DNA from: an uncultured Clostridia bacterium | Lineage (GTDB): Bacteria; Bacillota; Clostridia; Christensenellales; UBA1242 | Direction: 5' to 3' | Assembly: GCA_947624415.1 (NCBI GenBank) | Contig: CANQKH010000013.1 | Span: forward strand, 1-45,753 | DNA: 45,753 nucleotides | Part shown: in pieces, positions 1 to 45,753 of the stretch | How the letters are laid out: every line of letters begins with the position of its first letter | Numbering within the stretch: the first letter of the stretch is position 1 | Position numbers and translations under genes: made by a program | Notes under the pieces: model-generated | Databases searched by the model: none | Seen by the model: only the letters and a program-made list of their open reading frames with translations | Told to the model about the DNA's origin: nothing

Positions 1-2
1 CT

Positions 3-101
3 TTTTATCCTTATGAACCTATTGCATTAGAACATATTAAATATTGGCAATTAAAAAACTGTGAGTTAGCCAAAGTGAGAATTGAGGAGGTGGAAGAATG
101 A
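3..101 (+). CDS. C-terminal fragment of an unknown prophage protein
   Basis: An open frame enters from the left edge and ends with TGA at 99-101. The last residues read ELAKVRIEEVEE, a charged helical tail. The stop overlaps the ATG of the next gene (ATGA), and the next gene's GGAGG lies inside this reading frame, so the two are probably translationally coupled. The fragment is too short to recognise. I call it a gene because of the tight coupling, which is typical of the operon that follows. Confidence 0.5.
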   Translation, partial: FYPYEPIALEHIKYWQLKNCELAKVRIEEVEE

Positions 102-853
102 GTAGCGAAGCAAATTGCAAATATTGTGTTCATTGGAATGGATATAGATGTATTTTAAATGATGGTGATGGTCTAATACAAAAAGAATGTTATTTTCACA
201 ATACACATAAGAAAAAAGATACAAAAGACCAACGCATAGCAGAACTTGAAGAAGAAATTAAACAAATTGAACACTTTAAAGCAAACAACGGCTATGAAGA
301 ATGGGACACAATTGATTTGCTAGAAGATTTACAATCCACAGCATTGCAAGCAGAAGATGATACTGACGTTGTTAGAGATTTATTGGCTATGTTTAAAATA
401 GACGATGAAAACAAAATTATAGAAAAAATTAAGGATTTGCAAGAAGAAAACGCAAAACTCCAAGAGCAGATTATAACTAATCGAAAGTTTTATAAAGAGC
501 AACTAGACAAGTTTAATTACGAGAGTAAAGAAATAGATAATTTTAGAGAAAGATGTGGTTATGATGGATGGGATGTAAAAGACATCTTATTAGATTTATA
601 TAAACAGGCAACGGAACTTGATAAATTAAAAGAGCAGTTGAAAAATGCAATTGTGCCAAAATTTAAGGTTGGGCAAGGAGTCTATTATATCAAAGACAAC
701 GCAGGAACTATAAAGCCTGCTGAAATACTTGAAGTAAGATACAACGGCAAAAGAATTATTTATGAGTTGGAATATTTAGACAATATTCAAGAAGAAAAAT
801 ACATCTTTGCCACCAAAGCCGAAGCACAAAAATATTTGGAGGAACACAAATGA
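98..853 (+). CDS. Cys-rich N-terminus, coiled-coil phage protein (unknown function)
   Basis: 251 residues. The N-terminus has a compact cysteine/histidine cluster (CKYCVHW, then CILND and CYFHN within residues 7-34) that could bind a metal. Residues about 40-185 are charged and Glu/Lys-rich with heptad character, so a coiled coil is likely; the segment NNGYEEWD near residue 63 and ERCGYDGWD near 150 look like an internal duplication. The C-terminal 60 residues (VGQGVYYIKDNAGTIKPAEI onward) resemble a small beta-barrel. Start ATG 98 has GGAGG 87-91. It overlaps both neighbours by 4 bases. It lies in a block of small accessory phage genes; the function is unknown. Confidence 0.75.
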   Translation: MSSEANCKYCVHWNGYRCILNDGDGLIQKECYFHNTHKKKDTKDQRIAELEEEIKQIEHFKANNGYEEWDTIDLLEDLQSTALQAEDDTDVVRDLLAMFKIDDENKIIEKIKDLQEENAKLQEQIITNRKFYKEQLDKFNYESKEIDNFRERCGYDGWDVKDILLDLYKQATELDKLKEQLKNAIVPKFKVGQGVYYIKDNAGTIKPAEILEVRYNGKRIIYELEYLDNIQEEKYIFATKAEAQKYLEEHK

Positions 854-1011
854 AACTTTCTACAAAGATTAAACTATTGTTTAGTAATAAATTAAGAAAA
901 AGGCTTTCCTGTTGCGGTTGTGAGTTACCTTGTAAAGGCACGGCAAACTTTAAAGGTGAAGAACTTTGCCAAATTCAAATATACAATTATGAAAAAGGAG
1001 AAAGAAAATGA
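850..1011 (+). CDS. small Cys-rich phage protein (53 aa)
   Basis: A 53-residue ORF fills the space between two longer genes exactly: its ATG overlaps the upstream stop (ATGA at 850-853) and its own stop overlaps the downstream ATG (ATGA at 1008-1011). The sequence has a basic N-terminus (MKLSTKIKLLFSNKLRKRLS), then CCGCELPCKG and a further Cys at residue 40. This spacing suggests a small zinc-binding knuckle. GGAGG upstream (839-843) supports translation. Function unknown. Confidence 0.6.
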   Translation: MKLSTKIKLLFSNKLRKRLSCCGCELPCKGTANFKGEELCQIQIYNYEKGERK

Positions 1012-1391
1012 AGACAATTTTTGGTGAAGAAAATTTCATAGACAAAGAGATGATTAACGTTTATAAACTTTATGATGAACAACTTACGGATGGAATTTAT
1101 GCTTGTGCTACAAAAATGGGTATACAAATTGACAAGCAAAAATTTGAACACTGGTTGAATTTTTGTGCAAAACTTGAACAAATTGATAGAAGCGATTTGA
1201 TTGATATTGCTATTAAAAGAAAATTTGATGAAAAGGATTACAAAATTGCCGTTCTTGAAAGGGCGTTGGAATTGGCGTGTGAACCAAGAGATGATTGGAA
1301 CGGCAAGAGAATTTTCGATGCATATACAAATTATTATGATTATTTTCTACGCCAAGCAGAAAAGGAGTTGGGGAATGGCAATCTTGATTAG
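1008..1391 (+). CDS. hypothetical phage protein (127 aa)
   Basis: 127 residues, mostly helical and charged, with no motif I recognise. The segment EHWLNFCAKLEQIDRSDLIDIAIKR is typical of small phage accessory proteins. ATG 1008 follows AAAGGAGAAAG with good spacing. The gene ends inside the next gene (17-base overlap), so this is the correct frame of two overlapping open frames here: the downstream gene really starts at 1375. Confidence 0.65.
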   Translation: MKTIFGEENFIDKEMINVYKLYDEQLTDGIYACATKMGIQIDKQKFEHWLNFCAKLEQIDRSDLIDIAIKRKFDEKDYKIAVLERALELACEPRDDWNGKRIFDAYTNYYDYFLRQAEKELGNGNLD

Positions 1392-2082
1392 CATACGACC
1401 AGAGTGGGTTGAGAAAATTTTAAATGGTGAAAAGACCATTGAGATTCGCAAAACAAAGCCAAAGTGTGAATTGCCTTGCAAAATTTATATCTATTGCACA
1501 AAGCCTAAAAAGTGGTGGAGGTTTTCTAGTTGGGGTGTAACGAGCGACGAGCTCTTGTGGAAAACGCCAAACGAGATAAAAATGTGTGATGGCTTTAAAT
1601 ATTGGGCAGAAGATATAGAGCATTGCCGCTTAAATGGCAGGGTTGTTGCAGAATTTACGCTTGACAAGGTTGAAAAAATAAATTGTCGTGCAGTTCCATA
1701 TAGAAAACACAACAATCTGGGATATGAAAATTTTATTGACAATGGAGTTTATCAATTAAACGGAGAAGATGGGCTTGTATTTGAAAGAGAAGACAATCGC
1801 CTTGTAACAATGTTAAAAAATGAAGACTTTGCAAAAATGTGTTTAAAACCGATATATTTGGTCGGATATGGAATTTTTTATGCTTGGCACATATCTGACT
1901 TAAAGATTTACGATAAGCCAAAAGATTTGAGAGAGTTTAAATTATCACCTAAAAAAGATAATTGCAAAAGTTGTTTTTTGTTCCCAGACATTTGCGAAAA
2001 AGTATGTTTGGGACAAGACAGATATTTATTCAAGGCACCGAAAGATTGGTGTTATGTAGAAGAATTGGAGGAGGGTTTATGA
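1375..2082 (+). CDS. ASCH/PUA-like domain protein
   Basis: 235 residues from ATG 1375, chosen because AAAGGAG (1361-1367) precedes it; the open frame extends further upstream but only as antiframe of the previous gene. The N-terminus (ISIRPEWVEKILNGEKTIEI followed by RK) matches the ASCH/EVE-type beginning, SI+P-x-x-A/V-x-x-I-x-x-G-x-K-T-x-E-x-R. ASCH domains are RNA- or modified-base-binding folds that are common in phages. The C-terminus carries several cysteines (CKSCFLFPDIC, then C), a possible metal site. Its target is unknown. It lies in the accessory gene block upstream of the late regulator. Confidence 0.6.
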   Translation: MAILISIRPEWVEKILNGEKTIEIRKTKPKCELPCKIYIYCTKPKKWWRFSSWGVTSDELLWKTPNEIKMCDGFKYWAEDIEHCRLNGRVVAEFTLDKVEKINCRAVPYRKHNNLGYENFIDNGVYQLNGEDGLVFEREDNRLVTMLKNEDFAKMCLKPIYLVGYGIFYAWHISDLKIYDKPKDLREFKLSPKKDNCKSCFLFPDICEKVCLGQDRYLFKAPKDWCYVEELEEGL

Positions 2083-2174
2083 TAACCGAAGAAAGATTGA
2101 AAGAATTGACTAAACTAAAGCCAAAAGGAATAGGTATCGATAAGGGGGTGTATAATGCAAAAAACAGAAGATAA
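2079..2174 (+). CDS. very small phage ORF (31 aa)
   Basis: ATG 2079 overlaps the upstream stop (ATGA) and is preceded by GGAGGAGG (2067-2074). The product begins MITEERLKELTKL and has 31 residues; its 3' end overlaps the next gene by 20 bases. The perfect ribosome-binding site and coupling argue for translation, but the length leaves it uncertain. It may simply keep ribosomes moving into the next gene. Confidence 0.4.
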   Translation: MITEERLKELTKLKPKGIGIDKGVYNAKNRR

Positions 2175-2373
2175 CAAACTCATTCTTGCAAAAGAAGAAT
2201 ATGAAGCCATTACTAGCAAGGCTTATTTTGAGGGAGCATTAGTGATGCTTAATAAAATGGAAAAGGTCATGGACGACAATATGCGTGCACTATCAAATGG
2301 ATTAAAGAGGCAGTTTGATACAATCAGGGCAAGACTTGATATAGGCGACAAAAACGATAATATAACAAAATAA
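2155..2373 (+). CDS. small helical phage protein (72 aa)
   Basis: 72 residues with an amphipathic, largely helical pattern (AKEEYEAITSKAYFEGALVM onward). ATG 2155 follows AAGGGGGTGTATA, a usable Shine-Dalgarno. It overlaps the preceding small ORF and is followed 14 bases later by the regulator gene. No family recognised. Confidence 0.6.
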   Translation: MQKTEDNKLILAKEEYEAITSKAYFEGALVMLNKMEKVMDDNMRALSNGLKRQFDTIRARLDIGDKNDNITK

Positions 2374-2387
2374 ATGGAGGTGATAAA

Positions 2388-2651
2388 TTGAGTATAAGCG
2401 TAAGAGATGAATTAAGACAGATGCGCAATCTTAGCAAAAGAGGGTTCAGTAGCGACCTGATTAAAAAATACAAATATATTTTTACTCAATTACCTCCATT
2501 GGAGCAAAAGATTATGGAAGAGTGTTTCATAAAGGGTAAATCATATTTAATGTGTGGTTATAAAATGGCATACTGCGAGCGGCAAATAAAACGCATTGTG
2601 CAACGCAGCACGAAAAGGATTGATGAAATCTTAAAAGAAAGAGAATCGTAA
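2388..2651 (+). CDS. sigma-region-4-like / ArpU-like late transcription regulator
   Basis: 87 residues from TTG 2388; GGAGG at 2376-2380 decides the start. The C-terminal half (LPPLEQKIMEECFIKGKSYL onward to RQIKRIVQRSTKRIDEIL) has the layout of sigma-70 region 4 / ArpU helix-turn-helix proteins: L-x-x-L-E-x-x-I, a GKS turn, then a basic recognition helix. In Gram-positive phages such proteins sit just upstream of the small terminase and switch on the late operon. Here a terminator follows at once, and then a candidate activator-dependent promoter. The role is inferred from fold and position. Confidence 0.6.
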   Translation: MSISVRDELRQMRNLSKRGFSSDLIKKYKYIFTQLPPLEQKIMEECFIKGKSYLMCGYKMAYCERQIKRIVQRSTKRIDEILKERES

Positions 2652-2665
2652 AGACTCTCTTTTTT
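2637..2665 (+). terminator. rho-independent terminator after the regulator gene
   Basis: An imperfect hairpin, AAAGAGAATC / GACTCTCTTT with one mismatch, overlaps the end of the regulator gene and runs into TTTTTT (2660-2665). It would separate regulator transcription from the late structural operon. Confidence 0.6.
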
Positions 2666-2679
2666 AATTCAAATAAAAG

Positions 2680-2713
2680 ATGTCCCTAAATGTCCCTTTT
2701 TTATTGCTACAAT
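2680..2713 (+). promoter_or_regulatory. candidate activator-dependent late promoter
   Basis: Two direct copies of ATGTCCCT (2680-2687 and 2690-2697) lie exactly 10 bp apart, one helical turn. An extended -10, TGCTACAAT (-10 hexamer 2708-2713), follows, and no recognisable -35 is present. The layout (terminator, paired boxes, -10, late operon) suggests binding of an activator, perhaps the product of the gene just upstream. Inference only. Confidence 0.4.
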
Positions 2714-2731
2714 GTTTACGAAGGAGTGAAT

Positions 2732-3154
2732 ATGTGGGTTTCAATATTAGTTTTTTTAATTATTAACTTTATCTCGTTAGGACTTTTATGTTATTGCTTT
2801 ATTTCAATTTGTTTGGATGACAAAACAAAAACTGCACGGAAATGCAATGTTTTAAAACATGAAAATGAAGATTTAAAATCTTCTCTTCAACGGACTAGAA
2901 TTGCATTAGACAAACACAAGAGAAGATACCCCTATACATCAAAATTAGAGATAGGGCAGATTTGCAGCTGTGTTGTAAACGATAGAGTTAAATGCGGCAA
3001 TATTGCAGGTATTACTTTTTTACAAGACGGGGTTGTTCAATACATGGTTAAGCAACTAAACGGAAAAGAGTTTAAGGTGATTGAGGAACAGATATTAGCA
3101 GAGGATTGCTTTGGGAGGTGCAAATGCGAGGGCAAAAACATAGTGAAGCATTAA
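2732..3154 (+). CDS. membrane-anchored phage protein of unknown function
   Basis: 140 residues from ATG 2732, which has AAGGAG at 2721-2726; an in-frame start at 2690 would lie inside the promoter region. Residues about 1-28 (MWVSILVFLIINFISLGLLC onward) form one transmembrane helix. A short Lys-rich helix follows, then a beta-rich C-terminus (KLEIGQICSCVVNDRVKCGN onward) that looks like a small barrel similar to the tail of the protein at 98-853. It is the first gene after the candidate late promoter. Function unknown. Confidence 0.6.
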   Translation: MWVSILVFLIINFISLGLLCYCFISICLDDKTKTARKCNVLKHENEDLKSSLQRTRIALDKHKRRYPYTSKLEIGQICSCVVNDRVKCGNIAGITFLQDGVVQYMVKQLNGKEFKVIEEQILAEDCFGRCKCEGKNIVKH

Positions 3155-3645
3155 GAGAAAAGGCACTTGCACTTTTGGCGACCAACAATAGTTTATCGGA
3201 GGTTTCTAGATTGCTTCATATTAGTGTTTCAACGTTGCAGACTTGGAAAAACAAACACGAGAACGATAAGGACTTCGTAAATCTTCGCAATAAAAAGAAA
3301 GAAGAATTTGTAAATAGTGCGTGGAAACTAATTGAGGATTCGGTGAAAGTTGCACAAGAGCGAGTGTCGAGAGAGCTTGCAGTTGAAGAGAGCGTTGACA
3401 AGATTGCAGAGATTATAAAAAAGAACGCAAACGATATTGACAAAGAAACTGGCGTGGGTTGGTTTGAGCTGCTTGACCTTATAGAGAAGCTGAAAACGTG
3501 TAAAAATTTCAAACTGAGCGAACTATCAACACTTATTGGAACGATGTATGATAAGCAGGCACTTGCAAACAATGAGTCAACAGTGAGGGTTGATGTGAAG
3601 TTAGAGGACTTGTTGAAAAGGGTTGAGGGGAAAAGTGATTATTAA
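3124..3645 (+). CDS. terS: phage terminase small subunit (putative)
   Basis: 173 residues. ATG 3124 is chosen for GGGAGGTG at 3113-3120. The N-terminus is a helix-turn-helix (SEALREKALALLATNNSLSE, then VSRLLHISVSTLQTWKNKH), the DNA-recognition part of small terminases, which bind the packaging site. The rest is helical and charged, suited to ring oligomerisation. It lies directly before the large terminase, with its last codons overlapping that gene's start. Sequence alone does not separate a terminase HTH from a transposase HTH; the position decides it. Confidence 0.75.
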   Translation: MRGQKHSEALREKALALLATNNSLSEVSRLLHISVSTLQTWKNKHENDKDFVNLRNKKKEEFVNSAWKLIEDSVKVAQERVSRELAVEESVDKIAEIIKKNANDIDKETGVGWFELLDLIEKLKTCKNFKLSELSTLIGTMYDKQALANNESTVRVDVKLEDLLKRVEGKSDY

Positions 3646-5356
3646 CACACGCAAATACATAGAAGAGTTTTTGAAGATTAAGACAAAGGACAGCAACATT
3701 GTTCCGTTAAAATTCAATAAGCCACAAAAGAAGCTTTATGATTTGTTAAAAAGACAGAGTGAGCAGGGAAAGCCACAGCGAGTTATCATTCTGAAGGCAC
3801 GACAAATGGGTTTTTCAACGCTGACGGAGGCAATCTTGTTTAAGAGGACGGCGACCGCCTCCAACGTAACTAGCGGCATTATCACGCACAAGAATGATGC
3901 AACAACAAACTTATTTAATATGTCGAAACTTTTCTTGCAAGAACTTCCCGAGCCGTTGAAACCACAAACAAAAGCATCCAATGCGCAGGAAATAATTTTT
4001 GACAATAAAGAGGGAAGTGGGCTGCGTTCAAAAATAAAATGTATGACTGCCGGTGGAGAAGGTGTAGGACGAAGCGACACGTTTCAAAATTTGCATCTCA
4101 GCGAGGTTGCCTTTTGGAATAATGCCAAAGTTATTATGGACGGGCTGTTGCAAGCGGTAGCAAATACGCCAAATAGCCTTGTGATAATCGAAAGCACGGC
4201 AAACGGTTATGATTATTTTAAGGAGATGTGGGATAAAGCGTGTAGCGGAGAAAACGATTTTGAGCCATTATTTTGCGCATGGTGGGAACTTGACGAGTAT
4301 AGATTGCCTTGTAGCGATATAGAATTGACAAACGAAGAAAAAGAATTGAAAGAATTATACGACCTAGACGATGACCAAATAGCGTGGCGTAGGTGGTGCA
4401 TCCGTAACAATTGTGGAAACGACGTAAATACTTTTAAGCAAGAATATCCTGCCTGTCCAGAAGAAGCATTTTTGTCAAGTGGTGAATGCGTTTTTGATAA
4501 AGAACTCATAGTCGAGCAAATTGAACGTTCTAGACCTCTAGTAAAATTTTGGACACAGGGAGAGTTTGAATACAAAAAAATACTTATACCTATTACAAAC
4601 GAAAAGGGAGAGGTGGTAGCAGCGCAAAAGCAAATAAGCGATATTCGTTTCGTTCAAAAAGAGGGTGGATTGATAACAATACACAAAGAGCCAGAAGTCA
4701 AGAAAAACGAAAATGATGAAGTCATAGCAAAACGACAATATTCAATTGGTGGCGATACGGCGGGATATGGTTATGACTATTATACTGCAAAAGTTGTGTC
4801 AAATGATACGCAGGAAACGGCAGCAACACTTAGAAAACAAAGGATGAATGAAGACAAATATGCAGACCAAATTTATTGCCTGGGCATGTATTATCACACG
4901 GCACTTGTTGGCATTGAAACCAATTATTCGTATGTGCCAATGAGAGAACTTATAGATCTTGATTATCCCAATTTATATATGCGTGAAAGGATGGATACCT
5001 CGATAAAAGAGGCGCAAAAGGTTGCGGGATTCGTAACAAACAAGGCGACAAGACCCGTTATTATTCAAGCATTAGTTGCACAGATGCGCGAGCATCCGGA
5101 ATGTGAGTGCGATATCAACACGCTGAAAGAAATGCTCGTGTTTGTTCGAAAGGAAAACGGAAAGCAAGAAGCACAAGAAGGATATCACGATGACTTAGTG
5201 ATGGCACGAGCGATAGCAACGTTTATATCAAAGCAGAGTGGAGATTCGAATTGGATTAAGGTTGAACCAACAAAGAGGCTTGCGGGCAGATTGGAAAAAT
5301 TCTTTGCAAAGTATGACAATGACGATGATGAAAAAGGAGCGATTGTAGAGTGGTGA
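3635..5356 (+). CDS. terL: phage terminase large subunit (DNA-packaging ATPase/nuclease)
   Basis: About 573 residues. It powers DNA translocation into the prohead through the portal and cuts the concatemer. Seen: Walker A-like ARQMGFST (about residues 55-62), Walker B-like NLHLSEVAFW (about 152-161), and an RNase H-fold nuclease with first acidic residue in GGDTAGYG (about 370), ETNY, and the C-terminal GYHDDLVMARAIA motif. The length is normal for the family. I take GTG 3635, after GAGGGG; TTG 3623 is an in-frame alternative adding four residues. It overlaps terS upstream and the next gene downstream. Confidence 0.93.
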   Translation: MIINTRKYIEEFLKIKTKDSNIVPLKFNKPQKKLYDLLKRQSEQGKPQRVIILKARQMGFSTLTEAILFKRTATASNVTSGIITHKNDATTNLFNMSKLFLQELPEPLKPQTKASNAQEIIFDNKEGSGLRSKIKCMTAGGEGVGRSDTFQNLHLSEVAFWNNAKVIMDGLLQAVANTPNSLVIIESTANGYDYFKEMWDKACSGENDFEPLFCAWWELDEYRLPCSDIELTNEEKELKELYDLDDDQIAWRRWCIRNNCGNDVNTFKQEYPACPEEAFLSSGECVFDKELIVEQIERSRPLVKFWTQGEFEYKKILIPITNEKGEVVAAQKQISDIRFVQKEGGLITIHKEPEVKKNENDEVIAKRQYSIGGDTAGYGYDYYTAKVVSNDTQETAATLRKQRMNEDKYADQIYCLGMYYHTALVGIETNYSYVPMRELIDLDYPNLYMRERMDTSIKEAQKVAGFVTNKATRPVIIQALVAQMREHPECECDINTLKEMLVFVRKENGKQEAQEGYHDDLVMARAIATFISKQSGDSNWIKVEPTKRLAGRLEKFFAKYDNDDDEKGAIVEW

Positions 5357-5589
5357 TGAGAAAGAAAACTTATAACGAAATAATGGAAAGGCTTGACAAG
5401 TTGGAAAAAGGCTTGACAAGCGTTTCTGCTACCGTTGGATACAATAAGGAAAGTGTAGAAGAGGCAGCAAGAAAGATTGAAGAGCTCTCTGAAACAATCG
5501 CAAACCTGACCGACGACGGCGAGGCACTTACACCACGGCAAATTTTAAGACAATATTTTTATGGCAAGCAGGAGGATGATGAGAAATGA
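5350..5589 (+). CDS. small coiled-coil phage protein between terminase and portal
   Basis: 77-79 residues. Possible starts are GTG 5350 (10 bases after GGAG), GTG 5353 and ATG 5356, the last overlapping the terL stop as TGATG. The body is an amphipathic helix (YNEIMERLDKLEKGLTSVSA and onward), then LTPRQILRQYFYGKQED. It overlaps the portal gene by 4 bases. It may be a packaging or portal-associated factor by location only; no family recognised. Confidence 0.6.
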   Translation: MVMRKKTYNEIMERLDKLEKGLTSVSATVGYNKESVEEAARKIEELSETIANLTDDGEALTPRQILRQYFYGKQEDDEK

Positions 5590-7559
5590 AAGATAAACAG
5601 GATAAGAAGCAACAAATCGGTGCAACCATAGACGAAATAAATCGTTGGTATGACGATTCCATCACTTATCAGAATTCAATAGGCTTAACAAAGTCAATTC
5701 CTGAGTGTGTGAAGATGTTTGAGGGCGACCAATGGGCAGCGCCGACAAAGGCAACAAAATACTTCCCTCGACCTGTTGTTAACATTATTGAAATGTGTTG
5801 CAACAACAAGAAGTCGCAAGTATTGTCTAGTCCAATTAAGATTGTTTATAAGAGTGAAAACAAGAATGCCGATATTGAAAGATTTAATCGTTTTGCAGAA
5901 TACGAGCAAAAAAGGTTGCGACAGGAAGATTTTAACAACAAAGCGATATTGGACGGAATTATTAAAGGGTCATATTGCTTTTATTACTATTGGGATAAGT
6001 CGGTTGTCGGGCTTGACGGACTTGTCGAGGGTGATATAGCGGTGCAGGTTGTTGACCCTGCAAACGTTTTGTTCTCTAATCCAAACGAGAAAGACGAACA
6101 AAAGCAAGATTGGATTATGCTTGTTTCTCGTGAGAATGTAGAACACATAAAAGAAATCGCAGACGGGGATGTCGACAAACATAAAATCAATGAGGACAAC
6201 AATGACAGTATCTATAATGAGAGTGAGAGCGATACTGAGAAATATGTAACGGTATTAACACGTTTTTTTAGGCATAATGGCGAAGTTTACTTCGAGCGAG
6301 CGACAAAAGAGGTTATTTTTAATAAGGCACGTCCTTTCACCCCAAACGTCGAACACGAAAAGAATGTTATTGCAGGGAAGGAAGATAAAATGCAACAAAA
6401 AGAAAATACCGACGACTCTGCAAGCGAGTATATGCGCATAAACAAAGCAACTCTTTATCCTATTGTTTTCAGCCAGTGGAAACAGCGAGATAAATCAATT
6501 TATGGACGCGGTGAGGTTGAGGCAATTATACCAAATCAAAAGGCAATCAATTGGACTCTTGGACTGCAAATATTGATGTCGCAAAATGAAGGGATGAGCC
6601 CTATTGTTGTTAAACCGGATGCTCTTAGAGGACAAAAGATAACGAATGAGCCTGGACAAGTCTTGACTGATTACAGCAAAAGCAATGACGGGATAACCTT
6701 TGTTCATAGAAGCGGGATGACACAATCGAGCGTGGCGCTTGCTGACAAGATTGCAGACTTAACACGTGTTGCAGTTGGAAGTAGCGAAGTTATGAACGGT
6801 GAACTTATCTCTGCTGGAATGAGCGGTGCTGCTATTGCACAATTGCAAGCACAAGCACTTAAACCTATTGAAGATTTGCAGAAGTCTTTCTGGCGCACTA
6901 TGGAAAAAGTCGGCGAGGTTCTCGAACAATTTATGAGATTTTTCTTTAAAAATAAGAAATATCAGTATGAAGACAAAAACAAGAACATTAAATCCGAGAA
7001 TTTTGATAGCAAAGACTACAAAGACGTCCACTTTGATGTTATTGCGGAAGCGGTTGCAGGCACGGTGATGAGTGATGTTGCAGATATCAATATTCTTGAT
7101 GGACTGTTTGCAAAAGGTGCAATTAGCCTTAAAACATTTATTAAGTGTTATCCAGACAATGCAATTGCCAACAGACAAAAATTACTAGAAAGTATAGACG
7201 AAGAGGAGCAAAGTGCAGTCAATCAATTGACAGCACAGTTACAGCAAGCACAAGCTCAGTTGCAACAAGCCGCAGACGTATTGAAGCAGCAAGAGCAAAC
7301 CATCAACAATGCTCAGACTGTTATCAATGAAAATAGGGCTTTGAAAGAGAAACTTTACTCATTGCAAGCAGAATACACGCGTAAGATGCAACAAGCAAAT
7401 CAACTTCTTTCTGGTGTTGTTGTTAAAGCAAATGAGTTCTATAACGATGCAAAGAGTATGGCTGGCGAAGTCGCAAAATCGAGAGGCATAAACGTCCAGG
7501 AACAATCCGTCCAACAGGCGGACTTAAGTAATGGTAATCCAAACGCACAAGCGTTTTGA
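5586..7559 (+). CDS. phage portal protein (podovirus/P22-like)
   Basis: 657 residues. The portal forms the dodecameric ring at one capsid vertex through which DNA enters and leaves. The sequence has the usual start of this class (INRWYDDSITYQNS, then MFEGDQWA), PRPVVNIIEMCCNNKKSQVLSS-like helical core, VQVVDPANVLFSNP, and a long C-terminal Gln-rich coiled coil (about residues 540-625), which may form the crown or barrel. It is longer than siphovirus portals and matches short-tailed phages. It sits between terL and scaffold, as expected. AGGAGG lies upstream and overlaps the previous gene. Confidence 0.88.
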   Translation: MKDKQDKKQQIGATIDEINRWYDDSITYQNSIGLTKSIPECVKMFEGDQWAAPTKATKYFPRPVVNIIEMCCNNKKSQVLSSPIKIVYKSENKNADIERFNRFAEYEQKRLRQEDFNNKAILDGIIKGSYCFYYYWDKSVVGLDGLVEGDIAVQVVDPANVLFSNPNEKDEQKQDWIMLVSRENVEHIKEIADGDVDKHKINEDNNDSIYNESESDTEKYVTVLTRFFRHNGEVYFERATKEVIFNKARPFTPNVEHEKNVIAGKEDKMQQKENTDDSASEYMRINKATLYPIVFSQWKQRDKSIYGRGEVEAIIPNQKAINWTLGLQILMSQNEGMSPIVVKPDALRGQKITNEPGQVLTDYSKSNDGITFVHRSGMTQSSVALADKIADLTRVAVGSSEVMNGELISAGMSGAAIAQLQAQALKPIEDLQKSFWRTMEKVGEVLEQFMRFFFKNKKYQYEDKNKNIKSENFDSKDYKDVHFDVIAEAVAGTVMSDVADINILDGLFAKGAISLKTFIKCYPDNAIANRQKLLESIDEEEQSAVNQLTAQLQQAQAQLQQAADVLKQQEQTINNAQTVINENRALKEKLYSLQAEYTRKMQQANQLLSGVVVKANEFYNDAKSMAGEVAKSRGINVQEQSVQQADLSNGNPNAQAF

Positions 7560-7605
7560 TTATAAAAATTCGCAATGAATAGCGCAAAAATCAAAGGAGT
7601 GATAT

Positions 7606-8406
7606 ATGGAAGATATCGAAAAATCAGCGAAAACAACCATAGAAGATGAAAAATCTGTTATTGATGGTGCTAGTGACGACGCTGACACTAGCAATAATGC
7701 GGAGTTTACTGATACTGTTGACGAGGATGGTAGTGAAGAGACGAAACTCGTAAAGGAAACCTCTACAAAACCTCAACAAAACGACAAAGTTGATGTGAAA
7801 CCGCAAAAAACAAATGCTGATTATGCTCGTGAGAGAAGAAAGGCAGAACAAGAAAAAGCAATCAAGAAAGCACGATATGATGCAATTATTGAGGCTTTGA
7901 ACGGAGAAAATCCCTACACACATGAGAAGATGGAGGATGATGCAGATGTTGATGAATACCTGAACATGAAAGAGATTGAAAAGTCAGGTAAAGACCCAAT
8001 AGCAGATTATTCAAAATTTCTCAAAACAAAGGTAAAAGAGCAAGAAAGGGCACAGCAAGCAGAGAGTAGTCAAAAGGAGTGGATAGCGAAAGACCGGCAA
8101 GACTTTGCATCCAAGCACCCTGACGTAAATCTTGATGAGTTGCTTGATGATGAATTGTTCCGCACCTTTGCACTTGGAAAAGCAGGAAAATACAGCATGA
8201 ACAAAATCTATAATGATTTCCAATCTTTTCAGCAAAAGGCAGAGGAGCGTGCACGCGATAGAGCAGCACAAATCCTCGCTAACAATGCAGCAACGCCCGG
8301 CAAACTTTCTACACAAACACCGCCACTACAGAAAAGCGTAAGCGATATGTCGAAAGCAGAGTTTGAACAAATGGTTGAAAAAGTTAAAAGAGGCGAAATG
8401 AATTAA
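7606..8406 (+). CDS. capsid scaffolding protein (putative)
   Basis: 266 residues, highly charged and almost entirely helical, with an acidic, disordered first 60 residues and a C-terminal basic helix (MSKAEFEQMVEKVKRGEMN). This composition, and the place between portal and major capsid, is that of a scaffold, the internal assembly chaperone that leaves before DNA packaging. There is no catalytic motif, so it is not a protease fusion. AAAGGAGTGATAT precedes ATG 7606. Confidence 0.78.
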   Translation: MEDIEKSAKTTIEDEKSVIDGASDDADTSNNAEFTDTVDEDGSEETKLVKETSTKPQQNDKVDVKPQKTNADYARERRKAEQEKAIKKARYDAIIEALNGENPYTHEKMEDDADVDEYLNMKEIEKSGKDPIADYSKFLKTKVKEQERAQQAESSQKEWIAKDRQDFASKHPDVNLDELLDDELFRTFALGKAGKYSMNKIYNDFQSFQQKAEERARDRAAQILANNAATPGKLSTQTPPLQKSVSDMSKAEFEQMVEKVKRGEMN

Positions 8407-8424
8407 AATAAAAGGAGAATAATT

Positions 8425-9378
8425 ATGGCAACAAACAATACAACTGAAACCGGCGGAATTAGTGCCGAAATCAAAACATTTTATGATAGGACACTCCTTG
8501 AAAGGATGCTCCCAAATCTTCCTTTCTTGAAATATGGACAAAAAAGACCTATCAAGAAAAATAACGGGAAAACAATCGAGTTTAGGAAATTTAACTCGTT
8601 AGAGCCTGCGACTACTCCATTGACTGAGGGCGAGCCACCAGCAGGCAAAGAACTTAGCGTAACAGCAATAACTGCTACTGTAAATCAGTATGGCGACTTT
8701 GTGCAAGTTACTGACGTTCTTGAAACAACATCTTATGACCCAATTATTACAGAAACAGTTGAATTAGAGGGCGAGCAGGCAGGCGAAACCCTCAACATCG
8801 TTACAAGAAATGAACTTCTCAACACAACTTCTGTTTACAACGTAGGTGGTGGCGTTGATGAAAATGCTATCACGGCAGACAACATCTTAACAGCAGACGA
8901 TGTTTTGAAAATCCAAACAATCTTCCGCAGAAACAACATCAAAACTTTCAGGGATGGATACTACCTTATGTTCCTTGCTCCTGAACAAGCAGCGGACATT
9001 ATGAGAGACCCACTGTGGAGAGATGTTTCCAAGTATGCAAACGATGCAAAAAACATTGAAGATGGCGAAATTGGACGAATTTACAAATTTAAATTCATTG
9101 ATACAAGCCTTGTAGAGCCAAAAGACAACACAAGTGAAGTTCCTATATATAGTGGACTTGCTATGGGGCAAAACGCTTATGGTATTGTTGATATTGAAAA
9201 TGGTAGCAAACCAAAAACTATAATAAAAATCGGCAGAGAAGATGATGGCGACAAGAGCGATCCATTGAATCAAATCAGCACAATCGGGTGGAAAGCACTG
9301 ATGACCGCTGTAAGACTAAATGAACTTGGACTTATGCGAGTAAATTCTGCCGCAACAGAAATCGCAGGGGAGGAATAA
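8425..9378 (+). CDS. major capsid protein, N4-gp56 family
   Basis: 317 residues. Sequence pattern of the N4-gp56/HK97-fold capsid family: N-terminal helix with FYDRTLLERMLPNLPFLKYG, then GKTIEFRKF, LTEGEPPAGKELSVTAITAT, VNQYGDFVQVTDVLETTSYD, and late in the chain QNAYGIVDIENGSKPKTIIK and LNQISTIGWKALMTAVRLNE. It builds the icosahedral shell. Length and order (portal, scaffold, capsid) are typical. AAAGGAGAATAATT precedes the ATG. This gene is the strongest marker of the phage type. Confidence 0.92.
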   Translation: MATNNTTETGGISAEIKTFYDRTLLERMLPNLPFLKYGQKRPIKKNNGKTIEFRKFNSLEPATTPLTEGEPPAGKELSVTAITATVNQYGDFVQVTDVLETTSYDPIITETVELEGEQAGETLNIVTRNELLNTTSVYNVGGGVDENAITADNILTADDVLKIQTIFRRNNIKTFRDGYYLMFLAPEQAADIMRDPLWRDVSKYANDAKNIEDGEIGRIYKFKFIDTSLVEPKDNTSEVPIYSGLAMGQNAYGIVDIENGSKPKTIIKIGREDDGDKSDPLNQISTIGWKALMTAVRLNELGLMRVNSAATEIAGEE

Positions 9379-9382
9379 CATT

Positions 9383-9622
9383 ATGGCTGAAAATGAAGAA
9401 GCAAAAGCATTAAACAAAACAAAAAAACTTGTAAAAGGTATGAAAGCGAAACTTGACAAGTGCAAGAAAGCAACCATCAAAATTCCTATTGACAAGCAAA
9501 ATCAAAAAGATACGCAGGTAACTGTGCAAATCAATGGATATGTTTATGTTATTAAACGTGGTGTGTCTGTTGAAGTGCCTGAGCCAGTGAGAGTTCTTCT
9601 TGAAAGAGCGAAATATCTTTAA
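9383..9622 (+). CDS. small conserved capsid-associated protein
   Basis: 79 residues. A Lys-rich N-terminus is followed by a beta hairpin, VTVQINGYVYVIKRGVSVEV, then PEPVRVLLERAKYL. This G-V-x-V-x-V-P-E-P-V pattern recurs in small proteins encoded right after N4-gp56-type capsid genes. It could be a decoration or head-completion factor; the role is unproven. GGGGAGG precedes ATG 9383, 4 bases after the capsid stop. Confidence 0.7.
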   Translation: MAENEEAKALNKTKKLVKGMKAKLDKCKKATIKIPIDKQNQKDTQVTVQINGYVYVIKRGVSVEVPEPVRVLLERAKYL

Positions 9623-9626
9623 CAAA

Positions 9627-9659
9627 AGAAGCGTTGTAGTTATGAGATGCAACGCTTTT
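9627..9659 (+). terminator. hairpin after the capsid genes (weak terminator or processing site)
   Basis: AAGCGTTG (9629-9636) pairs perfectly with CAACGCTT (9650-9657) across a 13-base loop, followed only by TTA. The short U run suggests partial termination, which would lower expression of the distal genes relative to capsid. Its arms share GCGTTG/CAACGC with the next element, so alternative pairing is possible. Confidence 0.45.
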
Positions 9660-9662
9660 AGG

Positions 9663-9722
9663 GGCGTTGAAAAGAGAGAGTCCTATTGTCGGGATTAGGT
9701 GCAAGTCCTACAACGCCAACCA
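9663..9722 (+). ncRNA. compact structured RNA element with tRNA-like T-loop (unclassified)
   Basis: GGCGTTG (9663-9669) pairs with CAACGCC (9711-9717), a 7-bp closing stem. Inside are AGTCC/GGATT (9679-9683 with 9692-9696, one G-U) and TAGG/CCTA closing the 7-base loop TGCAAGT (9700-9706), close to a tRNA T-loop. AACCA follows the closing stem, like a CCA end. At about 60 bases it is too short for a tRNA and has no anticodon arm. It sits in the 5' leader of the connector gene. Confidence 0.4.
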
Positions 9723-9746
9723 ATAAAAAAACAACCGGGAGGCTAT

Positions 9747-10364
9747 ATGAAGTTGGGTGATATAAAGGTCGAGGCAATCAAGTTAATGTTTACAAACTAT
9801 GCGTTTGACATGGGTATAGATGATTTGCAACTAATGATAAGCGATGAAAATTATGGTAGTTATATTGTCAATATGAATGGAGCAATTGCGAGAGCACTTG
9901 ATAGGATTGAAAATGCTTGCGTTTTGCCTGCAAAGAGGTATTTACTCAGTGAGGAAGATTTTGAAAAGAGCAAATACTTTAAGAGGTTTGACTTAAACAA
10001 GATAGAGGACTTTTTTGCGATCGATAGAATTACAGCTGAGTATGAAAACGGATGCTATGATGGCAACGTCGAGTATGAGTTGCAGGGCGATACTTTGCTG
10101 CTTCACAATAGTGCAGCGGACTTTACAATATTGTATTTCCCTAAGATAAAGACTGTTAGCGAAAAAACTTCTGACAATGATGAGATCTGGATACCTGAAA
10201 ACATAGCAAGACTTATTCCTTATTTCATTAAAAGCGAATTGTATCAAGAGGAAGAGCCTGTGCTTGCGGCAGATGCAAGAAACTTATTCGAAGCGAGCCT
10301 AGATGATTTGAAGATAAAAGCACAAAACAAACAAAATTATGTTCAAGAAGTTTTGAGAATGTGA
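9747..10364 (+). CDS. head-tail connector/adaptor protein (putative)
   Basis: 205 residues from ATG 9747 (GGGAGG at 9737-9742); the in-frame extension upstream overlaps the structured RNA and is unlikely to be translated. Mixed alpha/beta with a helical N-terminus (DIKVEAIKLMFTNYAFD) and a C-terminal helical part (PENIARLIPYFIKSELYQEE). Size and place right after the capsid genes fit the adaptor that extends the portal ring in short-tailed phages. No diagnostic motif, so the call rests on context. Confidence 0.6.
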   Translation: MKLGDIKVEAIKLMFTNYAFDMGIDDLQLMISDENYGSYIVNMNGAIARALDRIENACVLPAKRYLLSEEDFEKSKYFKRFDLNKIEDFFAIDRITAEYENGCYDGNVEYELQGDTLLLHNSAADFTILYFPKIKTVSEKTSDNDEIWIPENIARLIPYFIKSELYQEEEPVLAADARNLFEASLDDLKIKAQNKQNYVQEVLRM

Positions 10365-10371
10365 GGAAAAG

Positions 10372-12948
10372 ATGAGTATAAGGGTAAACACTAGCGTTAG
10401 CTTGAAAGAGAGGAATCAATATATCTTTGACAATTTCAAAGGTGTAGATTTTTCAACTTCGCCTTATAAAGTTGCTCAATACAGATCTATTCAAGCAGAA
10501 AACTTGATTTATGATAACGGAACCGTCCGAAAAAGAAGTGGATGGAAAAGCCTTTGTAAACTTGATGGAAAAATCAATGGGTTATTCACGTTCGAGATTG
10601 AAAATGAGAATTTTGTGCTTGCTTATGCAGGAACGAAATTTTATCGCTTAATTTGGAATAAGACTACGGATAGATTTGATACATATTCTCTTATGGACAC
10701 TTGCACATATCAAAGTGCAAGTATTTTGCCTGAAAAACTAATAAGCAGGCGAATTCAACTGTATATCAATAAAAATAAGGCTTATATTGTAGGATGTGGC
10801 GATTATTTAGTGCTTGGTAAATGGGGGAAAGATTTTGAATTAAGGCGAGTCTATGATAATGAGGACACTTATATACCTACAACAACAATCAATATAGACA
10901 ACGACAAAGTTACCGATGAAGCACGTGCGACATTTGACAGAGTGAATGTCTTATCGTCTTGGCGTAAAAACGAACTTGTTGGCGTGGATGAAGAGAGTGC
11001 TACTTGGACTTTGGATACTGCAATAAACGTTAATACTTCTGCAATTGATATTAATAGCGATATAAGCATCCATATTTACACGCTTAATGAACAGGGAGCG
11101 AAATATGAGTTTGAAGTCAATAATCGAATAACTGATGATAAAACAAAACTTTACAAATTGGGCGATGATATCAATAGTGTTGGAATTGTTGATTTTGTAG
11201 CCGGGAAGATAACCCTGAATATAAATACAAAGCCACAGGAAGCGGATACATCCAACATCGTGGTGAATTTCAAGTGCAGCATGGATGGGCTTGAAGATAT
11301 TGTTTGTAATGGAACTATAAGCACCATATTTGGTGGCGGCGGAAACTCAAACAGACTGTTTATAAGTGGCAACAAAGCACGCAAGAATGTCCATATCTGG
11401 AGTGAGATGTATGACTTTACATATTTTGCTGACACAAACTATGATGAAATTGGAAGCGATAGCAGTGCCATAATGGGATATGTAAGAGTTTCAGACGGAG
11501 TTTTGCTTGTTTTTAAAGAGAAAAATGGATGTGATTCTACAATCTATTATGTTAGCGGAGCTGACACGGCGGACGAGGACATAAATGGCAACATCTCTTT
11601 TGTAACAAAGTTTACAAAATTTGCCGGAACAATTACTGATACGATTTATGCTAAATATGCGACTGCCAGTTTAAATGGTGATAATCTTATTTTAACAAGA
11701 AACGGCGTGCGAGGAATTGAGATGTATGACAATATCACGACGAGTGCTTACAGGGTGAGAGAGCGCAGCAAAAATATAAATACAAAGCTCTTAAAGCAAG
11801 CGGGGCTTGAGGATGCTTGTGGATATGTTTTTAAAGATAAGTATTATCTCTCTTTGGATGGTGTGGTGTATGTTTGCGATAGTAGATTTACTTTTCAATC
11901 GGATGATGATATAAACGATAGTTTTAATTATGAGTGGTGGTATTTTACAAATGTAGATGCAAGAGTTTGGTGTGAGATTGACAACGAGTTATATTTTGGC
12001 ACAAACACAGGTTTGGTTTGCAAGTTTGTTGAAAACGTGTTTGCGGATATAACATACCAAGACACTGAGGCTGGCGATATTTCTATTGCTTACAATGATA
12101 ACGATGTTGTTTACAACTTAAAACTTGAAAAAGCACTAACTGAGAGTTCGAGTATTAAATTTACAAAGGGCGATGTTTTTGCACTTTACTTAAATCCTGA
12201 CGAAATTCTTTCAATTGATAGTGATGGGTGTTTACATTTTGCGGAAGAAACACTAAGCAAAGTTTATGAAGGAGTGGAATTTTATGTCGACAGGGTTGAC
12301 GAGACGGGTCTTGAAGCTGACAAAAAATACCATGTTGGTATGGTTGATCTCGATAATATGAGGTTTTCTATATTCGATGAAAACAACAAGAAGATTGTCC
12401 CTACTGCAACCGGTTTTAGATGCTGCAAAAAAATGTCAGACAAAGAACTATTTATCACTAATATAAATGATACAAGCAGAGAATTTCAAGTTAAAGAGTT
12501 TGCAGGTGCAGATGTGCTGGATTTGGTGATATATAATTACACGATGCCAACAGAATTGCTTGCAACAATAAGGTTTAGAGATAATGTCAAATCAGTATGG
12601 TATTCGCCGATATGTGATTTTGGAACAAATATGTTTAGCAAAACACTGCTTGCAATCACAATAACAACCGAGCCACTCGTCAAAGGTGCTGTTACCGTTG
12701 GATATCAAACAAGAAATATTGAAAAGGATTTTACAACTCACGGAACGCATGGATTCGATTTCAACGATATTGATTTCAATGATTTTTCTTTTGAGAGTTC
12801 GTTTACAAGCAGTAATACGCTGCGAGTAAAAGAGCGCAATTTCAATTTCATTGTTATCCGCTATGTAAGCGACACACAAAGTTCGTGTGCAGTCAATGGA
12901 ATAACGGTGAGATACAAAATAAATAGACTTAACAAAGGAGTGAGATAA
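10372..12948 (+). CDS. large beta-rich tail protein (podovirus stopper/nozzle type, putative)
   Basis: 858 residues, rich in beta strands with no coiled coil. The N-terminus (FDNFKGVDFSTSPYKVAQYR, then SIQAENLIYDNGTVRKRSGW) is typical of short-tail phage proteins that read out as propeller-like repeats, comparable in place and size to T7 tail tubular protein B or the P22 head-completion proteins. It probably forms the tail nozzle under the connector and carries the fibres encoded next. GAGGAAAAG precedes ATG 10372, and 7 bases separate it from the connector gene. Confidence 0.6.
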   Translation: MSIRVNTSVSLKERNQYIFDNFKGVDFSTSPYKVAQYRSIQAENLIYDNGTVRKRSGWKSLCKLDGKINGLFTFEIENENFVLAYAGTKFYRLIWNKTTDRFDTYSLMDTCTYQSASILPEKLISRRIQLYINKNKAYIVGCGDYLVLGKWGKDFELRRVYDNEDTYIPTTTINIDNDKVTDEARATFDRVNVLSSWRKNELVGVDEESATWTLDTAINVNTSAIDINSDISIHIYTLNEQGAKYEFEVNNRITDDKTKLYKLGDDINSVGIVDFVAGKITLNINTKPQEADTSNIVVNFKCSMDGLEDIVCNGTISTIFGGGGNSNRLFISGNKARKNVHIWSEMYDFTYFADTNYDEIGSDSSAIMGYVRVSDGVLLVFKEKNGCDSTIYYVSGADTADEDINGNISFVTKFTKFAGTITDTIYAKYATASLNGDNLILTRNGVRGIEMYDNITTSAYRVRERSKNINTKLLKQAGLEDACGYVFKDKYYLSLDGVVYVCDSRFTFQSDDDINDSFNYEWWYFTNVDARVWCEIDNELYFGTNTGLVCKFVENVFADITYQDTEAGDISIAYNDNDVVYNLKLEKALTESSSIKFTKGDVFALYLNPDEILSIDSDGCLHFAEETLSKVYEGVEFYVDRVDETGLEADKKYHVGMVDLDNMRFSIFDENNKKIVPTATGFRCCKKMSDKELFITNINDTSREFQVKEFAGADVLDLVIYNYTMPTELLATIRFRDNVKSVWYSPICDFGTNMFSKTLLAITITTEPLVKGAVTVGYQTRNIEKDFTTHGTHGFDFNDIDFNDFSFESSFTSSNTLRVKERNFNFIVIRYVSDTQSSCAVNGITVRYKINRLNKGVR

Positions 12949-12950
12949 AA

Positions 12951-14513
12951 ATGAGCGAGTTTACAAAACTTAATAAAGTTAGTGCTGAAACGCGCAATTC
13001 AATTACGCGAAAATCAGCACAGACGTTGCCAAATAATCCAAGCGAGCGAGGATATTCGGCTGAGGAAATCAAGAGAAGATTTTATCAACCTATTTTGGAT
13101 GCAGCAAATTCTGCACTTTCAGAGATTGACAGACTTGTTGACGAAGCAAACACAGCTATCGGACAAGTCAGTGGCAATCTTGAAGATTTTATTTCTCAAA
13201 GCACAATTAAAGAAGCCTATAAATTGACATTAAATAAAGACACATGGGTGCTAAATCGCGACACAAATATGTATGAAGTTGTAATAGACAAAGAAACGCA
13301 CGGAATAACAAATTACAAAGAAATAGGTGTTGATATGTATTTGGTGGACGGGAATGGCAATTACATTCCGGTAAACCAATACGAAATAACAACTGATGCA
13401 ACTGTTCGCTGCTTTCACGAAAACAACGGAGCAGGCTTTTTAAGTATTTATGTCAAAAGGGAGGGATTTATTATTGGCAACGCAGTTGTAGATGCGGAAC
13501 ACGTTATTGGACTTGCGCCTGTAGGAATGTCAAACAGTTATAATGACCTTGACGATAAGCCTGACCTTTCATCATTAGGCGATAACGAAGAAATGATAGT
13601 AAAAATAATTTCAGGTGCACAACAAGTAAATAATGCAAAGAATGCCGAAAATGCAGAGAATGCTAATTATGCAAATACAAGTGGAGCGGCAGATCGGGCA
13701 ACTGTAGCAGAAAATGCAAGCAAAGCAATTTCAGACCAATATGGCGTAAATATCTCTAACGGTTATTGCAAGCAAAATGGAAATTATCCAAACATGAAAG
13801 CAGGAAAAGCAGGTATGGCGGATGCTGCGAAGGCAGATGAAGATGGACTTAACATTAAAACAAACTATGCTCAGCAAAATGGAAACTATCAATCAATGAC
13901 TGTGGGAAGGGCAACAAGGGCGACAAGTGCCGACAAGGCAGATTTGGCAGAAAAAGCAAGTCAAGATAGCAATGGCGCAAACATTGCAAATACATACGCA
14001 GTAATAACCGGCAATTATCAAAGCATGACAGTAGGGAAGTCGTCAGAGTCTGATAATGTTTCAAAAAATATTAATGGCAAAGACATAGGTTCAATTTTTG
14101 AGAGCGACGGAATAACTGTCAAAAATGCAACAAACGCACAATATGCAAAATATGCTAGTGATGATATTAGTAAAGGCACAATAGAGGAGCGTTTGACAAA
14201 TATGGGTTTTAAGCAGGGAGTTGTAGAAATAGTAAACAAATATAATAGCACTATATCTGTCAACTCCCTTAAAAAGCAAGGGAAATTAGTTCTTTTTGAC
14301 TTTAAGTTTGATGGCGACTACATTAAAGGCAAGATACCGCAAGAGTTTATGCCTAAAGATTGTGAAATGAACATCTATGGGCGAGAAAATGCTGCTAAAA
14401 ATCCGGGTCTGGCTATTGCAGCTATTGATGCCGAAGGAAACATTTCATTTAATGGGCTTATGGGAGGATATCTTAATGGAGTTTTTGAACATATCGGCTG
14501 GGAAACGAAATAA
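12951..14513 (+). CDS. tail fibre protein with internal repeats
   Basis: 520 residues. The N-terminus (residues about 15-90) is helical and probably docks to the tail. The centre contains SNSYNDLDDKPDLSSL, a classic fibre motif, then repeats around GNYQSMTVGKA (about residues 260-370) rich in Ala/Asn/Lys, typical of trimeric fibre shafts. The C-terminal about 90 residues (NKYNSTISVNSLKKQGKLVL onward) look like a beta-sandwich tip. AAAGGAG at 12934-12940 precedes the ATG. It is followed by further fibre genes. Confidence 0.75.
   Translation: MSEFTKLNKVSAETRNSITRKSAQTLPNNPSERGYSAEEIKRRFYQPILDAANSALSEIDRLVDEANTAIGQVSGNLEDFISQSTIKEAYKLTLNKDTWVLNRDTNMYEVVIDKETHGITNYKEIGVDMYLVDGNGNYIPVNQYEITTDATVRCFHENNGAGFLSIYVKREGFIIGNAVVDAEHVIGLAPVGMSNSYNDLDDKPDLSSLGDNEEMIVKIISGAQQVNNAKNAENAENANYANTSGAADRATVAENASKAISDQYGVNISNGYCKQNGNYPNMKAGKAGMADAAKADEDGLNIKTNYAQQNGNYQSMTVGRATRATSADKADLAEKASQDSNGANIANTYAVITGNYQSMTVGKSSESDNVSKNINGKDIGSIFESDGITVKNATNAQYAKYASDDISKGTIEERLTNMGFKQGVVEIVNKYNSTISVNSLKKQGKLVLFDFKFDGDYIKGKIPQEFMPKDCEMNIYGRENAAKNPGLAIAAIDAEGNISFNGLMGGYLNGVFEHIGWETK
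13740..14075 (+). repeat. imperfect coding repeats in the tail fibre shaft
   Basis: Three to four imperfect units of about 30-45 codons, each with N-I-x-x-x-Y-x-x-x-x-GNYxxM-x-V/A-GK/R followed by an Ala/Lys/Asp-rich stretch. The first lies near 13743, the next near 13850 and 13975. They encode a repetitive trimeric shaft and could recombine to alter fibre length. Confidence 0.6.
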
Positions 14514-14536
14514 TAAAACAAAGAAAAGGAGGATAT

Positions 14537-16033
14537 ATGGAAAGCTTATCACTTTTGGATGCAAACAAGCCTGAAAAGGTGAAAGATGCCCTTAACGAAC
14601 TTATCAAGTATAAAAATTCCGCTATGGAAATACCTAATATAACTGCCGAAAGTTTGGGACTTGGAAATGTTGATAATACAAAAGATGTAAACAAACCTTT
14701 ATCAACACCGCAAAAAAACTATATTGATGCAGAGAACAAGAAAAATATAAAACTATATAGCGAAACCGTGCAAAAGGTTATAAGCGACCTAGAATTAGGC
14801 GAGGATAAAACTTTATACGCTGAACGTGGAAACGGGGATTTAGAGTCGCTTATAAGAATAGTAAATGATGGAGGTTATGAAAATGTAGAGGTTGGCTCTG
14901 TAAATATTCCGTTGAAGTTTTTTCATAGTCTAGAAGATATCAATGGAGCAGTTGTAACTAAAAGACCTAAAATAACAATTAAAGATGATGTTGGAGGCTT
15001 TAAGGAAGATAATCTGGCGTTGTATAGTGATGTCGAAAATCTTAATAACAGTAAGGTAGAAAATGATGTTTTTGAGGATGCTGAGACAGGCGATGGTGTA
15101 ATCACGGGTCTTGATTGTGCCATTTTAAAAGATGCTGATTTGGATGATGCATCTATTCATGTAATTGTTAGAAGTATAAAAACTGGTAATGTTATTAAAG
15201 ATGAAACAATTCCAATAAAACTCGCAAGCAATATTTCTCGTGGACTCATGTCAAAGGAGGATGTTGAAAAACTTGCAGATTTAATGACTCGAGTTGCTGC
15301 AATTGAAGGAAAGGCTTCAAGATATCTTTATACAGCGAAGCAAAATCCTACTGCAAAAGATATAGATGATTTTGCAATGAAGAACGGACAAACAGCACCA
15401 TATTCAGGCGTTGCAATTGTTGTTGCAGGAACATATCACGTTTGGCACTATTATGAAAACAACGAAATCGGCTGGCGTGATGACGGTTCAGATACTGTTC
15501 AACAAGCGACAAACACAACACTTGGAATTGTAAGAGGTGAAAACGAAGTAGGTAAAATCTATATTGAAAGCAACGGAACAATGTCGGTTGTCGGTTTTGA
15601 TGAGTTAAAAAGCAAGGCAGATACAAACTCAAGCAAAATGATAACCGCAGTAAGCATCACGAGCGGGACACAAAATGGAACAATTAAACTTGTTTTTACT
15701 AAAAATGACGAAGAAACATCTATTGACAACATCGCAATAAAAGGGCTTGGAAGTGCTGCGTTTACAGATAGCAGTAATTACGCAACTGCTGAACAGGGGA
15801 GGAAGGCAGACAAATCTATTGATGAAACAAAGGCAAACTCTTTAATATCGGCTGCGATTGAAACCGCGAAAAAAGAAATTTCAGGCAAAATTTCACAGGC
15901 AAACTTAACTATTTTGGAAGAGGTTGATAAGAAAATCACAACCGCCAAAGAAGATGTTTTGGGTGATGTTGACACAAAGATTGCTGATGCGATTGAAGAG
16001 GCGATTACAAACGTTATGGGAGGTAGTTACTAA
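14537..16033 (+). CDS. tail fibre/appendage protein
   Basis: 498 residues. The start SLLDANKPEKVKDALNELIK and the motif ITAESLGLGNVDNTKDVNKP with LSTPQKNYID (about residues 35-65) are the widespread G-L-G-N-V-D-N-T-x-D-x-x-K-P-x-S-x-x-Q collar motif of tail fibres. The middle is beta-rich, and the C-terminal 90 residues are a coiled coil (EEVDKKITTAKEDVLGDVDT onward). AAAGGAGGATAT precedes ATG 14537. Its stop overlaps the next start (TAATG). It probably assembles with its neighbours into the adsorption apparatus. Confidence 0.75.
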   Translation: MESLSLLDANKPEKVKDALNELIKYKNSAMEIPNITAESLGLGNVDNTKDVNKPLSTPQKNYIDAENKKNIKLYSETVQKVISDLELGEDKTLYAERGNGDLESLIRIVNDGGYENVEVGSVNIPLKFFHSLEDINGAVVTKRPKITIKDDVGGFKEDNLALYSDVENLNNSKVENDVFEDAETGDGVITGLDCAILKDADLDDASIHVIVRSIKTGNVIKDETIPIKLASNISRGLMSKEDVEKLADLMTRVAAIEGKASRYLYTAKQNPTAKDIDDFAMKNGQTAPYSGVAIVVAGTYHVWHYYENNEIGWRDDGSDTVQQATNTTLGIVRGENEVGKIYIESNGTMSVVGFDELKSKADTNSSKMITAVSITSGTQNGTIKLVFTKNDEETSIDNIAIKGLGSAAFTDSSNYATAEQGRKADKSIDETKANSLISAAIETAKKEISGKISQANLTILEEVDKKITTAKEDVLGDVDTKIADAIEEAITNVMGGSY

Positions 16034-16284
16034 TGACACTTGAAGAATTTTTTACAAAAATTGCAGATGCAATTAGAGAGAAGAAAAACACGCAAGACAA
16101 AATCCCGGCATTAAACTTCCCTGACGAGATATCCAGCATCACAACCGGAGGCGGTAGCAGTAGCGAAGAGGGATATGTGCAAACAAATTTTTATCAATTG
16201 CTTTTGGACGGAAATTATGGATATTTTCCGCCGGAAGTATGCGAGCAACTTATAAACGGAACTTATAGTTTGGAGGAGGTTTAA
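16033..16284 (+). CDS. small tail-fibre attachment/assembly protein
   Basis: 83 residues. The N-terminus EEFFTKIADAIREKKNTQDK followed by IPALNFPDEISSITTGGG is a motif that often precedes or begins fibre proteins in Firmicute phages (F-x-x-I-A-D-A-I-R-x-K-x-G-T-x-x-x-I-P). The next gene starts with a similar I-x-x-I-K-E-A-I-E-E-K-G-G-T pattern, so the two may share a docking site on the tail. GGGAGGT and a TAATG overlap support this start. Confidence 0.65.
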   Translation: MTLEEFFTKIADAIREKKNTQDKIPALNFPDEISSITTGGGSSSEEGYVQTNFYQLLLDGNYGYFPPEVCEQLINGTYSLEEV

Positions 16285-16286
16285 TT

Positions 16287-17519
16287 ATGGCAACACAACA
16301 AGATGTTTTTATTGCAATTCGCAATATCAAGGAAGCCATCGAAGAAAAGGGTGGCACAGTAGAGCAGGCGAACATAAATGTCTCCCTGCCAGAACTTGCA
16401 GCAGGGGTTAGAACAATCCCTACGGGCGGCGGTGGTGCAAGTTATATAATCAGAGCCGCAGAACTTCCAAACATTACACTTCAACTCTCCAAAGACGGGG
16501 CAGTGAAGGAAAGCCAGTCAACAGGCGAGCAGGGCGGGGTTGTCGAATTCACGGTCACAGAGCCAGGCGAATATACAATCAAAGCGCTTAGTGGAGATGC
16601 AGAACAATGGCAAAACACAATCACGGTAGAAGACAAGGGCGTTTATAACTGCAAGTCAGGCAAGGCGCTCAACGATTACTCGTGGGACGACATCAAGAAA
16701 GCGCAGGCGGGCGATTATTTAAGGGCTATGTTCAATGCGGGAGATTTCAAATACCTAACATCGTTTATGGGACAATCATCACAGACATACACAAAATGCA
16801 CCCTTTGCGACTTCGATAAAAAACAAAACGCAGACGGAAGCGGCAAAAAACTGGCTGTGTTTATGATAGCGCAGACGAGTTCAACATACAAGCATAGAGA
16901 TGCATCGGGAACAAATGGAATTTCGTGGGAAGGCTCGCTTATAAGACAAAATGCCTTAAAATCGGGCGAAGATTACTACCTATACGACAATAATGTGTCA
17001 AGTTCTACATCGGGGACTTATTACAAATACGACCCGCAAACAAAAGCGTTTGTGTCTGTGGAACTTCCTGGCGCATTTGACTCCAGCACAAAATACTACA
17101 CGAAAAACACTCTCGATGCAGACGGGGCATTTATTGCTGGCTTACCAGACGAGATCAAAGACCTTGTCGAACAGGTGGAAAACGAGACATGGGGCGGTGC
17201 AATCGGCACAGATACAAACCAGGCAGACAACACCATCATCAAAACGAAGGACTGGCTCTGGTTGCCTAGCGACAGCGAAATATTCGGGGACGACCCAGAT
17301 AGCCGCTTTGTTAATTACAGCAAGGTGGGACTGGAAGGCAAAACCTTTGAAGCATTTAAGAGTTATAAGGAAAACAACTTCAGGTTCTCCAACTACCGGT
17401 GGTTGCGTTCTCCTTACCTACGCACCGCTCATTATTTCTGCGGTTGGGACAACTTCGGGTATGTCGGCAACAACGCCGCCAACACCACTAACAGGGTGGC
17501 TCTCTGCTTTTGTATTTAA
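16287..17519 (+). CDS. receptor-binding-like fibre protein with C-terminal C-type-lectin/DUF6273-like fold; probable DGR target
   Basis: 410 residues. N-terminal docking motif, an Ig-like beta domain (about residues 50-115, SYIIRAAELPNITLQLSKDG onward), then a DUF6273-like region. The C-terminus reads RWLRSPY (from W372), a variable stretch rich in N, T, A, Y and G, and closes with NRVALCFCI. Domains ending this way (C-type-lectin fold) are the usual targets of diversity-generating retroelements. In the 24 codons from 17421 to 17492, 22 end in C or T, as expected from AAY template codons. The gene is visibly richer in G+C than its neighbours. No reverse transcriptase is nearby. GGAGGAGG precedes the ATG. 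Confidence 0.75.
   Translation: MATQQDVFIAIRNIKEAIEEKGGTVEQANINVSLPELAAGVRTIPTGGGGASYIIRAAELPNITLQLSKDGAVKESQSTGEQGGVVEFTVTEPGEYTIKALSGDAEQWQNTITVEDKGVYNCKSGKALNDYSWDDIKKAQAGDYLRAMFNAGDFKYLTSFMGQSSQTYTKCTLCDFDKKQNADGSGKKLAVFMIAQTSSTYKHRDASGTNGISWEGSLIRQNALKSGEDYYLYDNNVSSSTSGTYYKYDPQTKAFVSVELPGAFDSSTKYYTKNTLDADGAFIAGLPDEIKDLVEQVENETWGGAIGTDTNQADNTIIKTKDWLWLPSDSEIFGDDPDSRFVNYSKVGLEGKTFEAFKSYKENNFRFSNYRWLRSPYLRTAHYFCGWDNFGYVGNNAANTTNRVALCFCI
17372..17519 (+). other. candidate DGR variable region (VR)
   Basis: The 3' end of the fibre gene, covering WLRSPY to the stop. Codons 17421-17492 are almost all NNC/NNT and alternate with intact AAC codons, the pattern left by adenine-directed mutagenesis of an AAY-rich template. 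The invariant end (AGGGTGGCTCTCTGC onward, about 17493-17518) would be the initiation-of-mutagenic-homing part. Boundaries are approximate because no template repeat is in the window to align. Confidence 0.6.
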
Positions 17520-17531
17520 TCTAACGCAATC

Positions 17532-17551
17532 AGCACGCTGGAAAGCGTGCT
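17532..17551. repeat. perfect 8-bp hairpin with GGAA loop, DGR target-site type
   Basis: AGCACGCT, loop GGAA, AGCGTGCT: a perfect stem 12 bases after the fibre stop. DGR targets carry a hairpin/cruciform of about 7-10 bp with a four-base GRNA loop just downstream of the variable region, needed for efficient homing; this fits in stem length, loop sequence and position. There is no T-run, so it is not a typical terminator. Confidence 0.65.
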
Positions 17552-17574
17552 AACAGGAGGACGAAGCGGAATGC

Positions 17575-17730
17575 GTGATATTGAGAAAAGAAACCGTCAA
17601 GAATGGCGTGTATGAAACAGGCGTTATGAAAATGTCAAAAACATAATTTGAAAAACTTGTGAAAGAGGAGGGCAAAAATAACTCCTTATTCAGTTTAGCG
17701 ATAGGTATAGAATCTAATATAAAAATATAA
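17575..17730 (+). pseudogene. decayed small ORF with in-frame stop
   Basis: In one frame the DNA reads V-I-L-RKETVKNGVYETGVMKMSKT, TAA (17644-17646), then FEKLVKEEGKNNSLFSLAIG and IESNIKI before a second stop at 17728. A single GAA to TAA change would explain the break (SKT-E-FEKLVKE reads naturally). A good GGAGG (17556-17560) points to ATG 17571, which is in another frame and stops after 14 codons, so a frameshift may also have occurred. The family is unknown. Confidence 0.45.
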
Positions 17731-17762
17731 TAAGATTCTTTGGTAATAGGAGGGGAAATGTC

Positions 17763-18011
17763 ATGTATATAACTAAATCGCAACCTGTAATTGTGCAGGA
17801 TGGAAAAATTAAAGAAGGTATTGAAATTAGAAAGGGCGTGCTTTGGATTGGCAAAAATATCAAATTTGAGAAAGGAAGATGGAACAGGCTGGGCGACGAT
17901 AGAAAGTGGTATTTTTTAGGCTATGGTGCAAATCCTGCCATAGAAACAACAAAAGATGGTGTTGTAAATCAAGAATTGTTTGACACAGTTTTTGAGGAGG
18001 TGGAAGCGTGA
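17763..18011 (+). CDS. hypothetical phage protein (82 aa)
   Basis: 82 residues, beta-rich in the first half (MYITKSQPVIVQDGKIKEGI onward) with a Trp-rich centre (LWIGKN, KGRWNRLGDDRKWYFLGYG). ATG 17763 has AGGAGGGG at 17748-17755; an ATG at 17758 is out of frame and closes at once. Its stop overlaps the GTG start of the next gene. No family recognised; the location suggests a structural or lysis-related accessory. Confidence 0.6.
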   Translation: MYITKSQPVIVQDGKIKEGIEIRKGVLWIGKNIKFEKGRWNRLGDDRKWYFLGYGANPAIETTKDGVVNQELFDTVFEEVEA

Positions 18012-18703
18012 AAAAGGTTATAAGAATAAGTTTGATATCTATTGCGTTTATTTTTATGTTTGCACTGCCAATATCTTTTAGGTGTTTTGAGTCAGTGCCG
18101 GGTGCGGTTTATTCGGTAAACACCTGTGCTGCCACAGGGGAACAACCCGTGCAAAATGAAGGAACTGAACAAGAAGAAACGGAAAAAGATTTTGATTGGA
18201 GTCAATGGCTTAATGACAAGTGCTTGCCTGTTTTGATTGCAGTTGGAACTTCAATCGTAGCGATTTGTTCTTTTCTTTGTCCTGTTTTGAAGGCTGTGAA
18301 TGGAGGAATAAAACTTTTCAAAGGCTCAAAAGACGAGTTTGAAAATGTAACAAATAAAGTTGTAGAATCACAGCAGCAAATTACCGAATTTAAGGAAACG
18401 TCTCTTGCCAAGATTGAAGAAATCAAAAACGAAATGGAAAAAGGAATTTCGAGCATCGCAGAAAAGAGTGAGAAAAAAATTGAAGAAATTGATGCAGAGA
18501 TGAGGCGAACTTTTAATATGTTTGAAACAGAACTACAAGACTTGCTTGCTCAGGTTGAAAATCAAATTAAAGTAATGAAGATAGCGTTTGGGAACAATGC
18601 AGAACTAGTAAAGAACGGATATGCAAACGAAATTATGAAGATAGGGGTGAGTGATGGAAGTAAAAAAGTTGAAGAGAAAGATAATCTTGATGCAAATTCT
18701 TAG
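18008..18703 (+). CDS. membrane-anchored coiled-coil protein
   Basis: 231 residues from GTG 18008, with GAGGAGG just upstream. It has an N-terminal hydrophobic segment (VIRISLISIAFIFMFALPIS), which is a signal peptide or anchor, an acidic linker (EQEETEKDFDWS), a second membrane segment (CLPVLIAVGTSIVAICSFLC), then a long Glu/Lys coiled coil (about residues 105-195). The topology resembles phage lysis-region or membrane-tether proteins, but no family is recognised. It overlaps the next gene by about 50 bases. Confidence 0.6.
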   Translation: MKKVIRISLISIAFIFMFALPISFRCFESVPGAVYSVNTCAATGEQPVQNEGTEQEETEKDFDWSQWLNDKCLPVLIAVGTSIVAICSFLCPVLKAVNGGIKLFKGSKDEFENVTNKVVESQQQITEFKETSLAKIEEIKNEMEKGISSIAEKSEKKIEEIDAEMRRTFNMFETELQDLLAQVENQIKVMKIAFGNNAELVKNGYANEIMKIGVSDGSKKVEEKDNLDANS

Positions 18704-19109
18704 TTTTATCCTGTCTATTGCACCTCTTATTGTTGCAGTTGCTTGTAAGTGGAACGATTACGTAAGAATACCTAGTGATGCGATAAAATTGACAATCGGA
18801 GGAATCATCGTTATAGTTTTGATTTTCTTTAAGGCGATAGGCAAACTTAAAATGCCACAAAGAAGAGTGATTTTATATCTATTCTTGCTCGTGATGTGTT
18901 ATTTGCTGACAACAATCTTGGCAGATGCAACGTTTCTAATTGCGATGGCGACACTTGGCGAGATAGCGGATATGTGTATCTGCCAACACTTCATCAAAAA
19001 ATGGCAAGAGCAATATCAAATTGAAAAGAACGCGGATGCCACAACGATAAAAATGAAGAAAGAGATGGAGTCGATGTTTGACAGGTTTTTAGGAGGAGGT
19101 AGAAGTTAA
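18654..19109 (+). CDS. holin-like multi-spanning membrane protein (putative)
   Basis: 151 residues from ATG 18654 (GGGGTGA 6 bases upstream). Up to four hydrophobic segments: ILMQILSFILSIAPLIVAVA, AIKLTIGGIIVIVLIFFKAI, VILYLFLLVMCYLLTTILA and ATFLIAMATLGEIADMCIC. A charged helical tail ends in FLGGGRS. Small polytopic proteins of this kind in late operons are often holins, which time lysis, but no endolysin lies beside it. Treat the function as tentative. The stop overlaps the next ATG. Confidence 0.5.
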   Translation: MEVKKLKRKIILMQILSFILSIAPLIVAVACKWNDYVRIPSDAIKLTIGGIIVIVLIFFKAIGKLKMPQRRVILYLFLLVMCYLLTTILADATFLIAMATLGEIADMCICQHFIKKWQEQYQIEKNADATTIKMKKEMESMFDRFLGGGRS

Positions 19110-20149
19110 TGGAAAATGGCAATAAATTTAAGCAATTTATTAAAAATAACTTCATTTATTTCATAATTGGCTTCACCTGCATTGCCTACATAACTTATGG
19201 ACTAGTAAAGATTGAAACTTCTGGACGCTCAATCTTGGAATTTATTGGCTCGGGTATTGTCATCTTTGTTCTGGCATATTTAATCAGTTTGTTGTTTTCT
19301 TTCCAGGGTATGCTGACAGGCGACAGAAAAGATGAAGTTGTAAAGACAAATACTTTGCATGCAAAATGTGTGGCTGATATCGACCCTAGAATTAACGAGA
19401 TGGACGCGTGGTGCGAAGAGCAAAACACAAAAGCACTCATGACAGTAAGGAAGCAAATCCTTAACAAAGAGGGAATAAGATATATCGATTGTTTTGATGA
19501 CGACGGAACTGCAAAAGATGTTGTTTTTGAACTTAAAATTATGGATGATTCAGCAAGAGCCTTAAAGAAATCCAATCCAAGTAAATATAAAATTGAAAAA
19601 CAAAAAATAAGAGAATATAATAAGCAGCAAAAAGCAAGAACGCGAGCTTTTAAAAAGGCAATAAAAGCAAAAATCACGCCTCTGTCAACGGATGCAATTA
19701 CAGCGATAACTGTAAAGCATAATGACCCTAACAATCTCGGTATGGATAGACATAGATATCAAAAGAAAGTGGCTCGCTCATCGCTTTTTTCAAAAGTAAC
19801 AATAAGCATTGCGTTCTCTTACTTTACCTTCAGTTTTGTTATGGGTTGGGAAAATCTTATAGCGGCACTTATTCAAGTGGCAATCTTTTTATTAATGGGT
19901 AGCATAAAATTTGTGCAATCTTATTACTTTGTTACGGAAGATTTAAGAAAGCGAACTGTCAGACAGATAAATTACTTGCAACGTTTTAAGTGCGACAAGG
20001 GTATTGCAACAAAACAAGAAGTTACAGAAGAGTGCAAAATTTTAAAAAATGGTGAAAGCATTACTGAAAATATTGAAGAAAACACGCATAAAACAAAAAC
20101 ACAAGAAGAAAAAACACTGGTTGAAAACGGAGGTAAGATCGATGAATGA
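19109..20149 (+). CDS. polytopic membrane protein of unknown function
   Basis: 346 residues. Two N-terminal membrane helices (FIYFIIGFTCIAYITYGLV; FIGSGIVIFVLAYLISLLF), a basic soluble middle (about 75-215, many Lys/Arg), two more helices (about 222-265, VTISIAFSYFTFSFVMGW and LIAALIQVAIFLLMGSIKFV), and a hydrophilic Glu/Thr-rich tail. AGGAGGAGG lies upstream of ATG 19109. Its gene lies just before two virion-type proteins; it might be an internal membrane-interacting virion protein. Not recognised. Confidence 0.6.
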   Translation: MENGNKFKQFIKNNFIYFIIGFTCIAYITYGLVKIETSGRSILEFIGSGIVIFVLAYLISLLFSFQGMLTGDRKDEVVKTNTLHAKCVADIDPRINEMDAWCEEQNTKALMTVRKQILNKEGIRYIDCFDDDGTAKDVVFELKIMDDSARALKKSNPSKYKIEKQKIREYNKQQKARTRAFKKAIKAKITPLSTDAITAITVKHNDPNNLGMDRHRYQKKVARSSLFSKVTISIAFSYFTFSFVMGWENLIAALIQVAIFLLMGSIKFVQSYYFVTEDLRKRTVRQINYLQRFKCDKGIATKQEVTEECKILKNGESITENIEENTHKTKTQEEKTLVENGGKIDE

Positions 20150-20987
20150 TGAAGAACTTTTAGAGTGGTATAAACAAAATAACGGCGTAAAACCGGCTGA
20201 AATGAGTGAAAAAGATTATGAACTGAATATGAACAGAGCACTAAGATTGCAACAAAATCAGCAGTTACAACAAAATCTTGCTGCTCAGCAAGCAAATGTA
20301 GCCCAGGCTCAATCAAATGCTCAGCAAAGTGCAAGCATCTCAAACGAGAAATTAATGAAATATTTGGGACAATCACAACTTGCAAATGGTGTGGCAAGTG
20401 GTCAAAGAGGCTCTGATTTTATTGCCGCCAACAATAGTTATGTAGCGAACAGGGCGACCATAGCAAACAATGCTGCTACTCAGCAAAATGAACTGCTTGA
20501 AAGTTATCGTCAAAATAAACTTGCGAACGATCAAAATGCCTACGATAACGAAATTTCTATTTTAGACAAATACCGCGAAAGAGAGATTGAGGACGAAAAC
20601 AGAGAAACTGCAAAGCAGTATGAGGAAGAAGATAGGCGACGCGAACTTGAAAAATGGCAGCTCGAAATGGAAGCATATAGAGAGTCGCTTAGGCAAACAA
20701 TTGACGACTTTAACTCAACGAAAGAAGAGAAGGAACATGCAAAACAAGAAGAGGACGATATGGATTGGTTACTGGCTGCAGTTGCAAGAATAAATTCACT
20801 CATAAATTTTGACAATGATTTAAATGTAACGGAGGAGAGCAAGAGGCAAATGGAAAGTGCTTTGACAATATACAAATCTAAGTTTAACAATGTCCACTAC
20901 TTTGAATTATTAAAAGACATGGTGGAAACAGCAAAAATTTCGGGTAGCATGGTATCAGATTTAACAACTTATAAATTTGGAGCATAA
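20142..20987 (+). CDS. Gln/Ala-rich helical protein, possible internal virion (ejection) protein
   Basis: 281 residues from ATG 20142, preceded by GGAGG at 20129-20133; the longer open frame upstream overlaps the previous gene. The first 100 residues are low-complexity Gln/Ala/Asn (QNQQLQQNLAAQQANVAQAQ), the middle is a charged coiled coil with EEEDRRRELEKWQLEMEAYR, and the C-terminus is globular-helical. Such proteins encoded next to a giant terminal protein are typical of the ejection set in short-tailed phages (compare T7 gp14/15). Inference from context. Confidence 0.55.
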   Translation: MNDEELLEWYKQNNGVKPAEMSEKDYELNMNRALRLQQNQQLQQNLAAQQANVAQAQSNAQQSASISNEKLMKYLGQSQLANGVASGQRGSDFIAANNSYVANRATIANNAATQQNELLESYRQNKLANDQNAYDNEISILDKYREREIEDENRETAKQYEEEDRRRELEKWQLEMEAYRESLRQTIDDFNSTKEEKEHAKQEEDDMDWLLAAVARINSLINFDNDLNVTEESKRQMESALTIYKSKFNNVHYFELLKDMVETAKISGSMVSDLTTYKFGA

Positions 20988-20990
20988 TCT

Positions 20991-23900
20991 ATGGCACAAG
21001 GGATTTATGGTAAGGCGTATGTTGCAAACAAGTTAACCGCTGCGAAACAAAGACAAGAAACCGAAATTCGCGAGCAAGAACGCATAAGAAGAGATCAAGA
21101 GCGCCTGAATAAAGAAAGAGAAAGCGCAGGCTTCTTTGAAAGGCTTGGTTATTCGATTTTGGATGTTTTTACCGAAATAGGTGGCGGACTCGCAAAAGGA
21201 CTTGAAGGTCTTGTTGATGCTGCTGTTACCATTACAGGTGAAATGGGCGGTTTTTTTGGTGCAGACAAACAATGGGCAGAGGATATTGTCAAGTTTGATG
21301 CTACACAAGAGTGGTGGTATAGTTGGGAAGACCCTCTTACAAATAAGTCTTATATGAACGAAGCTCCAATTGCAAAAGACATTGTAAGAGGTGTTGGGCA
21401 GCAGTTACCTGCGATCGCGTTAAACTTTATTCCAGGAGGACAAGCGTTGTCAATGGGCTACCTGCTTACAAGTGCCGCTGGAACAGGTGCCGAGGAATCA
21501 CTAAATGAGGGGGCGAATTTAGATCAAGCATTCTTTTATGGTTCTATCCAGGGACTTATAGAATATGGGACAGAAAAAGTAACCGCTGGCTTGGGGAAAG
21601 GTATATATTCGGTCGGCAAAGGCACAGCGAAGTCAGTGGGCAAGAGCGTGGCTAAAACAGCAGGAAAGGTTGCGGCAGAAGAATTTGTTAGCGAAGGCAT
21701 TGAAGAAGGATTATCCGCTTTACTCAACCCATTGTCAAAAACGATATATAAGGGCAGCGAAGCGTTGGAGATGTATAAAGACGCAACGTTCTATCTTGAT
21801 GCAGCACAGCAGGCTCTTGTCGGTGCTGTTGTCGGCGGAATAATTGGTGGAAGCAGTGCGAGCATTCAACGATACAGAGCAGGTGGGAATAAAAACTTTT
21901 TAATTGAGCAAAGTGTAAAAGAAATTCAAACCCTGGACACAAAGGCGGACAACCTTTTTAATGCTGACCGGTTAACTCAAAATAATTTGAATGATATAAA
22001 TAGTCAGCGAACGGCGGAGCTTGATAATATTAGTAAACAATTGCAAAGTATGAGTCAAGACGAAAGAAAAACTGCAATAAAGAAATATGGCTTGTCTAGT
22101 ATGTTTGATGAAAATGGTAGTATTGTTACAAATAACGCGGAAGTAAGTCAAAACGTGGCTACCGGTGAACAAACTGCCGAGCAACAACAAAACACCGCTA
22201 GAAAGCCGCTTATAAGTGATAATATCGAGGCTTACAGTCCAAGTTTAAGAAACACTGAACTCGTTTTTGCACCTACAAGCAATCAACTGACACAAGCAGC
22301 ACGCGAGGCAAAGAGATTTATTGGCTCGCTCAATCCAAATGCGAAGATTGTTATAACTGAAAGTATGTTTGAAAATACAAATGCTTTCTATGACACAAAT
22401 TCTAAAATTTTCTATTTTACAAACAATGCGACAACACAAGAGATAGTGGGACACGAATTTACGCACTCTTTAGAGGGAACACAAGCGTATAAAGCGTTGG
22501 CTGACTATATTTTATCAAGCACTGAAAATCTTGATGAAAGATTAGCAAAGAAGATTGAACAATATAAAGACGTAAACACCGAAATCAAACAGGGCGAAAG
22601 CGGTGAAAACGTTGCGTTGTATGAGGCTCAAACTGAAATTGTTGCGGAAGAAATGGGAAGAGTTTTAAGCGACCAAGCATCCGTTGAAAGAATTATCAAT
22701 CAAAATAGAAGTGTTGCTTATAAAATTTGGCAGTGGATTAAAGATGCAGTTGCAAAGGTCACGAAGCGCGGCAAGACCGGTGAAATGTATAATTATTTAA
22801 GGCGCGTTGAAAATCTTTTTGCAAGAGCAATCAAAAACAGCATCGGTGGCATAAGTTTAAGTCAAGTTGCTGCAATCGAAGAATTTGAAAGGCAAGCGAG
22901 AGAGGCTGAAAACTCGCAACAAAATGTCGCACTTGACAAACCTTTGGAGGCTCGCTATAATAGATATCAACATCAAGACGTTAGCACCATCACAAGAAAT
23001 TCGTATGAACATCACGCTTGGGCAACAAATGAAATTACCGGCGTGCTGACAGGCAAAGAAATTGGCGCGCTCAATACTGCGGTTGGGGAATTGCAAAAAG
23101 GTGGCAATTTTAGAAAGACCGGAAGCGGCGACTATATCTTCGAGGTGGGTGACTATCAAGCAGGCGAGAGAACAACACTTGTTATTAGCGATGGCGAGTT
23201 TGCTGGACAATCAATTGAAGCGGTTATCAAAATCTATGCAGACGATGCACAAACAACAAAAACATTAAGGGAGTTTGTAAATGAAAGATTATCAACCATC
23301 AAAACCAATAATTACGAGCAATTGGAAGCAGCGTTTAAGTCTTATGCAGGAGTTGACGAAAATGCAGGCATCCGAGTCTTTACACGCGAAAATCGAGCAA
23401 GTTTTAGCGAGTTCTCAAAACAAAGAAGAAACAGCAGGCTTACTGCTAAAACAAATTCAAAACAAGACGGAAGAAGAAGCACTGAAAGCGATAGCGACAA
23501 TGTAGGAAACAAGCGTTATTCTCTAAAAGATAGTGTTGAACAAGACGTTTTGCAAAAATATGGCGAAACAAAGAATTGGAAAATAACCGGATATATTTTG
23601 CAAGATGGCACACAAGTTGACCTATCCGGCAAAAATGAGGGCGCTCCGGTACATTATAGAACAGTTGACCATAGAGATGTTTTCACGGTTTATGAAGATG
23701 GTGATACCTATGGCAGCGAGGCGATGATTGAATTTATGAGCAGAGGGAATATTAGGGTTATTCCTGAATATCCCGGCATAAACATACAAGTCGAGCCTAC
23801 CGATGCGCAATACACTCAAATCGAAAACCTTATTGATGATTTAGGGTGGAAAGAAAAAGGCTTTGTTGTCGATTTTGATAATGCGCGCGGCGATACTGTT

Positions 23901-26900
23901 GGAACTCTAAACTATGAAAACAATATTTCTGCACGAAAAATAATTGCAGATATCAAGTATTATTTCAAAGAGGGCAAACTGCCTCATCAAAGCGATTTAT
24001 CTCAATTTAGATACTCGCTGAAAGATAGCGAAAATCGTTATCTATCCAAAGAGCAAATCGAGTTCTTTAAGGATAGCAAAGTAAGGGATGAAAATGGAAA
24101 CTTGCTTGTTGTTTATCACGGAACAAAAAACGCAAATTTCTATGAGTTTATTTATAATTCAGACAATCAAACAGGCACAGATTTTGGCGAAGCCTACTAT
24201 TTTACAACAAATCAACAAAATGCAAAAGGATATTCGCACAATATATCAAACGACCCTAGAATTGACGAATATCAAAGCAAAAGACGAGGTTTAATTAAAC
24301 AGTATTTAAGCGAACAGACAAGCGATGGAAGAGAGAACATTTATAAACAAATGCAATCTCTAAGAATAGACGGAAAAACAATCGACGAGTTAATAAACGA
24401 TGTAGATTATGACACCGGCGGCGAAGTAAAAGAGTGCTACTTAAACATCGAAAATCCTTTAATCAAAAACGCAAATGGAGATTATTATTATAACGTTTAT
24501 GATAAATATTTTGCAGAAGCAAAAAGAAATGGAAACGACGGTATAATTGTTTATGATGTAAACGACAGTTCAAAAAGCAACGTCGGGCTGTCAGATGTTT
24601 ATATCGCGTTTAAGCCAAATCAAATTAAAGCGGTGACAAACACAAATCCGTCCACAAGCAACGATATCCGCTATTCTTTGAAAGATGGCGAGGGCGACTA
24701 TAATTACTCGAAAGGGCAAATTGCAAAATATGTGGCAGAGCATTCAAAAGTTAAAGCTTATTCAAGGACAGATGCTGAACAAATTATAAATACTATTGTG
24801 TCAAATCAACTTGATTTTGGCGAAAAGTATGGTGAAATTTCAGGAAAAACAAAAAATCAAGTTGTTGACTTGTTATGGCACGGATTAAATACTAAGGATG
24901 AGGGATATCGTGCAGGTGTTGCCTTAGATGTTGCTGATTACATCATTAACAATGCCGTCATGGAAGACATATTTGCAAATGAAGTGAACGCGTCTGAGAT
25001 GTATATTGTAAATTCATTGAGGAATTATCTGCACAATGTTGATCTAAATGGTATAAAAAGTGAAATAAAATATCATTATGATAAAGACAACAGCCCTTAT
25101 TTATTATGGGGCAAGCGTAAGGGAACAGTGGCAAGCTCTCCAGATGTAATAGCACAAGAACTCAGGGAAATTGGAATTAGTTTTAACTCAAACAATCCAG
25201 CGGATATTTTCATCGAAATGGATGAGATGTATAGGGATGCAGTAAAATGTTTAAAGAAGATTGCAAAAGCAAGATTAAGTGATGCAATAGGTGCGGATGA
25301 TTTGAAAGTCTTGCGACAATCTATTGCACGAGAGGTGTTAACAGGTTATGATGAAACTGGACACAAAACTCGCTTTGCTGAAACTATTGAAAAATACACA
25401 AATAAGATTTCTGAGTTAAAGAAAGCTGTTAGAGATATTAAGGCTTATAACTTGGCGAAAAATAACGCAATCTCTACAATTGAAAGATTAAGAGATGAGT
25501 TTATCAAGAATAAACCTGCCGGCTGGAACATTCCGCAACAAGTTGTAAATTTTGTGAAAGAAATTGCGCGGGTTGAAACTTGGCGCAACAATATATCAAA
25601 AACTGCAAGACAATACCTAAAAGAAATGCAACTGCAAATTGACAATGTTTTAGATGAAACGCAACAACAAATTTATCCTTTTAGAGAGACTCTTAAAGAT
25701 TTAGCGAGTGGCGACGGTGAACTTACAACCGACGAACTTAGAACGCTTGATGTTGTTTTAAGGCAGTTTGCTTGGCAATTGCACAATTATGACAAAGTTG
25801 TCTTTGAGGGTAAGGCACAAAGCAATACGGAACTTGCAATGCAGGGCGTGAACGAAAGCAGACAAGCACAGCAAATTTTAAGGGATGGAAGCAACTTTTT
25901 GATAAAATTCAAAAATAGAGTTTACACTAACCCTTATGATCGTATGGCTCAAATGGGACTTTATCGCAAGGACTCTATCACGATGCGACTTTATGCAGAG
26001 ATGTTGGAGGGCGATAGGAAACGTGCAAACTTTGTAAAGGAAGCAAACGATTTGTTTGCAGACTTTAATAAGGCACACAAGAATTACCTTAACGAACTGC
26101 AATCACAAATAACAATAGGTGATGGCAATAACAAACTTACGCTCACAAAGAGGCAAGCTTTAAGTTTGTATGCGACATCTTTCAGAGAGCAGGGCAGAAG
26201 CCACTTGTTTAACATAAATGACAATGAGGGCGTTGTTAGGTTGCTTGACAATAAATTTTCAACTCGCGGCAATATGGCGGAGGCGTTTAGAAATGGTCAA
26301 GATGCTCGCATAACAAGAAATATGATAAATGATATAAGACAACAACTCACGGCGACCGATAATGAGTATATGGAGCTTATCAAAAAATTCTTCAATGAAA
26401 ATTCGAAAAATGCGAAAATGGAGACTGATCAACAACTCTATGGAATCACCAATATCGAGGCTGGTTATTATTTCCCTATCAAAGTGTCAAACGATAAAAT
26501 TTACACGGAAGCAGGACGAAACAACAATAATGTAAATCAATATGTGCTTGAAATGGGTATGAACAAATCCATTAAGCCAAATGCACAAAACAAAATCGTT
26601 ATTGATGGAATTGATAACGTGCTTTCAAATCATATCCAAAATATGTCGCTTTACTATGGTTTTGCTATACCTTTGACCGCTTACAACAGGATTATGAACA
26701 AACAAGTGCTTTCAAGTGCTGGGCAAGACACAACAAGCAATATGCGTGCAGAAATCCAAAAGATTGACGTGGATTTTGAACGATATATGAACAAGTTGTG
26801 GCAAGACGTGCAGGGTATCACAAGAAGCGACAAAGGCTTTATAAGCAGTTTGTTGTCGAAAATTAGATGGGCGGGCGCAAACTCTGCGCTGGGCGCAAAT

Positions 26901-28691
26901 CCAAAAGTGCTTGTTACACAAACGTTATCTTTGGCTGCCGGTGTTGCAGAATTTAATCCAAAATATATCGCAAAAGGTATGACTCACTTCTTTGGCGAAG
27001 CGCAAAAGGTTGAACTTGCAAAATATTCGTCTTTAATGTGGGAACGTATGCAAATCGGCAATAGTATTGATATTGCAGATATCAGGCAAGTTGGCAAAGA
27101 AATTGGCAACAAACTTGGCAAAACCGCAGCAAAAATCACACAAGCACTTAACACTTTTACAACAAAACCTATCTCTTGGATGGATAGCAACGTTATTCAA
27201 TCGTTGTGGTATGCAGCACAATATGAAGTTGCTGACACAAGAGGAAAGGGCTTCGAATTTGGCACGGAAGCAAACAAAATTGAGGCTGGCAAAAGACTTG
27301 ATGAGGTTGTGTTCCGCACGCAGCAAACAAGCGATGCTCTTGGCAGAAGTGAGTGGATGCGTAGCCAAAATGAGATTGTCAAGTTTGCTAGGATGTTCAC
27401 GGGCGATGCAGTGCAGTTGACCGGCAGACTTATTTCTTCCGTTGACAAATATGCGATGGCAAGAAAGATGATAAAGAGCGGCGACACTGAACTCGTGCAG
27501 CAAGGTCAAGCGATGCTGAAAGAGGCAAAGATTGGCGTTGCAAAATCCGGTTCTGCGTTCTTACTAAATCAAGCGCTGTTGCTTGCAGTTGCTATGGCGT
27601 TCAAGTGGATTAAAGGCAAAAACGATGATGAAGAGTGGAGCGATATTGTGCAAAACGAAGCAATTGCAAACCTTGTTGGATTACTGCCCTTTGGTGGCGA
27701 TATCTATGACAAGTTGCTTGGATATGAGCCTACAAATATGGCGTATACTGCATTAAGCAATACTGTGGATATTGTGCAAGACTTCTATGAGGGCGCAGTT
27801 GCACTTATAAGAGGCGATTATGTTGACCCTATAAAGAGAAACGCAGCAATTAGAAAGTCCGCTTTAAGCATCAGCAGATTGACCGGCGTGCCACTTCAAA
27901 ACCTCGAAAGTTATATCAAAGGGATTGTTGGAAAAATATCACCGACAACAAAAGAGCAATATGATGCTTTGTTCAAAACGAAAACAAACACAAATTATCT
28001 TAACAAGATTAGACAAGCGACCGAAAATGGCGATGAGGAACTTGCTGACACAATCATAAATATTATGTTTGATAGTAAGACTGGAAAAATTCGAGATGAC
28101 AAGGTGTTTGCAGTTACAAGAGATTTAATTGAAAAAGGTTATGACGTTCTTCCAAAGAGCATCAACAAAACGATTTCTTATGACGGAACACAATACACGC
28201 TCACGAACAGGCAATATCAGCAATTCAAAAAGATTTACTCACAAGCGACCGATGCAGTGAAGTCAATGGTGAACAACGTAAGTTTTAGAAGACTTGATGA
28301 TGAAGCAAAGGCGAAAGCAATGACATTTGTTTATGACTATTACTACGATTTGGCACTTGAAGATATGCTTGGCGTTGACCTGCAAGAGAAAAACCTCTTA
28401 TTTGCAGAGGCAATTCCTATTGAGATGCTTGCTATGGCAGTTGCACAAGCAAGACTTTATGAGGCGGACAAAGACAAGAAAGGCAACTCGATTATGGGCA
28501 GCAAAAAGGCTAAAATTCAAGTTTTTGTGCAATCTCTGCGATTGACTGCAACACAAAAGTATATGATTATGGGTTATCTCGGCTACACAAACAAACTTGG
28601 CAACAGCCTTGTCAAAAGTTATATTCAGCGACTAAAACTCACAAAAGAGCAAAAGACACAACTCTATGCGTGGAGCGGATATGCAGCATAA
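20991..28691 (+). CDS. giant polyvalent protein, probably carried in the virion and injected
   Basis: 2566 residues. Order seen: charged start; hydrophobic Gly/Ala-rich region (about 50-290) that could insert into membranes; zincin-type metallopeptidase motif HEFTH at 488-492 with downstream ALYEAQTEIVAEE as possible third ligand; an unassigned domain (about 670-790); then three RYSLKD linkers at 842, 1007 and 1227. Between the second and third is an ADP-ribosyltransferase-like domain (LVVYHGTKN, H1043-G-T, and FGEAYYFTT). After 1233 come long helical domains to the end, with a hydrophobic stretch near 2180. Multi-domain chains of this type are polyvalent proteins that enter the host with the DNA to protect it and reprogram the cell. 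Last gene of the late operon. Confidence 0.75.
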   Translation: MAQGIYGKAYVANKLTAAKQRQETEIREQERIRRDQERLNKERESAGFFERLGYSILDVFTEIGGGLAKGLEGLVDAAVTITGEMGGFFGADKQWAEDIVKFDATQEWWYSWEDPLTNKSYMNEAPIAKDIVRGVGQQLPAIALNFIPGGQALSMGYLLTSAAGTGAEESLNEGANLDQAFFYGSIQGLIEYGTEKVTAGLGKGIYSVGKGTAKSVGKSVAKTAGKVAAEEFVSEGIEEGLSALLNPLSKTIYKGSEALEMYKDATFYLDAAQQALVGAVVGGIIGGSSASIQRYRAGGNKNFLIEQSVKEIQTLDTKADNLFNADRLTQNNLNDINSQRTAELDNISKQLQSMSQDERKTAIKKYGLSSMFDENGSIVTNNAEVSQNVATGEQTAEQQQNTARKPLISDNIEAYSPSLRNTELVFAPTSNQLTQAAREAKRFIGSLNPNAKIVITESMFENTNAFYDTNSKIFYFTNNATTQEIVGHEFTHSLEGTQAYKALADYILSSTENLDERLAKKIEQYKDVNTEIKQGESGENVALYEAQTEIVAEEMGRVLSDQASVERIINQNRSVAYKIWQWIKDAVAKVTKRGKTGEMYNYLRRVENLFARAIKNSIGGISLSQVAAIEEFERQAREAENSQQNVALDKPLEARYNRYQHQDVSTITRNSYEHHAWATNEITGVLTGKEIGALNTAVGELQKGGNFRKTGSGDYIFEVGDYQAGERTTLVISDGEFAGQSIEAVIKIYADDAQTTKTLREFVNERLSTIKTNNYEQLEAAFKSYAGVDENAGIRVFTRENRASFSEFSKQRRNSRLTAKTNSKQDGRRSTESDSDNVGNKRYSLKDSVEQDVLQKYGETKNWKITGYILQDGTQVDLSGKNEGAPVHYRTVDHRDVFTVYEDGDTYGSEAMIEFMSRGNIRVIPEYPGINIQVEPTDAQYTQIENLIDDLGWKEKGFVVDFDNARGDTVGTLNYENNISARKIIADIKYYFKEGKLPHQSDLSQFRYSLKDSENRYLSKEQIEFFKDSKVRDENGNLLVVYHGTKNANFYEFIYNSDNQTGTDFGEAYYFTTNQQNAKGYSHNISNDPRIDEYQSKRRGLIKQYLSEQTSDGRENIYKQMQSLRIDGKTIDELINDVDYDTGGEVKECYLNIENPLIKNANGDYYYNVYDKYFAEAKRNGNDGIIVYDVNDSSKSNVGLSDVYIAFKPNQIKAVTNTNPSTSNDIRYSLKDGEGDYNYSKGQIAKYVAEHSKVKAYSRTDAEQIINTIVSNQLDFGEKYGEISGKTKNQVVDLLWHGLNTKDEGYRAGVALDVADYIINNAVMEDIFANEVNASEMYIVNSLRNYLHNVDLNGIKSEIKYHYDKDNSPYLLWGKRKGTVASSPDVIAQELREIGISFNSNNPADIFIEMDEMYRDAVKCLKKIAKARLSDAIGADDLKVLRQSIAREVLTGYDETGHKTRFAETIEKYTNKISELKKAVRDIKAYNLAKNNAISTIERLRDEFIKNKPAGWNIPQQVVNFVKEIARVETWRNNISKTARQYLKEMQLQIDNVLDETQQQIYPFRETLKDLASGDGELTTDELRTLDVVLRQFAWQLHNYDKVVFEGKAQSNTELAMQGVNESRQAQQILRDGSNFLIKFKNRVYTNPYDRMAQMGLYRKDSITMRLYAEMLEGDRKRANFVKEANDLFADFNKAHKNYLNELQSQITIGDGNNKLTLTKRQALSLYATSFREQGRSHLFNINDNEGVVRLLDNKFSTRGNMAEAFRNGQDARITRNMINDIRQQLTATDNEYMELIKKFFNENSKNAKMETDQQLYGITNIEAGYYFPIKVSNDKIYTEAGRNNNNVNQYVLEMGMNKSIKPNAQNKIVIDGIDNVLSNHIQNMSLYYGFAIPLTAYNRIMNKQVLSSAGQDTTSNMRAEIQKIDVDFERYMNKLWQDVQGITRSDKGFISSLLSKIRWAGANSALGANPKVLVTQTLSLAAGVAEFNPKYIAKGMTHFFGEAQKVELAKYSSLMWERMQIGNSIDIADIRQVGKEIGNKLGKTAAKITQALNTFTTKPISWMDSNVIQSLWYAAQYEVADTRGKGFEFGTEANKIEAGKRLDEVVFRTQQTSDALGRSEWMRSQNEIVKFARMFTGDAVQLTGRLISSVDKYAMARKMIKSGDTELVQQGQAMLKEAKIGVAKSGSAFLLNQALLLAVAMAFKWIKGKNDDEEWSDIVQNEAIANLVGLLPFGGDIYDKLLGYEPTNMAYTALSNTVDIVQDFYEGAVALIRGDYVDPIKRNAAIRKSALSISRLTGVPLQNLESYIKGIVGKISPTTKEQYDALFKTKTNTNYLNKIRQATENGDEELADTIINIMFDSKTGKIRDDKVFAVTRDLIEKGYDVLPKSINKTISYDGTQYTLTNRQYQQFKKIYSQATDAVKSMVNNVSFRRLDDEAKAKAMTFVYDYYYDLALEDMLGVDLQEKNLLFAEAIPIEMLAMAVAQARLYEADKDKKGNSIMGSKKAKIQVFVQSLRLTATQKYMIMGYLGYTNKLGNSLVKSYIQRLKLTKEQKTQLYAWSGYAA

Positions 28692-28698
28692 TAAAGAA

Positions 28699-28730
28699 GA
28701 GCAGGTTATTTTTCCTGCTCCTTATTTTTT
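28699..28730 (+). terminator. terminator of the prophage late operon
   Basis: GAGCAGG (28699-28705) and CCTGCTC (28714-28720) form a 7-bp stem across TTATTTTT, followed by CTTATTTTTT. It lies 8 bases after the giant gene. The stop codon of the opposing gene lies in its loop, so the stem is part of that gene's 3' end. Confidence 0.85.
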
Positions 28731-28999
28731 AATAAATCACATATATCACTTATAAACAACCACAGATAGATAATGAGGAGGATGGTAAAGGACAATAATT
28801 CACATAGTAGAATTGCGTTAAATTCTGAAATCAACATTAAAATATACCAAACAACAGCAAACGTCCAAATAAAACAGCAGATGAAATGATAGGCTGCAAG
28901 GAGTTTAGCGAGGGATTTTTCAGTCCTGCAACTATCACATACAAAACGATAAAAATAGCAATTGAGATACCAAAAAGTTTGAATTCCATAAAACTTCAC
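28706..28999 (-). CDS. small membrane protein of the prophage-end module
   Basis: 97 residues. An N-terminal hydrophilic part with Cys residues is followed by two membrane helices (HFICCFIWTFAVVWYILMLI and LLSFTILLIIYLWLFISDI), then the charged tail CDLLKNKEQEK. Its ATG overlaps the stop of the upstream lipoprotein gene (coordinates 28996-28999), so the two are coupled. Facing away from the late genes at the prophage end, it is probably expressed from the lysogen. Possible role: superinfection exclusion or another host-benefit trait; not recognised. Confidence 0.6.
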   Translation of the reverse strand: MKFYGIQTFWYLNCYFYRFVCDSCRTEKSLAKLLAAYHFICCFIWTFAVVWYILMLISEFNAILLCELLSFTILLIIYLWLFISDICDLLKNKEQEK

Positions 29000-29352
29000 G
29001 CTCCAGACAATGAAACCTTTTCATATTTTGGATACAGCGTAAGATTTGATCTAACTTCGTCTTTGTATAAGTTCCATTGATTTAAGCATTCTTTTTCTGT
29101 ATACCATCCAGCAAAGCGATAAAAGGAACCATTTTGTGTGTTTACAGGAGCAGAGCCTATCACCCCACCATCTTCAACAGAAATAGTCTTAACGCTAACA
29201 TAACTACACTGTATTTTCCCCTTGATAGATACTATAGATGTTGCTTTCATAAACGTTACTGTGTGATTTGATGAGTCTCCGCATCCAGCGAACATAAAAG
29301 AAGCGGCGCAAACAACAAGCACGAGCACAAAAATCTTTTTAAATCTTTTCAT
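28996..29352 (-). CDS. lipoprotein with repeat-type beta domain (prophage-end module)
   Basis: 118 residues from ATG 29350-29352, chosen because GGAGG lies 5 bases upstream and the signal peptide starts there (MKRFKKIFVLVLVVCAASFM, then lipobox FAGC with Cys24). After cleavage the mature protein would be lipid-anchored outside the cell. The C-terminus FAGWYTEKECLNQWNLYKDE, then LTLYPKY, resembles the Listeria-Bacteroides/InlB B-repeat (F-x-G-W-Y-x-D-x-x-C... L-T-L-Y-A-K-W). It has its own promoter. Phage-encoded lipoproteins can block superinfecting DNA; that role is inference. Confidence 0.7.
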   Translation of the reverse strand: MKRFKKIFVLVLVVCAASFMFAGCGDSSNHTVTFMKATSIVSIKGKIQCSYVSVKTISVEDGGVIGSAPVNTQNGSFYRFAGWYTEKECLNQWNLYKDEVRSNLTLYPKYEKVSLSGA

Positions 29353-29444
29353 ATATCCTCCATTGAAAGACAAAATAAAAGTGCCCTTCAAAAAGAAAGG
29401 TATAGTCCTGTTCAGTTCAAAACTAGCCTTTCTGTCGCATAAAG

Positions 29445-29474
29445 ATTATATCATTATTTTTGCTGTAATATCAA
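29445..29474 (-). promoter_or_regulatory. promoter of the leftward lipoprotein/membrane-protein pair
   Basis: Read on the minus strand: TTGATA, 18 bases, TATAAT. The start of transcription would lie near 29438, giving a leader of about 85 bases. That leader contains an inverted repeat AGAAAGG/CCTTTCT (29394-29400 and 29427-29433). A vegetative-type promoter fits expression in the lysogen. Confidence 0.7.
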
Positions 29475-29524
29475 GCATTTTTGCTAAAAAAATATAGACA
29501 CAGCATCTTGATTTTTATACAATT

Positions 29525-29546
29525 TGTGCCTAAAATGTGCCTAAAA
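29525..29546. repeat. tandem 11-bp repeats, probable integrase arm sites
   Basis: Two perfect abutting copies of TGTGCCTAAAA lie about 70 bp from the tRNA 3' end on the phage side. Tyrosine integrases bind such arm-type direct repeats flanking the core at the tRNA. Candidate att arm; the integrase itself lies outside the window. Confidence 0.5.
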
Positions 29547-29583
29547 AATAAAAGAACGCTACATATTGTGTTAAAACTGAAAG

Positions 29584-29606
29584 ATATACCACGATATATG
29601 GTATAT
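29584..29606. repeat. inverted repeat next to the tRNA-Ser 3' end
   Basis: ATATACCA, 7 bases, TGGTATAT: a perfect 8-bp inverted repeat between the tandem repeats and the tRNA. It could be part of the att region or a weak 3' structure for tRNA transcription; the sequence does not decide. Confidence 0.35.
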
Positions 29607-29614
29607 TTTAAATA

Positions 29615-29704
29615 TGGCGCAAAGGGCAGGATTCGAACCTGTGGAGGCTTTAACACCTCACACGCTTTCCAAGCGTGCGCCTTAAACCGCTCGGCCACCT
29701 TTGC
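29615..29704 (-). tRNA. tRNA-Ser(GGA), probable prophage attachment site
   Basis: Read on the minus strand: acceptor GCAAAGG/CCTTTGC, discriminator G, encoded CCA; D-arm GGCCGAGCGGTTTAAGGC; anticodon stem CACGC/GCGTG with loop TTGGAAA, anticodon GGA (serine, TCC/TCT); a long variable arm typical of serine tRNAs; T-arm CAGGTTCGAATCCTG. All elements are intact. The 3' end faces the prophage, as expected for integration into a tRNA gene with the 3' part restored by phage DNA. Confidence 0.97.
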
Positions 29705-29713
29705 ATATGTTTT

Positions 29714-29742
29714 ACTATACCATAAATATATTTATTTGTCAA
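29714..29742 (-). promoter_or_regulatory. promoter of tRNA-Ser
   Basis: Minus strand: TTGACA, exactly 17 bases, TATAGT, about 10 bases before the tRNA 5' end. Near-perfect vegetative promoter. The -35 overlaps the inverted repeat TTTATTTGTC/GACAAATAAA (29731-29760). Confidence 0.8.
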
Positions 29743-29749
29743 TTAAAAT

Positions 29750-29783
29750 AGACAAATAAAAAAGAGCATCTGATGATGCTCTT
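29750..29783 (-). terminator. terminator of the YjzC-like gene
   Basis: AAGAGCATC, loop TGAT, GATGCTCTT (29762-29783), a perfect 9-bp stem; on the minus strand it is followed by a T-rich run. It lies just after the small leftward gene and just upstream of the tRNA promoter, which it insulates. Confidence 0.8.
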
Positions 29784-29792
29784 CTTCAAAGG

Positions 29793-29957
29793 TTACTCTT
29801 GTCCATCATATTCATAATGGCTTCCGCTATGCTGAGTTGCAGGGAATCTTTGTCCCTTTTTTAATTGGGTACTTCCGCCGCATTTACCATTAGCGTCACA
29901 GCAAGAATAATTTCCAGTTTTTGGTGCTTGTTCACCTGGTTTATATTGTTTGCTCAT
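29793..29957 (-). CDS. YjzC-like small protein (54 aa)
   Basis: 54 residues: MSKQYKPGEQAPKTGNYSCC, then DANGKCGGSTQLKKGQRFPA and a His-rich end. The opening K-P-G-E-x-A-P-x-T/S-G-x-Y and the later L-K-K-G-x-x-F-P match the small YjzC-like family of Firmicutes, here with two Cys pairs (CC at 19-20, C27) that may bind metal. GGAGG 6 bases before the ATG and its own terminator support a real gene. Function unknown. Confidence 0.7.
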   Translation of the reverse strand: MSKQYKPGEQAPKTGNYSCCDANGKCGGSTQLKKGQRFPATQHSGSHYEYDGQE

Positions 29958-30023
29958 GATTAACCTCCATTGTTATTGTGTGAAGGATTGGCAAAATTAT
30001 ACAAAATTTTTTAATAAATTTAT

Positions 30024-30052
30024 TTGATTTATTTTTATAAGTGAATTATAAT
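30024..30052 (+). promoter_or_regulatory. promoter of the degV operon
   Basis: TTGATT, 17 bases, TATAAT, ending 19 bases before the ATG, with GAGGTG as ribosome-binding site. Good vegetative-type promoter. Confidence 0.7.
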
Positions 30053-30071
30053 TTTAAAATGAGGTGAATAT

Positions 30072-30917
30072 ATGGTAAATATTTGCACTGACAGTTGCAA
30101 TGATTTAACAAGCGAATTAATAGAAGAAAATAATATTAAAGTTATTCCGTTGGTTGTAACGCTAGGCGAGCAAGAATATTATGACAATGTAAATATACAC
30201 CCTGAAGATATTTTTAATTTTGTAAATAAAAACAATATTTTGCCAAAAACCGCGGCGAGGAGTATTGAAGATTATAAAGAGTTTTTCAATTCATTACCAA
30301 AAGAAAATGAAATCATTTATATCGGGATATCAAGTGAACTATCTTCATCAATTAACAATGCAATGTTGGCAAGTAAAGAAGTAGATGAAGGTCGTATTTT
30401 TATTGTGGATAGCCGTTCATTATCAACTGGTATAGGCTTGCTAGTATTGTATGCGGCAAGACTTGCAAAAGAGGGAAAAAACGGAAAAGAAATTTATGAG
30501 ATGTTATTAAAACAAACCCAATTTAATCAAGCATCATTTATAGTTGATAGATTAGATTATCTTTATAAAGGTGGAAGATGTTCTGGAATAGCAAGATTTG
30601 GGGCAAATCTTTTAAAATTAAAACCTTGTCTTGAGTTAGTGAATGGTGAAATTATTAACACAAGTAAATATATGGGAAATTTTAAAAAGATAGTTTATAA
30701 ATATATTGATGATATGTTGGCTAAATATCCAAACGTAAAAAAAGAGAACTGCTTTATAACACACACGTGTAAAGATGAAGCATTTATAATTGAAGTGGTT
30801 GAATACGTCAGAAATAAGAACATTTTTGAAAAAGTGTATTCATCAAGAGCGGGTTCAACAATTTCATGCCATTGTGGTGAAAATACTCTTGGCATTTTGT
30901 ATTTATTGGAGGAATAG
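30072..30917 (+). CDS. DegV family fatty-acid-binding protein
   Basis: 281 residues. DegV proteins bind a fatty acid between two alpha/beta lobes; FakB-type members hand it to the FakA kinase for phospholipid synthesis. Seen: VNICTDSCNDLTSELIEENN at the N-terminus (the T-D-S-x-x-D-L motif), the strand IKVIPLVV, YIGISSELSSSINNAMLA, VDSRSLSTGIGLLVLYAARL (typical S-x-x-x-S-x-G-x-G), LYKGGRCSG, and a C-terminal H-x-G-x-x-x-L-G motif (CGENTLGILYL). Length is normal. Overlaps the next gene by one base. A FakA-like fragment is encoded at 42997. Confidence 0.92.
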   Translation: MVNICTDSCNDLTSELIEENNIKVIPLVVTLGEQEYYDNVNIHPEDIFNFVNKNNILPKTAARSIEDYKEFFNSLPKENEIIYIGISSELSSSINNAMLASKEVDEGRIFIVDSRSLSTGIGLLVLYAARLAKEGKNGKEIYEMLLKQTQFNQASFIVDRLDYLYKGGRCSGIARFGANLLKLKPCLELVNGEIINTSKYMGNFKKIVYKYIDDMLAKYPNVKKENCFITHTCKDEAFIIEVVEYVRNKNIFEKVYSSRAGSTISCHCGENTLGILYLLEE

Positions 30918-31777
30918 TGGAAGATTGTATATTTTGTAAGATAATTAAGGGTGAAATTCCATCATATAAAATTTATGAAGATGATCATGTCTATTCGTTT
31001 TTAGATATAAGTAATGATGGTAATGGTCATATTTTGGTAATACCTAAAAAACATTATGTTAACATAATGGATTGTGAAGAAATTTATTTATCTAAGATAA
31101 TGGCTTCAATAAAGAAAATAGGGAATCATCTTATAACAAATTGTGGTTTTAGCGGAATTAATGTAATGAATTGTAGTGGAGTAGATGCAGGACAAAGTGT
31201 TTTTCATTTACATTTTCATATTTGGCCAAGAAATAAAGATGACGGACTAAAAATTTTCCCAGAATTAAAAAAATGCGATGCATCTCTCGATGTATTGTGT
31301 GAAAAGTTAAAATTAAGTGAAAAAGTTAAGAATGTAACTTTATATACAGATGGTGCTTGCTCGGGCAATCCTGGTATGGGAGGTTATGGTTCTATTTTAA
31401 TTTATAATGGAGTAGAAAAAGTTATTTCAGGAGGAGAAGAAAATACTACTAATAATAGAATGGAATTAATGGCAGTAATCTCTGGCCTTGAAGCAATCAA
31501 AATGGGATGTAAGGTTGAAGTATACAGCGATTCGGCTTATGTTGTAAACGCATTTTTACAAGGCTGGTTGGAAAAGTGGGTAAATAATGGTTGGCGAACT
31601 TCAAAAGGAGATGTGCAAAATCAAGATTTATGGCAGAGGCTTTTGGAACTATTGCAAAAACATAATGTGGAGTGGCATAAGGTTAAAGGACACGCAGATA
31701 ATGAATATAATAATAGATGTGATGCACTTGCCAGAGGAGAAATAGAAAAAATAAAAAAATTAATCAACGTTGATTAA
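30917..31777 (+). CDS. fusion of a HIT nucleotide hydrolase and ribonuclease HI
   Basis: 286 residues from GTG 30917 (GGAGG at 30908-30912), start codon sharing the G of the degV stop. Residues 1-110 are a HIT domain (CIFCKIIKGEIPSYKIYEDD; active site HLHFH at 97-101) that splits purine nucleotide phosphoramidates or dinucleoside polyphosphates. Residues 140-280 are RNase HI: TDGACSGNPG (D145), MEL (E183), SDS (D205) and CDA (D269) give the DEDD catalytic set, with H259 in KGHAD, so it should cut RNA in RNA-DNA hybrids. Both active sites are complete. A joined single gene is unusual. The last codons lie in a palindrome shared with the next gene. Confidence 0.92.
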   Translation: MEDCIFCKIIKGEIPSYKIYEDDHVYSFLDISNDGNGHILVIPKKHYVNIMDCEEIYLSKIMASIKKIGNHLITNCGFSGINVMNCSGVDAGQSVFHLHFHIWPRNKDDGLKIFPELKKCDASLDVLCEKLKLSEKVKNVTLYTDGACSGNPGMGGYGSILIYNGVEKVISGGEENTTNNRMELMAVISGLEAIKMGCKVEVYSDSAYVVNAFLQGWLEKWVNNGWRTSKGDVQNQDLWQRLLELLQKHNVEWHKVKGHADNEYNNRCDALARGEIEKIKKLINVD

Positions 31778-31782
31778 TTTTT
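31755..31782. terminator. 28-bp perfect palindrome: bidirectional terminator inside both gene ends
   Basis: Perfect palindrome centred on AACGTT (core TTAATCAACGTTGATTAA, flanked by A-run and T-run). It encodes LINVD and the stop codon on both strands, so the two convergent proteins end identically. U-runs occur in both directions, fitting a shared intrinsic terminator. Confidence 0.8.
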
Positions 31783-32317
31783 CGTAAATGATTTCATATA
31801 TATTTGGTGCGTTGGTTTTCCATTTGTGAGTTGCTTCATTTGCACTTTGTCTTGTTGGGGCTTTTATTGTTAAATTAAAGATGGGGGTTGTAGATTGCGG
31901 TTCGTAGATTTTTAGTTCCACATTGTAGGAGCCATCTGGGTTTTTTTTGTAAGTTGAACTATATTCTTGAGAAGATTTAACGTTTAATTTGTTGGCTTGT
32001 AAATATGCCGAAATTTCCTCTCTTTTTGCGACTGACAATCTTCTGTATAAGGTTGAGAGGCACTCTCTTCCTTCATATGTAAGGTCATAAAGTTCTTTGC
32101 TGTCAGTTTCGTCGCTGATTTTGTATAAAAGTTTGCAATCAACAAGGTCGTGAATTATTGTTTTGCAATCCATATAATTTTGTATCCATTGATTTTTTAT
32201 AGAACAAATGTCAAGGATGGAATCTTCTGTTAATGGAATCTCCATTCTGTAAATTACAAAAAGCATTGTAAGTTTGTCTTGTATAATTCTTTGTTTTTCT
32301 GTTGGTATTTTATCCAT
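31760..32317 (-). CDS. DUF4364 family protein
   Basis: 185 residues. DUF4364 proteins are clostridial, with an N-terminal winged-helix-like part and a beta C-terminus; role unknown, probably transcription-related. Seen: IQDKLTMLFVIYRMEIPLTE, DSILDICSIKNQWIQNYMDC, LYDLTYEGRECLSTLYRRLS, and a C-terminus with IFNLTIKAPTRQSANEATHK W (the R-Q-A-x-x-x-x-x-x-W pattern of the family). It is convergent with the RNase H fusion and overlaps it by 18 bases. The ATG lies 7 bases after a -10 box with no Shine-Dalgarno, so the mRNA is probably leaderless. Confidence 0.85.
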   Translation of the reverse strand: MDKIPTEKQRIIQDKLTMLFVIYRMEIPLTEDSILDICSIKNQWIQNYMDCKTIIHDLVDCKLLYKISDETDSKELYDLTYEGRECLSTLYRRLSVAKREEISAYLQANKLNVKSSQEYSSTYKKNPDGSYNVELKIYEPQSTTPIFNLTIKAPTRQSANEATHKWKTNAPNIYEIIYEKLINVD

Positions 32318-32324
32318 ATTGTAT

Positions 32325-32390
32325 ATTATAGCACATTTCTTAAATAAATCAAATTCTTTTGTTTGCTTTTTTTTGTAAATGTGCTATAAT
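32325..32390. promoter_or_regulatory. divergent promoter pair with 14-bp inverted repeat
   Basis: ATTATAGCACATTT (32325-32338) and AAATGTGCTATAAT (32377-32390) are perfect inverted copies 38 bp apart. Each contains an extended -10 (TGCTATAAT) pointing outward. The left one serves DUF4364 with essentially no leader; the right one serves the gene at 32409. The left -35 is TTGATT at 16 bp, the right -35 is weak (TTTGCT at 17 bp). Confidence 0.7.
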
Positions 32391-32408
32391 GATGTTAGCG
32401 AGGTAAAA

Positions 32409-33167
32409 ATGGAAAATCAAAGTAAATATGAGGATTTCTTTAATTCTGTCGACGAGTTAATAAATTGCAAGTTTTTAGTTGCAGAATATAAATTACAAAA
32501 AATGTTACAACAGTTAGCGGCAGCGGAGGATGTATGTTCTTTAATAGGAGAGTGCCTGGAACAATTTAATAGAGACAGAGAATTTGCAAAGGCATTTGTT
32601 CAAGATGGACAAGGCGATTTTATGTTTGTTCCACCTGAAGAAGAATACAAAATGCTTGCTTTGGTATTTTGCACACTTGTCGATATAGATGCCAAAAATA
32701 TTGAATTTACAGATTTTGTAAAAAGATTTTTTGGTAAAGATACAGACAATCCATTTAAAAATTTTGTTGATTCTATGATTGTGCCATTTAGAAATTTATT
32801 GGCGGAGGCGTTTGGCGGAGAGAAAAGAGAGAATACAAATACTGAAATATTCGCACAAGAAGAATTAGAGGAAAATGACCAAGTTCAACAATTTAATTTA
32901 AAAGAGGAGAATACATATCAAGAAACACAAGGCGAGGATAAGTTTGTTCGTGCCCAAAAGATTGCAGTTCAAATTTTAAGCCAACTAGAATATGCAAGAA
33001 ACGAATTTGCAAATGAAATGGCAAAAAAGATATGCAGGGCAATAGTGAGGACTACAGATATCAAAGACCTAGAAGTTACGCAATCGTTAGTTTTTGCGTT
33101 GAAGAGTTGCAAGGCAAAACAAGTGAAGTTTTTGGTTAAAGAAATAGAAGATTTATTCCTTAAATAA
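32409..33167 (+). CDS. acidic conserved protein of unknown function
   Basis: 252 residues from ATG 32409 (AGG five bases upstream; the upstream in-frame ATG at 32379 lies before the -10 box and cannot be on the mRNA). All-helical, acidic: N-terminal helical domain (about 1-140, KYEDFFNSVDELINCKFLVA onward), a disordered Glu/Gln linker (about 143-185), and a C-terminal helical domain (about 190-252, IAVQILSQLEYARNEFANEM onward). No enzyme motif or membrane segment. It is transcribed alone, from a divergent promoter to a strong terminator. Not recognised. Confidence 0.7.
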   Translation: MENQSKYEDFFNSVDELINCKFLVAEYKLQKMLQQLAAAEDVCSLIGECLEQFNRDREFAKAFVQDGQGDFMFVPPEEEYKMLALVFCTLVDIDAKNIEFTDFVKRFFGKDTDNPFKNFVDSMIVPFRNLLAEAFGGEKRENTNTEIFAQEELEENDQVQQFNLKEENTYQETQGEDKFVRAQKIAVQILSQLEYARNEFANEMAKKICRAIVRTTDIKDLEVTQSLVFALKSCKAKQVKFLVKEIEDLFLK

Positions 33168-34083
33168 TCATAATTAATATTGTTGCTATCACACAGGCAA
33201 AAATTGCCTGTGTGATTTTTTGTCCACAAAATAAAGATATAGGCATATTTAATCGATTAAGCATGGCGATAGATTGAAATATTGTGGATAGACCGCCAAA
33301 GCTGATTATAAAGGTAGCGGCTACAACTACCCATTTGCTACTATAAGCAGACGAAAGGTCTAAACATCCCTTTGTTATTTCAATAAGCCCAGACATTATG
33401 CTCGAAATTTTGGTTGGGAAAAGATTAAAAATAGGCGAGAGTGATGTTATGACTACAAAAAAGATCGCAATTATTGTTCCTACTGATATAATACTCAAGG
33501 CAGAATCTAAAACCATTTCTGAAAGATTGTTGCTTTTTACAGGCAAATTTGTTTGTTTTTTTAAAGGCTTGTCCTCTTTAATCTTTAAATTTCTATATAA
33601 AATTCCGTTTAACATTGCTCCCAATATGTGTGCAATAAAAATTATATATCCGTATGTGGAATTTTTTAACATCGATATTCCGACAGCACCTATAATAAAC
33701 ATTGGACCAGATGTTGAGCAGAAACTACACATCTTAAAAGCATCGCTTTTTGAAATTTTTCCTTGTTCGTATAAATCTGCAGTCATCTTGGCTCCAACGG
33801 GATAACCCGATACTATGCTTGTAAAAAATACAAGGGAAGAAATGGAGGGAGTTTTAAAAAGATTTTTACAGGGTTTATCAAAGACTTTTGACATTTTGTC
33901 AAGTGCGCCAGTAGACGATAGAACTTTTGTAAAAAATAAAAACGGAAGAACACTGGGTAAAACGTTAAATGCCCAAGCGGAGATTCCATTTAATGTTTGT
34001 GAAATATAAAGCGAGGGATTTATAATTGTGTTAATTATTATGTAAAAGACAAAAATTGATAAAAAAATCCTATAATTTTTCAT
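33160..34083 (-). CDS. ylbJ: YlbJ-type sporulation integral membrane protein
   Basis: 307 residues, polytopic. YlbJ-type proteins belong to the nucleoside-recognition (Gate) membrane family and are conserved in spore formers. Seen: FYIIINTIINPSLYISQTLN, GISAWAFNVLPSVLPFLFFT (the P-S-L-L-P-F motif), SGYPVGAKMTADLYEQGKIS and CSFCSTSGPMFIIGAVGISM (the C-x-x-x-G-P-x-F-x-x-G-x-V-G motif), then more membrane helices to the end. Length is a little short but complete. GGAG precedes the ATG. Its 3' end overlaps the previous gene by 8 bases and contains that gene's terminator. Confidence 0.82.
   Translation of the reverse strand: MKNYRIFLSIFVFYIIINTIINPSLYISQTLNGISAWAFNVLPSVLPFLFFTKVLSSTGALDKMSKVFDKPCKNLFKTPSISSLVFFTSIVSGYPVGAKMTADLYEQGKISKSDAFKMCSFCSTSGPMFIIGAVGISMLKNSTYGYIIFIAHILGAMLNGILYRNLKIKEDKPLKKQTNLPVKSNNLSEMVLDSALSIISVGTIIAIFFVVITSLSPIFNLFPTKISSIMSGLIEITKGCLDLSSAYSSKWVVVAATFIISFGGLSTIFQSIAMLNRLNMPISLFCGQKITQAIFACVIATILIMII
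33188..33221 (+). terminator. strong terminator of the acidic protein gene, inside the opposing coding region
   Basis: A 13-bp perfect stem (33188-33200 with 33204-33216, ATCACACAGGCAA / TTGCCTGTGTGAT) with an AAA loop, followed by TTTTT. It lies wholly within the last codons of the opposing ylbJ-type gene. Confidence 0.9.
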
Positions 34084-34099
34084 TAATTACTCCAAAGAT

Positions 34100-34129
34100 T
34101 TGACAAAGAGGTTTAAAATCTATTATACT
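34100..34129. promoter_or_regulatory. divergent pta / ylbJ-type promoters with overlapping -10 boxes
   Basis: Forward: TTGACA (34100-34105), 18 bases, TATACT (34124-34129). On the minus strand TATAAT (complement of 34122-34127) overlaps the forward -10. Polymerase can occupy only one at a time. A 79-base leader follows toward pta. Confidence 0.7.
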
Positions 34130-34208
34130 ATTGATAGTGGCTATTTAAATAAGATAGTCTATATATTCAATTTATTCATTATACGTTAGTTTTAGAAGGA
34201 ATTATTTA

Positions 34209-35210
34209 ATGAAAGATAAAATGATTTTTAAAAAAGTTGGTTCAACCTTGCGGACAATAGTATTTCCAGAAGCGGGGTTTAGTGATAGAACGCTTGAAGC
34301 GATTAAGATTATACAAAAAAACAAGATTGCAAAGCCAATATTAATTGGAGATGAAAGTGCGCTTGTTTTAAGAGATAAAAAACTGTCGGAATTCCAAATA
34401 ATTGATCCCAGCACATTTCAAGCGAGTGGGGAATTGGTAAAAAAATTGTATGAAAAAAGAAAAGAAAAAGGTCTAAGCCTTGAAGAAGCGGAAAAACTAG
34501 TTTTAAATCCATATTATTTTGGAACATTAATGGTTGAATGTGGTTATGCTGATGGTATGGTTGCAGGTGCTGAAACTGCTTCATCAAATGTAATAAGACC
34601 GGCGTTACAGATAATCAGGCCAAAGAAAAGAGGTGGGTTAGTCTCTTCATGCTTTTTGGTGTATGGTAAAAATAAGTTTTTAGGTGATAAGTGCTTATTG
34701 TTGGCAGATTGTGGAATAGTTGAAAATCCAAATGAAGATCAATTATATCAAATTGCCGTGCAAACAGTTGAGACTTTTAAAACCTTTGAACTTGGCGAGC
34801 CTAAGGTGGCATTTTTATCTTTTTCAACTAAAGGTTCTGCAGAGGATGAAGGGATTGATAAGATAAAGAGTGCATATAAAAAGTTTAAGAAAACAGGAAT
34901 TTGCTGTGATGGCGAAATTCAGTTTGATGCTGCAATGGTGGAAAGTGTTGCAAAACAGAAATGTCCGGATAGCGAGTTAAAGGGTGATGCGAATATTTTA
35001 ATTTTCCCTGATTTGAACAGTGGAAATATTTGCTATAAGGCAATGCAATATCTTGGCGGTGTTAATGCAATAGGACCGATAATTCAAGGCTTGAAAAAGC
35101 CAATAAATGATTTGTCTAGAGGTTGTAGTGTCGCTGACATAGTAAAAATGACTGCAGTTACGGTTTTACAAATAAATAAGGAGGATAAAAATGAAAATAT
35201 TAGTGATTAA
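34209..35210 (+). CDS. pta: phosphate acetyltransferase
   Basis: 333 residues, the usual short clostridial form. It converts acetyl-CoA and phosphate to acetyl phosphate and CoA in the cytoplasm; the acetate kinase encoded next makes ATP and acetate from it. Seen: TIVFPEAGFSDRTLEAIKII, ECGYADGMVAGAETASSNVI RPALQII (the D-G-M-V-A-G-A/S motif), SSCFLVYG, LLLADCGIV-x-P, FSTKGSAEDE, GEIQFDAAMV, and ANILIFPDLNSGNICYKAMQ. All match the family. GAAGGA precedes the ATG; it overlaps ackA by 20 bases. Confidence 0.95.
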   Translation: MKDKMIFKKVGSTLRTIVFPEAGFSDRTLEAIKIIQKNKIAKPILIGDESALVLRDKKLSEFQIIDPSTFQASGELVKKLYEKRKEKGLSLEEAEKLVLNPYYFGTLMVECGYADGMVAGAETASSNVIRPALQIIRPKKRGGLVSSCFLVYGKNKFLGDKCLLLADCGIVENPNEDQLYQIAVQTVETFKTFELGEPKVAFLSFSTKGSAEDEGIDKIKSAYKKFKKTGICCDGEIQFDAAMVESVAKQKCPDSELKGDANILIFPDLNSGNICYKAMQYLGGVNAIGPIIQGLKKPINDLSRGCSVADIVKMTAVTVLQINKEDKNENISD

Positions 35211-36396
35211 TGCTGGAAGTTCTTCATTGAAATTTCAACTTTTCAATATGGAAAATGAAGAAGTTATTGCTAAAGGAAATTGTGAGAAAATAGGGCTTGA
35301 AGGCTCATTTATTGGTTACAAAACTAGAGGAGATAAAAAAGAAGTAATGTATGATATGCCAAATCATACGGTTGCGATTCAAAAAGTTTTTGAAGTTCTT
35401 ACCGATAAAGAAGAAGGTGTTATAAAATCTGTTGATGAAATATCGGCAGTTGGGCACCGCTATGTTCAGGGCGGATGGCTTTTTGATAAAAGTGTTTTAA
35501 TAAACGATGATGTATTGGAAAAATTAGATAATTTAACTGAACTTTCACCATTGCATGCTCATGCCAACATGGCTGGAGTAAAGGGCTGTTTGGCAGTCAT
35601 GAAAAATACTCCACAAGTTGCAGTGTTTGATACATCATTCCATGCTACTATGCCGGCAAAGGCTTATATGTATGGAATAAAATACGAAGATTATGAAAAA
35701 TATCACATAAGGAAATATGGTTTTCATGGAACTAGCCATAGATATGTAAGTGCAGAATGTGCAAAAATGCTTGGTAAGAAATTAGAAGATTTAAAAATAA
35801 TTACTGTTCATATAGGAAATGGTTCATCAATAACTGCCGTTGACCATGGCAAGAGTGTTGATACTACAATGGGCTTGACTCCTCTTGAAGGTTTGATTAT
35901 GGGAACTAGATCTGGAGACTTGGATCCATCAGTTGTAAGTTATCTTGCAGAAAAGAAGGGAATGACAGCAAGCGAAGTTGTAAATTATCTTAATAAGCAA
36001 AGTGGTATAATGGGAGTAAGCGGTGTTTCAAGCGATATGCGAGAAATTAATAGTGCGATTAGGGCTGGAAATGAAAGAGCAAGGTTGGCTCTCGATATGC
36101 TCATATATCGCGTAAAGAAATACATAGGTTCATACATGGCTGTTTTAGGTGGTGCTGATGCGATTGTATTCACTGGCGGAATTGGAGAAAATCAAGAAGA
36201 CTTAAGAGAATTGTCTCTTGAGGGGATGGAGTATTGCGGCATTGAAATTGATAAGGATAAAAACAATCATTTGCCAAGAGGCACAGCCGAAGAGATAAGT
36301 TCTAAAAATTCAAAGGTAAAAGTATTTAGAATACCAACAGATGAGGAAAAGTTGATTGCAAGGGATACGATGGCTTTAGTAGAAAAAAAGAATTAA
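35191..36396 (+). CDS. ackA: acetate kinase
   Basis: 401 residues. It makes acetate and ATP from acetyl phosphate and ADP, the energy-yielding end of acetate fermentation. Seen: MKILVINAGSSSLKFQLFNM at the start (family signature), GHRYVQGG, FDTSFHATMPAKAYMYGIKY, RKYGFHGTSHRYVS, VHIGNGSSI, DTTMGLTPLEGLIMGTRSGD and FTGGIGENQ. All are canonical. GGAGG precedes the ATG, and the start lies inside the pta end, so the two form one operon. Confidence 0.97.
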   Translation: MKILVINAGSSSLKFQLFNMENEEVIAKGNCEKIGLEGSFIGYKTRGDKKEVMYDMPNHTVAIQKVFEVLTDKEEGVIKSVDEISAVGHRYVQGGWLFDKSVLINDDVLEKLDNLTELSPLHAHANMAGVKGCLAVMKNTPQVAVFDTSFHATMPAKAYMYGIKYEDYEKYHIRKYGFHGTSHRYVSAECAKMLGKKLEDLKIITVHIGNGSSITAVDHGKSVDTTMGLTPLEGLIMGTRSGDLDPSVVSYLAEKKGMTASEVVNYLNKQSGIMGVSGVSSDMREINSAIRAGNERARLALDMLIYRVKKYIGSYMAVLGGADAIVFTGGIGENQEDLRELSLEGMEYCGIEIDKDKNNHLPRGTAEEISSKNSKVKVFRIPTDEEKLIARDTMALVEKKN

Positions 36397-36414
36397 TAAT
36401 GTTAGAAAAAATAC

Positions 36415-36443
36415 TTGACAAATAGATTAAATTTAACTATAAT
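36415..36443 (+). promoter_or_regulatory. consensus promoter of rpmF
   Basis: TTGACA, exactly 17 bases, TATAAT; start of transcription near 36450, followed by AAGGAGG before the ATG. The match to the vegetative consensus fits a highly expressed ribosomal gene. Confidence 0.85.
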
Positions 36444-36476
36444 TGTTAAGCATGATGATATTTAAGGAGGAAAGAG

Positions 36477-36668
36477 ATGGCAGTTCCAAAGCATAAGGTT
36501 TCAAAAGAAAGAGGAAATAAAAGACATTCAGCAAATTCAGTTGCAGTAGCACCAACATTGGTAGAGTGCCCAAAATGTCATGAGATGAAAAAACCTCACA
36601 CAGTTTGCAAGAAGTGTGGAACTTATAAAGGTGAAACCGTTATTAAGCAAAAAGAAGAAACAAAATAA
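36477..36668 (+). CDS. rpmF: 50S ribosomal protein L32
   Basis: 63 residues. Starts MAVPKHKVSKERGNKRHSAN like other L32 proteins and has the zinc ribbon CPKC (31, 34) and CKKC (44, 47), the zinc-binding form. It binds the large subunit. The common upstream partner (the DUF177/YceD gene) is absent; the gene has its own promoter and terminator, so it is a single-gene unit here. Confidence 0.97.
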   Translation: MAVPKHKVSKERGNKRHSANSVAVAPTLVECPKCHEMKKPHTVCKKCGTYKGETVIKQKEETK

Positions 36669-36677
36669 ATTGTTAAG

Positions 36678-36708
36678 AGTTCTTGTAATGTTATGCAAGA
36701 ACTTTTTT
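36678..36708 (+). terminator. terminator of rpmF
   Basis: AGTTCTTG / CAAGAACT stem (36678-36685 and 36696-36703) followed by TTTTTT. It lies 10 bases after the L32 stop. Confidence 0.85.
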
Positions 36709-36734
36709 AATTCAAACATACAACATTTGGTATT

Positions 36735-36762
36735 TTGTATGTAAGACATAATACAATATAAT
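36735..36762 (+). promoter_or_regulatory. candidate promoter of the plsX operon
   Basis: TTGTAT, 16 bases, TATAAT; a leader of about 80 bases of very AT-rich DNA follows. I see no FapR-like operator. Because the region is so AT-rich, other -10-like sites exist. Confidence 0.35.
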
Positions 36763-36850
36763 ATTCAAATTATTTTCGTAAAAAATATTGCTTTTTTTTA
36801 TTATATTTGTTATTATATATAAAGTAATTCTAAAGTTAAAAGGTGAAAAT

Positions 36851-37873
36851 ATGGAAAACGTAAAAGTTGTAGTTGATGCATATGGTGGAGATAATGCTCC
36901 ACTTGAAATTGTAGAGGGCGTAAAACTTGCGCTTGATGCAAATAAGGATTTAACAATTGTTCTATGTGGAAAGCAGGATGATCTAAAAAAATTAATTACA
37001 GGATACGAGCAAAGGATTGAGATTGTTGATGCTGATGAGATAATTTTAAACGAAGATCATCCCACACAAGCAATAAGACATAAAAAAAATTCTTCACTTG
37101 TAAAAGCGTATGATGTGCTAAAAGATAGAGATGATGTTATAGGTCTTGTTTCTGCTGGAAGCACAGGAGCAGTTCTTGCTGGTGCGATAATGAAAATAGG
37201 TCGAATACATGGTATATCAAGACCGGCACTCGCTCCTATTTTGCCAACCAAAAAAGATTCAGATGTCATAATAATTGATAGTGGTGCTAATATTGATTGT
37301 AAGCCAATCAATCTTTTACATTTTGCTCTTATGGGAGCAGCGTATTATTCAATTATATATAAAAGTGATAAGCCTAGAGTTGCACTTTTAAATAATGGAA
37401 CCGAAGAAGGAAAAGGCAACGAACTTGCAAAGGAAAGTTATACACTTTTAAAAAATGCACCTATAAACTTTATTGGAAATAAAGAAGGCAGAGATTTCAT
37501 GAGTGGTGATATAGATGTTTTAGTTACTGATGGGTTTGCAGGAAATGCACTTTTAAAAGGAACTGAGGGGGCGGTTAGTGCCGTTCTATCTATTTTAAAG
37601 AAAAGCATAAAATCTCATTTTTTAAGTAAAATTGGATATATTTTTATGCGAAAAACTTTTAAAGAGATAAAAAATAGAATCGATATTATAAATAAACATG
37701 GAGGCTCTCCTTTGCTCGGTTGTAAAAAATTAGTTGTTAAGAATCATGGGTCATGTAAACGAAATAATATCAAGGCATCTATTGAGCAAACAATAGTTTT
37801 ATATGAAAATCAATTAAACAAAAAAATCGAAGAGGCTTTAAATAATTTAGATTTTGAGGAGCAAAATGCGTAG
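36851..37873 (+). CDS. plsX: phosphate acyltransferase PlsX
   Basis: 340 residues from ATG 36851 (AGGTG upstream; the longer frame starts in the AT-rich leader). It makes acyl phosphate from acyl-ACP, feeding PlsY in phospholipid synthesis; peripheral at the membrane. Seen: VVVDAYGGDNAPLEIVEGVK, HPTQAIRHKKNSSLVKAYDV, GLVSAGSTGAVLAGAIMKIG, RPALAPILP, LLNNGTEEGKGNELAKESY, GDIDVLVTDGFAGNALLKG and HGGSPLLGC. Typical length and motifs. The usual acpP partner is not next to it. Overlaps rnc by 8 bases. Confidence 0.95.
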   Translation: MENVKVVVDAYGGDNAPLEIVEGVKLALDANKDLTIVLCGKQDDLKKLITGYEQRIEIVDADEIILNEDHPTQAIRHKKNSSLVKAYDVLKDRDDVIGLVSAGSTGAVLAGAIMKIGRIHGISRPALAPILPTKKDSDVIIIDSGANIDCKPINLLHFALMGAAYYSIIYKSDKPRVALLNNGTEEGKGNELAKESYTLLKNAPINFIGNKEGRDFMSGDIDVLVTDGFAGNALLKGTEGAVSAVLSILKKSIKSHFLSKIGYIFMRKTFKEIKNRIDIINKHGGSPLLGCKKLVVKNHGSCKRNNIKASIEQTIVLYENQLNKKIEEALNNLDFEEQNA

Positions 37874-38492
37874 TATTGGTTATGTTTTCAAAAATAAATC
37901 ATTATACATAAGAGCTTTAACTCATTCTTCAAAATCTGACAATAACTATGAAAGATTGGAATTTTTAGGAGATAGTATACTTGATTTTTTGGTTGGTGAA
38001 TATTTTTACCGTAATTGTGATGAATCCGAAGGAAAACTAAGTGTGCATAGAAGCCATTTTGTATCTGAGGTATATTTGTCAAAAATTTTTGATGATTTAA
38101 GTCTTGAGCAAGAAGTGATGATGGGAAAAAGTTATCAAGGAAAACTCTCAAAATCAATAAAGGGAGATGTCATAGAAGCATTGATAGCAGCAATTTACTT
38201 AGATGGAGGACTTGAAAATGCAAAAAAATTTGTGTATGACAATTTTGAACTTGATAGTTATAAAAACATTATTGATGAAAATTATAAATCGAGACTGCAA
38301 GAATTGGTTCAGGGTAATTTTAAATGCAAAATGTCCTATGATACTATTCTAACGGACAAAGGATTTATGGCGACTTTTTATATGGACGAAGATAAAATTG
38401 CGACTGGTTATGGAATGACAAAACAGGAAGCAGAGCAAATGGCTGCAAAAGGTGCAATAAGCAAATTGTTTGTAATTAAGGGGATGAAATGA
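37866..38492 (+). CDS. rnc: ribonuclease III
   Basis: 208 residues from ATG 37866 (GAGGAG just upstream). It cuts double-stranded RNA in rRNA and mRNA processing as a dimer with Mg2+. Catalytic signature ERLEFLGDS at 29-37 (D36), and GDVIEALIAAIYLDGG (D101, E104). The C-terminal dsRNA-binding domain starts near 140 (YKSRLQELVQG) and ends with the KxAEQxAAKxA-type helix (KQEAEQMAAKGAISKL). Slightly shorter than usual at the N-terminus but complete. Overlaps smc by 4 bases. Confidence 0.95.
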   Translation: MRSIGYVFKNKSLYIRALTHSSKSDNNYERLEFLGDSILDFLVGEYFYRNCDESEGKLSVHRSHFVSEVYLSKIFDDLSLEQEVMMGKSYQGKLSKSIKGDVIEALIAAIYLDGGLENAKKFVYDNFELDSYKNIIDENYKSRLQELVQGNFKCKMSYDTILTDKGFMATFYMDEDKIATGYGMTKQEAEQMAAKGAISKLFVIKGMK

Positions 38493-41400
38493 TTTTTAAA
38501 AAGATAGAAATGGTGGGCTTTAAATCATTTGCCGACAGAACGATTATTGAATTTAACGATAACTTTACTGCGATTGTGGGTCCAAATGGATGTGGAAAAA
38601 GTAATGTATCTGATGCCATAAGATGGGTTCTTGGCGAACAAAGTGCAAAAATGCTACGTGGTAATAATATGCAAGATGTAATTTTTAACGGAACAGAGAA
38701 ACGAAAAAGTTTATCTTATTGCGAAGTAACTCTTACTTTTGATAATACCACAAGATTTTTTGACTTTGATTATGACGAACTTGCAGTTACTAGAAAATTA
38801 TATAGATCGGGGGAAAGCGAGTATTTAATAAATAAAAACACCTGTCATTTACGAGATATCAAAAACTTATTATTTAATCGCGGTCTTGGGAAAAATGGTT
38901 ATTCTGTCATCAGTCAAGGTAAAGTTACTGAACTTGTAGATTCAAAACCTGAGGACAGAAGGGCAATGTTTGAAGATGCGGCAGGGATTTCAAAATATAA
39001 GAATGACAAAGAAGAAGCTCAACGAAAATTAGAGAGAACAAATGACAATCTTACTAGATTAAGGGATATTATTGCAGAAATTGACAGGCAAATGGGGCCT
39101 TTAAAAAGACAGGCAGAAAATGCAAAAAAATATTTAGAGTATAAGGATAAACTTAAAGATTTAGAAATTAATGCTTATATTTATCAATATGAAAATGCAA
39201 GCACTGTTAAAAATGCTATTAATTTAAAATTAGATGCAATAAATAGACAACTCAACTTGAGAAATGACGATTTGAATGCGGCAAATAATGCTTATGATAA
39301 GGCAATGTTTGAATTAGATAATTTTGATAAAACTCTTGCATCATTGAATGAAAAAATATTAGATTTGACAGTTGGACTAGAGAAACAGGAAAGTGAAACT
39401 AAAATTGCACGAGAGAGAATTAATTTCACTTTAAAAGAAAATGATAGATTAAATTTCGACAACACTAATTGTGAAAAAGCAATTGAAACAGGTGGAGAAG
39501 AAAAGAAGAAAAAAGAAAGTGAACTTGTAAATTTAAAAGCAAATTTGCAGGCATTGGAAAACTCTTTTGACGAATTATCTGAAAGTTATTTAAAATTAGC
39601 AAAAGAATTAACTTTAAGTGAAAGTGAAGCAGGAGAAAGTCAACAAAAGGTTATTGAAACATTAGGTTCTCTTAGCGATATAAAAAGTTCTGTTTCAAGG
39701 CTTAATGCAGAGAAAGAATTACTTAGCAATAATCTTAAAAATCTTGAGGAAGATATAGATAATTTATCTACAAGAAAGCATGAAAATGAAAATTTTTTCA
39801 TGGACACCCAAAATCAACTAAATAAAAAAGAAAGTGAATTGTCCCAAATAAAAGCAAAGATTGAGGATTTGACAAGCAAAAACTATATTCAAGAGAGAAA
39901 AATTCATGACGTTAACAATGAGAAAGCAAATATAGTTACGCAAATAACGGTTTATGAAAATAGAAAAAAGCTTTTGACAGAACTTCAAAACGAATATGAT
40001 GGTTACACTTTCGCAGTAAAGAAATTACTTAAAGAAAGTGATAGAAATCCAAATATAAAAAATAAAATTATAGGAGTTGTTGCTTCTCTTATTAAAGTTC
40101 CTGAAAAGTTTGAAACGGCAATAGAAGTTGCACTTGGTGGGGCATTGCAAAATATTGTTACATATGATGAAGAAGGTGCAAAATTTCTTATTAAATTCCT
40201 TAAAGACAATTCTTTCGGTAGAGCAACATTTTTGCCAGTTTCAACAATGAAAAGAAGGGGTTTGGACAAAAAATTATTAAGTGGCCACCCAGGATGTTAT
40301 GGACTTGCAAGTGAATTAGTAGATTTTGATAATCAAATAGCAAGTGTTGTATCAAATCTTTTGGGAGCAACGGTTATTGTTGAAAATCTTGATTATGCGG
40401 TTCAACTCGCAAGAGCAACAAAATATTCATTTAGGATTGTTACTCTTGAAGGCGATGTAATTAGCAACCAAGGTTCTTTAACTGGAGGAAGTAAAAAGGC
40501 AGAGTCTTCAAATCTTATGGGCAGAGAAAGAGAAATTGAAACACTTGGAAAAGATATTTTGAAGTTGGAAGAGAGATTAAAAGCAATAGAAAAAGAAATC
40601 TTGGAATATAACAATAGTTTGGCCACTCAAAAAACAGCACTAGGAAATTTGACGGAGCAGCGTAATAGTTTGGAAATATTAATTGCGTCTCAAAGAGAAA
40701 AGTATGAAAAATACAAGGCAAGCATTGAAGAGGCTGTTGATAATATTAATGTTACTCAAATGGAAGCAAACACCGTTAGAAATAAAATAAAATTAATTGA
40801 TGAGGATTTATCGCGTTCTGAAAAGATAGAGTCCGCACTATCAGGAAACAAGGAAGATGCGGATTTAATAATAAGAGAGAAAAAAGAACAATATGAAAGA
40901 TTGCGTCAAAGAAGAGATGAAATAAATAACAATATTTTATCAGTAAAAGTGGAAATAGCGGAGGCAAAGACTAAAATTGATTCTATTGAAGATGACATAA
41001 GACGTATTGAAACTGAAATTGGAAGACAACAATCAATAGCAGCAAGCACATTAGAACAAATTAAGAAAAATGAGGAATTTATTGCAAGTAGTGAACAAAT
41101 GATAAAGGAAAAACTTGCATCTGCACCAACTTCTGCAAAGAAAACAGAACTTGAACAATATTCTCAAAAGAAACAGCAAACAGAAAGTGAAAAATATGTG
41201 TTGTCAAATAAAATAAAAGAATTAGATGGGCAGAGAACAATGCTAACAAATGAAATATCTGGTATTAAAGATAAAAAGTATGCTGAGGAAATGAACTTGT
41301 CAAGAGTTGATACCGAATTAGAACAGATGCAAGAACGAATTTATGAGGAGTATTCTCTTACTTATTCAACTTGTCTTGAATTTAGAAGGGCCGACTTTAA

Positions 41401-42073
41401 TATTGATATTGCAAATCCTGAAATAGCGAAATTAAAGAAAAATATAAGTTCTTTGGGTTATGTTAATGTAAATGCTATTGAAGATTGCAGTGCATTACTT
41501 GATAGATACAATGACTTAAATGGACAAGCACAGGATCTTGAAAAAGCAGAAGATGACTTGAATAAAATTATAAAAGATTTATCAAATATAATGATTGAGA
41601 AATTTAATAATGAACTAGCAAAAATCAATGAGAGTTTTAAAATAACATTTAGTGAATTATTTGGTGGTGGAACGGCAAGACTTGAACTTTCTGATGAAAC
41701 AAACCCTCTAGAATCGGGTGTAGAAATAATTTGTCATCCACCAGGCAAAAAAATTCAAAATATGACATTACTTTCTGGTGGAGAGAAGTCATTGACTGCT
41801 ATGGCGGTTATATTTGCTATATTGAGAATAAAGCCTCTTCCATTCTGTTTATTTGATGAAGTTGAAGCTGCTCTTGACGACACAAATGTTGAAATTGTAG
41901 ACAAATATCTAAAAAAACTTTCAAGTGAAACCCAATTTATACTTATTACCCATAAAAAGCCTACAATGGAATATGCAAATGCTCTTTTTGGTGTAACAAT
42001 GGAAGAAAAGGGTGTTTCAAAAATCGTATCAGTATTATTATCAGATGCTATTAAGCACGCTCAGGAGGCATAA
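38489..42073 (+). CDS. smc: chromosome segregation ATPase SMC
   Basis: 1194 residues, full length. Forms the condensin ring with ScpA/ScpB and organises the chromosome. Walker A GPNGCGKSN at 31-39; R-loop/Q-loop region WVLGEQSAK; coiled-coil arms about 170-500 and 680-1020; hinge about 515-660 (KIIGVVASLIKVPEKFETAI onward, with VSTMKRRG and GSLTGG); signature LLSGGEKS around 1094-1101; Walker B CLFDEVEAALDD with D1123-E1124. Starts inside the rnc stop (ATGA) and is followed by ftsY after a single-base step, the common rnc-smc-ftsY order. Confidence 0.97.
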   Translation: MIFKKIEMVGFKSFADRTIIEFNDNFTAIVGPNGCGKSNVSDAIRWVLGEQSAKMLRGNNMQDVIFNGTEKRKSLSYCEVTLTFDNTTRFFDFDYDELAVTRKLYRSGESEYLINKNTCHLRDIKNLLFNRGLGKNGYSVISQGKVTELVDSKPEDRRAMFEDAAGISKYKNDKEEAQRKLERTNDNLTRLRDIIAEIDRQMGPLKRQAENAKKYLEYKDKLKDLEINAYIYQYENASTVKNAINLKLDAINRQLNLRNDDLNAANNAYDKAMFELDNFDKTLASLNEKILDLTVGLEKQESETKIARERINFTLKENDRLNFDNTNCEKAIETGGEEKKKKESELVNLKANLQALENSFDELSESYLKLAKELTLSESEAGESQQKVIETLGSLSDIKSSVSRLNAEKELLSNNLKNLEEDIDNLSTRKHENENFFMDTQNQLNKKESELSQIKAKIEDLTSKNYIQERKIHDVNNEKANIVTQITVYENRKKLLTELQNEYDGYTFAVKKLLKESDRNPNIKNKIIGVVASLIKVPEKFETAIEVALGGALQNIVTYDEEGAKFLIKFLKDNSFGRATFLPVSTMKRRGLDKKLLSGHPGCYGLASELVDFDNQIASVVSNLLGATVIVENLDYAVQLARATKYSFRIVTLEGDVISNQGSLTGGSKKAESSNLMGREREIETLGKDILKLEERLKAIEKEILEYNNSLATQKTALGNLTEQRNSLEILIASQREKYEKYKASIEEAVDNINVTQMEANTVRNKIKLIDEDLSRSEKIESALSGNKEDADLIIREKKEQYERLRQRRDEINNNILSVKVEIAEAKTKIDSIEDDIRRIETEIGRQQSIAASTLEQIKKNEEFIASSEQMIKEKLASAPTSAKKTELEQYSQKKQQTESEKYVLSNKIKELDGQRTMLTNEISGIKDKKYAEEMNLSRVDTELEQMQERIYEEYSLTYSTCLEFRRADFNIDIANPEIAKLKKNISSLGYVNVNAIEDCSALLDRYNDLNGQAQDLEKAEDDLNKIIKDLSNIMIEKFNNELAKINESFKITFSELFGGGTARLELSDETNPLESGVEIICHPPGKKIQNMTLLSGGEKSLTAMAVIFAILRIKPLPFCLFDEVEAALDDTNVEIVDKYLKKLSSETQFILITHKKPTMEYANALFGVTMEEKGVSKIVSVLLSDAIKHAQEA

Positions 42074-42970
42074 ATGGGACTTTTTAAAAAAATAGGTAAT
42101 GCTCTAAGAAAAACAAGAGAGGCATTTGCAAGAAAACTTGATTCGCTTTTAAGCCATGGCGAATTAAATGATGATTTTTATGATGATTTAATTGATATTT
42201 TAATTTCTTGTGATATTGGTGTTAACACCAGCATGGAAATTGTAGATAATTTACGAATTAGGGCAAGAAAAAACAAATTAAGAAATGCTGAAGATGTAAG
42301 AAATGAATTAAAATCAATAATAAAAGAGGATTTTTCGGCACTAGAAGAAATTGAGATAAAATATCCTGCAATTATAACTATTGTGGGTGTTAATGGCGTG
42401 GGTAAGACTACGACGTTAGGCAAATTGGCAAAATATTTCAAGAGAGAGAAAAAAGAAGTAACATTAGTTGCCGGAGATACGTTTAGGGCTGCGGCATCCA
42501 ATCAATTAAATGAATGGGCAGAACGCACAAGAACAAGAATAATCAAGCATAGTGAGGGTGCGGATGCAGCAGCAGTTGTTTATGATGGCATTTCAAGTGC
42601 GAAAGCAAGAGGAACAGATGTTTTGCTTGTTGATACGGCAGGAAGACTTCATACTAAAACAAACTTAATGGAAGAATTAAAGAAAATAGATAAAGTAATT
42701 AATAGGGAATATCCTGAAGCAAATAAATATACTTTTATAGTGCTTGATGCAACAACAGGTCAAAATGCTTTAAATCAAATTAGCGCCTTTAACGAATTTG
42801 TTAATATAGATGGAATAGTTTTAACAAAATTAGACGGAACTGCAAAGGGAGGGGTTGTTATTGCAATAGAAAAAGAGTATCATCTACCAGTAACCTTTGT
42901 AGGTGTTGGAGAAGGCGAAGATGATTTAGAGAAATTCGATTATAACGAATTTATTGATAATTTATTTTAA
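42074..42970 (+). CDS. ftsY: signal recognition particle receptor FtsY
   Basis: 298 residues, the short form without a long acidic N-terminus. GTPase that receives SRP-ribosome complexes at the membrane. Helical N domain (1-90), then the G domain: GVNGVGKTT at 105-113, DTFRAAA at 135-141, DTAGR at 187-191, TKLDG at 251-255, and the closing VGVGEGEDDLEKFD. All GTPase motifs are intact. GGAGG lies in the smc end; the genes are one operon. Confidence 0.96.
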   Translation: MGLFKKIGNALRKTREAFARKLDSLLSHGELNDDFYDDLIDILISCDIGVNTSMEIVDNLRIRARKNKLRNAEDVRNELKSIIKEDFSALEEIEIKYPAIITIVGVNGVGKTTTLGKLAKYFKREKKEVTLVAGDTFRAAASNQLNEWAERTRTRIIKHSEGADAAAVVYDGISSAKARGTDVLLVDTAGRLHTKTNLMEELKKIDKVINREYPEANKYTFIVLDATTGQNALNQISAFNEFVNIDGIVLTKLDGTAKGGVVIAIEKEYHLPVTFVGVGEGEDDLEKFDYNEFIDNLF

Positions 42971-42996
42971 ATCTTATTAGTTAAAAGGAGGAAAAT

Positions 42997-43269
42997 ATGG
43001 ACGAAGAAGATTTTGAAGAAATTAATTACACATTTGATACACAACTTTTGTTGGAGGGGAAAAATTTATCAGACGATAAGGTTAGGGAGTATATAACAAA
43101 CAATATTGAAGGTGATTGCCTCTTAGTTGTTGGAGATGATGAACTTTTAAAGTTGCATTTTCATACAAATACACCTTGGAAAGTGTTAGAGTATTGCTCA
43201 ACTTTAGGTGAAATTTATGACGTTGTAGTAGAAAATATGCCTCGTCAAGCAAAAGGACTGAAAGGCTAA
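42997..43269 (+). CDS. stand-alone FakA/YloV-like C-terminal-type domain
   Basis: 90 residues with AAAGGAGGAAAAT before the ATG. The sequence INYTFDTQLLLEGKNLSDDK, then GDCLLVVGDDELLKLHFHTN, TPWKVLEYCSTLGEIYDVVV and ENMPRQ matches the region of FakA (DAK2-fusion YloV) proteins after the kinase domain: Y-x-T-E-F-x-L-x-G, G-D-S-L-V-V-V-x-D-D-x-L-x-K-V-H-x-H-T-N, I-x-N-M-x-x-Q. The kinase part is missing. It may work with DegV/FakB partners or be regulatory. End of the plsX-ftsY block, with a terminator after it. Confidence 0.7.
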   Translation: MDEEDFEEINYTFDTQLLLEGKNLSDDKVREYITNNIEGDCLLVVGDDELLKLHFHTNTPWKVLEYCSTLGEIYDVVVENMPRQAKGLKG

Positions 43270-43308
43270 AAAACAGATTAGTTAATATTTTAAAATTAGC
43301 AAAATAAG

Positions 43309-43340
43309 GAGTTGAGAATTGTATCTCAACTCTTTTTTTT
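43309..43340 (+). terminator. terminator of the plsX-ftsY operon
   Basis: GAGTTGAGA / TCTCAACTC, a 9-bp perfect stem, followed by eight T residues. Strong intrinsic terminator. Confidence 0.95.
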
Positions 43341-43358
43341 GCCACAATATTTTTATTT

Positions 43359-43409
43359 ATAGACAAGCAATTTTTATATAGACAAGCAATTTTTATATAG
43401 ACAAGCAAA
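43359..43409. repeat. 19-bp tandem repeats upstream of the sigK-like gene
   Basis: ATAGACAAGCAATTTTTAT occurs twice exactly and a third time in part (ATAGACAAGCAA), head to tail with period 19. The stretch lies between the terminator and the sigma factor gene, where its promoter must be. Either iterated regulator sites or a simple tandem duplication. Confidence 0.75.
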
Positions 43410-43463
43410 TTTCGACAAAATTCAACATATATATTGCTATCGAGTTATCTCGGAGGGCAGTTT

Positions 43464-44174
43464 ATGATTTATGAAAGTTTCGCGAAATTTATGGGACGAA
43501 TATGTTGTTTCACATCTTTTGTTAGTTCCATTCAAGGGTTTCCTAAACCTTTAACAAAGGAAGAGGAATTAGAATGGATTGAAAAATATGAGAATGGCGA
43601 TAAAGAGGCCAGAGATGTTTTAATAAATCACAATTTAAGACTTGTTGCACATATAGTAAAAAAATATAATAACTCACTTGAAGCAGATGATTTGATTTCT
43701 GTTGGCACAATCGGGCTTATTAAAGCAGTTGACAGTTTTGACTCCAAGAAAGGGGTTCTTTTGTCTACTTATGCTTCAAGATGTATTGAAAATGAGATAC
43801 TTATGCTTATAAGGTCAAATAAAAAACACAAAGATACTATTTCTTTAAATACAATTCTTGCACCTAAAAATGATAGTGATGACTTGGAACTCTCAAACTT
43901 AATTCCTTCAGAAAGTGAAGATGAAGTTTTTTCTCAGGTTGAGACAAATTGCCTTATGCAAGATGTTTTAACGGCGATGAAAAATGATTTGACCGATATG
44001 GAACAAAAAATAATTAAATATAGATATGGGATATGTGGGTATCCATTAAAAACACAAAAAGAAGTGGCAGATATATTTGGTATTTCCAGGTCATACATAT
44101 CACGAATAGAGAATAAAATTTTAAAAATTTTACAAAAAAACGTATCAAAAGACGAAAAAGAAAAAGTAATTTAA
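43464..44174 (+). CDS. sigK: RNA polymerase sporulation sigma factor, SigK-like
   Basis: 236 residues from ATG 43464 (GGAGGG six bases upstream). Directs late mother-cell transcription in spore formers. Seen: a hydrophobic pro-like N-terminus (about 1-25, FAKFMGRICCFTSFVSSIQG) followed by FPKPLTKEEELEWIEKYENG, region 2 (NLRLVAHIVKKY, DDLISVGTIGLIKAVDSFDS, LSTYASRCIENEILM), and region 4 (KTQKEVADIFGISRSYISRI). The gene is not split by an element such as skin. SigE-like is the alternative; the start and F-P-x-P-L motif favour SigK. Confidence 0.85.
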   Translation: MIYESFAKFMGRICCFTSFVSSIQGFPKPLTKEEELEWIEKYENGDKEARDVLINHNLRLVAHIVKKYNNSLEADDLISVGTIGLIKAVDSFDSKKGVLLSTYASRCIENEILMLIRSNKKHKDTISLNTILAPKNDSDDLELSNLIPSESEDEVFSQVETNCLMQDVLTAMKNDLTDMEQKIIKYRYGICGYPLKTQKEVADIFGISRSYISRIENKILKILQKNVSKDEKEKVI

Positions 44175-44192
44175 AAAATTTTTAAATTATTC

Positions 44193-44220
44193 TTGAAATT
44201 AATTTAAATTTGTTTATAAT
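44193..44220 (+). promoter_or_regulatory. promoter of the DAC-domain gene
   Basis: TTGAAA, 16 bases, TATAAT, then a 29-base leader with TTGGAGAG as ribosome-binding site before ATG 44250. Good vegetative-type match. Confidence 0.6.
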
Positions 44221-44249
44221 ATAAAATATAACCTAAAATTTGGAGAGAA

Positions 44250-45617
44250 ATGGAAAAACAATACTTTTATAAATTGGTAGATAAATTAATTTTGCCACTT
44301 TTTACAGGTTCTTATATCGAAGGAGAAGAAAAATCTTCGCCTCGTGATAGCGAAGTCGCTTTTGGAAAGCGAAATTCTCTTTTGATAAAGCCTTCAAAAA
44401 TAGATGAATATAGATTAATACTTAAAAGGGGACAACCTTTTCAAATATTTGAAGTAAATCTTTTAAAATCAGTAATAGCGGAATTAACCAAGATTGCCGA
44501 TAGTCAACTGGGCGATGAAAGTTATTTATCCGTTTTACAGGATAATGCAATAGAAAAATCTATATGTGAATCTATTTGTGATAGTGATACCATTGGAACT
44601 ATGTTTGGAATTATAAACGAACTAGAAAAATGGGCAGCAAGAACATATGAAGGGAAAAAAATTGCTATTGGCATTATAATTAATATGGCTCAGGATATTA
44701 GTGCACAAAATGAGATTTTAAATTATTATGATATAATGAATAATGATTTTTTTGCACTCCTTTCCGATGGAATTTCTTCATATATTGAATTTGATAAAAA
44801 GGGAAATTTGCTTGGCTATGTTCAAATGAATAAGATAAAAAAATTGCCAACAATTTGTCCTTATGAATATGAAAATGTTGCTAGGTATTGCAATGAAAGA
44901 CGTATAGGAATTGTGCTTACCAAAAATGGCGATATTTTAATTTTTAAAAATCGTAATCTTTTATTTTCTAAGAGACTTGGGAGATGGAATATTTATTCAC
45001 ATGAGGAAGTTATTCAATTATTATCATATAGGGGCAATTATTCAATAAAGGATATACGAAGGTCAATTTATTTTACTGCACTTGATACATCATATTCATA
45101 TAATGGTGGATGTATTGTTTATCTTAATAAAGACTCAACAGAAGGTGCTTTAAATCATATAAATGCTCATGATATAGTCGATGAACATTACTTTGAAGTA
45201 AAGAAAGCACAGGTATTAGAAATGGCGGGAAGGTTATACAATTTACAAAGCCTATCATCTGTTGAAGCCGTTTATAACGTTCCATATTCAACCTTTTTAA
45301 AAGAACAAAAATGTTACAAGGCTGAATGTATAAGGAAGATAATTAATGGCAGACCTTTTCATGAATTATCAAGAAAGTTAAGACTAGAATTAGTAAGTAT
45401 GGATGGAGCAGTTGTTATAGATAGTGAAGGTGTAATCATAGCTGTTGGAGCCATCTTAAAAATAGAAGCGGGAAGTGAAGGCGGAGGACGACTTGCTGCC
45501 GCAACAACCCTTTCAAAATATGGAATTGCAATCAAAATATCACAAGATGGTATAATCAAAGCATTCTATCCAGATCGAAAAAATGGAGGGATTAAATCAC
45601 TATTTACTGTTGGTTAA
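44250..45617 (+). CDS. protein with C-terminal atypical diadenylate-cyclase (DAC) domain
   Basis: 455 residues. The N-terminal about 290 residues are a mixed alpha/beta sensor-like region. The C-terminal about 140 residues match the DAC fold that makes c-di-AMP in DisA/CdaA: LELVSMDGAVVIDSEGVIIA (DGA motif D385-G386-A387), a following G-x-I-L strand, then AGSEGGGRLAAATTLSKYGI, where active enzymes have G-T-R-H-R-A-A, and KISQDGIIKAF where they have V-S-E-E. The RHR motif is thus altered. It may synthesise another product, or only bind a nucleotide. No membrane segments. Alone between sigK and rnpB. Confidence 0.7.
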   Translation: MEKQYFYKLVDKLILPLFTGSYIEGEEKSSPRDSEVAFGKRNSLLIKPSKIDEYRLILKRGQPFQIFEVNLLKSVIAELTKIADSQLGDESYLSVLQDNAIEKSICESICDSDTIGTMFGIINELEKWAARTYEGKKIAIGIIINMAQDISAQNEILNYYDIMNNDFFALLSDGISSYIEFDKKGNLLGYVQMNKIKKLPTICPYEYENVARYCNERRIGIVLTKNGDILIFKNRNLLFSKRLGRWNIYSHEEVIQLLSYRGNYSIKDIRRSIYFTALDTSYSYNGGCIVYLNKDSTEGALNHINAHDIVDEHYFEVKKAQVLEMAGRLYNLQSLSSVEAVYNVPYSTFLKEQKCYKAECIRKIINGRPFHELSRKLRLELVSMDGAVVIDSEGVIIAVGAILKIEAGSEGGGRLAAATTLSKYGIAIKISQDGIIKAFYPDRKNGGIKSLFTVG

Positions 45618-45649
45618 TTTTCAGTATGTCCAAAGATTTTAATAATATA

Positions 45650-45678
45650 TTGACATTTTTAGTATTATGTGTTATTAT
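45650..45678 (+). promoter_or_regulatory. promoter of rnpB
   Basis: TTGACA, 17 bases, TATTAT, with transcription expected near 45685, just before the RNase P RNA 5' end. Confidence 0.75.
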
Positions 45679-45684
45679 AATAAT

Positions 45685-45753
45685 AAGTTATGCAGACAAT
45701 CGCATCATTAGATGAGGAAAGTCCGAGCATCAAGAGAACTGGGTGCTGGCTAA
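45685..45753 (+). ncRNA. rnpB: RNase P RNA, 5' part (cut by window end)
   Basis: The segment contains AGACAATCGC and the nearly universal RNase P core GAGGAAAGTCCGAGCATC (P4 / CR-I region). RNase P RNA removes tRNA 5' leaders. Only about the first 65-70 bases are in the window; the exact 5' end is estimated from the promoter. Confidence 0.92.

What the first reader, a model, noticed from the sequence alone, without database searches (positions are those of the whole stretch)
16287..17519. Prophage fibre gene with the marks of a DGR variable region but no reverse transcriptase in view
The fibre protein ends in WLRSPY, a variable Asn/Thr/Ala/Tyr-rich stretch and NRVALCFCI, the layout of C-type-lectin DGR targets. 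From 17421 to 17492, 22 of 24 codons end in C or T, as expected if they derive from AAC/AAT codons altered at adenines. No reverse transcriptase, Avd or template repeat is in the window, so the cassette is either off the left edge, acts from elsewhere in the genome, or is lost. This would let a lysogenic gut-type phage vary its receptor specificity.
Basis: partly seen in the sequence, partly recalled or inferred. Interest (0 to 1): 0.85.

Follow-up and report, generated by a model that had tools for sequence, protein, structure and literature searches.

The report
Phage fibre stranded without its mutator
A bacterial virus sleeping in this genome carries the landing site of a self-mutating system in its fibre gene, but the enzyme and template that would do the mutating are missing from the place where its relatives keep them, so the gene is probably frozen.

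Summary
The variable region is real. Fibre gene 16287-17519 ends in a DUF6273 domain; 22 of 24 codons at 17421-17492 are NNY. The template repeat (TR) of a syntenic Clostridia phage (G236 = L011, fibre 55% identical) finds it by BLASTN at 17390-17511 (E 1.7e-8). All 15 AAY codons of that TR are NNY here; 11 are changed. The 18-nt 3' anchor is identical, and a DGR-type hairpin (8-bp stem, GGAA loop) follows the stop.

Of eight full-length fibres compared, window included, seven carry Avd-TR-RT just downstream. In six of those seven a homologue of window 17763-18011 follows; in the seventh the contig ends. In the window that gene comes right after the hairpin and a broken small ORF: the cassette is missing from its usual place. 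No RT was found in the assembled genome (1.446 Mb, 90% complete), and no TR by BLAST.

Best reading: a DGR target orphaned by loss of its mutator, now frozen. The prophage's early region was not found in the assembly, so a cassette there is not excluded; relatives G236 and G010 have a second target away from the cassette. Present variability is not supported. New member of a known kind, modest interest.

The parts
16287..17519 (+). fibre-type protein, 410 aa, C-terminal DUF6273 domain (aa 245-409): DGR target gene
   Evidence: Pfam PF19789 E 1.6e-9; 55% identical to the L011 target protein
17390..17511 (+). variable region (VR)
   Evidence: BLASTN hit of the G236/L011 TR, E 1.7e-8, 70% identity, the only significant place in the window; codon test
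17406..17418 (+). 5' constant anchor of the VR, 13 nt identical to G236
17495..17512 (+). 3' anchor, IMH-like, 18 nt identical to the G236 VR
17532..17551 (+). DGR-type hairpin: 8-bp stem, loop GGAA (fits GRNA), 12 nt after the stop codon
   Evidence: criteria from PMC3240598 passages
17575..17697 (+). small ORF homologous to the one between hairpin and Avd in G236; interrupted by an in-frame stop
   Evidence: tblastn E 7e-8, 44% over 41 aa; stop seen
17698..17762 (.). short non-coding stretch at the place where relatives carry Avd-TR-RT; cassette absent
17763..18011 (+). 82-aa gene whose homologues follow the RT in six relatives (right flank of the missing cassette)
   Evidence: 31-33% identical to the L044, L029 and L045 genes; tblastn E 3.8e-6 in L044
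14537..16284 (+). two genes upstream of the fibre, syntenic with L011
29611..29633 (.). right attachment site: 23 bases over the 3' end of tRNA-Ser (29615-29704, -), repeated at G000:C23:10943-10965 beside an integrase gene
   Evidence: integrase PF00589 E 1.9e-14

Best explanation
The fibre gene is the target gene of a phage diversity-generating retroelement (DGR) that has lost its mutator. In relatives an accessory protein (Avd), a template repeat and a reverse transcriptase lie directly behind this gene; by the known DGR mechanism they copy the template, with random bases at adenines, into the last 120 bases of the fibre, and the 3' anchor and the hairpin after the stop mark the landing site. 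Here variable region, anchors and hairpin remain, the next small ORF is broken, and Avd, template and RT are absent before the gene that follows the RT in relatives. The fibre frame is intact; it presumably still binds a receptor, in one fixed version. Shown: homology, anchors, hairpin, missing block, no RT in the assembly. Inferred: that the block was once here and was deleted, that nothing acts in trans, and that the fibre binds a receptor.
For: L011/G236: syntenic genes, then target, hairpin, small ORF, Avd (phrog_3206, E 4e-5), TR, RT (phrog_1423, E 1.1e-80). Six TR/VR pairs in relatives: 70 of 71 mismatches in the first 104 nt are at TR adenines. G236 TR finds the window VR, E 1.7e-8; 15 of 15 AAY codons are NNY here and 11 are changed, against 6 of 19 other codons (p 0.018). 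GRNA hairpin, with at most one mismatch or wobble, behind the cassette-linked VR of 7 of 7 close fibre relatives (G236, G219, G010, G128; L087, L088, L091). Seven of eight full-length fibres compared, window included, have the cassette; in six of those seven a homologue of window 17763-18011 follows the RT, and the seventh contig (G236) ends inside the RT. No RT in the own genome with three queries (at E <= 0.001, at E <= 1, at E <= 1e-10); no template by BLAST or by a template-rule scan of 218,976 own bases, controls exact.
Against: The assembly is 90% complete in 42 contigs and the early region of this prophage was not found, so an RT there would be missed; two contigs, 5,767 bases, read as N. 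No close relative of the window phage was found, so neither the deletion nor the freezing is seen directly. In six viral loci (L097-L102) the 17763 homologue lies before Avd, so gene order is not fixed. The window VR also differs from the G236 TR at 19 of 71 non-A bases, as may be expected at 59% DNA identity, so the adenine rule cannot be tested on its own template. Among wider viral relatives the strict hairpin is rare, 3 of 63.
Confidence: 0.72

Rival explanations
1. The cassette is not lost but remote: it sits in the unassembled early region of the same prophage, and the fibre is a remote target diversified in trans.
For: The early region between C23 (integrase and S24-type repressor) and window position 1 was not found. 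Relatives G236 and G010 have a second target away from the cassette that fits the one template. The window VR, anchors and hairpin look undecayed.
Against: In all seven full-length fibre relatives with a cassette it lies directly behind the fibre; I saw none with a cassette in the early region, but of the 17 RT-bearing genomes of the genus only G010 and G109 were looked at. The small ORF at the old site is broken, as may follow a deletion.
Confidence: 0.15
2. The fibre 3' end with its hairpin came in by recombination from a DGR phage, and this phage never had the cassette.
For: Identical amino acids share the same codon more often in the VR than elsewhere between window and G236 (17 of 21 against 73 of 192, p 1.8e-4), a sign of closer ancestry of this segment; among 21 pairs of seven fibres only this one stands out strongly.
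Against: Synteny with G236 continues on both sides of the VR: upstream genes at 40-76% identity and the downstream small ORF; the gene that flanks the cassette in other relatives follows.
Confidence: 0.07
3. Assembly artefact: the cassette is present in the cell or in part of the population and was dropped or bridged in the assembly.
For: Near-repeats such as VR and TR can disturb assembly; the genome is a 42-contig draft at 90% completeness.
Against: A VR-TR collapse would remove the hairpin and the small ORF, which are present; similarity to G236 goes on for about 185 bases beyond the VR. A cassette assembled on another contig should have matched one of three RT queries.
Confidence: 0.05
4. 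Not a DGR target: an ordinary DUF6273 domain with a chance run of NNY codons.
For: A DUF6273 domain with WLRS occurs in a non-phage-like protein of the same genome; another ORF of the window reaches 21 of 24 NNY.
Against: Match to a template of an intact DGR, identical anchor, hairpin, and intact DGRs on syntenic relatives.
Confidence: 0.01

Closest known systems
Clostridia prophage DGR in L011/G236 (uncultured Clostridia MAG BRZ_AD bin10, CALWTG010000003.1)
   Same: Same gene order over the structural genes up to the fibre, 55% identical fibre, same 18-nt 3' anchor, near-identical hairpin stem, homologous small ORF
   Different: Has Avd, TR and RT behind the fibre and a second target further off; the window lacks the cassette
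DUF6273-type DGR targets of gut Firmicutes phages (Faecalibacterium prophages Lelie, CP11, Roos, Pioen in PMC11792537; phages nd4 and nd12 in PMC10743442; passages seen)
   Same: Variable region at the C-terminus of DUF6273 (PMC11792537; target2 of nd4 and nd12); PMC10743442 likens the domain to a C-type lectin fold
   Different: Those passages describe targets of DGRs present in the same phage; here no RT is present in the assembly
Bordetella phage BPP-1 DGR (PMC3240598, passages seen; gene roles partly recalled)
   Same: [quoted passage not shown]
   Different: No RT, Avd or TR here; DUF6273 target, not Mtd
Two-target DGR of Quimbyvirus (PMC8008677, passages seen)
   Same: Relatives G236 and G010 have one fibre target and one target beside a DNA methylase gene
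   Different: The window itself shows one target only, without a cassette

Membership tests
DGR (complete system) | reverse transcriptase of the DGR group | tested here: not met
   PF00078 and phrog_1423 give 0 matches in own genome; G236 RT finds 17 of 112 genomes of the genus but not this one. Limit: draft assembly, two contigs read as N
DGR (complete system) | template repeat differing from the VR only at adenines | tested here: not met
   BLASTN over the own genome finds, besides itself, four hits of 16-27 bases at E 0.3 or worse; rule scan of 218,976 own bases: best 21 violations of 111, controls 0; BLAST control in relatives finds their TRs at E 6e-32 and 7e-41
DGR (complete system) | Avd or other accessory gene | tested here: not met
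   tblastn of four Avd proteins against the window and 23 own stretches (part of the genome only): best E 0.053
DGR target gene (variable protein) | 3' variable region homologous to a TR, NNY codons at template AAY | tested here: met
   (template of a relative, not its own)
DGR target gene (variable protein) | adenine-specific difference from its own template | tested here: inconclusive
   no own template; against the G236 TR, codon positions 1-2: A 17 of 33 changed, non-A 8 of 37, p 0.009
DGR target gene (variable protein) | 3' anchor (IMH-like) and downstream hairpin (7-10 bp GC-rich stem, GRNA loop, 4-34 bp) | tested here: met
   criteria. Strict form seen in only 3 of 63 wider relatives
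DGR target gene (variable protein) | C-type lectin fold displaying the variable residues | tested here: inconclusive
   [not shown]
DGR target gene (variable protein) | hypervariability among close relatives | tested here: inconclusive
   shown for three closely related phages (16, 20 and 22 VR differences, 15, 20 and 20 at template A); no close relative of the window phage was found

The most novel reading that the evidence does not exclude
The phage gave up its own mutator but keeps the recipient site (anchors and hairpin intact) and has its fibre rewritten in trans by cassettes of other phages passing through or resident in the same host: a target-only phage that borrows diversity. The unusually close match of its variable region and hairpin to those of G236, against a fibre gene only 59% identical, would be a trace of such foreign rewriting.
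Probability: 0.07. Interest if true: 0.75.

Novelty: new member of a known kind. Interest (0 to 1): 0.36.

Why it matters
It shows how a DGR target looks once its mutator is gone, and that such an orphan can be recognised without an RT, by codon pattern, anchor and hairpin. Surveys that start from the RT miss them: PMC8144416 states that its approach would not detect targets that are not next to the RT (passage). Orphans give a way to ask how often phages trade variability for a fixed receptor, and whether target-only phages use cassettes of others.

Tried and rejected
Rejected: an ordinary DUF6273 domain; the hairpin as a terminator only (possible as a second role, but it does not explain the template match). 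The hairpin is not a general mark: the strict form was found in 3 of 63 VRs of wider viral relatives against 6 of 2,896 random windows, and in 5 of 63 with one mismatch against 21 of 2,909 (with its own random draw gave 3 of 63 against 5 of 2,915). The 63 leave out L086 (same contig as L091) and L090 (same figures as L089). It is constant only in the close fibre clade, and the second targets of G236 and G010 have a 6-bp imperfect stem and a non-GRNA loop.

The excess of identical codons in the VR between window and G236 looked like a general DNA-level constraint; a control over 21 pairs of seven fibres showed it only for this pair (p 1.8e-4) and weakly for window against L087 (p 0.021), not among relatives with cassettes.

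Led nowhere: fibre alone in viral contigs (0 relatives) and in phage records (no match); a draw of 396 genomes of the order (only the own genome at E <= 1e-20); PDB sequence search (weak antibody-like hits to the Ig-like part). The structure model came late, is weak in the variable domain, and no C-type lectin protein stood among the 50 rows listed of 1,000 chains compared; that excludes nothing. The first run of the pair finder was flooded by N runs in L044 and cut; L044 was then read directly. Early proteins of G236 were not found in the own genome, but the tool warns that an empty answer shows nothing without a positive control; a third one found only relatives at 27-31% identity, on contigs C15 and C6. 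Literature searches for orphan or lost-cassette targets (20 of 272, 25 of 30, 6 of 6 and 0 papers listed) showed no such case that I could recognise from titles, starts of abstracts and passages; the library is open-access only.

Full report
What was checked. The window is the whole of contig C13 of a draft genome of 1,445,820 bases in 42 contigs, 90.41% complete. Phage genes run from the left edge: a terminase-like gene at 3623 (named by eye, no Pfam match), a head-tail connector at 5586 (PF12236, below its cut-off) and a capsid at 8425 (PF25209). Host genes begin at 30072. A tRNA-Ser lies at 29615-29704. Twenty-three bases over its 3' end recur at G000:C23:10943-10965, beside an integrase (PF00589) and an S24-type repressor. 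So the prophage most likely spans from C23 to this tRNA, and its early region, between the end of C23 and window position 1, was not found.

The gene 16287-17519 encodes 410 aa with DUF6273 at aa 245-409. 22 of 24 codons at 17421-17492 are NNY, against a base rate of 0.486. Variable regions of relatives hold 21-23 of 24, and three WLRS-motif domains in fetched stretches of the same genome, one of them DUF6273 by Pfam, hold 13-17. It is the only such site in the window and fits the pattern reported for phage DGRs (7-10 bp GC-rich stem, loop GRNA, 4-34 bp from the VR; PMC3240598, passages).

An intact relative explains it. L011, a contig of an uncultured Clostridia MAG, encodes the same structural genes up to the fibre (fibre 55% identical; terminase-like, connector and capsid 73-76%). 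Behind the fibre come a hairpin with almost the same stem, a small ORF, an Avd (phrog_3206, E 4e-5), a TR and an RT (phrog_1423, E 1.1e-80; PF00078, E 1.5e-23). The same record is G236 in the genome search: same coordinates, 100% matches. Its TR and VR differ in 104 nt at 15 adenines and at no other base; carried on to 118 nt, past the 3' anchor, the count is 17 at A and 1 other. Over six TR/VR pairs from G236 (two), G219, G010 (two) and G128, 70 of 71 mismatches in the first 104 nt are at template A. Three closely related phages (G010, G128 and the viral contig L086) differ from each other in the VR at 16, 20 and 22 places, of which 15, 20 and 20 are at template A, while their RT genes are 97-99.6% identical. 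So DGRs of this lineage are or recently were active.

The window variable region belongs to this lineage. The G236 TR finds 17390-17511 by BLASTN at E 1.7e-8, its only significant hit in the window. All 15 AAY codons of that TR are NNY in the window and 11 are changed at positions 1-2; of the other 19 codons 6 are changed (Fisher p 0.018). By base at positions 1-2: A 17 of 33 changed, other bases 8 of 37 (p 0.009). Over all positions 19 of 71 non-A bases also differ, as may be expected between genes of 59% DNA identity, so the adenine rule cannot be tested without the window's own template. The 3' anchor is identical over 18 nt and the 5' anchor over 13 nt.

The cassette is missing from its place. 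In the window the hairpin is followed by the same small ORF as in G236 (tblastn E 7e-8 over 17575-17697), here with an in-frame stop, then by 17763-18011. Homologues of that gene follow the RT in G219, G010, G128 and the viral contigs L086/L091, L087 and L088. Of eight full-length fibres compared (window, G236, G219, G010, G128, L086, L087, L088) seven have Avd-TR-RT directly behind the fibre and the window has not; the G236 contig ends inside its RT, so its right flank is unseen. In a wider set, 65 of 81 viral loci with a related RT show a VR/TR pair by my finder (which itself demands few non-A mismatches); 11 of the other 16 are cut within 1.4 kb upstream of the RT. In six loci (L097-L102) the 17763 homologue lies between VR and Avd, so the order is not rigid.

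No mutator was found elsewhere. PF00078 and phrog_1423 give no match in the own genome, and the G236 RT finds 17 of 112 genomes of the genus but not this one. BLASTN with 17340-17575 finds, besides itself, four hits of 16-27 bases at E 0.3 or worse; a local BLASTN of the same kind finds the TR of G236 and G128 at 7e-41 and 6e-32. A rule scan of 218,976 own bases (window, contigs C23 to C42, parts of C15, C18 and C19) gives at best 21 violations in 111 positions, with 0 for the true templates of two relatives. Two of these contigs (C35, C37; 5,767 bases) read as N. The rest of the genome was searched by BLAST and profile only.

How it most likely works. By the DGR mechanism known from BPP-1 (partly recalled, partly in the abstract and passages of PMC3240598) RT and Avd copy the template RNA with errors at A, and the cDNA replaces the VR at the 3' anchor, helped by the hairpin. 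Here the receiving site is present and the copying machinery is not. The simplest reading is deletion of Avd-TR-RT, leaving a fibre frozen in one version. Shown: receiving site, missing block, no RT in the assembly. Inferred: deletion rather than relocation, and absence of action in trans. The remote rival is kept at 0.15 because the early region is unassembled and because G236 and G010 each have a second target away from the cassette that fits the one template; in G010 it lies on another contig (C100), so that it belongs to the same phage is likely, not shown.

The protein. The model of the fibre shows a confident Ig-like domain at residues about 51-125, which fills the list of structural matches, and a weak C-terminal part. 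Whether the variable residues sit on a C-type lectin fold is therefore open here.

A detail for the bold reading. Identical residues share the codon in 17 of 21 cases in the VR against 73 of 192 elsewhere between window and G236 (p 1.8e-4). In a control over 21 pairs of seven fibres this is the only strong case. It may mean a closer common ancestor of this segment, by recombination or by homing from a foreign template; it does not show either.

Comparison. DUF6273 targets of DGRs are known from Faecalibacterium prophages (PMC11792537) and phages nd4 and nd12 (PMC10743442, which likens the domain to C-type lectins) (passages). Targets away from the RT are known (PMC8144416, passage), and so is a phage with one structural and one defence-linked target (PMC8008677, passages). 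The window is therefore a new member of a known kind of target gene. It fails the membership test for a complete DGR (RT, TR, Avd not found). I found no described orphan in four searches of the open library.

Noticed in passing
L043 1215-1964 (-), L030 4811-5593 (+), L047 8025-8747 (-): DUF6273 proteins of 240-260 aa in three relatives, among early-type genes and near DNA methylase genes, without a cassette next to them. In G236 and G010 the variable region matches the one template with 7 and 9 mismatches in 104 nt, all at A: a second, apparently non-structural DGR target.
   Followed up: partly
L029, L045, L086: Closely related phages in two host genera and a viral contig: RT 97-99.6% identical, fibre before the VR 88-93%, VR 79-85% with nearly all differences at template A. 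A direct view of DGR activity across hosts.
   Followed up: yes
window 20991-28691: A 2566-aa ORF near the right end of the prophage with an ADP-ribosyltransferase domain of polyvalent proteins (PF18760, E 3e-11).
   Followed up: no
L097-L102: The homologue of the gene after the RT lies here between VR and Avd, so this small gene travels with the DGR module in more than one position; its role is unknown.
   Followed up: no
window 17575-17697; L011 8579-8722; L087 7146-7379: Small ORF that sits between hairpin and Avd in G236 and behind the hairpin, broken, in the window (E 7e-8); by eye a similar one follows the 17763 homologue in L087.
   Followed up: partly
G000:C15 and G000:C19: Copies (88-89%) of the stretch next to the attachment site, with phage-like genes nearby: probably further prophages in the same host.
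   Followed up: no
[not shown]
   Followed up: no
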